This document shows, piece after piece, positions 1-36,696 of a stretch of DNA of 36,696 bases (within the stretch, counting starts at the first letter, position 1; each line of letters opens with the position of its first letter). This DNA is from a virus: IMG/VR virus record IMGVR_UViG_3300026512_000037, positions 1 to 36,696 of that record; one strand, 5' to 3'. The notes under the pieces were generated by a model. It was not told the origin of the DNA, ran no database searches, and saw nothing but the letters and a program-made list of their open reading frames with translations. The position numbers and the translations under genes were made by a program.

Positions 1-138
1 TCTCGTCACTCCTGGGACATATTTAACTTTCAGCTCATCAGCTAGTCTTGTAGCTAGCATAGTTTTACCTACCCCATGCGCCCCACAAATAGCTACCTGT
101 AAAGGCTTTCTTGGTTCAATAACGCCTGATAAATCGTA
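1..138. repeat. Direct terminal repeat, left copy
   Basis: These 138 bases recur at the right end (36559-36696) with one substitution: C at position 12, T at 36570. The repeat lies inside a protein gene, so it is either an assembly overlap of a circular or circularly permuted genome or a short true terminal redundancy. Either way the window closes into a circle of about 36,558 bp. The mismatch changes Gly (left copy) to Arg (right copy) in the NTPase. Confidence 0.9.
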
Positions 139-146
139 ACCTGCCA
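1..146 (-). CDS. P-loop NTPase, N-terminal part (cut by window start)
   Basis: This is the start of the gene that continues at 36124-36696 once the terminal repeat is joined; the full protein would be about 193 residues. ATG is at 146, preceded by AGGAGGG. A Walker A motif GAHGVGKT lies at residues 22-29, followed by an Arg-rich segment (ATRLADELK). This is typical of small phage AAA_28/nucleotide-kinase-like NTPases that bind ATP and may phosphorylate a nucleoside or nicotinamide substrate; the substrate is not readable here. This copy encodes PGVTR where the right-end copy encodes PRVTR. The gene belongs to the leftward early operon, 24 bases from the end of the loader-like gene, and its 3-prime part is followed by small genes and rusA. 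Confidence 0.8.
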
Positions 147-162
147 TAATTAACCCTCCTTT

Positions 163-738
163 TTATATTTTGTCTCTAAGTTGCAATATTCTTTTTGTTT
201 TTTGCTCAATAGTAATCGAAGGCGCAATTGCCTTAACCCCTGCAAATTTAGGATCTTGCAAATAACCTTTTGTTGAGTTTTCTTTTTCGAGTATGCCTAC
301 AACCCTCATTGCTCCCATTTCTGGTAAACTTTTGTAGATCGCTAAAAAGTCCTTGCGCCTAAATTGAAGCTCATCTGTCTTCCAGTTATTTACTGCTTCC
401 CAGCCACCCATAAGCTCGACACATCTCGCTATCCTACCATCTGCAAAAGTTACCGAAACATAAGGTCCATGCTGCCTTATAGCATCCAAAAGCAAACCCC
501 ATGCCTCCTCTGCTTGCTCTGTTTTGCTTCCTTGAATAAATTCAAGTATTTCTACAGGCTTTGGGAAAAATTTACATGCAAGAGCAGCCTTGTTGAAAGC
601 ATTTTTAACTGCCTGCCAGGAATACGGTTTTAATGCTTCCCAGTAAATACTAACAAGCGCCTCACTTATTTCTTTATCAAAAAGCTCACCCAACCCTAAT
701 AGCATTTTAGCAAAATTCTCTTTGTCTTTTTCTTCCAT
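163..738 (-). CDS. Putative replicative helicase loader-like protein
   Basis: A 191-residue soluble protein. The first 65 residues form a helical block (LGELFDKEIS, YWEALKPYSW, CKFFPKPVEILEFI) that resembles the N-terminal region of phage helicase-loader/adaptor proteins of the G39P type, in which a short helical domain ends in a [F/Y]PxPxEI motif. No Walker A motif is present, so it is not a DnaC-type ATPase. The rest is unrecognised. ATG at 738 follows GGAGGGG with good spacing. It lies 17 bases downstream of the replication initiator in the same operon, the usual place for a helicase loader; that context is half of the argument. The genome has no helicase of its own, so it would act on the host DnaB. 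The role is an inference. Confidence 0.45.
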   Translation of the reverse strand: MEEKDKENFAKMLLGLGELFDKEISEALVSIYWEALKPYSWQAVKNAFNKAALACKFFPKPVEILEFIQGSKTEQAEEAWGLLLDAIRQHGPYVSVTFADGRIARCVELMGGWEAVNNWKTDELQFRRKDFLAIYKSLPEMGAMRVVGILEKENSTKGYLQDPKFAGVKAIAPSITIEQKTKRILQLRDKI

Positions 739-755
739 TGTTCCCCTCCAGAGTT

Positions 756-1811
756 TTATTTTTTTTCAAGCCAATTGGCTATAACCCGAATATTACGTGC
801 AGTAGTGCTACTTACCTTGCCAATAAGAGAAGAATCCATAGGACCTGCCCGTATTTTTTGCATCTTAATTGCAAGCTGGTCAAATTTTTCTCTAAGCTTT
901 TTGGTAGAGAGGATATTTGCTTGCCAAAATGAATCCTTTTGACACCACCTGATTACTTCCTCTACTTCCTCGGGCGTGCGTTTATCCACACGCAGCATCA
1001 GGTCTATGTGCTTTGCCCAAGATTGCAGATTAGGACGCTTGAAGTTGGGTCTATGCTCAAGGATACAGTCAAGCAAAAGCTTGGCAAGCCGATATTCCTC
1101 GCTGTCCTCGCTGAATGTTTTGTCTTTGCGTTTAGGCCTTGTGGTGGAAGCGCTACAACTCGGGACATTTTTCTCTTCTACTGAAGGCTTATTTTCTTCT
1201 AAGGGGGGAGCACTATCTGAAGCTTTAGTCGATTTATTTTCCCCTCTAAAAGAAAAGTTTTTGTTCCCCTCTTTTAGCTTGTTCTGCTCGTCGCATCCGT
1301 CAGGTTGCGACGAAGATATATATATCTCCTGTTCCTGTTCCTGTTCCTGTTCCTGTTCCTGTTCCTGTATAAGGGATGCCAAAGCGAAGGCATCTTTTAT
1401 GGCATGGCTTATGGCATCGTTTTTGCCATCGGTTAAGGCTTTAAACCTTTGTAAAAACTTGATTTTTAAGGGGCTATTGGGAAGTTCATCAAAAATTTTC
1501 TTCCAGCTTTTGACTTGGTTAATAGAAGTTGGCCAGTTATACTTAAGGAAATTGGGAATGAAGATAACATATGCCTTAGGGTCGTATTCAACCATGCCAT
1601 GAGCTATGGCATCCTTTAAGGCTTTCTCGTATTTTTTAGGAGACCATCTCATTTCATCAGCCAAAGCACCGATGGAAGCTTTGAACAATCCAAATGGAGT
1701 GCTAAAAGGAGTAGTTAGAAGGTGAAAGAATACAAGTTTTGTGTCATCTTTTAAAAAAGGGAACTTATCATCATTCCAAATTAAGCAATGTATTTGTCTG
1801 TATCTACTCAT
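756..1811 (-). CDS. Phage replication initiator / replisome organiser
   Basis: A 351-residue protein with the layout of phage replication initiators (lambda O / DnaD-like group). Residues 1-110 form a winged-helix-like domain (IWNDDKFPFL, GLFKASIGALADEM, VIFIPNFLKYNW). A low-complexity linker has seven Gln-Glu dipeptides (about 148-161) plus acidic/Ser stretches. A C-terminal helical domain carries the signature WCQKDSFWQANILSTKKLR (about 286-305), common at the end of phage replication proteins. It presumably binds the origin and recruits helicase through the loader-like gene downstream. ATG at 1811 overlaps the preceding gene by 8 bases; the ribosome site GAAGGGG is modest, suggesting translational coupling. 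Short ATGGCAT repeats inside the gene could be origin iterons, as in lambda where ori lies within O. Confidence 0.75.
   Translation of the reverse strand: MSRYRQIHCLIWNDDKFPFLKDDTKLVFFHLLTTPFSTPFGLFKASIGALADEMRWSPKKYEKALKDAIAHGMVEYDPKAYVIFIPNFLKYNWPTSINQVKSWKKIFDELPNSPLKIKFLQRFKALTDGKNDAISHAIKDAFALASLIQEQEQEQEQEQEQEIYISSSQPDGCDEQNKLKEGNKNFSFRGENKSTKASDSAPPLEENKPSVEEKNVPSCSASTTRPKRKDKTFSEDSEEYRLAKLLLDCILEHRPNFKRPNLQSWAKHIDLMLRVDKRTPEEVEEVIRWCQKDSFWQANILSTKKLREKFDQLAIKMQKIRAGPMDSSLIGKVSSTTARNIRVIANWLEKK
1328..1369 (+). repeat. Hexanucleotide tandem repeat (CCTGTT) in initiator gene
   Basis: Six perfect copies of CCTGTT (1328-1363) and a seventh with one change (CCTGTA) encode the (Gln-Glu)7 linker of the replication initiator on the minus strand. 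Because 6 is a multiple of 3, copy-number changes would lengthen or shorten the linker without a frameshift. A 12-base AT palindrome (GATATATATATC) adjoins it. Confidence 0.95.
1375..1613. other. Candidate replication origin: ATGGCAT repeats
   Basis: Within the initiator gene, ATGGCAT or its complement occurs at 1399-1405, 1411-1417, 1594-1600 and 1606-1612, with partial copies at 1375-1380 (GATGCC), 1388-1393 (GGCATC) and 1425-1430 (GCCATC). They cluster beside the CCTGTT tract and an AT-rich stretch. Lambda-type phages carry initiator-binding iterons inside the initiator gene, which makes this a reasonable origin candidate. The repeats also encode a recurring DAI-x-HAI/HGM peptide, so protein-level repetition is an alternative explanation. 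Confidence 0.25.
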
Positions 1812-2031
1812 TGCGCTTCCCCTTCTTTAGTTTATAAAAAAGCTTTACCCCCTGTTTACAAGGGCAACCCTCAGGACGAGGATTAATCCAGTTGTATTTA
1901 CTCCTGAATAAAGACAACCACTCTTGTATAGATGGACGAGATTGCATTTCAAAACATTGCTTTTTAGAGATGCGAGCGTTCAAGGCAGGGCAATAAAAAG
2001 CATTTTCTTTAAGCCATTTTTCTGCATCCAT
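1804..2031 (-). CDS. Small Cys-rich protein, possible zinc ribbon
   Basis: A 75-residue basic protein with four cysteines: C14 and C26 (YCPALNARISKKQC) and C56 and C58 (GCPC). The spacing suggests one zinc site. Similar small proteins with an ISxxxC motif are common beside phage replication and regulatory genes, but no function is known to me. Its ATG (2031) overlaps the stop of the regulator upstream as TAATG, and it overlaps the initiator downstream by 8 bases, so the three are probably translationally coupled. AAGGGAAG is the ribosome site. Confidence 0.7.
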   Translation of the reverse strand: MDAEKWLKENAFYCPALNARISKKQCFEMQSRPSIQEWLSLFRSKYNWINPRPEGCPCKQGVKLFYKLKKGKRNE

Positions 2032-2240
2032 TACACTTCCCTTAGGATTTTTTTGCCTGATACTCCAAGAGCATTAGCCAGCTTTGATATTGTTTTCAGG
2101 GTCCTGTTTTTTGCTTTCTTCTTATCAAGTAAATCTACTACTTGCTGGCTTGCTATCTGCATCTTTAGAGCCAGCTTTGTTGTGTTTAGATTTTTCTGTT
2201 CCATTAACTGTTTCACCTTTTCAATGTCTAACTCTAACAT
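2031..2240 (-). CDS. Cro/C1-type helix-turn-helix regulator
   Basis: A 69-residue protein, about the length of lambda Cro. The fold is an XRE/Cro helix-turn-helix: LNTTKLALKMQIASQQVVDLL covers the HTH, followed by LKTISKLANALGVSGKKIL, the usual closing helices of the family. No dimerisation or cleavage domain is present, so it is Cro-like rather than a LexA-type cleavable repressor. It is the first gene of the leftward early operon, with AAAGGAG ahead of its ATG. The divergent promoter region 26-96 bases upstream holds three TTGWCAA palindromes, its probable operators, which would let it control both early operons. Confidence 0.8.
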   Translation of the reverse strand: MLELDIEKVKQLMEQKNLNTTKLALKMQIASQQVVDLLDKKKAKNRTLKTISKLANALGVSGKKILREV

Positions 2241-2262
2241 TGCTTTTTCTCCTTTTAGTTAT

Positions 2263-2336
2263 TTATTGACAATAATAAATAAAGAATAAAGCAAAAATTG
2301 TCAAGTAATTTTTGTTTTGTAATTTTTTCTTGACAA
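2263..2336. promoter_or_regulatory. Three TTGWCAA operator-like sites, 32-bp spacing
   Basis: TTGACAA at 2266-2272, TTGTCAA at 2298-2304 and TTGACAA at 2330-2336 start exactly 32 bp apart, about three helical turns, so all face the same side of DNA. Each is a short palindrome around a central A/T. The first extends to a perfect 13-bp palindrome (TTATTG A CAATAA, 2263-2275) and the third to 9 bp (CTTG A CAAG). The second and third coincide with the -35 boxes of the leftward and rightward promoters. Binding by the Cro-like protein encoded next door is inferred. Confidence 0.55.
2276..2304 (-). promoter_or_regulatory. Leftward early promoter
   Basis: On the minus strand, TTGACA (2304-2299), a 17-base spacer and TATTTA (2281-2276) form a sigma70-type promoter about 36 bases upstream of the Cro-like ATG. 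It would drive the early operon running leftward through replication genes and across the genome junction. Confidence 0.65.
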
Positions 2337-2358
2337 GTTGAATTTTGTGATTTACTAT
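2330..2358 (+). promoter_or_regulatory. Rightward early promoter
   Basis: TTGACA at 2330-2335, a 17-base spacer and TACTAT at 2353-2358 make a strong sigma70-type promoter. Transcription would begin near 2365 and cover the recombination operon. Its -35 box coincides with the third TTGWCAA site, so repression by occlusion is likely. Confidence 0.75.
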
Positions 2359-2388
2359 TTCCATAAAACAAAAAAAGGAGGTGATTAA

Positions 2389-2523
2389 ATGGACATCAGG
2401 TTAAGACAAGAAAAAGCATTAAGGTATCTAGAAAAGGCATCTTACAGAAAAATTTTAAAAAAGCGTAAGATTTTCTGGAGTATTTTAGCAGGGTTAGCAT
2501 TTATACTTGGAGTGTTACTTTAA
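2389..2523 (+). CDS. 44-residue basic membrane peptide
   Basis: A short gene with a near-perfect ribosome site (AAAGGAGGTGAT, 2375-2386) ahead of ATG at 2389. The peptide has a strongly basic N-terminal half (RLRQEKALRYLEK, KILKKRK) and a hydrophobic C-terminal helix (IFWSILAGLAFILGVLL), so it should sit in the inner membrane with its basic end in the cytoplasm. It is the first gene of the rightward early operon, 14 bases before the exonuclease. Leading peptides of this kind can be superinfection-exclusion or host-takeover factors, but nothing here decides that. Confidence 0.65.
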   Translation: MDIRLRQEKALRYLEKASYRKILKKRKIFWSILAGLAFILGVLL

Positions 2524-2537
2524 GAAAGGAGGGTAAT

Positions 2538-3239
2538 ATGTCAAATAATGGACATTTTTACAAACATCCAAAACATGGGAAAAGGGTCCCATCTCCTACA
2601 GGCGTAATAGGGCAACTTGATAAAAGCGGAGCGTTGACATGGTGGGCGGCAGGCTGTGCATGTGATTATATAGCACAGCAATTGCCAGACAAAGAGACCT
2701 ATTCAAAGGAAGAGATATTTTCTATGCTGGAGCGAGCAAGGCGGGAGTTCAGAAATGTATCTCAACAGGCACTTGATATAGGATCCACTGTTCACAACTA
2801 CATTCGCTATTACCTTGAAACTGGTAAAGAGCCAGTTATAAGCGATGATCAGGTTCTTTCAGCGTTTATAGCCTTTCTGGAATGGAAGGATCAGCACAAG
2901 CTTGAAGTAATTAAAACAGAGCATACAGTTTATGATTCAGAGGGACTATACGCTGGCACTTTAGACCTGTTATGCCAGCTCGATGGGAAAATGTATGTGA
3001 TAGATTTTAAAACCACCAAAAAGCCACGAGGCAATAAGCCTTATGAGGAGTGGGCATATCAGCTGGCTGCATATTCTAAATGCGTAGAAAATGTAGAGGG
3101 TATGGGGATACTCAGGCTGGATAAAGAAACTGGGTATCCTAACTGGTATGACCTGACTGCCCAGAGAAAGCAGGCGGAAGAAATATTTATGTGCCTGCTC
3201 AAGCTCTGGTATCTGAGACATCCTAATTATCCAAAATAA
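2538..3239 (+). CDS. RecB/Cas4-like PD-(D/E)XK exonuclease
   Basis: A 233-residue nuclease paired with a single-strand annealing protein, the functional equivalent of lambda Exo/Red-beta or RecE/RecT. The visible motifs in order are H86 (IGSTVHNYI), E129 (KTEHTVY), D143 (YAGTLDLL), D156-F-K158 (YVIDFKTTK) and Q175 (AYQLAAYS). Together they match the PD-(D/E)XK RecB-type active site with its QxxxY element. It should resect double-stranded ends to give single strands for the annealase. Start ATG at 2538 follows GAAAGGAGGG. It lies 17 bases upstream of recT and is part of the rightward early operon. Confidence 0.85.
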   Translation: MSNNGHFYKHPKHGKRVPSPTGVIGQLDKSGALTWWAAGCACDYIAQQLPDKETYSKEEIFSMLERARREFRNVSQQALDIGSTVHNYIRYYLETGKEPVISDDQVLSAFIAFLEWKDQHKLEVIKTEHTVYDSEGLYAGTLDLLCQLDGKMYVIDFKTTKKPRGNKPYEEWAYQLAAYSKCVENVEGMGILRLDKETGYPNWYDLTAQRKQAEEIFMCLLKLWYLRHPNYPK

Positions 3240-3256
3240 AAAAAGGAGGGTTTGGA

Positions 3257-4027
3257 ATGACAGAAGTTACATCTTTAAAACCACGAGAAAAGGATGTGGA
3301 ATTAAACATTGAGGATATTAAAAAATACATTGCACCAGAGGCAAATGATAAAGAGTTGTTTATGTTTGTAAATATTGCCAAATCCTATGGACTTAATCCC
3401 TTCAAAAGAGAAATCCATTTTGTCAAATATGGCAACAACCCAGGGCAGATAATAGTGGGGTATGAAACATACCTGAAACGGGCAGAAAGGACAGGGCTTC
3501 TTGATGGTTGGGAAGTAAAAATAGTGGATATAGGGAAACCAACAGAAAGAGCAGTAATTACTATCTATAGAAAAGACAGATCTCACCCCTTTGTATGGGA
3601 AGTTTATAGAAGAGAATTTGACAAAGGACAGGCATCTTGGAAAACTATGCCTCATTTTATGCTTAAAAAAGTAGCTATCGCTCAAGGCTTCAGACTTGCT
3701 TTTCCAGAAGACTTGGGTGGTATGCCTTACATAGCTGAGGAAATAACAGATATTACAAGTGAGAATTTAGTACAAAAAAACGACAATTCTATAACATCAG
3801 CTCAATTAAAAAAAATCCAGATACTATTTTCAAAGCTTAAAATTACAAATAGGGATATGAAGCTTACTATTGCAAAAGACATAATAGGCAGAGATATTAA
3901 TTCTTCTAAAGAACTGACGAAAGAAGAAGCCTCAACCGTGATAGAGGAATTAGAAAAATCATTGAAAGAAATGAAACATAGGGGGCAATCAAACGAAGAA
4001 AATAAAACAGAAGAAAAGGAGGAATAA
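3257..4027 (+). CDS. recT: RecT/Bet-family single-strand annealing protein
   Basis: A 256-residue protein of the Red-beta/RecT superfamily, closest in pattern to phage recombination protein Bet. It binds single-stranded DNA and anneals complementary strands during recombination and concatemer formation. Diagnostic segments are KYIAPEANDKELFMFVNIAK, YGLNPFKREIHFVKYG, a GYETYLKRAE block and WKTMPHFMLKKVAIAQ followed by FRLAFPEDLGGMPYIAEEI (about 127-165). The C-terminal 90 residues are charged and helical, as expected for the tail that contacts SSB or the exonuclease. ATG at 3257 follows AAAGGAGGG. The partner exonuclease is immediately upstream. The 5-nt periodic tract downstream of the operon is of interest because related annealases form regular filaments on DNA. 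Confidence 0.9.
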   Translation: MTEVTSLKPREKDVELNIEDIKKYIAPEANDKELFMFVNIAKSYGLNPFKREIHFVKYGNNPGQIIVGYETYLKRAERTGLLDGWEVKIVDIGKPTERAVITIYRKDRSHPFVWEVYRREFDKGQASWKTMPHFMLKKVAIAQGFRLAFPEDLGGMPYIAEEITDITSENLVQKNDNSITSAQLKKIQILFSKLKITNRDMKLTIAKDIIGRDINSSKELTKEEASTVIEELEKSLKEMKHRGQSNEENKTEEKEE

Positions 4028-4030
4028 AAA

Positions 4031-4243
4031 ATGATAAAAGCGAGAGATTTTAAAATAGAATTAACTATTGCGTCATATGGCGAGAAAGGTTCTGTTTCAT
4101 CTCTTGTAAAGTCTGCTTCTATGGAAGTAGAGGGTGATGCTATGATGAGTGCTGATAAAGCAAGGCAGATTATTAAGCAGTTATGTAAGTTGCTGGCTGA
4201 ATCGCTAAGCGATTCGGAGATAGAGGAAGCTATTAATCAGTAG
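4031..4243 (+). CDS. Small protein of unknown function
   Basis: A 70-residue protein, three bases after recT with a ribosome site (AGGAGGAAT) inside the end of that gene. The first half looks beta-rich (FKIELTIASYG, SASMEVEGD) and the second half helical and acidic (ADKARQIIKQLCKLLAESL, DSEIEEAI). I do not recognise a family. Position between the annealase and the RAMP-like gene suggests a role in the same recombination or nucleic-acid-handling group. Its last 45 bases contain a perfect 17-base palindrome. Confidence 0.7.
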   Translation: MIKARDFKIELTIASYGEKGSVSSLVKSASMEVEGDAMMSADKARQIIKQLCKLLAESLSDSEIEEAINQ

Positions 4244-4271
4244 AAAACCTTGCCCGCTCTTTTGAGCGGGC
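4199..4271 (+). other. Two consecutive perfect hairpins
   Basis: GAATCGCT-A-AGCGATTC (4199-4215) lies inside the end of the 70-residue gene. GCCCGCTC-TTTT-GAGCGGGC (4252-4271) lies between that gene and the RAMP-like gene. Neither is followed by a T run on the + strand, so they look like RNA-processing or attenuation structures rather than simple terminators. They would separate the exonuclease-recT part of the message from the RAMP-like gene and the periodic tract. Confidence 0.6.
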
Positions 4272-4292
4272 TAATAAAAAAGGGGGGACAAG

Positions 4293-4952
4293 ATGGCAAA
4301 GATAAAAAGCTTGAATGAGGCAGTGGAATATCGGGCGTATAAGATAATTTTGGTAGAGAAGCTGTTAGGGACTATACCAAAGAACAAGGAGCTATTCACT
4401 AAATGGGTTCTGGATAAATACTATAATGGCGATGATGTGGATCCAGAAATACAAGAAGAATACGACATGAACAAAGAAATAGAAGAATCCCTTGCTCCTG
4501 AAGGCGAAGGGGAAACAGGGTTCTTTACTGATTCGGATGGGATTTACATTATGGATTACCATGTGCGGGGGTTTCTAAAGAATGCGGGCAATGTTTTGAA
4601 AGACATACTTGGAATCAGAAACTTGAGAAGCAAGATTGAAAACTATGTATTCGTTCTCCCTCGCCACATTTTTTTGAAAAAAAAACCAGATGGCAGGCTT
4701 CAGAGACCACTTAGGGGGCAGACTCCCAGAGGAGTAAGAGTTACATTAGTATCATCTGACTATGTTAATGAAGGCACAAGTTTTAACATTGTTATTGAAA
4801 AATTTAGGCATAGAGAAATCACTTGGAATGTAATAGAGTCGCTTCTTGATTATGGTTCAAGACAAGGACTATGCCAATGGCGGACTGGGGGATATGGTAG
4901 GTTTAAGTGGGAGAGGATTGCAGTGGAAGAAAGCGGAGTACCGATAGAGTAA
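4293..4952 (+). CDS. Phage RAMP/Cas7-like protein
   Basis: A 219-residue protein that I recognise as a recurrent phage hypothetical without an assigned function. Motifs suggest the RAMP (Cas7/Csm3-like) fold. A mid-protein segment (GIYIMDYHVRGFLKNAGNVL) resembles the RAMP loop before the first long helix. The C-terminal part has an RGVRVTLVSSDYVNEGTSF strand pair and ends in a glycine-rich loop GLCQWRTGGYGRFKW (about 193-207), like the G-x-G-GxG loop that contacts RNA in Cas7 proteins. No other CRISPR gene or array is present, so it would be a solo RAMP. ATG at 4293 follows GGGGGG. The gene is immediately followed by the 5-nt periodic tract. The fold call is motif-based and needs structure comparison. 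Confidence 0.5.
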   Translation: MAKIKSLNEAVEYRAYKIILVEKLLGTIPKNKELFTKWVLDKYYNGDDVDPEIQEEYDMNKEIEESLAPEGEGETGFFTDSDGIYIMDYHVRGFLKNAGNVLKDILGIRNLRSKIENYVFVLPRHIFLKKKPDGRLQRPLRGQTPRGVRVTLVSSDYVNEGTSFNIVIEKFRHREITWNVIESLLDYGSRQGLCQWRTGGYGRFKWERIAVEESGVPIE

Positions 4953-4954
4953 GA

Positions 4955-5341
4955 GTTAGGTATAGTGAAGTTAGAGTTTTGTTTAGCTAGGCGAGGGTTA
5001 AGTGAGGGGTGGTGATGTGGGGTAGAGTAAGGGAAAAATAAGGAATTGTGTGGCAAAGCAAAGACTTAGTGAGGAAATGTAGGGAGATGTTCCGCAAAGG
5101 CAAAGTAATGCATTGAATAGCATAGTTTCGTGTAATAAAGCAAAGGCGTTGGGTAGTGGGGTGTAGTGTAGCGATGTTCTGTAGAAGTGAAGTGATGCCA
5201 TGTCAAGTCCAGCATGGTGCTGTTGTGCAATGCTAAGGTGTCGAACAGTTCCGTTTAGCGGAGCCATGGATGTGTATAGGGCAGTGCTGTGCTGTGATGG
5301 TGTCGAATAGTTTGGTGGGGTTTAGCAAGGCATCGCAATAG
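4955..5341 (+). other. Non-coding tract with G at every fifth base
   Basis: This 387-nt stretch has no supportable gene. Starting at 4955 and stepping to 5341 in 64 steps of 5 and 11 steps of 6, 74 of 76 visited positions are G on the + strand; the exceptions are A at 5037 and A at 5135. The base after each phased G is usually T or C, while the others vary, so there is no fixed repeat unit. The six-base steps fall at 4970, 4996, 5042, 5063, 5099, 5145, 5181, 5237, 5268, 5299 and 5335; adjacent Gs make a few of these ambiguous by one unit. It follows the RAMP-like gene by two bases, should be transcribed as the 3-prime end of the recombination message, and ends five bases before a strong terminator. 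Confidence 0.85.
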
Positions 5342-5346
5342 AATCA

Positions 5347-5393
5347 AAAAAAATACTCAGGGGAGCTGGTTTTAGTCCTCTGAGTATTTTTTT
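5347..5393. terminator. Bidirectional terminator between convergent operons
   Basis: An 18-bp stem (5347-5364 with 5376-5393, one G-U pair) has an 11-base loop, with A7 on one side and T7 on the other, so it works for both strands. It ends the rightward recombination operon with its periodic tract, and the leftward late operon. The holin stop codon overlaps its right edge. Confidence 0.9.
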
Positions 5394-5835
5394 AGTGTAG
5401 GTCATGCACTTTATTTTTCTTCTCATAGCTTCTATATCCAGCGAGTCCTAACATCCCAAGCAAAATAGGCATCATCTCTCCCAGCCCAAGAACAGGGGGT
5501 GGAGTTGCATTTATTTTAGCTATTATAAGCACCCAGCACAATAAGGGGTGAACAATGTAGTTCCAACACAAAGCAAAACCACATATCCACCCAATAAAAG
5601 GCCTCCAACCAGCAATAAATAATTTAGAGCTTTTAGCTTCCTCAAGATTTATTTGGTTTTGCATTTCGAGAGATTTATTTTCAAGCTCAAGCAGTTTTTG
5701 CTCTATTTCTGCTTTCTTTTCAGGCGATATTTCTCCTGTGATAGCCTGCCTTATGTCTTTTGCAAGAAAGCCTATTGCTTCTGCTGTTTCTTTGATGCCA
5801 GAGCCGAAGATTTTGTCGATAAACGGCATACCCAT
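5392..5835 (-). CDS. Holin, GTA 3TM type
   Basis: A 147-residue membrane protein of the GTA_holin_3TM family. An amphipathic or coiled N-terminal region (KKAEIEQKLLELENKSLEMQ) precedes the signature GWRPFIGWICGFALCWNYI (about 76-94), a second hydrophobic stretch (PLLCWVLIIAKI) and PPPVLGLGEMMPILLGMLG (112-130), then RSYEKK. It would make inner-membrane lesions that release the lysozyme encoded just upstream. It is the last gene of the late operon, seven bases after the lysozyme. ATG at 5835 follows GAGAGGG. Confidence 0.85.
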   Translation of the reverse strand: MGMPFIDKIFGSGIKETAEAIGFLAKDIRQAITGEISPEKKAEIEQKLLELENKSLEMQNQINLEEAKSSKLFIAGWRPFIGWICGFALCWNYIVHPLLCWVLIIAKINATPPPVLGLGEMMPILLGMLGLAGYRSYEKKNKVHDLH

Positions 5836-5841
5836 GTATTG

Positions 5842-6252
5842 TTATCCCTCTCTCATAATTCTTGCCAATTCTTCTGCCCTTTTCCCTACTTGCCTTGCCC
5901 ATTTGCTATCAAGCATTTCATCTGCTGCCTTGTTAAAATTTCCCTCTGCAAGAGCCTTAAGCATTTTCTTAAAGCCAAGCACTTTGTTTATGCCCATGTT
6001 AAAGATCATTTCCACCAGCACCTCTTCTCGCTTTTTGTTAAGCTTCATCTGCACGCTTTGTGGGATAAAAAGCCAATAATCCCTATAAGCTTTATTTATA
6101 TCTTCTCTTAGTATTTCCTCTGCAATCCACTTAGATATGCCTTCTTCCAGATTATGCCCATACCCTATTGTTAAATGCCCAGCAGAGCACTTGTAAGGCT
6201 TAAGCCTTAGTCCTTCGTGGCGTTTAATTCTTTCCGCTAAGCTCTCTTGCAT
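5842..6252 (-). CDS. Endolysin, GH24 lysozyme (T4-type)
   Basis: A 136-residue muramidase that cleaves the MurNAc-GlcNAc bond of peptidoglycan. The active-site block HEGLRLKPYKCSAGHLTIGY (12-31) aligns with T4 lysozyme: E13 = Glu11, T28 = Thr26, while Asp20 is replaced by C22. Cysteine at this place is a natural variant in many phage GH24 enzymes and should remain active. FNMGINKVLGFKKML and the C-terminal GKRAEELARI complete the fold. No signal peptide or N-terminal membrane segment is visible, so export should depend on the holin downstream. It overlaps the 67-residue gene upstream by 29 bases; GAGGAGG precedes the ATG. Confidence 0.9.
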   Translation of the reverse strand: MQESLAERIKRHEGLRLKPYKCSAGHLTIGYGHNLEEGISKWIAEEILREDINKAYRDYWLFIPQSVQMKLNKKREEVLVEMIFNMGINKVLGFKKMLKALAEGNFNKAADEMLDSKWARQVGKRAEELARIMREG

Positions 6253-6427
6253 ATTTTTTTAATGCCTCCTCTATGCGTTTAAAATGGCGATCATTATTTT
6301 TGGTTATTTCAACGATTCTTTTTATATGGGCATATATTTTTGCTCTGTTGGCTGCTATTCCTAACAGAGCATTCCTTATTTCGTGTTTTAGCTCCTCTAA
6401 TGCCTGTTGTTGCTTTTTATCAGCCAT
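6224..6427 (-). CDS. Small helical protein in lysis cassette
   Basis: A 67-residue, mostly helical, charged protein (ALEELKHEIRNALLGIAANR, HFKRIEEALKKYAREL) with no membrane segment. It is sandwiched between the membrane-anchored coiled-coil gene (31-base overlap) and the lysozyme (29-base overlap). Such overlaps in lysis cassettes suggest a cofactor, possibly an antiholin or partner of the coiled-coil protein, but no family is recognised. Confidence 0.6.
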   Translation of the reverse strand: MADKKQQQALEELKHEIRNALLGIAANRAKIYAHIKRIVEITKNNDRHFKRIEEALKKYARELSGKN

Positions 6428-6708
6428 TCAAGCCTTTCCACTTTTGTTTTTACTTCTGCAAGTATTTTCCCATGCTCTTCCTGAACAGCAAAAAGTTTTT
6501 CAAAGTAATGCTCAAAGCGTTCCATTGTATCATCGTATCTTCTTACAGTCTCAGCATACGCTTCTTTTTCTACTTTTTTCTCATCTATTTCTTTGAACAT
6601 TTCGTTTATCCTCCCTGACAGCGTTTTATACCCTCCACCCAGCAGACCCAATAAGCCTATAAAAGCGCTGACTATTCCTACAAGTAGCTTAACTAAGACC
6701 GTCTCCAT
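6397..6708 (-). CDS. Membrane-anchored coiled-coil protein, lysis accessory
   Basis: A 103-residue protein with one N-terminal transmembrane helix (about residues 5-27, VKLLVGIVSAFIGLLGLLGG) and a long coiled coil to the end (INEMFKEIDEKK, ETVRRYDDTMERFEHYFEKL, VKTKVERLEWL). The layout fits an i-spanin or hemolysin-XhlA-like lysis accessory. The topology is clear and the function is inferred from its place directly before the lysozyme and holin genes. No lipobox protein (o-spanin) was found. Confidence 0.6.
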   Translation of the reverse strand: METVLVKLLVGIVSAFIGLLGLLGGGYKTLSGRINEMFKEIDEKKVEKEAYAETVRRYDDTMERFEHYFEKLFAVQEEHGKILAEVKTKVERLEWLIKSNNRH

Positions 6709-6740
6709 CTTGGTTGCTTTCGATCTGCAAAGTCAGGGTA

Positions 6741-7424
6741 TTAATACCCATACAAATGCTTAGTCATATTAAATCTCTCTCTTATCTCCACAGCACTAAA
6801 AGCCCTGTTGTAGATGCGAACTTCGTCGATGATGCCGTTAAAATGTCTGGCTGTAGGGAATCCACCAATATATAGTGGATTTGAGCTTGAGACTAATGTC
6901 CCTTGGTAGTTTGCCCAATTTACAAGCATGCCATTAACGTAAGTATGCGCTTTTCGACTATCATATACACCAACCACATAATACCATTGCTTTATATTTA
7001 GCACCTCAGATTTTGGGAATATATAGAGCGGATCATCGCCCACACGATAGAAAATTCCACTAACTTTCTTAGTGGTTTCATATACTACCCCATAAGTATT
7101 CATTTTCCAAACAAAACACCCTATGCCAACTCCACCTGTAGTTTCCCAAGAATTTGCTTTAATCCATGCTTCAATTGTAACCTCACTAGTAATATCCAAA
7201 CTCGGTGAATTAGGCACTTTCACATAATCATCCACCCCGTCAAAACTTAATACGCTATGTCCTAACGGAGTATTCTTCCACGTTGCACCATAAATAGTGC
7301 CATGATTCCCTTTCCCGCTTAGGTCAAATACTTTACTTCCAACTCCCCTACCTCTGCCTGAAATCCAAAGCACGAGACTATCATCAACAGGAGTATAAAT
7401 ATGAGGCTCTGCAAACCTTAACAT
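6741..7424 (-). CDS. LamG/concanavalin-like lectin domain virion protein
   Basis: A 227-residue protein that is essentially one laminin-G-like (LamG_3) beta-sandwich: VFDLSGKGNHGTIYGATWKN, LSFDGVDDYVKVPNSPSLDI, VTIEAWIKANSW, QWYYVVGVYDSRKAHTYVNG and the closing GIIDEVRIYNRAFSAVEIRE. These domains bind carbohydrates. It probably decorates the particle or tail and helps attach to host surface glycans. No signal peptide. Located at the end of the structural genes, ahead of the lysis genes, with GGAG upstream of ATG at 7424. Confidence 0.85.
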   Translation of the reverse strand: MLRFAEPHIYTPVDDSLVLWISGRGRGVGSKVFDLSGKGNHGTIYGATWKNTPLGHSVLSFDGVDDYVKVPNSPSLDITSEVTIEAWIKANSWETTGGVGIGCFVWKMNTYGVVYETTKKVSGIFYRVGDDPLYIFPKSEVLNIKQWYYVVGVYDSRKAHTYVNGMLVNWANYQGTLVSSSNPLYIGGFPTARHFNGIIDEVRIYNRAFSAVEIRERFNMTKHLYGY

Positions 7425-7426
7425 AG

Positions 7427-7651
7427 CTATAACTCCTTTATCTCACAAGGTATATTCCCTGATAGACTATGCTTATGGATATGCAATCTTTTGGTATATT
7501 TTCTACCTTCAAAAAGTAATTTATATTGCTTAGCCTTCTTTCTTGCTTCTTCTTCAGAAGATACCTCTACTCTCAAAAATAGAGGCTCTTTAGTAAGCCT
7601 TTCCTCATCTGTAAGCTCTTCCATCATTTCAAGATACAATGTAGTTTTCAT
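7427..7651 (-). CDS. Small acidic protein of unknown function
   Basis: Start placed at 7651 (MKTTLYLEMMEEL, 74 residues) because AAGGAGG sits seven bases before it; an upstream ATG at 7681 lacks a ribosome site and would overlap the previous gene. The protein has an acidic helix (EELTDEERLTKE), a beta strand (PLFLRVEVSS) and a basic end (GRKYTKRLHIHKH). No family recognised. It lies between two tail-region structural genes. Confidence 0.6.
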   Translation of the reverse strand: MKTTLYLEMMEELTDEERLTKEPLFLRVEVSSEEEARKKAKQYKLLFEGRKYTKRLHIHKHSLSGNIPCEIKEL

Positions 7652-7662
7652 TTTTCGCCTCC

Positions 7663-8079
7663 TTACTTGAATAAAGCCCATTTTACCGTTATCGCTCCCG
7701 AATCAGAGGCAAATTTAAATCCCAATTTTATCTTTCCTTCCCCAAATCCTAATCCTTGTATCAAAAAACCCCTATAAGAGGGTTCCCCTGATATTGCTTC
7801 AACAGTATGTATTGTATGTAAGACTTCTCTTTCGTTTACCCCATCTATTTTCACAAGATTATAAACTGTAACAGTTAAATCACCAGCAGTATCTTCAGTA
7901 GGTTTCTCTATAGCAAAATAATATATTCTGTCTCCATAGCGGTCATTGGGCATTTGTATCTCATCTGTTTTTTTTTCGATGGTGAGATCATCAGAGCCTT
8001 CAAATTGAACCTCTCCCCTGGCGATTAGCCCCATAGCAGGCCAATTCCTACTAAAGCATCCTCTAACTAAAACACTCAT
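7663..8079 (-). CDS. Putative virion beta-sandwich protein
   Basis: A 138-residue protein rich in predicted beta strands (YYFAIEKPTED, LTVTVYNLVKID, IKLGFKFASD, ITVKWALFK), with no signal peptide or membrane segment. Length, composition and place among tail genes suggest a small decoration or head-fibre protein. No named family recognised. GGAGGA lies ahead of ATG at 8079. Confidence 0.6.
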   Translation of the reverse strand: MSVLVRGCFSRNWPAMGLIARGEVQFEGSDDLTIEKKTDEIQMPNDRYGDRIYYFAIEKPTEDTAGDLTVTVYNLVKIDGVNEREVLHTIHTVEAISGEPSYRGFLIQGLGFGEGKIKLGFKFASDSGAITVKWALFK

Positions 8080-8090
8080 TCTCTGTCCTC

Positions 8091-8495
8091 CTATGAAATT
8101 TCAATAATTCTAACTTTGCCGCCATCTTTAAAGTCTAAGTAAATTTTCTCGATCTTGCCTTCGTTTTCAATATCTATTATCCCCTCTTGAGCAGTTAGCG
8201 GATATAGATATGGGTTTGATAAACTGTTTGCATAGACATCCACATCCACATTTGTTTCAATTCTTACAACTGCACAATCCTTATCTGAAAGAATTATCCC
8301 TTCTGCTGGTGTGATGCCTGACTCTGTAGCTTCTATCTCATGCACTCCTTTGGCAAGAGGATAATAAGGGTCGTCGGAAATCTTGTTAAGAGAAGGATGG
8401 TTATAGATTTTTAATGTAGCTATGCTCTCATTCGGTTCTACAACCTGTTCATCTATGACTATTGGCCTTGTGCCAATGTTTTTGTATGTAGGCAT
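8091..8495 (-). CDS. Putative virion decoration protein
   Basis: A 134-residue beta-rich protein starting YKNIGTRPIVIDEQVVEPNE, the style of small phage decoration or tail-tip domains that begin with a proposed 'ideal' strand pair. Later segments (VVRIETNVDVDVYANSL, KIYLDFKDGGKVRIIEIS) are also strands. Function is inferred from composition and context only. AAGGAGG precedes ATG at 8495; it follows the giant gene by three bases. Confidence 0.6.
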   Translation of the reverse strand: MPTYKNIGTRPIVIDEQVVEPNESIATLKIYNHPSLNKISDDPYYPLAKGVHEIEATESGITPAEGIILSDKDCAVVRIETNVDVDVYANSLSNPYLYPLTAQEGIIDIENEGKIEKIYLDFKDGGKVRIIEIS

Positions 8496-8498
8496 GGT

Positions 8499-11400
8499 TT
8501 ACCTCCTTTCTAACGCTCTAAGGCGTTTTGGTTGCATTCTTTTCCATAATGTTTCGTTTGTAATAAATAGCCCTCTTGCAACATCAGGCGGAACTTTCTC
8601 TACCACTTTTTTATTGTATTCCATCATTTGCTCTAACAACCCTTTTGCTGTTTCTTCATCACCTCTGTTCATAGCTTTAGCCCATGCACTTACAAGCGTG
8701 TCTTTCTTTTCTTTCCACACTTCTCTTATTGCTCTGCTTGTTTCGGCTTTTCTGTAGGCTTCTGATAAAGTTATTGGCTGAAAACCAACTGCTTTTAACA
8801 GCCCTTCGCCTGTAGTCAGCTTTAAAGGTTTAAAGTCGCTGTCAACTACTCTTTTTCCATGCCTTGTTTCAATGCCTCTGGTGGTAAGCCTGTATGCCTG
8901 CAAGGGGTATCTCATGACATTTAAGAAAAGCGGGAAATTTTCTACTGCACGCCAGAAATCTCTTGTTTGTATATCCTGATAGGTTTTTGCAAGTCCTGAT
9001 CCTATATCATAAGGAACACCAACCAATTCTTTTAATGTTCGTGGCATTTCGATAGAAATGGACCCAGTTAAATCTATCCCTAAGAAGCTTGGTGCTCCAT
9101 AAAGGACTGCTTTATACCAGTCCCCAGCAATTTCTGCTATATCCTGAAATAAATCACTTCCAGTTACTTTTCTGTAAACCCAGTTTATAGTTGATGCAAA
9201 AGGAAGCCCTTTGATACCACCCAAAGCCAGTATAGCCATAAAAGATTTAGCAAGCCCCCATTTGCCTCTCCAGCCATAGTCAGAAGCAAGACTTTTATAT
9301 AGATGCAGGATGTTATGAGTAAAAGACCTAAAGGTATATGCTGATCTTGCTACCTTTGCTAATTTTCCGCCTCTTGCAAATGGGGGGAGATTGAATTTTC
9401 CATACCTAAAATGGGTTTCGTCGATGATTTTTGATGCAAACTTATAGGCATCTTCAAAGTTCATTCCTTTTTCTTTTCTTGCAATTCTAAATGCAGTGAG
9501 GAATGTGGTTTCTCTGTTAAATATTTCCGCTACACCAAACATCCATCTTAACGCCTTTGCAAATTCTCTTGGTAAGCTTCCATACTTCCCTGGCATCATA
9601 CCCATAACTTCTTCAGTAAGCTGGTCTGAGATAGTTCCATCAAGTCTTGCTCTTGCAAGCGCCCTAAGTTCTTCTTCAGTGAGCCTTTTTGTCATTGCGG
9701 TTTCTCGCCTGCTCATACCTTCTGCTGGTTTTGTATAAAGAGCTTTTATGAGGTCCATTCCGCTTCTCATCATTTCCGCTGTTAGCTTTGACCCCGCCCA
9801 GTTAGTTTCCACTGTAAGACGAGGAATAGTGGTTACGAAGTTCTGTGTAAGCTGAAGCGCTGCACTTTTAAGAACTCCACCAAGATATTTGAAAAAGAGG
9901 AATGCTCTGAATTTATCTACTGCTCTATCAAACTGAGTCTGGTTGGCAAAAGTGTCTTTCACATATTTTTCTGCATAAGCTCTGAGATTATGTTTTTGTC
10001 CCCAGTCTATTTTCCCCCATATTTCATTAAGTTTCTTTGCTGCAAGAAGTTTGCTTTTATAGCCAGCCCAACCATTTATGTATTCGATTACAGCATCCTG
10101 CCAGTTTTCAACCTCATATCCAGGGACTCCCTTTCTTTTTATTCCATGTTTCATAAATCCTCTTACTTTAAACACATCCGCTATTGCCTGCTCTATTGCT
10201 TGTTTAAACGTCTGTTTTAGTTTTTCCGAACCTTCTACTTTTTCCATTGCTACATTTATCAGCTCCTGAGTAACGAGAGGGGAGACTTCAAAGTAGGCTT
10301 CTTCTGGAAATTGTTCGGTATGTTTGCCTATTTTTATTATCTTATCGGCGCCGAATTGCTCTCTCAGAATTTTCTTAAGCTTAGCTCCTTTTGGAGAGTA
10401 TTTCCCGCCTGTAAGCGTTGCTATAAGGTCATCAAACATCGTGTGATAGAGAATTTCTTTTGTCTTTGGATCTTTAACGAATATGTAATAAGCTCCTTTT
10501 CTTGGGTGAGGCATATAACCTGTTACATTGCCAACTTCTCTTCTGTATTGCTCTATCTCGGTTTTAGGAACACCAAGCTCTTCCATAAGCATTGGTAGTT
10601 CTTCATTCCAGATGAAGTTAAGCACTTCTCTTGTTGCTTTGTAAGCTCTTCTTTCATTAGGGGTTAGTTTTGCGAGAGCCTTGTCAGATAGCTCTTTCCT
10701 CAATTCATCCCCTTTATAAAGAATTTTCCCTACTCTTTCCTTTTCTTTCTTGCTCAATGACTTCCAAGCATCAAAAAGCTCCTTCAGGTAAGTATTTCGT
10801 ATTGTATTAAAGTTACGCCATCTCTCATCCACTACATCAAAGACCTTTTTGAACTCAGGGCTTTCATTTCTAAGCCATGAAGGTATATCGCTATATAAGC
10901 GCAGTAAGCCTAAATCTTCTGGGTCTATATCTATTTTGGAATCTTTAGCAAATTTTAAAATCTCTTTTGCAGTATTTGCTACTGAGCCAGCGGTATAGTG
11001 GATTATATTTTCCTCTACAGGATTGGCTAAGCGAGCTTGGGTTATTTTTGCATCCAGCTCGCCTTTTGCTTGCAGAGACTCTCCATTTTCTATGACATCG
11101 TATACAGGGATAAAGCCTCTGGATGTTATAAGCTCGTAAAGAGAAGCTTGTTCTGGAGTTAGCTTTTTGGTGTTAAAGATAACTGCATTTGCGTTGGTGG
11201 CTTCTATAAGCTTTGCAAGGTTAACAAAGTTTTCCTGAGCGGATTTATTTGGGTCATATACATAAAAACCAATGTCACGATTCTTGGTGTTAAGAATTAG
11301 GAAGCCATCTTTATTTTGGTATCCTTTGATTGCTTTTAAAGCTCTTTCAGGGGTTTGAATAGAGGTAGCTTTCCAGAAAGATGATTCTCTTACAATAAAT

Positions 11401-14400
11401 CTTTCTTTTACTGGTATCTTAACTTTTCTTACTGCTGGTTTGATTTCCTGTGGTTCTGAAAATTTTACCTCATTAAAAGTAGTGTAATGCTTCCCGCTTA
11501 TTACAAGCCCTTCTGTATCAATACCACCTAAAACAAAAATGTCTTTCAGTTTTGTGTAAACTCTTACATCACTTGCACTTGGCTGATGACTTACAGCAGG
11601 GTGGTTGTGAATAAAATAAACTTTTTTTGCATTAGGTATAGAAAATATTCTTCCAGCAATTTCTGAAGGCTCCATTTCCGAAGACTTTTTAGTTCCTTTG
11701 GAATAACGGAGTATTTCTAATACACGCCCATCTTTATCAGCTATGACGAAATAAACTTCTTCTTGTGCCTTTTTTCTAAGGGGACTAAGTAGGGAGGCGG
11801 TATCGTCAGCGTTCCTGACCACATATCCCTGTGCTTTAATATATCCTGTGGTTCTAAGAACCACTCTTTGCTTTGTGGGTATCTGAGCCTTTTTTGCAGG
11901 CTCTGTGAATTGGAGAGTAAGCTGTTCTGGTTTGAATTTAAGGCTTTCCCTGACTTCTTCTGGTTTTGTAACTGCTTCATATTCTATTCCTTCTTCTTCG
12001 ACTCCTTCTCCTTTTCCTCTGCGTATTTTTCCGCTCTTTTTAGTAGTTCTTTCCAGCAATCGAGGTTGTCCATGTTCGCCACCAGCTCCCAGCTTTTCAT
12101 GTCTTTTAAGTCCTTCATAAACTAACTCCTCCGATGACAGTGGTTTATCGCCAAATAACTGCTGATTAGTAAACCTTTCAGCCTGTTGTTTGGTAGCTTC
12201 CGCGATATATTTTAGCATGTTAGCAAGCTTTTTACTGCTTTTTTTGTTTCTATCAATAGCTTTCATCAGCTCGCCCACATGCTCAGGCAGTTCTGTAAAC
12301 AACTGCTGTTGAGCAAGATGATGCTCTACTGTTATTCCTAAATCTTTGGTCTTTTTATACTCCCTAACAGCATCAACAATAGCTTTAACTACCTTTTCTG
12401 CTTGCCCTGTAGTATCAAGGGTTTTTGCCTTGATAAAATCTTTACTATTGGCTATAAGTGCATTGAGAATGTTTTTTATTTCTGGGTTTGCTTCTTCAGC
12501 TTGCAAGGAGGCAAGATAATCATCCCCATAAGCTTTGTAAAACAAAGCGAAAGTAATTCTATCAGCAAGTTGCTTTGTGTAGTCTCCTTTGCTTGTGTAA
12601 TACTGCGAGGCTTCCTCTTTTGGTAGTTTAGCCAGAAAAGTCTTTACAAAGTCCCTGTTCTGCCTTGCGAAAATATTTCCATTTTCAGGTATATCAAGCA
12701 AATCTATATCTGCATCAGTAAGTCTATCTGCATCTGCTTTTGCTTGCTCTAAAGGACTCATTCTTGCGGTAGTAGCTTCATTTGCCTTTTTGACAAACTC
12801 TTTTCTATCAACATCTGTAATTCTTTCTCTAACCAATACAGGTTTTTCTATTTTGGCTATTTCTTTAGGGTTAAGCCCAAAGCGCTTAGCATTTTCAATA
12901 AGCCATTGTTTATAGTGATTCGCTTTGCCTCTATCATAAGCAAGCCTAATTGCAGCAACTCTACCATTTCCAGATTCCACTATAAAGTCTTTCCCTACAA
13001 TAGGCGCTCCATCGCTGACATTTGGGTTTTCTCCGAGCTTTTCAGGAATAAGGTTATTTGCAATGGTTACTATTTGCTCTATGGAAGCTTTACGCTCTCT
13101 CATTCTTGGCTGGAGTTCTTTTGGGTATTCTGTGTTAGGTGTGCCATCATATTGATGGCTGGAGATGAGGTCATCAGCATCGACTACTTTGTAAGCAAAA
13201 TCTATTTTTTTGCCATCTGGAAGGTAAGCAGAAGCGGTGTTGCCTTTTATTGTAGTAATTTTAGTTTTTTCAGGTTCAATTATTTTTTTTAAGTTCTTTA
13301 TTAAATCGTCGTATGTTTTGCTATCAATAGGCTTACCAACATCAGGATACACCCCAAAAGAAATGTCATAAAGATAGCCATTTTTATCATAAGAAGCTGT
13401 AAGATTGTAAGTTTTATCTCCTTTGCCGATTGTAAACCCTATCGACCCTGAACCATCTTTATGTTTGTTGTGATAACGCTTTGTTGCAAAATCAGCATTG
13501 AGGGCTTTTTTAATTTTGCTCCCTTTTAATTCAGAATAGTGAATTTGTGTGCGTTTTTGTGTTGGTGCTATACCCGATGTTAATTTGCTGAGAATATTGT
13601 CTATTTTTGCTTCTGCTCTCTTTAGCTGTTTGTTAGCTTTTTCTTCGATGGCTTCAGCTCGTTTTATATTCCCTTTATATTTTGCTTTGCCTACAACGCT
13701 AATTGGCGGTGCAATAGAGCGTGCTTTTGCTTTAGCTAAAAAGAAATCATGCAGAACTTTTCTGTATTGTTCTAAAGCCCGTTTTAAATCAGGCGGAATT
13801 TCCTGTAAGCCATATTCTTTTAATTTGTTTTTTACAGCGTTTTCTTTCTTTTGAATGATGTTTTTAAATTCTTTGTTAATATCTACCGAAAAATGACTAA
13901 ATTCGTTAAAAAAATCCACTTCATCTTTAGTAAATGGCTCGTCAGTTAGCCATATTTTTTCTTTTTTACTTTCAGGTTGAGTTTTGTGTTTTTCTGCCAA
14001 ATCAGGATAATCTTTCAACACTTCTGGAGGAACAGGCTTGTTTTCTTCAAGAGCTTGTTTTACAAAATACCTATGAGGATTTCTCCAGTATTCCTTAGGA
14101 ACTATAGCAATTATTTCTACAGGTTTTTTGATGTTATAAGTATGTGCGCCAGACTTTTTAATCTTATCAGGGTCATATCTTATAGCATACATAACCCCTT
14201 TTTCTGCATAAGGCATATTTATAAACGCTCGCATCGGAGAATCTGTTGCAAATCCTTTTGTTATCTTCCCCTTAATTTCAGCTTCAGATAGATGGTATAA
14301 GACATGAGGTTTTTCTCCGAGCATGTTATCAGATTCAAACTCATCTTTTGTCATTTGCCAGGGCTGTTTAATAGCAACTTCTTTTTTACCCTTTTGTTCA

Positions 14401-16313
14401 GATTTTATTTCTTTTTCTGCTTTGCCGAATATATTTTCTGGAGTAAGAAATTGACGAAATACCTTTGCAACATCTGGGTTAACTTTTGCGGGGTCGGTTA
14501 AATATTGCCCTAAGTCTATTGCAATAGCTTCGTGATGAAATTTATTTTTAACTATCCAATCTGGGTCAGCACCTTGTTTTTCCCATTCTGTCTTTTTAGC
14601 ATTTACATAGGCATTGTATAGCTGTTTTCTTTTGTTTTCTGGTAAGCTACTTTCTATTATAACATGAGCAATTTCATGGTTAGCAATATCGGGGTTATCC
14701 ATAAACTCCTTTTTAGAAAAGACTATTTGTTTATTAGGCCAATCAACCTCTGCTTCTGCCGAATGCCCTTCTTTCGTTCGAGTTTTACCAACAACCATTT
14801 TCCATCCATCAGGCAACAAATCAAACCTGATTTTGGGTTTTTTATGTTTTTCTGTTAAATCAGGGTAATCTTTCAGCGCTTCTGCAGCAAGCTCTTTTTT
14901 GATTACCTTTACTTTTCCATCCCGTAAAATACTCACTTCTTCAGGGCTTAATCCCTCATCAATCAACTTACGCCCTTCTTCAGGTAACAATCTATCAATC
15001 TGGCTTTCAGTAAAGCCTCTGTCTCGTAAAATTTGCTTTTCTTCTTCTGTTAAAGTTTCTAATTCAGGCTTTGCTTCTTTTTTTGCTTTTTCAACTTCAA
15101 GCTTTTGTTCAGTCTCCATTTCTTTTTCAACTTCATCAAATATATCTTGAGTGGCTGGTTTTTTTGGAGTTTCAGAAGTTATGGGCTCTGGTTTAATTTC
15201 TGGCTTTTCTTCTGGTTTTTGCATTTCAGGGAACAACTTTTTACCCTGCCTGAGCAACCCAGCTTCTTCATACAACTGCCTAAGCAGTTCTACAGAGCTT
15301 TCGGGTGCTGGCGCAGATGGTTTTAAAGGCAACTGAGTCTGAGCTGGCGTAGAAGCAAGAACTTTGTTGCTTTCATCAACAAGCTGTTCAAGGCTCTTTT
15401 TTGTTTGTTCGCTTATAGCTGGGTCTTTAAAAAGCTCCTCTATCTCTTTTTCTGGGTCTTCAGTTTTTTGGAGTTTCTTCTCGTATTTCTCGATGGCTTT
15501 TCTTTCTACAGCATCTTTTATGTTTTGTTTAAGAATCGGCAGTGAACTAAAAAGTAAGAAGTATCCTGTATTTGTCCCTAAGCCACTTATCAGCTCTTCA
15601 GGAGTGGGTAGTCTCCCTTGTTTTGTAGCCTGATAAGTTGGCTCAGCTATTCCCACTGCAAGCCATTTAGGGAGGTCTTTTAATCTCCCAGCCTGTAATT
15701 TGCTGTAGATAAGCCCAAATCCTGTATTCTCAATTGCCTGCTGTATGGCTTTGAGAGGCTTTCCTTCTTCAATTCCACCTGCAAAGCCTCTTATCCCCAT
15801 ACCAATTACAAAATCTGGTATTTTTGCAAGTATCTTTGCCGCTTTTTCAATTATTCTTGGAACAAGCGTGGCTTTTGTTGCCCCACCTGCCATAATATCA
15901 GCAGGAAGGGTAGGAATCATAGTCCCCATGCCTTCTATAAAAGAAAGCAGTCCTTCATCTAACTTTCCTTCTCCACGAGCGCCTTTTCTCAATTTTTCTG
16001 CCCATCTTAAAGCAGGGGTAACTGTGTATTCTTTGTATTTTTTATGCATTTCAGGCATTAAAAGAGGCCAGAAAGGTGGTAAATAAGGTAGAATTTTGTT
16101 TATTTCAGCGAGTCCTTCCAAAGCTCCAGCGCCAAGTCTTTTTCCTATGAGCTTGGGAACTTCTATTGCTGTTTTACCTAATGCATACAAATTAGGATGC
16201 CTGGCTTCAAATGGAGGCTCTTTTGGTGTATATTGTTCGGCTACTTCATCAAATATATCGCCTTTGTATTGCTTTTTATACTCCTCAGCTACCTCATCAA
16301 AAATATCTCCCAT
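8499..16313 (-). CDS. Giant polyvalent virion protein (protease, ParB-like, JAB, LPD38)
   Basis: A 2604-residue protein taking 21% of the genome. It matches the polyvalent proteins described in phages: multidomain polypeptides packed in the virion and injected with DNA. In order: two DIFDEVAE motifs (3-10, 19-26) and a third DIFDEVEK (about 390); a hydrophobic helical region (50-250); a metallopeptidase-like motif HEIAH (about 546) in a region with a second HHEA (about 592); a DdrB/ParB-like domain (about 1040-1200, VVDADDLISSHQYDG then VESGNGRVAAIRL); a RadC/JAB-type MPN domain (about 1470-1600, IHNHP...PSASD); and an LPD38/PLxRFG-like C-terminal region (about 2110-2330, HFRYGKFNLPPFARGG). 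ATG at 16313 overlaps the previous stop as TAATG. It may neutralise host defences and help ejection; domain calls vary in strength. Confidence 0.8.
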   Translation of the reverse strand: MGDIFDEVAEEYKKQYKGDIFDEVAEQYTPKEPPFEARHPNLYALGKTAIEVPKLIGKRLGAGALEGLAEINKILPYLPPFWPLLMPEMHKKYKEYTVTPALRWAEKLRKGARGEGKLDEGLLSFIEGMGTMIPTLPADIMAGGATKATLVPRIIEKAAKILAKIPDFVIGMGIRGFAGGIEEGKPLKAIQQAIENTGFGLIYSKLQAGRLKDLPKWLAVGIAEPTYQATKQGRLPTPEELISGLGTNTGYFLLFSSLPILKQNIKDAVERKAIEKYEKKLQKTEDPEKEIEELFKDPAISEQTKKSLEQLVDESNKVLASTPAQTQLPLKPSAPAPESSVELLRQLYEEAGLLRQGKKLFPEMQKPEEKPEIKPEPITSETPKKPATQDIFDEVEKEMETEQKLEVEKAKKEAKPELETLTEEEKQILRDRGFTESQIDRLLPEEGRKLIDEGLSPEEVSILRDGKVKVIKKELAAEALKDYPDLTEKHKKPKIRFDLLPDGWKMVVGKTRTKEGHSAEAEVDWPNKQIVFSKKEFMDNPDIANHEIAHVIIESSLPENKRKQLYNAYVNAKKTEWEKQGADPDWIVKNKFHHEAIAIDLGQYLTDPAKVNPDVAKVFRQFLTPENIFGKAEKEIKSEQKGKKEVAIKQPWQMTKDEFESDNMLGEKPHVLYHLSEAEIKGKITKGFATDSPMRAFINMPYAEKGVMYAIRYDPDKIKKSGAHTYNIKKPVEIIAIVPKEYWRNPHRYFVKQALEENKPVPPEVLKDYPDLAEKHKTQPESKKEKIWLTDEPFTKDEVDFFNEFSHFSVDINKEFKNIIQKKENAVKNKLKEYGLQEIPPDLKRALEQYRKVLHDFFLAKAKARSIAPPISVVGKAKYKGNIKRAEAIEEKANKQLKRAEAKIDNILSKLTSGIAPTQKRTQIHYSELKGSKIKKALNADFATKRYHNKHKDGSGSIGFTIGKGDKTYNLTASYDKNGYLYDISFGVYPDVGKPIDSKTYDDLIKNLKKIIEPEKTKITTIKGNTASAYLPDGKKIDFAYKVVDADDLISSHQYDGTPNTEYPKELQPRMRERKASIEQIVTIANNLIPEKLGENPNVSDGAPIVGKDFIVESGNGRVAAIRLAYDRGKANHYKQWLIENAKRFGLNPKEIAKIEKPVLVRERITDVDRKEFVKKANEATTARMSPLEQAKADADRLTDADIDLLDIPENGNIFARQNRDFVKTFLAKLPKEEASQYYTSKGDYTKQLADRITFALFYKAYGDDYLASLQAEEANPEIKNILNALIANSKDFIKAKTLDTTGQAEKVVKAIVDAVREYKKTKDLGITVEHHLAQQQLFTELPEHVGELMKAIDRNKKSSKKLANMLKYIAEATKQQAERFTNQQLFGDKPLSSEELVYEGLKRHEKLGAGGEHGQPRLLERTTKKSGKIRRGKGEGVEEEGIEYEAVTKPEEVRESLKFKPEQLTLQFTEPAKKAQIPTKQRVVLRTTGYIKAQGYVVRNADDTASLLSPLRKKAQEEVYFVIADKDGRVLEILRYSKGTKKSSEMEPSEIAGRIFSIPNAKKVYFIHNHPAVSHQPSASDVRVYTKLKDIFVLGGIDTEGLVISGKHYTTFNEVKFSEPQEIKPAVRKVKIPVKERFIVRESSFWKATSIQTPERALKAIKGYQNKDGFLILNTKNRDIGFYVYDPNKSAQENFVNLAKLIEATNANAVIFNTKKLTPEQASLYELITSRGFIPVYDVIENGESLQAKGELDAKITQARLANPVEENIIHYTAGSVANTAKEILKFAKDSKIDIDPEDLGLLRLYSDIPSWLRNESPEFKKVFDVVDERWRNFNTIRNTYLKELFDAWKSLSKKEKERVGKILYKGDELRKELSDKALAKLTPNERRAYKATREVLNFIWNEELPMLMEELGVPKTEIEQYRREVGNVTGYMPHPRKGAYYIFVKDPKTKEILYHTMFDDLIATLTGGKYSPKGAKLKKILREQFGADKIIKIGKHTEQFPEEAYFEVSPLVTQELINVAMEKVEGSEKLKQTFKQAIEQAIADVFKVRGFMKHGIKRKGVPGYEVENWQDAVIEYINGWAGYKSKLLAAKKLNEIWGKIDWGQKHNLRAYAEKYVKDTFANQTQFDRAVDKFRAFLFFKYLGGVLKSAALQLTQNFVTTIPRLTVETNWAGSKLTAEMMRSGMDLIKALYTKPAEGMSRRETAMTKRLTEEELRALARARLDGTISDQLTEEVMGMMPGKYGSLPREFAKALRWMFGVAEIFNRETTFLTAFRIARKEKGMNFEDAYKFASKIIDETHFRYGKFNLPPFARGGKLAKVARSAYTFRSFTHNILHLYKSLASDYGWRGKWGLAKSFMAILALGGIKGLPFASTINWVYRKVTGSDLFQDIAEIAGDWYKAVLYGAPSFLGIDLTGSISIEMPRTLKELVGVPYDIGSGLAKTYQDIQTRDFWRAVENFPLFLNVMRYPLQAYRLTTRGIETRHGKRVVDSDFKPLKLTTGEGLLKAVGFQPITLSEAYRKAETSRAIREVWKEKKDTLVSAWAKAMNRGDEETAKGLLEQMMEYNKKVVEKVPPDVARGLFITNETLWKRMQPKRLRALERR

Positions 16314-17254
16314 TACCAGACATACCCCCTTTGTTTTGCTATTTGCCTTGCCTTTTCTTTATCTCCGCCAGCTTCTTTTAAGATTTGCAATGCTGTTTCT
16401 TTATCGAGGCGCTTGGGTTTAGCTGATGGCGTAACAGAACTTCCTGTAAGCATCCTCAAATCATCAGCGATTGCTTTTATTTTCTGGAGTTTTTTCTCTA
16501 TTGGCAAAAGCGATGTCATCGGGTCTTTTTCTACAAGCTGAATAGCCCTTACAAGATATGGGTCTTTATTAAGCCCTAAGATGTATTTTTCTTGTTCGGT
16601 AAGAGCATTGGGGTTTTGTAGGTATTTCCTTAAGATTTCTGCTTTTATTTGCGATTGAGTTAAAGGTTCTGACTGTGGAGGCTGTAAAAGTTTTTTATTC
16701 TGGGTCCTGTATAAATCTGCGTGCGCCTTAAACATATCTGTTTGAGCTTTTGCTTTGTCTATATTGTAAATAGCATTCTGAGCATTGATAAAGCTTTGTT
16801 GAATTTCTTTTGAAGTGGATGGGTCTAATCCTAATTCCAATGCAACGATATTTGCATCTCTTGAAAATCCGCCAATATCAAAATTGCCCTTTTTGTCAGT
16901 ATGAAGCTGGTAAAGTTCTTTTAGTTTTTTCCCATAAGCAGACAATAGAAAGCGTTTTGTTTGGTCTTGCGTTGCTTTTGCAGCCTGCTCTAAGTTATGA
17001 ATAACAAGCTGGGTTGCTAATTTGTTTCTCAAGTTCTGCCATTGTCTTTCTCTTTCGAGCATATTTTCAAGGAATCCCTGCCCTGCCGTAATTCCTCCTT
17101 TTGCTATTCCTGCTGAAAAATCTTCAGGCGCACCAAAAGCATTAGCAAGTAAGCCCCCAAGAGCAGTGCCGAGTATTATTTTAGAAGCTTCTTTGTAGTA
17201 TTTGCTCTGATTTTGAGGTTGCAACAGGTTATTTAAAATTCCGACATTTGGCAT
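16313..17254 (-). CDS. Internal virion / DNA-ejection protein candidate
   Basis: A 313-residue protein. N-terminal residues 24-60 hold a Gly/Ala hydrophobic stretch (IILGTALGGLLANAFGA, GIAKGGITAGQGFL), followed by long charged helices (RERQWQNLRNKLATQL, QTKRFLLSAYGKKLKELYQL, AKAQTDMFKAHADLYRTQ) and a C-terminal KEKARQIAKQRGYVW. This layout is common in podovirus internal proteins encoded just before the giant injected protein. The role is inferred. Its N-terminus (MPNVGILNNLLQP) resembles the 26-residue remnant at 19315-19395. AAAGGAGA precedes ATG at 17254. Confidence 0.6.
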   Translation of the reverse strand: MPNVGILNNLLQPQNQSKYYKEASKIILGTALGGLLANAFGAPEDFSAGIAKGGITAGQGFLENMLERERQWQNLRNKLATQLVIHNLEQAAKATQDQTKRFLLSAYGKKLKELYQLHTDKKGNFDIGGFSRDANIVALELGLDPSTSKEIQQSFINAQNAIYNIDKAKAQTDMFKAHADLYRTQNKKLLQPPQSEPLTQSQIKAEILRKYLQNPNALTEQEKYILGLNKDPYLVRAIQLVEKDPMTSLLPIEKKLQKIKAIADDLRMLTGSSVTPSAKPKRLDKETALQILKEAGGDKEKARQIAKQRGYVW

Positions 17255-17282
17255 TTAAGGTCTCCTTTAGCTTTATTGCAAC

Positions 17283-19304
17283 TTAAATTTGCACCCATCC
17301 TTCACCTGTATAAACGACCTTAATGCTTGACGATGGGCTAATCGTAATATTTGCTCCAGAAGGATCAAAGACAAGGTTTCCTGATGCTCCCGTATTAACA
17401 ATCAAAAAAGTATCTCCCGGGCGTAACTCATAAGTCTGAACATTTATATTTCTATCAGTTCCATTTGGGTCAAGGAATAACTGTTTGTGATAGAAATACA
17501 TAGTAAAATCAGAATCAAGAGTTTCATATAAAGCAGGCTCTGTTTGTCTTGGTAAAAATCTCTCTTGTGAACTATTCATAAGACGCTCTAAATTTTTAAT
17601 ACCCACAAAACGAGAATATTGCTCCAGAGTATCAATTTTCGACAAAAGTTCATTGAATTTTTCCTCTGAATCAACATCAGAAGCATGGAATAATAAAGTT
17701 ACAATACCACCTTTCTTTAATGGATAAAATGAATCAGGAACATCATCGTAAGACAATGAACTTATTACAGGAACAGGATTTGTTTTTGAATATACACTCA
17801 TATAACCAAGCTCTTTCAGATACTTTTCTAAGTAAGAATTAGTTGAACCATACGGATTTGCCCACCAATTAAGAGCGTCTCTAAGACCTAAGCGTTCAAA
17901 AATATATCGTGACATTGAAACTTGGGACAAAGTATCCCTTTCATCAAGGTCATCAAAATGAGGATGTGAAAATGAATGATTAACAATGCTTATATATCCA
18001 CTTTGCTGTAATTCATATAAAACCTTAGCAGAAGTATCTGTGCTGGCATTGCAAGAGACTTTATAAATTTCCCTTGCTATAATTGCCCAAATAGCAGGAT
18101 ATTTTCTCCTTATAAATTCCCTAAGAGCATCAACACGAAAAGTATCTTTGATATAAGAATCATCAGTGCGTAAAAATACACAAGGATAAGGGAATGTCCT
18201 GACTAACATAAAAGATGAGACATATACTGTAGCAGGTGGCTGGTTTCCTGTAAAATAAAAGCGAATTGTCACAGAGCTCCAGTCAATTTCAGGCAGGTTG
18301 ACATTTGAAAAATCATAAGAATCATAACTAAAAGGCAAAAATACAATTTTATCATAATCTCCAGCACCCATATTGCTCCAAGTTCCAGAATCAATCCATC
18401 CCGCATTATTTGGAAAATAACAACGAACTCTTATAGATGCAGGATTAGTTTTATCCGAGACAGTAAACTTAAACCTTACAAGAAGCCCTTGATATTTTCT
18501 TAAATCAAGCGGCTGTGCATATTCTAAATAACGAGATCCTGTTTGTGATGTAAGTTTTATCCAATCCCCTTCATCTGTTTGCTCAATTGAGGCAATAAAT
18601 CCAGAAGGGATAATCCATGAATTTAAATTATTCCAATCTTCTAACTCATCTAACTGCCATCTTTCATCAAGATTATCTAAAAACTTTACAGTAACATATT
18701 TTTTCCATTCAAAATATTCAGTTTCATGGCCAGAAGGAACAAGGACAAGATATTTCTTTTCCTCTGACGCATCTTCTATTTTATCCAATACCTGCTGAAC
18801 TGTTTCGTTATTGCCAACAATTAAAATTGTTGGGGTGCTTTCCGATACTTCTACTACTTGAGGCTGTGTTGTAATCTGTCCATAAATTGCTGAAATAACA
18901 GTAGAAGCCCCAGCAGGTAGAACAAACGTTATCCAGAGTTCAGTGGTATCTGGGGTTATATTTTTAGCATTAGCTAATAAATATGTCCATGTTTTAGAAT
19001 TAAGCGAAGTTTTTGAGGTGGCAAGGATATTCTGCGATTGGTCTCTAAGCTCTATTTTTATTCCCTTTGTTTTATCGAAAATAGACGAAGCAACCAAAAC
19101 GCTGTTTTCTCCGCTAAGCTGAATATCAACCAGCTTACTTATAGCAACCTGAAATATTGCTTCATCTTCCCCTGTATTGGTTAAATAAATAAAAGGATTC
19201 TCATCAGTTGAAGCTTGGATGTTTGCGTCATGTTGCCATGAGTTGTTAGTATTCTTTAACCAATCTTTATAATTTTCTTGCTCCTCAAGCCTTATTATTG
19301 CCAT
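17283..19304 (-). CDS. Tail fibre/spike with CE4 polysaccharide deacetylase domain
   Basis: A 673-residue protein. Start placed at 19304 (MAIIRLEEQ) because AGGAGG lies six bases upstream and the paralogue at 21088 starts identically. Residues 1 to about 155 are an attachment module shared with that paralogue. A carbohydrate-binding-like beta sandwich follows (about 240-365). Then comes a polysaccharide deacetylase (NodB/CE4) domain: LRTDDSY (about 378-384) supplies the Asp pair, NHSFSHPHFD (about 441-450) the metal-binding H-xxx-H, and NPYGSTNSY (about 482) the R/NxPYG motif. It should remove acetyl groups from host surface glycan during adsorption. The C-terminal 60 residues are beta-rich. 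Lies in the tail region of the late operon. Confidence 0.8.
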   Translation of the reverse strand: MAIIRLEEQENYKDWLKNTNNSWQHDANIQASTDENPFIYLTNTGEDEAIFQVAISKLVDIQLSGENSVLVASSIFDKTKGIKIELRDQSQNILATSKTSLNSKTWTYLLANAKNITPDTTELWITFVLPAGASTVISAIYGQITTQPQVVEVSESTPTILIVGNNETVQQVLDKIEDASEEKKYLVLVPSGHETEYFEWKKYVTVKFLDNLDERWQLDELEDWNNLNSWIIPSGFIASIEQTDEGDWIKLTSQTGSRYLEYAQPLDLRKYQGLLVRFKFTVSDKTNPASIRVRCYFPNNAGWIDSGTWSNMGAGDYDKIVFLPFSYDSYDFSNVNLPEIDWSSVTIRFYFTGNQPPATVYVSSFMLVRTFPYPCVFLRTDDSYIKDTFRVDALREFIRRKYPAIWAIIAREIYKVSCNASTDTSAKVLYELQQSGYISIVNHSFSHPHFDDLDERDTLSQVSMSRYIFERLGLRDALNWWANPYGSTNSYLEKYLKELGYMSVYSKTNPVPVISSLSYDDVPDSFYPLKKGGIVTLLFHASDVDSEEKFNELLSKIDTLEQYSRFVGIKNLERLMNSSQERFLPRQTEPALYETLDSDFTMYFYHKQLFLDPNGTDRNINVQTYELRPGDTFLIVNTGASGNLVFDPSGANITISPSSSIKVVYTGEGWVQI

Positions 19305-19314
19305 AACTTTCCTC

Positions 19315-19395
19315 CTAAGCATTCTGTCCAAGCAAGGCTGTAATGCTTCGGTCTGGAAGCTGTAACAGCTTGGCTAAAATTCCTGCATCAGGCAT
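19315..19395 (-). pseudogene. 26-residue remnant at a recombination joint
   Basis: A short frame, ATG at 19395 to TAG at 19315, encodes a peptide beginning MPDAGILAKLLQL. Its start resembles the N-terminus of the 313-residue internal protein (MPNVGILNNLLQP). Its end matches, in another frame, DNA at the end of the spermidine-synthase-like gene: TCCAAGCAAGGCTGTAA occurs at both 19326-19342 and 21110-21126, directly upstream of the two paralogous fibre genes. It has no good ribosome site. It looks like debris from a duplication or fibre-module exchange rather than a functional gene. Confidence 0.55.
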
Positions 19396-19398
19396 TTT

Positions 19399-19749
19399 TT
19401 AGTCTTCTTGAATTGTTAGCTTTATATCTATCTCTAACAATTCCTCAATAGAGGTAGCATTGTTTATTTCTTCTTCCTTCTGATCGCACCAATCTCTTAT
19501 AGTCTGTCTTTGTTCTATAATTTCAGGATATTCTTGAGATGGGTCTTTGTGTAATTCTACACATTTTATAATAACCCAATCGGTTTCTCTTAGTTTACGG
19601 TGTGCTTGCCATTTAAGTGTATCAATATAGGCTTGTTTTAGTTGTTCTAAATCATTAGGAATGTTCCAAATTTCATTACCGTTTTCATCTATTGTCTTTG
19701 GTTCAATATTTTCATAAATACAATTACCAAGCTTAATTTTACTAAGCAT
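19399..19749 (-). CDS. Tail-fibre-associated chaperone-like protein
   Basis: A 116-residue protein located between two fibre genes. The middle and C-terminal parts (QAHRKLRETDWVIIKCVE, EYPEIIEQRQTIRDWCDQKE, ATSIEELLEID) resemble the small helical tail-fibre assembly/attachment proteins that carry an ETDW-x-xxxK motif and an RQxxRDW helix. Such proteins help fold or attach fibres. Family membership is a motif-level impression. GGGAGG precedes ATG at 19749, which is 13 bases after the upstream fibre gene. Confidence 0.55.
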   Translation of the reverse strand: MLSKIKLGNCIYENIEPKTIDENGNEIWNIPNDLEQLKQAYIDTLKWQAHRKLRETDWVIIKCVELHKDPSQEYPEIIEQRQTIRDWCDQKEEEINNATSIEELLEIDIKLTIQED

Positions 19750-19762
19750 TTATATTACCTCC

Positions 19763-21088
19763 CTATAATATGATATTAGATACGATATTTCTTGGAACAT
19801 CATTAGCATCTTTGACAATGCCATCAATAACATCCAACCATGATAAAGGATTTCCAGAAGAATCCTGAAGTGTATCATTATAACTGCTATGGAATAAAAG
19901 CTTATCACATATAAGTATATTTTTGTCAGTATTTTTTGTGATTGTATTATCCGAAAAAAGTGCAGAAATTGCATTCACATTCCCAGCTGAATAATACCCA
20001 CGAACAAGGTAAAAATCATTAATTGTTATATCACAAGAAACAAATCCAAATAAACCAGCACCTCTAACCATAAAAGGAGCTTCATTATAAATAGGAAGAC
20101 CTAAAGATAATTGAGGAGTTTCTATAGAACACTTGTTGTGGCCATAAATAAGCAATTGTGAATTTCGCAATTCAATACAATAGGGTCGTTCATAATTAGC
20201 TGAATTATAAGTATGAAACTTAATCCTTGCAAGATTAGAAACATTAGAGCAAGAAATAAAAACTGTTTTATTGCAAACATACACAATATCATCAGCGGTA
20301 TAATCTCCATCAGCCAAAAATAAATTTCCGTAACCACCAGCAGGAATACTATCAATTGCTTTCTTTAAAGTCTTAAACGGTGCAGAACTCGATCCATCAT
20401 TATTGTCATTGCCATTTACAGCATCAACGTAGAAAATTTTATCCATTGCTTCTGCTACATTAACAGTAATATCCAAAGGGTCTACGGTTAATAATTGTTT
20501 AGCCTTAAGCACGCCATCAGCTCGCCACCAGCTTTCAGGAGCAAATTTTACGAAGTATTTACTTGCATTCAGTTTTGCTTGGGTTAAATCTATTGCTGCG
20601 TCTCCATCAGTGGCTTCAACTTTTATACTATCTACTACAATTTGGTCTTGTGTTAAAATCTGCCCCTGGATTCCACTAATAATAGTAGAAGCTCCAGCAG
20701 GCAAAACAAATGTTATCCAGAGCTCAGTAATATCCAGAGCTATGTCTTCGGCATTAGCTAATAAATATGTCCATGCCTTAGAGTTAAGCGAAGGTCTCGA
20801 AGTAGCAAGAATATTTTGTGATTGGTCTCTAAGCTTTACTTTTATTCCTTTTGCTTTATCAAAAATAGATGGAGTAACCAAAATGCTATTTTTTCTAATG
20901 AGTTGAATATCAACCAGCTTACTTAAAGCAATCTGGAATACTGCATCATCTTCTCCTGTATTGGTTAAGTAAATAAAAGAGTTCTCATCGGTCGTAGCTT
21001 GTATACTTGCATCATATTGCCATGAACCATTTGTATTTTTTAACCAATCTTTATAGCCTGTTTGTTCTTCAAATCTTATTATTGCCAT
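19763..21088 (-). CDS. Tail fibre/spike with right-handed beta-helix
   Basis: A 441-residue protein. Residues 1 to about 155 are the same attachment module as in the 673-residue fibre (MAIIRFEEQ, GYKDWLKNTNGSWQYDA, ELWITFVLPAGAST). The remainder starts with a DUF1565-like beta-helix cap (FYVDAVNGNDNNDGSSSAPF, about 217-236), then helix-forming coils (GNLFLADGDYTADDIVYVC, TVFISCSNVSNLARIKF). Beta-helix spikes bind or cleave surface polysaccharide; no catalytic site is evident, so binding is the safer call. ATG at 21088 follows AGGAGG and overlaps the upstream enzyme gene by 10 bases. Confidence 0.75.
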   Translation of the reverse strand: MAIIRFEEQTGYKDWLKNTNGSWQYDASIQATTDENSFIYLTNTGEDDAVFQIALSKLVDIQLIRKNSILVTPSIFDKAKGIKVKLRDQSQNILATSRPSLNSKAWTYLLANAEDIALDITELWITFVLPAGASTIISGIQGQILTQDQIVVDSIKVEATDGDAAIDLTQAKLNASKYFVKFAPESWWRADGVLKAKQLLTVDPLDITVNVAEAMDKIFYVDAVNGNDNNDGSSSAPFKTLKKAIDSIPAGGYGNLFLADGDYTADDIVYVCNKTVFISCSNVSNLARIKFHTYNSANYERPYCIELRNSQLLIYGHNKCSIETPQLSLGLPIYNEAPFMVRGAGLFGFVSCDITINDFYLVRGYYSAGNVNAISALFSDNTITKNTDKNILICDKLLFHSSYNDTLQDSSGNPLSWLDVIDGIVKDANDVPRNIVSNIIL

Positions 21089-21939
21089 AATTTACCTCCT
21101 AAATATTTTGTCCAAGCAAGGCTGTAAACATACATATCATAGGCATTATCTTTTGCATTTCCTTTTTTAAGCGCCTTTCTCAAATCTTTGCCCCAGCTTG
21201 CAGAAGATAAAAACATATGTTTATCAAAGGCCTTTGTCTTTATGTCTTCTAATCTCCCCCATTTTGGCTTTATTGTTTCTGCATCAGTAGCAAGCCAGAA
21301 TCCTTGAATGCCATCTATCATCTCTACTTTTAGAGGAATCGCCCATTTAAAACCTACTTCTCTTAGTTTTACTCCAACATTAGCCATAAATGGAAGCATC
21401 AAAGCTCCTGCGCTTTGAACTACAAGCACTCCATTCGGTTTAAGAATTCGCCTCATTTCTTTATAATGCTCAAACGAAAAGAGTTTGTCTAGAACAGGGC
21501 TTGAAGGGTCAGGATAATCAGCAAAGATAATGTCATATTTGTGTTTTCTGCATTCTTTTATCCACTCGTAAGCATCTTTGTTGTAAATTTTCACTCTTTC
21601 ATCTTTAAAAGCACTCTGATTCAAAGCAGTTATAAGCTCATTCTCTGTTGCAAGTTTTGTTACATCAGGGTCTATATCCACAACTGTTACTTTCTCTGCA
21701 AATTTAAGAGCTTCCCTGCAAGCAAGACCATCTCCACCACCAAGTATAAGCACCTTTTTTGGCTCTTGTTCCGCTATAATAAGCCCTGAGTGAACAGCAA
21801 GCTCATGGTAGCGATACTCGTCAGCAGAATGAAATTGGAGACAAGTATTAAGCTCGAGCTTTATATGTCTTGTCTCAGGGTCGTAGAAAAGTTCAATGAG
21901 TTGATACTGCGATCTCATATTTACTATTCTTTGCCACAT
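21079..21939 (-). CDS. speE: Spermidine synthase-like aminopropyltransferase
   Basis: A 286-residue enzyme of the spermidine synthase/SpeE family, which transfers an aminopropyl group from decarboxylated AdoMet to putrescine. The motifs are all present: SQYQLIELFYD, LQFHSADEYRYHELAVH (the QxS...DE-YHE block), the nucleotide loop LILGGGDGLACRE, VVDIDPDV, YNKDAYEW and the gatekeeper DYPDPSSP, followed by LKPNGVLVVQS. The start at 21939 is chosen because the ATG overlaps the previous stop (TAATG) and has GGAGTG upstream; a longer frame to 21987 would run deep into the neighbour. No AdoMet decarboxylase is encoded, so the substrate must come from the host. Its place among tail genes is unusual; it is presumably an auxiliary metabolic gene. 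Confidence 0.75.
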   Translation of the reverse strand: MWQRIVNMRSQYQLIELFYDPETRHIKLELNTCLQFHSADEYRYHELAVHSGLIIAEQEPKKVLILGGGDGLACREALKFAEKVTVVDIDPDVTKLATENELITALNQSAFKDERVKIYNKDAYEWIKECRKHKYDIIFADYPDPSSPVLDKLFSFEHYKEMRRILKPNGVLVVQSAGALMLPFMANVGVKLREVGFKWAIPLKVEMIDGIQGFWLATDAETIKPKWGRLEDIKTKAFDKHMFLSSASWGKDLRKALKKGNAKDNAYDMYVYSLAWTKYLGGKLWQ

Positions 21940-22934
21940 TATGCCCACTCCGTTGGTAGTGCAATGCTCTTTTGAGGAAACAACCAATTTAAAATCCCGC
22001 TTCCTACTCCGCTAAATAATCCTCCCAATCCACTTGCTATTGCCCCAAAGCCTCCCGCTGGACCCAGCAAATAACCTAATCCAAGTCCTGTAGCTGTGCC
22101 AAGCATTTGGCTGAGAAGCCCTGAGTTGGGGTTGCTATAGCTTGTTACAGTAGTGGGTGTTCCCATTCTGCCCTGATAAAGGACTGACCAGAGATTAAAC
22201 AAACGATCAAGCTGTTCGTTTTGTGAGGCTTGTGAAATTCTTGAAAGGTCTTCTTCAAGCAAAGCTCTTTTTAGAGCATCAGCTGATGATGCTTGGTTTA
22301 GTTGTTCAGATAACAAAGCATTTTTAATTGTTTCAGCCTCTGCGGCTTTTTCAAGTTCAGCAAGAAGACCGCTTCTTCTTAAATTATACTCACTTTCATA
22401 CTGCGCTCTCTTTAAAGCATCCAGTGCCTCTTGTTGCCTTGCCGCCTCAAGCGCCATTAAACCTTGCGTTTTTAGTTCTTGCCCCCTTTCTGTTGCCCAT
22501 CTGCCTAATTGGTTCATTGCGTTTTGTGTAATACTGCTATTTACAACACCTTTTGCCGCAAGATCATTTAAGGCAGAACCTACTTTTTCTTGGAAAGGCA
22601 ACATAGAAACATAGGGGTCTTTCATAGCCTCAGTAAATTCTTCAGAGGGATGGTAACCTTCAGGAAGAGAAATAGGGGATTTAAGGGTCTCATATATATC
22701 GCTCGAAAAATCAAAAGGTTTAGTTAATAAATCCATGGTGGAAGTAGAGGGTGCGTATGGAGTTTGTAGTTCTGACAGAACACGGGATCCTGGTTGATAG
22801 TAATCGTTTACCCCAGTCAGAGCAGTATTATATAAAGTATCTAAAAGACTGCTTTCATATGAAGTTGGCGGCGGGATATATCTTTGAGTCGTTACTTTTG
22901 TTGAGCCGCTACTACCCCCACCAAATAAACCCAT
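21939..22934 (-). CDS. Putative tail-tip/ejection structural protein
   Basis: A 331-residue protein beginning MGLFGGGSSGSTKVTTQRY, a start typical of phage virion proteins of the ejection or tail-knob group. A proline-rich segment is followed by long helices (LKRAQYESEYNLRRSGLLAE, EKAAEAETIKNALLSEQL) and a C-terminal Gly-rich hydrophobic region (GTATGLGLGYLLGPAGGFGA, about 273-300) that could insert into membrane. This suggests a protein released during DNA delivery. No specific family recognised. AGGAGGGG precedes ATG at 22934. Confidence 0.55.
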   Translation of the reverse strand: MGLFGGGSSGSTKVTTQRYIPPPTSYESSLLDTLYNTALTGVNDYYQPGSRVLSELQTPYAPSTSTMDLLTKPFDFSSDIYETLKSPISLPEGYHPSEEFTEAMKDPYVSMLPFQEKVGSALNDLAAKGVVNSSITQNAMNQLGRWATERGQELKTQGLMALEAARQQEALDALKRAQYESEYNLRRSGLLAELEKAAEAETIKNALLSEQLNQASSADALKRALLEEDLSRISQASQNEQLDRLFNLWSVLYQGRMGTPTTVTSYSNPNSGLLSQMLGTATGLGLGYLLGPAGGFGAIASGLGGLFSGVGSGILNWLFPQKSIALPTEWA

Positions 22935-22935
22935 T

Positions 22936-23331
22936 TTATTCCCCTCCTAAAGTCATAAAATATCCTGTAGTCTTTGCGCCAATAAGCTTTTGCCAAGCTC
23001 GAGGGTTTCTTTCTGTGCAAAAGCAAATTTTAACTGCATTAGCCTGTTCTGCCATTTGCTCTACTGCTTTTTTTAGCGATTTAACATCATCAGTTGAAGC
23101 CTGCATTACATATAAAGCGCTTTCCTCTGTTAAAGTAACTACGCAAAAGCCAATGATTTGATTCTTCTCATTGCAAAGTAAACAAAACCTATATTCGGAA
23201 GTTGGTTTAAATGCTAACATAAGTTTTTGCAATTCTGCTTCACAGTCTTTTGCCCTGCGGATATACTTCCTCCAGTAGGACATTACTTTTAATAAAAAAT
23301 CTGGATTCTGTGTTTGTAATAGTCTAACCAT
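22936..23331 (-). CDS. GNAT-like acyltransferase-fold protein
   Basis: A 131-residue protein with features of a GNAT fold: a beta hairpin FCLLCNEKNQIIGFCVVTLT (about 50-69), a further strand (ESALYVMQAS), a central helix and a terminal RNPRAWQKLIGAKTTGYFMT like the closing motif of the family. The usual Q/R-x-x-G-x-G/A acetyl-CoA loop is not evident, so catalysis is doubtful. GNAT-like proteins recur in this slot of podovirus structural modules, perhaps as structural proteins. It overlaps the upstream gene by 8 bases; GGAGCA serves as ribosome site. Confidence 0.5.
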   Translation of the reverse strand: MVRLLQTQNPDFLLKVMSYWRKYIRRAKDCEAELQKLMLAFKPTSEYRFCLLCNEKNQIIGFCVVTLTEESALYVMQASTDDVKSLKKAVEQMAEQANAVKICFCTERNPRAWQKLIGAKTTGYFMTLGGE

Positions 23332-24754
23332 AATATATGCTCCAGTTTAAATCAATTTCTTCTGGTGATACATCATAAGACTCCGCTTCCACTGAGTAAC
23401 TAATAGGTGGGTAATCAATACTTTCATACTGAAGATCATACTCCTCTTTTGATATTGATGTAGACATTGTTTCCATTGTAATATTGCCTGCATTTGCCTG
23501 AAAAGCAGGAAGTAGAGTAGATATAAACTGTATTCCTCTTCTGCTAACTTTGCCTGTTTCTGGAAACTTTGCTAAATAAAGCCAGTTATCTATTTTAGCC
23601 CCAACTTCTCCTAAAGGTGGCTTTATACTTATAGCTTTAATAAAGTTATCATCTTTTATTTTTGCTATTATTCCTCTCCCAATAAAAAAATCTTCCTCTA
23701 TTACCCAGAATCGCTCATCGAGCTTCCAGCTCTCTAACTTGTTAAGTTGCTGGTCAGTTTTAAGAAGAATGGGAATCCTTATCGATTGATCACTTTTATC
23801 TCTTGTCCAACCAGTAAAATATAACTCATCTTCGCCACTACAATCTGTCAAAAGTGCAAGATAATACTCAGGATCATCGGCATAATAAGAATCCACTTTT
23901 TTAGCTATTGAAGGAGTCAGTTCATAATCATGTTGAAGTAAAAGCAAATCAAATCCAGGGCCACCAACAGCACATGAAGCATAAATATTGCCAGCTTTAT
24001 CGCAAAATAATTCAATTTTGCGATCAACAACGGATTCGCTATAAAAAACAGAACCTAAACGGCCTAAACCACTAAGCCCTAATCTGATTATTCCATACTC
24101 GTCGCCATCAATATGTATCGCCATATAAACTCCGTTCTCAGTAGCAAGTATATCAGTTACGAGCAGACTATAATTTTGTATTTTTATCTTTTTTGCATTT
24201 TGCAAATTAAGATTTTTATCAAAATGCAATATTTCTAAAAAATAGTATCCCTCGGAGGGAGTAACATAAGATACATATAACGAATCCAAATACCCACAAA
24301 TCTTTGGTATAGGCTGATATGAATCAGGAATAACTATTTGCTTTTGAGGTCGTAGATCATACCCAAATTTACCAATATATATTCCATATACCTCCCAAGT
24401 AGAGTTGTCTTCATTCCATTTAGATATCTGCCCCGCAACAAACAAGTTTTTATCAGCTACAGCAATGTTTTGGATAAGCAAACTATAAGTAGTTTCCTCC
24501 GCAATTGCCATACCTCCATTCATTCCTAAGCATCTCCAGCTACTACCATCAAAAGCTCTGATTTTATTATAATTTGTGGCATACCACAAATGATACAAAA
24601 CCTTATCATCAGGGGGCAAATCAGAGGCATCCCTCTTAAAGAGCCTGTTAATATATTTGTATATTTCCTTCATTTCATTTGCTATTTTTCTGATAGCCTG
24701 CGAAGTAGTATCTCCTGTAGGAGTAAATATTACTTTGTTTTTCTTAGTCCACAT
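23324..24754 (-). CDS. Tail protein with beta-propeller-like repeats
   Basis: A 476-residue protein. Start placed at ATG 24754 (MWTKKNKVIF) with GGAGAGG just upstream; a longer frame would need TTG at 24766. Residues 10-65 (GDTTSQAIRKI, LFKRDASDLPPDDKVLYHLW) match the N-terminus of the next gene upstream, so both probably attach the same way. The rest has repeated four-strand-like blocks (YGIYIGKFGYD, LYVSYVTPSEGYYFLEILHF, GVYMAIHIDGDEYGIIRLGL, LYFTGWTRD) that suggest a beta-propeller. It is probably an exposed tail or receptor-facing component. The C-terminal 60 residues are Ser/Glu/Tyr-rich. Confidence 0.55.
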   Translation of the reverse strand: MWTKKNKVIFTPTGDTTSQAIRKIANEMKEIYKYINRLFKRDASDLPPDDKVLYHLWYATNYNKIRAFDGSSWRCLGMNGGMAIAEETTYSLLIQNIAVADKNLFVAGQISKWNEDNSTWEVYGIYIGKFGYDLRPQKQIVIPDSYQPIPKICGYLDSLYVSYVTPSEGYYFLEILHFDKNLNLQNAKKIKIQNYSLLVTDILATENGVYMAIHIDGDEYGIIRLGLSGLGRLGSVFYSESVVDRKIELFCDKAGNIYASCAVGGPGFDLLLLQHDYELTPSIAKKVDSYYADDPEYYLALLTDCSGEDELYFTGWTRDKSDQSIRIPILLKTDQQLNKLESWKLDERFWVIEEDFFIGRGIIAKIKDDNFIKAISIKPPLGEVGAKIDNWLYLAKFPETGKVSRRGIQFISTLLPAFQANAGNITMETMSTSISKEEYDLQYESIDYPPISYSVEAESYDVSPEEIDLNWSIYYG

Positions 24755-25226
24755 TTTCCTCTCCAATAATTATCCATTTTTCTTCATCTGCATTCCACGC
24801 TTTCAAATGCCACTGCCCATTTTCAGGTGTATAATCTGCTGTTATACTTACGCCTGATGCAGGAGGAGTAAAAAAAGTAATCTCTCCTGCGTCGTAATCT
24901 ATTGTATAATCAGTATCTCTGGTCTGCGCTTCTTCATCTAAATAAATAGTTTCGCTGTTAGCTTTAACAGGGTAATATTGAAGATTAAAAACAGTATTAT
25001 AATCATCCCCTTCTCCTATTTCTTCCCCTTCTATTCTACCGCTTACATCAAGCCAAAGCTGATAAGGGTCAGGATTCTCTGGCGGAGTCTCGCTTGCATC
25101 TGCTGTCCTAAGCCTGTTAAGAAGGTCATATATTCTGTCTGTTTCTTTTATAAGTTTATCAATAGCTTGGCTTGTAGTATCCCCACTTTCAGAAAAATCA
25201 ATTGGATATTCAACATCCCAGGGCAT
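24744..25226 (-). CDS. Short tail protein with shared attachment and beta modules
   Basis: A 160-residue protein made of two recognisable modules. Residues 12-60 (ESGDTTSQAIDKL, LRTADASETPPENPDPYQLW) match the start of the 476-residue tail protein. Residues about 77-135 (NLQYYPVKANSETIYLDEE, DYTIDYDAGEITFFTPPASG) match a segment inside the 543-residue protein and belong to a beta-sandwich module widespread in phage tail proteins. A last segment (GQWHLKAWNADEEKWIIIGE) resembles a tryptophan-rich carbohydrate-binding or chitin-binding motif. GGAGG precedes ATG at 25226. Confidence 0.6.
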   Translation of the reverse strand: MPWDVEYPIDFSESGDTTSQAIDKLIKETDRIYDLLNRLRTADASETPPENPDPYQLWLDVSGRIEGEEIGEGDDYNTVFNLQYYPVKANSETIYLDEEAQTRDTDYTIDYDAGEITFFTPPASGVSITADYTPENGQWHLKAWNADEEKWIIIGEENVD

Positions 25227-25227
25227 A

Positions 25228-26859
25228 TTAAGCCTCCGTTATTTGTGTTTTTATTCCATAAAATCTGCACCTTCCATTCGCTATAATTTCTATTTGTAAT
25301 TCTTTACAACTTAAATTAAGCGTATAAGATTTGCTTCTTATTTTTGACATTATAGTAAGCTTGTCATTATCAAGATAAGCTATATCATCATCCAAATAAG
25401 CAATATCCTCTGATGAATCAAAATCGATTTGTTTTACTAAATCAGTGCCTTTAAAACCAATATTTATTGTGCCACTAGTAATACCTCCATAAAACACTTT
25501 TATTTTTTTAAGAATATACCTTAACCCATACATAGGCAAAATCTTTTTTGTAACAAGCCTGTTTTCAATAGCTTCACCATCATCATCAAAACCATCTAAA
25601 GAATATACAGAATTGCCAGCTGAAACATAAACCTTATCAAGACTTTCGGCTAAGCTGTTTATTTGCTGAGGGAAAACGAATTTGCTCCAACTGCCAAATA
25701 GATAACTATAAACAAAAACTTCTTTGCTTTCTTGCAATTTTAGCCATATTTGGCCTTTTTTCTTTACATGCCACAATCTAACAGTATCAAGCTCCATATA
25801 TTTCCTTGCGTAAGCATTAATTTTTTCCCCTTCATCGAAAGTTTTTACATCCCCATATTCTACTACTGTTCTTAATTCTCTATACCCGTCTCTATCCACA
25901 TATGCTGCATTATTCCCATACCTACAAATTGCATCAGGATTAGAGCAATAGATGTCAGCAGAAACAAGCGTGACCATCCAATCTGGATAATGACCAATCA
26001 CCCTATAAAGTTTTTTGTTATCTTTAAATACAAACAAATCATTTGCTAATACTGTAAGGGCTGTGATATTGCCTCCATCTTTATATCCTACCTGAAGTTG
26101 CAAAGCATCAGATTCGGTCCCACTAAACTCCCAATTAGTTTCATCCCCTACCCCAGACCAATTAAGCGTATCAGTTCCTTTTTTTGTTATCACCACACGC
26201 CCATCTTTAACAAAAACAAAATTGCAGTCTGGACTTTCGCATGATTCTATTTTATACCTCGGAGTATAATCTGCTGTAATTGCTACCCCAGAAGCAGGAG
26301 GAGTATTAAATGTTATTAACCCTTCATCGTAATCTATAGTATAATCATCTTCTCTTGTTTGAGGATCACCATCCAAATAAATTGTTTCACTGTCAGGTTT
26401 GATAGGATGATATTCAACATAAAAATCAGTTTGCTCATCATCTCCAGTTCCAACATCTTCCCCTATCACTTTTTCCACTTCAGGGGGAATAATTTTTTGT
26501 AAACTGCCCCCTGAAGCAACTAAAACTTCATCGCTCCATTCTGCAAAATTAGCTATATCTGTCCCAGCAAGATCGCCAATAAGGACTAGATCTTCCCCAT
26601 CCCAATAATATACCCTGGTCCCAGATTGAAAAAAAAGGGTATCTACATTGTTTGCGTAAAAAAGCTTGCCTACTCCAGCAGTATGTTCAAATAGCTTTTT
26701 CAGCCCTTCCCTTGTCTGCAAAGCTCCGCCATCTGTAAATTCAAAATTTACAAGCTCCTTGCATTCATTATCAGCTAACAATTCATCAGGAACAGATAAA
26801 TTTAACCCTCCTGTAAAGTCTGCAAATATTACTGGTATGTTTCCTTTGTTAGCTCTCAT
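25228..26859 (-). CDS. Tail nozzle/hub-like structural protein
   Basis: A 543-residue protein that starts with FADFTGGLNLSVPDELLADN, a hallmark of a podovirus structural family placed just after the adaptor, likely the tail nozzle or hub. Repeated propeller-type strands follow (LFYANNVDTLFFQSGTRVYY, EVLVASGGSLQKI, DLFVFKDNKKLYRVIGHYPD, KVYVSAGNSVYSLDGF). At about 150-205 it carries the inserted beta module shared with the 160-residue protein. Its ATG overlaps the adaptor stop by 4 bases (ATGA) without a clear ribosome site, so translation is probably coupled. Confidence 0.65.
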   Translation of the reverse strand: MRANKGNIPVIFADFTGGLNLSVPDELLADNECKELVNFEFTDGGALQTREGLKKLFEHTAGVGKLFYANNVDTLFFQSGTRVYYWDGEDLVLIGDLAGTDIANFAEWSDEVLVASGGSLQKIIPPEVEKVIGEDVGTGDDEQTDFYVEYHPIKPDSETIYLDGDPQTREDDYTIDYDEGLITFNTPPASGVAITADYTPRYKIESCESPDCNFVFVKDGRVVITKKGTDTLNWSGVGDETNWEFSGTESDALQLQVGYKDGGNITALTVLANDLFVFKDNKKLYRVIGHYPDWMVTLVSADIYCSNPDAICRYGNNAAYVDRDGYRELRTVVEYGDVKTFDEGEKINAYARKYMELDTVRLWHVKKKGQIWLKLQESKEVFVYSYLFGSWSKFVFPQQINSLAESLDKVYVSAGNSVYSLDGFDDDGEAIENRLVTKKILPMYGLRYILKKIKVFYGGITSGTINIGFKGTDLVKQIDFDSSEDIAYLDDDIAYLDNDKLTIMSKIRSKSYTLNLSCKELQIEIIANGRCRFYGIKTQITEA

Positions 26860-27422
26860 ATTATAAATGGCATTGTTATTTCTAAGTTTTGCTTGCCAAT
26901 ATTCGCAAGCTGTAAAATTTGAGACTCAAAAGTTTTTATAAGATCAGATTCTACATTTAGAGAAAATTCATTTCTATTTAAAGCGAGGAAGATAACAATT
27001 TCTTTTAAAAGCCCCAACATATAATCTGGGACACGGACACTATCTGTTAAACTTGACACTTTTGGATAATCCATAAAATAAATAAACTCTATTTTATCGT
27101 TTTTACTGTAAAGAGTATTCCCTATAATTTTATACCCATATTGACTTAAAGGTTCAGCTGGAGCTAAGCTTTTAAGGATATTTCCTTGAGAATCAAGAAC
27201 GGCCTGCTCTTTTATAAAATCGCTTGGCAAACTTGTAGAATCGTCTTTTAAAGTTAAATTAATCTTTTTTAGCCATAGAGCAGACCCAATCCTTATTAAT
27301 TCATTAACAATAAAACGTAAACCATCATTGATATAGTTAATTAGTTCGTCATCTGAATATTCAGCTTTATCTATATCGTTTATTTGGTATCTCACTTGAG
27401 TTAAAAGCTCTTCAACTGTCAT
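26856..27422 (-). CDS. Head-to-tail adaptor protein
   Basis: A 188-residue protein beginning MTVEELLTQVRYQINDIDK then YSDDELINYINDGLRFI, the pattern of phage connector/adaptor proteins (gp6/gp11-like) that form the ring below the portal. The middle part (LKDDSTSLPSDFIKEQAVLD) and the C-terminal helices (PDYMLGLLKEIVIFLALNRN) agree with the family. It sits between coat-proximal small genes and the nozzle-like gene, the expected connector position. It overlaps both neighbours by 4 bases; AGAGGA precedes the ATG. Confidence 0.75.
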   Translation of the reverse strand: MTVEELLTQVRYQINDIDKAEYSDDELINYINDGLRFIVNELIRIGSALWLKKINLTLKDDSTSLPSDFIKEQAVLDSQGNILKSLAPAEPLSQYGYKIIGNTLYSKNDKIEFIYFMDYPKVSSLTDSVRVPDYMLGLLKEIVIFLALNRNEFSLNVESDLIKTFESQILQLANIGKQNLEITMPFII

Positions 27423-27640
27423 TTGTTAATCCTCTTAAAGGTTCTTGCTAAATTAGCTCTTTTTTTAAGAAGAGAGGTAACAGTTATTGTTTTGCCCCAA
27501 GGCAATTTAATTTTATCCCCTATGCTTGCGGCAAGTATTTTTTCCAGCAAATTCATAGGTATTTTTTTATCTTCAGAAAGTCCTAACATTCTATGCAAAG
27601 CCCCTTCTTCTAAATCATTTGGTATCCACTTTTTTGTCAT
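27419..27640 (-). CDS. Small conserved phage protein (KGALHR-type)
   Basis: Start set at 27640 (MTKKWIPNDLEEGALHRMLG, 73 residues) because AAGGAGG lies ten bases upstream; the longer frame to 27682 has no site. The pattern W-I-x(n)-GALHRxLG-x-E-x-KKIP and the basic end KKRANLARTFKRINK are familiar from small phage proteins encoded between coat and connector genes. Function unknown; possibly a minor virion protein. It overlaps the adaptor gene by 4 bases. Confidence 0.65.
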   Translation of the reverse strand: MTKKWIPNDLEEGALHRMLGLSEDKKIPMNLLEKILAASIGDKIKLPWGKTITVTSLLKKRANLARTFKRINK

Positions 27641-27806
27641 TTCCGCTATCCTCCTTAAGCCACCTAACAAACTTATACCCAAGCCTCTTAAAATCTTTCA
27701 CATGCCCCGCAGGCACTTCAACTACATCTTTATTTTCCACATTTATTCCAAGCACTATTTTATCTGTTTTGTTCCCCTCGGATTTCTTCATGAGCGCTGT
27801 TTTCAT
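27615..27806 (-). CDS. Small phage protein, coat-connector region
   Basis: A 63-residue protein with a strand-rich core (KIVLGINVENKDVVEVPAGH) and VKDFKRLGYKFVRWLKED, resembling short head-region proteins that carry a VPxxHVxxFxxxGY motif. It overlaps the next gene by 26 bases and the preceding one by 4. GGAGGGAG precedes ATG at 27806. No function known. Confidence 0.6.
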   Translation of the reverse strand: MKTALMKKSEGNKTDKIVLGINVENKDVVEVPAGHVKDFKRLGYKFVRWLKEDSGNDKKVDTK

Positions 27807-28078
27807 ATATCTCCCTCCGATACTCTAAATTCAGGATGTTCTTTTAAAAACTTTCTCATAGCATTATCATCAGTCATAATTTCAACTGCTTTGTTACGAG
27901 GAAGCGTTAAAAGCACCTCTATAGGGATGCTCCCTATTTTCCTTAAAGTTCTTTTTTTGCTAAATCCTTTTCCTGCCAAAGTCTTTTCTTTTGCATTAGC
28001 TTCAATAAAAGGTCGTATATCAACAACGCATGTTAACTTAACTTTGCCTTTTTCTTCTTCCAGCTTTATCCTTGCCAT
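27803..28078 (-). CDS. Small protein downstream of major capsid
   Basis: A 91-residue protein. Start chosen at 28078 (MARIKLEEEKGKVKLTCVVD) with AGGA ten bases upstream; a second in-frame ATG at 28090 lacks a site. An N-terminal beta hairpin, a central IPIEVLLTLPRNKAVEIM and a helical end (NAMRKFLKEHPEFRVSEGDI) are visible. No family recognised. It follows the coat gene and a hairpin, so its expression may be lower than the coat protein. Confidence 0.6.
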   Translation of the reverse strand: MARIKLEEEKGKVKLTCVVDIRPFIEANAKEKTLAGKGFSKKRTLRKIGSIPIEVLLTLPRNKAVEIMTDDNAMRKFLKEHPEFRVSEGDI

Positions 28079-28090
28079 GATTATCCTCAT

Positions 28091-28114
28091 AGGGCAGGGA
28101 GTTAACCCCGCCCT
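28091..28114 (-). other. Hairpin after major capsid gene
   Basis: AGGGC/GCCCT plus GGG/CCC stems with one bulged base around a TTAA-containing loop lie seven bases past the capsid stop codon. There is no T run after it, so it is not a standard terminator. It is probably an RNA-stabilising or attenuating structure that raises coat protein output relative to downstream genes. Confidence 0.5.
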
Positions 28115-28120
28115 CTCTTA

Positions 28121-29002
28121 TTAGCTAAGGTCTTTTATAATTGCATTTGCCTTTTCAGCACGAGCTTCAAGGGTAAGTTCTCCTATAATTACTTTCTCAA
28201 TTGCATCTTTAGTTTCAGCTACATTTTTCTGTGCAAAAGGCCTAAGATAAGAAATCTTCCATCTCCCTTTTTCCAAAACAAATATTCTATCATTCGGCAT
28301 CATCCTATGTGGCATAATCCTGAGAACTCCAAAGTCACTCTCGTAAATATCTATAGCTGCAACAAGCCTTTTATCATTAGCAGAAATAGTTTTTTGAGCA
28401 CCAGCCGTAAAAGAAGAAATCTTTCTTTTCTTGTTTCCAGAACAGACTACCACATCAGGGTCACCGCCTGCTTCCCATGCTTGTTGAATCCCATCATTAA
28501 GCAAAGTCTCGGTTAACTCTCTTGCAGATCCACCGTTATCCAGCACATTGGTGGTAACAAACGCCTGTATTCCGCCCATTTTTCTTGGCGCAGAAGCAGT
28601 TCCAGCAGAAGAAGCAAGGTTATTTATAATTGCCCACTCTACATCCTTAGCAACTTCTTTCATCGCTTTTCTCATCTGATATGCAATTTCGCTCTTTATT
28701 CCAGCTTTTCTTACTGCTTCTTGGGTCCCACTCACTCCATAGCCTTTTTCAAATATCTGTGTGTAATTTCCTTTTCTGCTTTTTGTAGTAGGCGTAGATA
28801 TTTCATAAGCAGCTCCTTCTATCTTTGCATTTTCCCCTGGAGGAGCAAGCTCATCTTCAAGCCATTGATGATAAGTAGCAGTTGCAGATTCTCCTCTGCC
28901 AAAAGTAGAATAAAGAGGAGTTTCAACAGGAGAAATATTAGTAATAATATTGCTTAAATCCTCTCTATTCCCTACTGCGTTATATGTTAAAAGGTCTGCC
29001 AT
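28121..29002 (-). CDS. Major capsid protein (SU10/DUF5309-like)
   Basis: A 293-residue coat protein with the HK97 fold as found in the SU10-type/DUF5309 family. Characteristic parts are TYNAVGNREDLSNIITNISP near the start, PVETPLYSTFGRGES, ATYHQWLEDELAPPGENAKI, the long E/A helix (AYQMRKAMKEVAKDVEWAII) and the late strand pair YESDFGVLRIMPHRMMPNDR with LRPFAQKNVAETKDA. No cleaved prodomain is evident, in keeping with a separate scaffold upstream. AAGGAGG precedes ATG at 29002. A stable hairpin follows the gene. Confidence 0.9.
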   Translation of the reverse strand: MADLLTYNAVGNREDLSNIITNISPVETPLYSTFGRGESATATYHQWLEDELAPPGENAKIEGAAYEISTPTTKSRKGNYTQIFEKGYGVSGTQEAVRKAGIKSEIAYQMRKAMKEVAKDVEWAIINNLASSAGTASAPRKMGGIQAFVTTNVLDNGGSARELTETLLNDGIQQAWEAGGDPDVVVCSGNKKRKISSFTAGAQKTISANDKRLVAAIDIYESDFGVLRIMPHRMMPNDRIFVLEKGRWKISYLRPFAQKNVAETKDAIEKVIIGELTLEARAEKANAIIKDLS

Positions 29003-29017
29003 TTTTCTTCCTCCTTC

Positions 29018-29950
29018 TTAAATTTCTACAAGTCCCATTTTTATCAAAGCCTCAATTTGTTCATCTTCGCTCATATTTGCAAAATCCTGGGGCTTTATTT
29101 TAGGTTGAACATTTACCCCCCCCTTGCCAGCACCTTCAACTTTAGGTGGTTGTGGCGCTGGCTTAGGAGAAGGCTTTTGATTCTGTTGCTTTATCCCAAG
29201 TTTCTGTTCATAAAATTCCTTCCTGCATTGCTCCCAGAATTTCACAACCGCATTTATATCGCCTGCATCAATTGCCTGTGTTAGTTTAAGATAGTCCTTT
29301 GCAGGAAGCTGAAGTATTTTCTCCTGTGCGTAGCGGTCTATCTGCTGAAAATAAGGTTCTTGCATTCGAAGCTCTGCTATTTTCTGTTGAGCTTGAAGTT
29401 TCCTCTCGTATTGCTGAGTCAATCTTGCACTTTCAATGCTCAAAGCAACCATATGGTCAGGATTCATCTCATCGAACTGCTCACCCAGCTTCTGCTCCAC
29501 TCTTTGCTTTGCTTCCTGCTTAATAGCCTCAAGCATTGCCTTTTCATCAATCTGAGGCGATGCAAGAGGTTGTTCTTTTTGCTGGGCTACCGCCTGCCTA
29601 AGCATTGCCTGATAATAAGGTTTAAGTTCATCAGGTAAGCGGTTAGGATCTATCTGATGCAGTTCAAGTGAAGCAAGTTCTTCTGGAGTATAATATTGAA
29701 TCCCTTGCTCTTCTTGCTTCTCTTCCTGCTTTTGCCCTTCCTCTTCCTCTGGCTTTTTCTGCTCCTCACCAGTCTCTGTCCCCCAATCGCTAAAATCCCC
29801 CTGAAGCTCACCATTTTCATCAAGCCAAAACTCAGAGGTTTGCTCTTGGGTTTGAGCCTGCTCACCAGAATCGCCAGAGTCCTGCTGTTGCTCCTGAGTT
29901 GCCACCTCAGCATTACCAGCAGGAATATCTTTTTGTTCTATTTCTCCCAT
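29018..29950 (-). CDS. Scaffolding protein
   Basis: A 310-residue protein that directly precedes the coat gene. It has a very acidic Gln/Glu-rich N-terminal half (EEQKKPEEEEGQKQEEKQEE), long helices (ESARLTQQYERKLQAQQKIA, FWEQCRKEFYEQKLGI) and a Pro/Lys-rich then acidic C-terminal end (PQDFANMSEDEQIEALIKMG). The composition and position are typical of phage internal scaffolds, which nucleate the procapsid and leave it before packaging. No protease motif is visible. AAGGAGG precedes ATG at 29950. Confidence 0.8.
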   Translation of the reverse strand: MGEIEQKDIPAGNAEVATQEQQQDSGDSGEQAQTQEQTSEFWLDENGELQGDFSDWGTETGEEQKKPEEEEGQKQEEKQEEQGIQYYTPEELASLELHQIDPNRLPDELKPYYQAMLRQAVAQQKEQPLASPQIDEKAMLEAIKQEAKQRVEQKLGEQFDEMNPDHMVALSIESARLTQQYERKLQAQQKIAELRMQEPYFQQIDRYAQEKILQLPAKDYLKLTQAIDAGDINAVVKFWEQCRKEFYEQKLGIKQQNQKPSPKPAPQPPKVEGAGKGGVNVQPKIKPQDFANMSEDEQIEALIKMGLVEI

Positions 29951-29951
29951 T

Positions 29952-30224
29952 TTATTCCTCCTTTATTTGCTCAAGTTCCTCAACAGTTTGTTTGTAATAG
30001 CTTGCATTTTTTGCATCATTGCTTATCATTTGCTCAAGTTCCTCTAATACTTCCAATTTCATCCTCAAGTCCTTCCACCTTTCTACATCACTCACCTTCC
30101 ATTCCTCGTAAATCAGCTTTTTTTCTTGGTCTAAATACTCCTTAAATGTTTCCTCTAAGTCTCTCGCTTTCAATGCCCGAAAAAACTTCTCTGCCGCTTG
30201 CTTGCGGATTTGCTCTAACTTCAT
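29952..30224 (-). CDS. Small helical protein between portal and scaffold
   Basis: A 90-residue, almost entirely helical, charged protein (RKQAAEKFFRALKARDLEET, RWKDLRMKLEVLEELEQMIS). It starts inside the portal gene (83-base overlap in another frame) with GGAGAGGG before its ATG, and ends just before the scaffold gene. Small helical proteins are often found in this position; a role in procapsid assembly is possible but unproven. Confidence 0.65.
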   Translation of the reverse strand: MKLEQIRKQAAEKFFRALKARDLEETFKEYLDQEKKLIYEEWKVSDVERWKDLRMKLEVLEELEQMISNDAKNASYYKQTVEELEQIKEE

Positions 30225-31962
30225 TAACCCTCTCCTCTGGATTTGTTAAAAAATCATCCACATTTTTAAACCCAAGCGCCTCAATATATTTTTTAGCAAG
30301 ATTATATATATTTTTCGGCGTTACTATCCCCGCCTGCACAAATTGCGGGTATATTTGCATTAAAGCTTGTAAACTTTGCAGGTTTTGCTCTTTTACCCCT
30401 ACACCCATACCAGCGCTAATTTCAAGGTCAAAGTTCCCTTGCAAATCATCAGGAGTTATAGTTATCGGCTCATTGGTAAGCCTGATGACCACATCCTCAG
30501 TAATAAACCGCTGGTTTAAACCTACCAGAAATCTGAAAAAGTCTTTTATCCCTGTCTCAGCAAATATACGAGCAACAAGCTCAAGCCTTTGCTGAGCAGC
30601 CCCCATTATAAGTTGTATTCCTGTTGCTGTTTTGTTAAGGCTTCTGGCATCTAAGCCCTGATTGTAGCGAGTAATTCCTGTCCTGTTTTCTTTTAGCCCT
30701 TCTATATATTCCAGAAAATTATAAGTCCAGGGTGCAAGCGGTTGCACAGGAAGCGGTTTTATAGCCCCTGACTGCCTTACTCTTATAAACTCTTTATCAA
30801 GCGTTAAATCTTCAAGAGCCACAGCAGTTTCAAGCACCTCTTTTTTTGGCTCGTTATTTAAGGCTATGTTAACCAAAATCTGTCTTATAAGAGCAGTCTT
30901 AATAGCTTGAATATCTTTAAGAATATCCGCAAAGCTCTTACCCCAAATCTCATAAGGCTCAAGAATTGGGCATAAAACAAAAAATGGCGGTCTGCCATAA
31001 AGGTTCTCTTCAAGCCTCAGCACTACATCATTAGCAACAGTAACAATAACATCTTCAAGCAAACCATCATCGTTAATATCATATTTGGTATAGCACTCGT
31101 ATATCTTAATAAGTTTTCTCGCTTCATCCTGAGCATCAGGCCTTGTAAACTGACTCTGGTTAGGCCTAATCACAACAGAAAGCTCATCCTGACTGCTAAC
31201 CTGATTTTCCTCTCCTGCCTTTATAGCTTCTTCTACAGCAGAAGCGTCATACAAACCCTCTTTCGCTTTTCTTCTAAGATAATCAACTGTTACTACTTTT
31301 CTGTGTGCAACAAAAGTGGCGTCTTTAATATTGCTTGCATCAGGATGAAAAATAAACTCGTCTGGTGAAATATTGGTAAAAGCAGGCTGATTTTTAGTTG
31401 TTTTCTTTATCCTGTAAGTTATCACCACGTAAACACCATTTTCGGCTGGTTGTTCACTTATCACTTCTATCACAGAATTGCTTTTCAAGACCTCTGCTTC
31501 CTCAATAGAAAACAGGTCTTTAAACTCATAATCTTCTGTCTGTCTTTCCCACCACGCCTTAATTACGCCAAGCCCGCTCACTAAAGCATCCTTGAACCAG
31601 CGATAAAAAACTAAAAATCCAGGATTTTGAACCTGTATCTGAAAATTAATGAGCTGTTGCATTATCTCAGCATTTCTATCATCTTCAGGTTGCCTGCCTT
31701 TGATAGTAATAACATCCTCTCCACCAAAAAAAATTCTCATCAAACTTGGAAGAGCCCATTCAACTGTATCCGCCACATCAGTAGAAATAACAGAAGACCT
31801 CTTTGACAGCTTTGCGAATAACTTCTCATAATAAGTTTTGTCAGCGTTATAAATTTGATAGCGCTCTATAAGTTTTGGCTTAATATAGTCTTCAAAATAA
31901 CCCTCTGCTGATTCTATATCAGTTTTTATTTTGTTTTTAAGTAACTCTCTATCCATCACCAT
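30142..31962 (-). CDS. Portal protein, podovirus type
   Basis: A 606-residue portal, long as in P22/epsilon15-like short-tailed phages. Segments include SVISTDVADTVEWALPSLMR, RWFKDALVSGLGVIKAWWER, FTNISPDEFIFHPDASNIKD, PYEIWGKSFADILKDIQAIK, and the crown/stem region GITRYNQGLDARSLNKTATG followed by QLIMGAAQQRLELVARIF. It forms the dodecameric channel for DNA packaging and exit. The start may be ATG 31962, or the in-frame ATG at 31956 that overlaps the terminase stop as TGATG. No clear ribosome site is present, which favours translational coupling. Confidence 0.9.
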   Translation of the reverse strand: MVMDRELLKNKIKTDIESAEGYFEDYIKPKLIERYQIYNADKTYYEKLFAKLSKRSSVISTDVADTVEWALPSLMRIFFGGEDVITIKGRQPEDDRNAEIMQQLINFQIQVQNPGFLVFYRWFKDALVSGLGVIKAWWERQTEDYEFKDLFSIEEAEVLKSNSVIEVISEQPAENGVYVVITYRIKKTTKNQPAFTNISPDEFIFHPDASNIKDATFVAHRKVVTVDYLRRKAKEGLYDASAVEEAIKAGEENQVSSQDELSVVIRPNQSQFTRPDAQDEARKLIKIYECYTKYDINDDGLLEDVIVTVANDVVLRLEENLYGRPPFFVLCPILEPYEIWGKSFADILKDIQAIKTALIRQILVNIALNNEPKKEVLETAVALEDLTLDKEFIRVRQSGAIKPLPVQPLAPWTYNFLEYIEGLKENRTGITRYNQGLDARSLNKTATGIQLIMGAAQQRLELVARIFAETGIKDFFRFLVGLNQRFITEDVVIRLTNEPITITPDDLQGNFDLEISAGMGVGVKEQNLQSLQALMQIYPQFVQAGIVTPKNIYNLAKKYIEALGFKNVDDFLTNPEERVNEVRANPQASGREVFSGIESERLRGNI

Positions 31963-33335
31963 GCACTCACATTTGGAATTTCTACATTCCGCCCATAGCT
32001 TGACTGCCAGCCAACAGGCGGTTGTGCTATTTGCTCAAGGTAAGCAAGAGCATCAATAATATCGTCATGTTTACCTCGTGGAAACATCAAAAGCTCACTT
32101 TCCAGCTCGGTTAAAAAACTTGCCTCTACAGGAAACCATATCGTTCCTGCCTTGAAGCGAGGTTGCAAAGCCTGAATCCTGAGCTCTTTTGCCGTGCTTG
32201 CCTGCACAGGCTCAATTTGAAAAAACTGATTTCTCTTAACCATCTCTTTCTCAAGAAAATGAATTAGCGCCTGCTGATATGCAACTTTCTCTATTGCAAC
32301 TTTTACAGGATGATACTTTGTAACAGCCCTAAAAATTGCACCTATTGCCTCGTCAGGATTATAGCGACCATAATCACAATCCAAAACAAACCAGTGATTC
32401 TCTGGAGGAACTACAATAGTTACAACAGCAGTATAATCTGCTGTATCTGCTTTGCTGATTGCTAAATCCACAGCAGTAAAAGCAGAATATCCCCTTTCCC
32501 TCCATTTAAGCTCTGCTGGTCTGTAATACCTGAAATACTCTCGTTTAAATGTTTGCGTCTCTTCTGCTATAGGCTGGTTCATATACTCGGCATACCATAA
32601 ATCAAGAAGCCCTCTTTTCCTGTAATCTTCCTTTTTTGCCAGCACTTGCTCAGTTGGAAACCTCTCAGCCCAGATAGAATTGCCATCTTCGTCTAAGATT
32701 CCATACTTCAGCGCTTCAAATCCTCGTGGCGGGTCCTGAAGCAAAGTGTTAAGTAACGAATCCTCATGAAGCACTGTGCCAATAATAAAAAATCTCCCTA
32801 CGCTGGATAAAGGCAATACATCAGCAAAAAACCAATTCTTAAGTTTCTTTCTCTGTGTTTCGCTTTGCACTCCTTCAAGGTCTTCTATGTCATCCAAAAC
32901 CACGATGTCTGGCCTTTTCTCCTGATACCTGAGCCCTCTAATGTTTTGTCCAGCGCCAAATACTTGGACACGAACCCTTTCTTGGGTTAGTTTATTTAAA
33001 TACTCTACTTGGTCAGCTTTATCTTTAATAACCTCCACCGCCTCTTTTAATACAGGATGAGAAGCCAGCTCTGACCTGAAAGCAACAAACTGCTCCATTG
33101 CCCTGTCTTTACTCGAACCAATGAACACCAAATAACGATAAAGCCCTACCATTACATTCCACGCAAGGAAGAACAACCACACAAAAGTAGATTTTGCAAA
33201 TTCACGAGGAAGCGCAATAATAATATGCTTTCTGGTCTTTGTAAGAAGGTAAGCAAGCTTTTTATGCACATCCGCAAAGGGATGTGTGCAGTATTGAGGG
33301 AACATCTTTTGTGCAAAATCAAGAAGTTTCGGCAT
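31956..33335 (-). CDS. terL: Terminase large subunit
   Basis: A 459-residue packaging motor. The ATPase part has a variant Walker A LPREFAKST (42-50) and Walker B PDIVVLDD (142-149) followed by IED with the catalytic acid (151). GTVLHEDSL (186-194) fits the coupling motif. The RNase-H-like nuclease part shows D290 (TAVDLAIS), E349 (VAIEKVAYQ) and D424/D425 with D428 (KHDDIIDAL). It cuts and translocates DNA into the procapsid through the portal encoded next. It overlaps the small gene upstream by 17 bases and the portal by 7. Confidence 0.95.
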   Translation of the reverse strand: MPKLLDFAQKMFPQYCTHPFADVHKKLAYLLTKTRKHIIIALPREFAKSTFVWLFFLAWNVMVGLYRYLVFIGSSKDRAMEQFVAFRSELASHPVLKEAVEVIKDKADQVEYLNKLTQERVRVQVFGAGQNIRGLRYQEKRPDIVVLDDIEDLEGVQSETQRKKLKNWFFADVLPLSSVGRFFIIGTVLHEDSLLNTLLQDPPRGFEALKYGILDEDGNSIWAERFPTEQVLAKKEDYRKRGLLDLWYAEYMNQPIAEETQTFKREYFRYYRPAELKWRERGYSAFTAVDLAISKADTADYTAVVTIVVPPENHWFVLDCDYGRYNPDEAIGAIFRAVTKYHPVKVAIEKVAYQQALIHFLEKEMVKRNQFFQIEPVQASTAKELRIQALQPRFKAGTIWFPVEASFLTELESELLMFPRGKHDDIIDALAYLEQIAQPPVGWQSSYGRNVEIPNVSAW

Positions 33336-33633
33336 CTTTTAACAATGCCTCCCTGATTTCAACCAAAAGCGGATTTACATTTACCTCGTGTTGATGCCTT
33401 TCTATAAACCAGCCTAACATCTTTGCTACTGCTACCCTGTTCTCCCGAAGCTCTTTACCTGCCTGTAAACGAACTCTGGGGTCCACTTCTTTGTCCCTGT
33501 TAATTTCCCTTGCAACTTTTGCTTCTTGTGCAAGGTCTTTTGCTACCTGTTCGAGGCTCAAATCTGGATGCTCAGCAAAAACTTGCTCAATTTCACTAAG
33601 AGCTGGTATTATTTCGTCGACGCTAACTGGCAT
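33319..33633 (-). CDS. Putative terminase small subunit
   Basis: Start chosen at 33633 (MPVSVDEII, 104 residues), which has AGGGGG upstream; a longer frame to 33663 begins within the leader. The protein is helical (EIEQVFAEHPDLSLEQVAKD, RLQAGKELRENRVAVAKMLG) and lacks an obvious HTH. As the first gene of the late operon, directly before terL, it is in the standard small-terminase position. Identification rests on position and size. Confidence 0.55.
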   Translation of the reverse strand: MPVSVDEIIPALSEIEQVFAEHPDLSLEQVAKDLAQEAKVAREINRDKEVDPRVRLQAGKELRENRVAVAKMLGWFIERHQHEVNVNPLLVEIREALLKDAETS

Positions 33634-33664
33634 CTTTATTGCCCCCTGTGTAAAAAATAACACA

Positions 33665-33700
33665 CCCTACTCACACCACCCTTTCCCCGACCCCCACCCC
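33665..33700 (-). other. G-rich late leader, possible G-quadruplex
   Basis: On the minus strand, read from 33700, the order is GGGG-T-GGGGG-TC-GGGG-AAA-GGG, with a further GGG at 33667-33665. The loops of 1, 2 and 3 bases satisfy the usual quadruplex rule. It starts within about ten bases of the late promoter, so it would be at the 5-prime end of the late message. In this AT-rich genome such G runs are rare. The 33664-33946 gap also contains the two promoters listed and otherwise AT-rich DNA. Confidence 0.6.
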
Positions 33701-33709
33701 TTTAAAGGT

Positions 33710-33739
33710 ATAATAATACCAACGCTTTTCATTTGTCAA
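33710..33739 (-). promoter_or_regulatory. Leftward late promoter
   Basis: TTGACA (33739-33734), an 18-base spacer and TATTAT (33715-33710) on the minus strand. It lies about 80 bases before the small terminase start and is the only clear promoter for the roughly 28-kb late operon that ends at 5393. A host sigma70-type enzyme would use it; no phage RNA polymerase or sigma factor was found. Confidence 0.7.
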
Positions 33740-33883
33740 GTTAACTCTACCAAAGACACCAGCTGTAACATTCAGGTAAACGACAATAGAAAGCGACAAT
33801 TTTCACAAAAATCAAAATAAAAGCTTTTTATTTCTGTGCATTTTTGAATACTTACAAAAAAAGAAAAACTTGAAAATTTTTTA

Positions 33884-33912
33884 TTGACAAGATAGAATTT
33901 ATCTGGTATAAG
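33884..33912 (+). promoter_or_regulatory. Promoter of the 80-residue gene
   Basis: TTGACA at 33884-33889, a 17-base spacer and TATAAG at 33907-33912. It drives a short transcript of roughly 340 nt ending at the terminator near 34259. The -35 region reads TTGACAA, like the early operator sites, but the flanks are not palindromic. Confidence 0.75.
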
Positions 33913-33946
33913 ATAAGCAACAAAATAAATTAAGGAGGTAGAAGTT

Positions 33947-34189
33947 ATGACAAAAAGTTTAATAGAGCTAAAAAGGTTAGAGAATTGGGTATGGGAAGAT
34001 TGTTTTGATTCCGTGCATGGACTGACCATGCACGGAAGTGACGCCCTTCATGATATTGAAAGTGTCAGGAGGGCAATTTTACAGCTTGAGCTCCCTGCTC
34101 AAAAGGAGCTCTTACAGGGGTGGAAAAATTACCATCCCAATTACAGTTATGAATACGAGCTAAAGGAAATAATTCACAATCTCCTTTAG
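33947..34189 (+). CDS. Small standalone early protein, unknown
   Basis: An 80-residue acidic protein (KRLENWVWEDCFDS, ESVRRAILQLELPAQKELLQ, NYSYEYELKEIIHNLL) with its own promoter, strong ribosome site (AAGGAGGTAG) and terminator, so it is an independent unit. No family recognised. Its DNA contains a 12-bp perfect inverted repeat and a second 7-bp stem, unusual inside a gene. The unit may therefore act partly as RNA or carry a DNA-binding site. Independent small units like this are often host-takeover or anti-defence genes, which is inference only. Confidence 0.65.
   Translation: MTKSLIELKRLENWVWEDCFDSVHGLTMHGSDALHDIESVRRAILQLELPAQKELLQGWKNYHPNYSYEYELKEIIHNLL
34009..34037. repeat. Perfect 12-bp inverted repeat
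   Basis: TTCCGTGCATGG and CCATGCACGGAA flank a 5-base loop (ACTGA) inside the 80-residue gene. A second stem, GAGCTCC (34088-34094) with GGAGCTC (34105-34111), lies 50 bases further on. The first could be an RNA hairpin that controls translation, or a DNA site for a dimeric protein. Confidence 0.9.
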
Positions 34190-34218
34190 CTCTTTACTAT
34201 TGAATACAAAGAATCAGG

Positions 34219-34259
34219 AAAGGCAAGCATAGGGTTAAATCCCTTGCTTGCCTTTTTTT
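34219..34259 (+). terminator. Intrinsic terminator after 80-residue gene
   Basis: An 11-bp stem (34219-34229 with 34245-34255) plus an inner GGG/CCC pair, followed by a T7 run ending at 34259. A classical rho-independent terminator for the rightward short transcript. Confidence 0.9.
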
Positions 34260-34270
34260 ATTTACCCTTC

Positions 34271-34480
34271 CTACAAAAGTTCCCCTTTTGCAGTCTTCCT
34301 CGCAATCCACGCTTTCAACATCGAAGGGAAAGCACACACAATCTTTCGTGGTGGTTTTCCAACCTTCTTGTAAAATATCACACCAGCATTCACCAGCTCC
34401 TTTCTTCTTCTCTGCATAGTTCTTGCTGACACACCAAAAAACTTTCCAATATTATCCCAGCCTCTTATTATTTCCTCCAT
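34271..34480 (-). CDS. Helix-turn-helix DNA-binding protein
   Basis: A 69-residue protein. IIRGWDNIGKFFGVSARTMQ followed by RRRKELVNAGVIFYK is a clear helix-turn-helix of the excisionase/MerR-like phage type, with a basic wing (GKPPRKIVCAF) and a terminal helix. It has its own promoter and GGGGAAAG before ATG at 34480. Candidate roles are a regulator of late or early transcription, or the DNA-recognition partner of the terminase; with no integrase present, excisionase function is unlikely. Confidence 0.75.
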   Translation of the reverse strand: MEEIIRGWDNIGKFFGVSARTMQRRRKELVNAGVIFYKKVGKPPRKIVCAFPSMLKAWIARKTAKGELL

Positions 34481-34516
34481 TGCTTTCCCCTTTTTTTAAT
34501 CTTTTTGCCTTTTTAG

Positions 34517-34546
34517 AATATATATTCAGTTTTTTTAACCTGTCAA
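34517..34546 (-). promoter_or_regulatory. Promoter of HTH gene
   Basis: TTGACA (34546-34541), 18-base spacer and TATATT (34522-34517) on the minus strand; an alternative TATATA gives a 16-base spacer. It lies about 37 bases upstream of the HTH gene ATG. The surrounding 34481-34690 gap is very AT-rich and holds this and the divergent promoter. Confidence 0.65.
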
Positions 34547-34629
34547 ATTTTTGTATATACCCATTTATATCGCACCTAACTTACTAAAAATACTACAGAA
34601 AAATTTTTTAACTTTTTATAAAAAAAATC

Positions 34630-34658
34630 TTAACATATCTTTTATAATATACTATGTT
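34630..34658 (+). promoter_or_regulatory. Promoter of the 131-residue gene
   Basis: TTAACA at 34630-34635, 17-base spacer and TATGTT at 34653-34658. TATAAT at 34643-34648 is an alternative -10 but has no matching -35 box. The following leader is short, with AAAAGGAG before the ATG at 34691. Confidence 0.5.
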
Positions 34659-34690
34659 ATCATCAAAAATAAAACAAAAGGAGTAGTAAA

Positions 34691-35086
34691 ATGATAATAA
34701 ACACACAGAAAATAAAAGAAGTAAGCTGTGGAGATTGTATTTATCTAGCTATGAATGATAATTACGAAATTTTAATTACAAAAAACAGAAGATCTGATGC
34801 AATGACAATGCATCAGGCCATAGAAATGGAAATTTATCATAAAGAAGATGAAGAGAAAAAATTGCTCAGAATCTTCTATTATAATAACGATAAAGTAGAA
34901 ATATATTACGAGAGGGAAAAAGTTGGAACTTGTTATATCGTCAGAAAATCAGAAAAAGAATTGTATGTAGGAACAAAACACCTTGATTATACATTTGCGT
35001 TTTTAAAAGACATAGGAAATATTATAAATGTAGAAGTAAGAGAACTAAATAGAGAAGTAATTTTTAGAAAAATGTTTATGCTTTAA
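34691..35086 (+). CDS. Standalone 131-residue protein of unknown function
   Basis: A soluble protein with many Lys, Glu, Asn and Ile residues, noticeably more AT-rich at the DNA level than its neighbours. Predicted strands alternate with short turns (CIYLAMNDNYEILITKNRR, KLLRIFYYNNDKVEIYYERE, GTCYIVRKSEKELYVGTKHL), and the end is basic. No family recognised. It has its own promoter and terminator and opposes the surrounding early genes, the hallmark of a moron-like insertion; an anti-defence or host-takeover role is possible but unsupported. Confidence 0.7.
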   Translation: MIINTQKIKEVSCGDCIYLAMNDNYEILITKNRRSDAMTMHQAIEMEIYHKEDEEKKLLRIFYYNNDKVEIYYEREKVGTCYIVRKSEKELYVGTKHLDYTFAFLKDIGNIINVEVRELNREVIFRKMFML

Positions 35087-35103
35087 AACAACAAACAAAA
35101 TTC

Positions 35104-35140
35104 CCCCTCAGCAGAAGCTCTATTCTCTACTGAGGGGTTT
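35104..35140. terminator. Bidirectional terminator
   Basis: CCCCTCAG (35104-35111) pairs with CTGAGGGG (35130-35137), followed by TTT on the + strand. On the minus strand the same stem is followed by GAATTTTGTTTG. It separates the 131-residue gene from the convergent end of the leftward early operon. Confidence 0.75.
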
Positions 35141-35158
35141 CTTATTATCAAAAACAAT

Positions 35159-35332
35159 TTAAACCTTCCTGCGTCTCATCTTCCCCTCCTTCTTCTTTTT
35201 ATCAATTTCCTCTCTACTCCACAAGCACCACTCATCGCCAAAAAATGTATGCCAGCACCTTCCACCACTCCACGCACAGCAGTATTTTTCACAAAAACGC
35301 TTATCTACTTCGTTAACTTTTATCTTCGTCAT
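35159..35332 (-). CDS. 57-residue Cys-rich protein
   Basis: A short gene with GAGGTG eight bases before ATG at 35332; the in-frame ATG at 35338 is too close to the site. The peptide has five cysteines (C14, C18, C19, C26, C36), four tryptophans and a very basic end (KKKKEGKMRRRKV). The Cys spacing suggests a zinc-binding knuckle and the tail suggests nucleic-acid binding. It overlaps the rusA gene by 20 bases and is the last gene of the leftward early operon. Confidence 0.65.
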   Translation of the reverse strand: MTKIKVNEVDKRFCEKYCCAWSGGRCWHTFFGDEWCLWSREEIDKKKKEGKMRRRKV

Positions 35333-35729
35333 TACCATTACACCTCATTATCACCAAAACTCCTGCTCTTTTACCATTACCCGCAATGCAAAACCTATCC
35401 TTGAATCCCGCCACATACTTCCAGCCATCATCAGGCAAAATTCCAGCTTTAACAAGCGCATCTAAAATAAACTTCTTGCTTGCAGAAATGTTATCAGGAT
35501 CACGTCTTTTGTTCTTCTCATACCAGATAAAGTCAAAATAAACTCTGCTCTGCACAGGTTTAAGCTTATGCGCTTTGCAAACAAGGATCACTCTTTCTTC
35601 CCATTCTCGCTTTTCCTGAGCATACTTGCTAAATTTTCCCCGCCTCACTTTTGCTGTATCTATTATGCGATTCATCCCAGGGAGAGGCCCCTCTATAAAA
35701 ACCCTCTGTTCTAATTTTGGCTCACCCAT
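35313..35729 (-). CDS. rusA: RusA-family Holliday junction resolvase
   Basis: A 138-residue endonuclease that resolves four-way junctions and branched DNA before packaging. The RusA signature is clear: RRDPDNISASKKFILDALVK (75-94) with D77, D79 and N80, the catalytic Lys (K85/K86), and GILPDDGWKYV (96-106) with D100/D101. A basic N-terminal half (KVRRGKFSKYAQEKREWEER) fits dimerisation and DNA contact. It lies in the leftward early operon and would complement the exonuclease-annealase pair. GGAGGG precedes ATG at 35729, which overlaps the upstream gene by 19 bases. Confidence 0.9.
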   Translation of the reverse strand: MGEPKLEQRVFIEGPLPGMNRIIDTAKVRRGKFSKYAQEKREWEERVILVCKAHKLKPVQSRVYFDFIWYEKNKRRDPDNISASKKFILDALVKAGILPDDGWKYVAGFKDRFCIAGNGKRAGVLVIMRCNGNDEDKS

Positions 35730-35926
35730 GTAAATACCCTCCTTCCATACAGTCTGTCTATTAACTCGCTCTTTAAATTGCTAACCAAAACTTGCAAAAC
35801 AGGGACATATCTGCCCTTGATAAACATTAACCCCACTTGCTTAATTAAAAACCAGTTAGAATATCGCCTCTTTACTTCTTCTACTTCTCCAACAAAAAGA
35901 ATTTGTTTTACACTATCAGCAATCAT
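35711..35926 (-). CDS. Small protein upstream of rusA, unknown
   Basis: A 71-residue protein, largely beta in its first half (SVKQILFVGEVEEVKRRYSN, WFLIKQVGLMFIKGRYVPVL) and helical later (LVSNLKSELIDRLYGRR). No family recognised. It overlaps the previous gene by 4 bases (ATGA) and rusA by 19, so it is embedded in the early operon and probably translationally coupled. A GGGGGAAGG site is present. Confidence 0.6.
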   Translation of the reverse strand: MIADSVKQILFVGEVEEVKRRYSNWFLIKQVGLMFIKGRYVPVLQVLVSNLKSELIDRLYGRRVFTWVSQN

Positions 35927-36114
35927 GTTACCTTCCCCCAGGGGAAAATCACCTTAATCTCCCATTGCTGCTGACAATGAGTGCTTCCGCCTTTATCAAC
36001 CCGTTCTACATCGATAATCCTATAGCCTAAATCCTCAAGCCTTCTCTCAGCTTCCTCAATCCTTTCATGCGGATCAAGAAAAATCGTAAAAATCTTTGTC
36101 TCGATAATCTGCAT
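35923..36114 (-). CDS. Small protein of unknown function
   Basis: A 63-residue protein of mixed strand-helix-strand layout (KIFTIFLDPHERIEEAERRL, EDLGYRIIDVERVDKGGS, WEIKVIFPWGKVT), compatible with a small ferredoxin-like fold. Its ribosome site (AGGAGGGAG) overlaps the NTPase stop codon. No function can be given. Part of the leftward early operon. Confidence 0.6.
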   Translation of the reverse strand: MQIIETKIFTIFLDPHERIEEAERRLEDLGYRIIDVERVDKGGSTHCQQQWEIKVIFPWGKVT

Positions 36115-36123
36115 TGCTCCCTC

Positions 36124-36696
36124 CTATACCGTGATAACTTTTTCACCAAGCCTTAATTCATACCCTCTTTTTATTGTAAGCACAGGCTTTGTATCTTTTT
36201 CATAACGCCACAAAAGCTCTCTTATCGTTGCTTCTATAAATAGCTGGCACCTATTCGCTGCTAAACCTTCTGTTGTGTAGAATAAAATCAAATTACAATA
36301 GCTTCCCTTTTCAGCAATATAATTCAATACCAAATTGTAAACATCCCAGATATAGGTTCTATAAGGCGGATTTTTTACGCAATGCCATAAACAATATGCC
36401 GCAATATCGTAAAGGCTTCTGTCAGCAACATAACTGCAACTATGATCGCTGAGGTATTCAAATACAAACTTATACCAGCAATAAATAACTTCTTCAAACT
36501 TGGCTACATATTCCTCATCTTCCTCTTTCCAGTTAAAATCAAGCAACTCTATCAGCCCTCTCGTCACTCTTGGGACATATTTAACTTTCAGCTCATCAGC
36601 TAGTCTTGTAGCTAGCATAGTTTTACCTACCCCATGCGCCCCACAAATAGCTACCTGTAAAGGCTTTCTTGGTTCAATAACGCCTGATAAATCGTA
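36124..36696 (-). CDS. P-loop NTPase, main part (cut by window end)
   Basis: This is the body of the NTPase whose first codons are at 1-146; only about three N-terminal codons are missing at this edge. Besides the Walker A motif inside the terminal repeat, it has DRSLYDIAAYCLWHC, a DRS-type motif seen in nucleoside/nucleotide-kinase-like P-loop proteins, and YCNLILFYTTEGL as a Walker-B-type strand. The family is close to AAA_28/thymidylate-kinase-like phage proteins, about 190 residues. It could be a nucleotide kinase that feeds replication or an NadR-like enzyme; sequence alone does not decide. It precedes three small genes and rusA. Confidence 0.75.
   Translation of the reverse strand, partial: YDLSGVIEPRKPLQVAICGAHGVGKTMLATRLADELKVKYVPRVTRGLIELLDFNWKEEDEEYVAKFEEVIYCWYKFVFEYLSDHSCSYVADRSLYDIAAYCLWHCVKNPPYRTYIWDVYNLVLNYIAEKGSYCNLILFYTTEGLAANRCQLFIEATIRELLWRYEKDTKPVLTIKRGYELRLGEKVITV
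36559..36696. repeat. Direct terminal repeat, right copy
   Basis: Matches 1-138 at 137 of 138 positions; T at 36570 replaces C at 12, giving PRVTR instead of PGVTR in the NTPase. The mismatch means the two ends came from slightly different molecules or that one end has an error. Confidence 0.9.

Follow-up and report, generated by a model that had tools for sequence, protein, structure and literature searches.

The window analysed here, the whole stretch of 36,696 nucleotides which makes up positions 1 to 36,696 of the IMG/VR virus record IMGVR_UViG_3300026512_000037, carries directly behind a small RAMP-like gene a tract in which a G recurs at about every fifth base, and the question is what such a phased tract does. 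An earlier sequence-only reading had offered two answers: that the phase positions the phage annealase RecT on DNA, or that the tract is an RNA bound periodically by the RAMP-like protein. A third frame is available in the literature. VIPR (Viral Interference Programmable Repeat) systems, as set out in the main text of a 2026 preprint, consist of phage-borne RAMP proteins and vrRNAs of 9-16 pentamers, each of them a conserved GGY followed by two variable bases (NN), and DNA is recognized through the NN positions with one target base skipped (PMC13142463); a full-text literature search returned this as the sole report of VIPR. Judged by sequence, predicted structure and analogy together, the tract is very probably the array of guide RNA (vrRNA) belonging to a VIPR system carried by the phage, and we refer to the preceding gene as vipr.

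The phased tract and its operon

The features of the locus, all on the + strand, are as follows.

2330-2358, +: promoter-like site TTGACA-17-TACTAT, a consensus match only
2538-3239, +: exonuclease, PD-(D/E)XK, RecB/Cas4-like; same operon, context and not a conserved partner
3257-4027, +: RecT annealase; same operon, context and not a conserved partner
4031-4243, +: 70-aa protein between recT and vipr, without Pfam or PHROG match
4293-4952, +: vipr; RAMP-family product of 219 aa, glycine-rich loop close to the C-terminus (QWRTGGYGRFKWE)
4955-5341, +: G-phased pentamer array, putative vrRNA array; about 75 units G-Y-n-n-n, 387 nt
4970-5299, +: ten 6-nt steps within the array, dividing it into blocks of 5n+1 nt
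5247-5269, +: stretch most conserved in the alignment with the nearest relative, with a possible hairpin GUUCCG-UUUAG-CGGAGC at 5250-5266
5347-5393, +: intrinsic terminator hairpin, an inverted repeat (shuffle fold z -5.8), which ends the array

When the tract was followed from 4955 to its end in steps of 5 nt, with at most 11 steps of 6 nt, 74 of the 76 visited bases were G, exactly the count that had been claimed. Shuffled sequence does not reach such a run, as 300 dinucleotide shuffles given equal step freedom produced a mean G share of 62% and a maximum of 72%. Scored as a chain the tract attained 59, where the best of 500 shuffles reached 19, and it was the top-scoring G chain of the whole window, on the + strand only, with no other chain close. 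The spectrum of G positions peaked at 5.14 nt and at half that period, which bears out the period of about 5 nt proposed from the letters, and the pyrimidine reported after the G was found as T or C at +1 in 63 of 75 units; the base +4, just before the next G, was G in 17 of 75. Tandem Repeats Finder detected nothing in the tract, in agreement with the description of a phase signal without a conserved repeat unit. Rfam gave no match anywhere in the window, and the predicted RNA structure of the tract was at shuffle level (z -0.04). Both borders lay where they had been placed, the start directly 3' of a stop codon, 2 nt past vipr (the G chain extends back to 4933), and the end just before the strong terminator hairpin. 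An 89-aa antisense ORF (4998-5267) overlaps the tract; a coding reading was set aside because the 5-nt phase does not fit codons.

The array would be transcribed as the 3' end of an exo-recT-vipr operon and stop at the terminator. The promoter-like site could, judging from its sequence, drive this operon, and matches of its kind were not above the regional shuffle rate. The terminator is possibly bidirectional, because A and T tracts flank it; it was not listed by the terminator scan (loop limit 8) because its loop is larger. A perfect GC-rich hairpin (GCCCGCTCTTTTGAGCGGGC) at 4252-4271, in the gap that separates the 70-aa gene from the start codon of vipr, was listed as terminator-like on the - strand and could shape the expression of vipr and the array. 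Elsewhere in the window, seven perfect copies of the hexamer TCCTGT occur at 1327-1368 within a DnaD-like helicase-loader gene, and 8499-16313 encodes a protein of 2604 aa that is in part similar to DarB-like antirestriction proteins.

The vipr protein alone gave no Pfam or PHROG match. The family profile matched type VII Cas7 (E 1.8e-5) and Csm4 (E 9e-4) in the glycine-rich loop (G-loop), which is conserved across the 100 aligned relatives. The AlphaFold2 model, built with 100 relatives in the alignment, had a mean pLDDT of 88; Foldseek matched it to type VII Cas7 with an E value of 7e-9 over most of the protein length, and VIA gave a Z of 13.4 over 165 residues to type VII Cas7 and of 13.0 to Csm subunits. 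By sequence and predicted fold, then, the gene before the tract encodes a minimal single-gene RAMP protein of the Cas7/Csm3 kind.

Co-occurrence of the tract with vipr

Homologues of vipr number more than 240 in IMG/VR with a further 59 in genome contigs, and scans of viral and genomic contigs yielded a set of 194 non-redundant loci. A G-phased tract lay within 1.5 kb of vipr in 188 of these, at a median distance of 21 nt (downstream only in 120, upstream only in 52 and on both sides in 16), and it was stronger on the strand of vipr itself in 181 of the 188. Control windows more than 4 kb away contained a tract in 0 of 331 cases (Fisher p 4e-137, a nominal value because the loci are related to each other). 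The tract was as clear in relatives from human gut phages, at 27-35% protein identity, as in the nearest ones. Among phages related through the portal protein, it was present in all four retrieved that carry vipr (G001, G012, G013 and G014) and in none of the retrieved ones that do not (G002-G005, G007, G008, G010 and G011), three of the latter being contigs of 33-35 kb; the phasing was thus missing from homologous phages only where vipr was also missing, which answers the check that had been proposed. The suspicion that the tract might be a chance or decaying feature does not hold, the phase pattern being family-wide. Homologues without a detectable tract nearby included L142, L171, L105, L102 and L202, one being in a Lokiarchaeota bin, and some tractless contigs end close to the gene. 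On another vipr-bearing phage contig (L046, 338-392) a Type-P5 twister ribozyme (Rfam RF02684) was noticed outside the array.

No conserved partner gene accompanied vipr, the largest neighbour family covering 14 of the sampled loci, and the lack of any recurring partner family suggests that the system is a single gene plus its array. Homologues of the exonuclease and of the 70-aa protein were found, among the portal relatives, in G001 only. The same holds in essence for RecT. That the 5-nt phase positions the annealase on DNA was suggested by recT lying two genes upstream of the tract, but RecT neighbours vipr in just 7 of the sampled loci, most vipr-positive relatives are without this RecT and yet carry the tract, and four RecT/Bet loci without vipr showed no tract on the strand of the gene (one of them, L009, had a weak chain on the other strand, scoring 16.3 against a cut-off of 20). 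We consider an annealase register hardly credible. Equally implausible is a DNA-level element, such as an origin, a packaging or a recombination tract, standing beside vipr by chance: the tract is indeed G-rich and strand-biased, but it keeps to the strand of vipr in 181 of the 188 loci and is found both upstream and downstream of the gene, and near-complete relatives without vipr lack it. Since the tract co-occurs with vipr and not with recT, it belongs to the RAMP gene; the first of the two earlier proposals fails, and the second, an RNA bound periodically by the RAMP-like protein, was right in kind, given the Cas7/Csm3 fold predicted for that protein and the 188 of 194 co-occurrences.

Units and blocks of the arrays

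Parsing of 233 tracts, about 117 kb in all, gave 3093 blocks. The G carried 1.3-1.9 bits and, in mid-block units, 1.3-1.6 bits; in these units +1 was mostly C and rarely G, +2 leaned to purine, and +3 and +4 were near uniform (0.00-0.07 bits). The unit of the family is G-H-R-NN, the array of the window being richer in T at +1 than the family, and a strict GGY is not the consensus of these arrays. For the "GGCAW tracts" that the sequence-only reading mentions in some phage genomes, the literature gave nothing under that name, but GCANN units are common in these arrays. The arrays are continuous and run from dozens to more than 100 units, up to more than 1 kb.

The 6-nt steps are not random slips, as they recur regularly across the 3093 blocks. 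Independent placement would put the largest count at adjacent steps, and spacings of 5, 6 and 7 units were counted 792, 870 and 457 times against 116 for adjacent steps, so that one extra base per 5-7 units gives blocks of 26, 31 or 36 nt. In the window the hexamers start at 4970, 4991, 5027, 5063, 5094, 5140, 5181, 5232, 5263 and 5294. Across the family the hexamer before a boundary follows the pattern G-C-R-A-N-G, and G-M-A comes after it. We have not seen such a block structure described in the main text of the VIPR preprint; its supplementary figures S17/S18 may bear on it.

Close relatives were compared in order to see which positions change. In the nearest one, L014, whose vipr is 81% identical to that of the window as DNA, the array had changed at 0 of 48 G positions and at 33 of 181 others (p 3e-4), and in 12 close array pairs G had changed in 16 of 687 cases (2.3%) against 221 of 2688 (about 8%) elsewhere; this conservation is partly built in, because the chain finder prefers G and defines the phase by it. 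Eight of the ten changes at +1 between the window and L014 are T/C swaps. Only pairs at least 85% identical entered the array comparison, and low-identity pairs were discarded as chance alignments of similar composition. In the candidate hairpin at 5250-5266, read from the sequence, the one stem base changed in L014 keeps a G-U pair; no discrete invariant 3' tail of the SUSP1 kind was evident. Small indels between close relatives' arrays were mainly of 5 nt; lengths of 21 and 31 nt (5n+1) occurred as well, and the largest indels followed no clear rule. Between the arrays of G013 and G014 (L273 1414-1855 and L275 8891-9369) there is a single insertion of 31 nt, as long as a block of six units. 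With small indels mostly of whole units and one of a whole 31-nt length, the gain and loss of guides appears to go by modules.

These observations allow a stronger statement, which we put forward tentatively and hold to be rather unlikely as it stands: that in place of vrRNAs of about 100 nt the array has two levels. Degenerate separators (GCRANG|GMA), spaced 26, 31 or 36 nt apart, would mark off modules of 5-7 units which come and go as blocks, and each module would serve either as a short guide or as part of a long composite one. If this were true, the array would be repeat-spacer-like without CRISPR repeats and a possible intermediate between VIPR and CRISPR. Should each block be a module, the way in which repeat-spacer arrays arose could be tested.

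The guide reading and known systems

Returning to the reading as a vrRNA array, the RNA would be coated by a polymer of Vipr, with a subunit at every 5 nt that holds the invariant G together with the weakly conserved H and R and leaves the two variable bases exposed. By analogy with the type II system, which has been tested by experiment (PMC13142463), the exposed dinucleotides would together recognize a DNA target in which one base per unit is skipped, and this binding would block transcription, most likely that of competing phages or prophages. The extra bases every 5-7 units would divide the array into blocks.

If the array is a guide of this kind, matching targets should be sought under a gapped code. 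Searches covered about 2.2 Mb of contigs that bear VIPR and 0.6 Mb from related phages. Skips of 0-3 and several registers were used, block boundaries being allowed for in some searches and ignored in others, and nothing rose above the unit-reversed controls. Two scans of all viral contigs with a 9-unit guide, the longest uninterrupted stretch of the window array, returned 0 and 1 match, one being about the rough chance expectation. Several candidates were rejected. An excess at register +1/+2 with skip 1 proved an artefact of low complexity, GC-rich genes having a C at every third base, and vanished under unit-shuffled and unit-reversed controls; a 12-unit scan gave one match of 22/24, a level also reached by the reversed control in the register next to it; and at shift +2 with skip 2 a single chance match was repeated in related phages. 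The longest match under the one-skip rule, from units 117-133 of the L225 array to L234:11437 (16 units, about 28/32, with third codon positions as the skipped bases), is isolated and not significant once every trial is counted. The natural targets are probably absent from the searched sets.

The empty searches are what would also be seen if the RNA partner of the RAMP protein were no guide but a decoy, an autoregulatory leader or a scaffold for assembly, with no targeting information in its variable bases, and the same could be said of arrays which are continuous and long, up to more than 1 kb, where the SUSP1 vrRNAs have about 100 nt. Such an RNA does not explain why the G is fixed and variation at +3 and +4 is near its maximum, and in the published relatives RNAs of this layout serve as guides (PMC13142463). 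We regard a role without targeting information as improbable, and a guide array as the reading to be preferred.

The comparison with VIPR itself rests on the main text of the preprint, according to which a type II vrRNA is about 100 nt long with an invariant structured 3' tail, phage SUSP1 carries four, and the accessory vap gene is typical of VIPR and not universal (PMC13142463). As a positive control, the same chain finder was applied to SUSP1 (KT454805) in the region flanking a 195-aa RAMP-like gene, and found one tract upstream and three downstream of it, in number and placing as published (PMC13142463); the SUSP1 vipr gene was identified in this analysis from these flanking tracts. Both systems have a small phage-borne RAMP protein with a G-loop, flanked by pentamer tracts in which conserved bases alternate with variable dinucleotides, and one finder detects both. 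The hhalign comparison of the vipr family with the published SUSP1 Vipr gave an E value of 1.5e-5 and a probability of 80%, a modest relation at the sequence-profile level which rests largely on the C-terminal G-loop region. On the other hand, the unit is G-H-R-NN and not the GGY-NN of SUSP1, the family has one continuous array in place of separate vrRNAs of about 100 nt with a structured tail, and, unlike type II, it has regular 6-nt steps and showed no conserved accessory gene among the sampled loci. Listonella phage phiHSIC has a SUSP1-like Vipr and yet carries GCA-NN tracts, not GGY-NN (L155 3136-3190 and 3340-3394), which indicates that the unit consensus varies even near type II.

Seven VIPR types and six accessory genes are reported in the main text, with related consensus motifs and some staggered overlapping arrays (PMC13142463). 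Compared on that text, other VIPR types with staggered arrays and a related consensus could be the family of the window. Seven types with six accessory genes suggest one type without any, and the family may be that type. With about 190 further loci, the window makes up a large collection of guide arrays from one family, VIPR-like and with a single gene, and adds a unit consensus distinct from GGY/NN together with a regular block structure that is absent from the main text of the preprint.

Relative to class 1 CRISPR-Cas, the Vipr protein resembles the backbone subunits Cas7 and Csm3 in its predicted fold (VIA Z up to 13.4) and in the sequence of its G-loop; unlike those systems, it is a single small protein with no other cas gene noted among the annotated neighbours, and no near-identical direct repeats with spacers were found in the tract. 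Among the traits which define VIPR, those found here are pentamers with a hypervariable dinucleotide, in the related consensus G-H-R-NN, a RAMP-fold protein with an RRM core and a glycine-rich loop, a modest sequence relation to the SUSP1 Vipr, and occurrence in phages, the window being a virus record with homologues in IMG/VR. Taken together, the system of the window is most likely a member of VIPR, or at least works like one.
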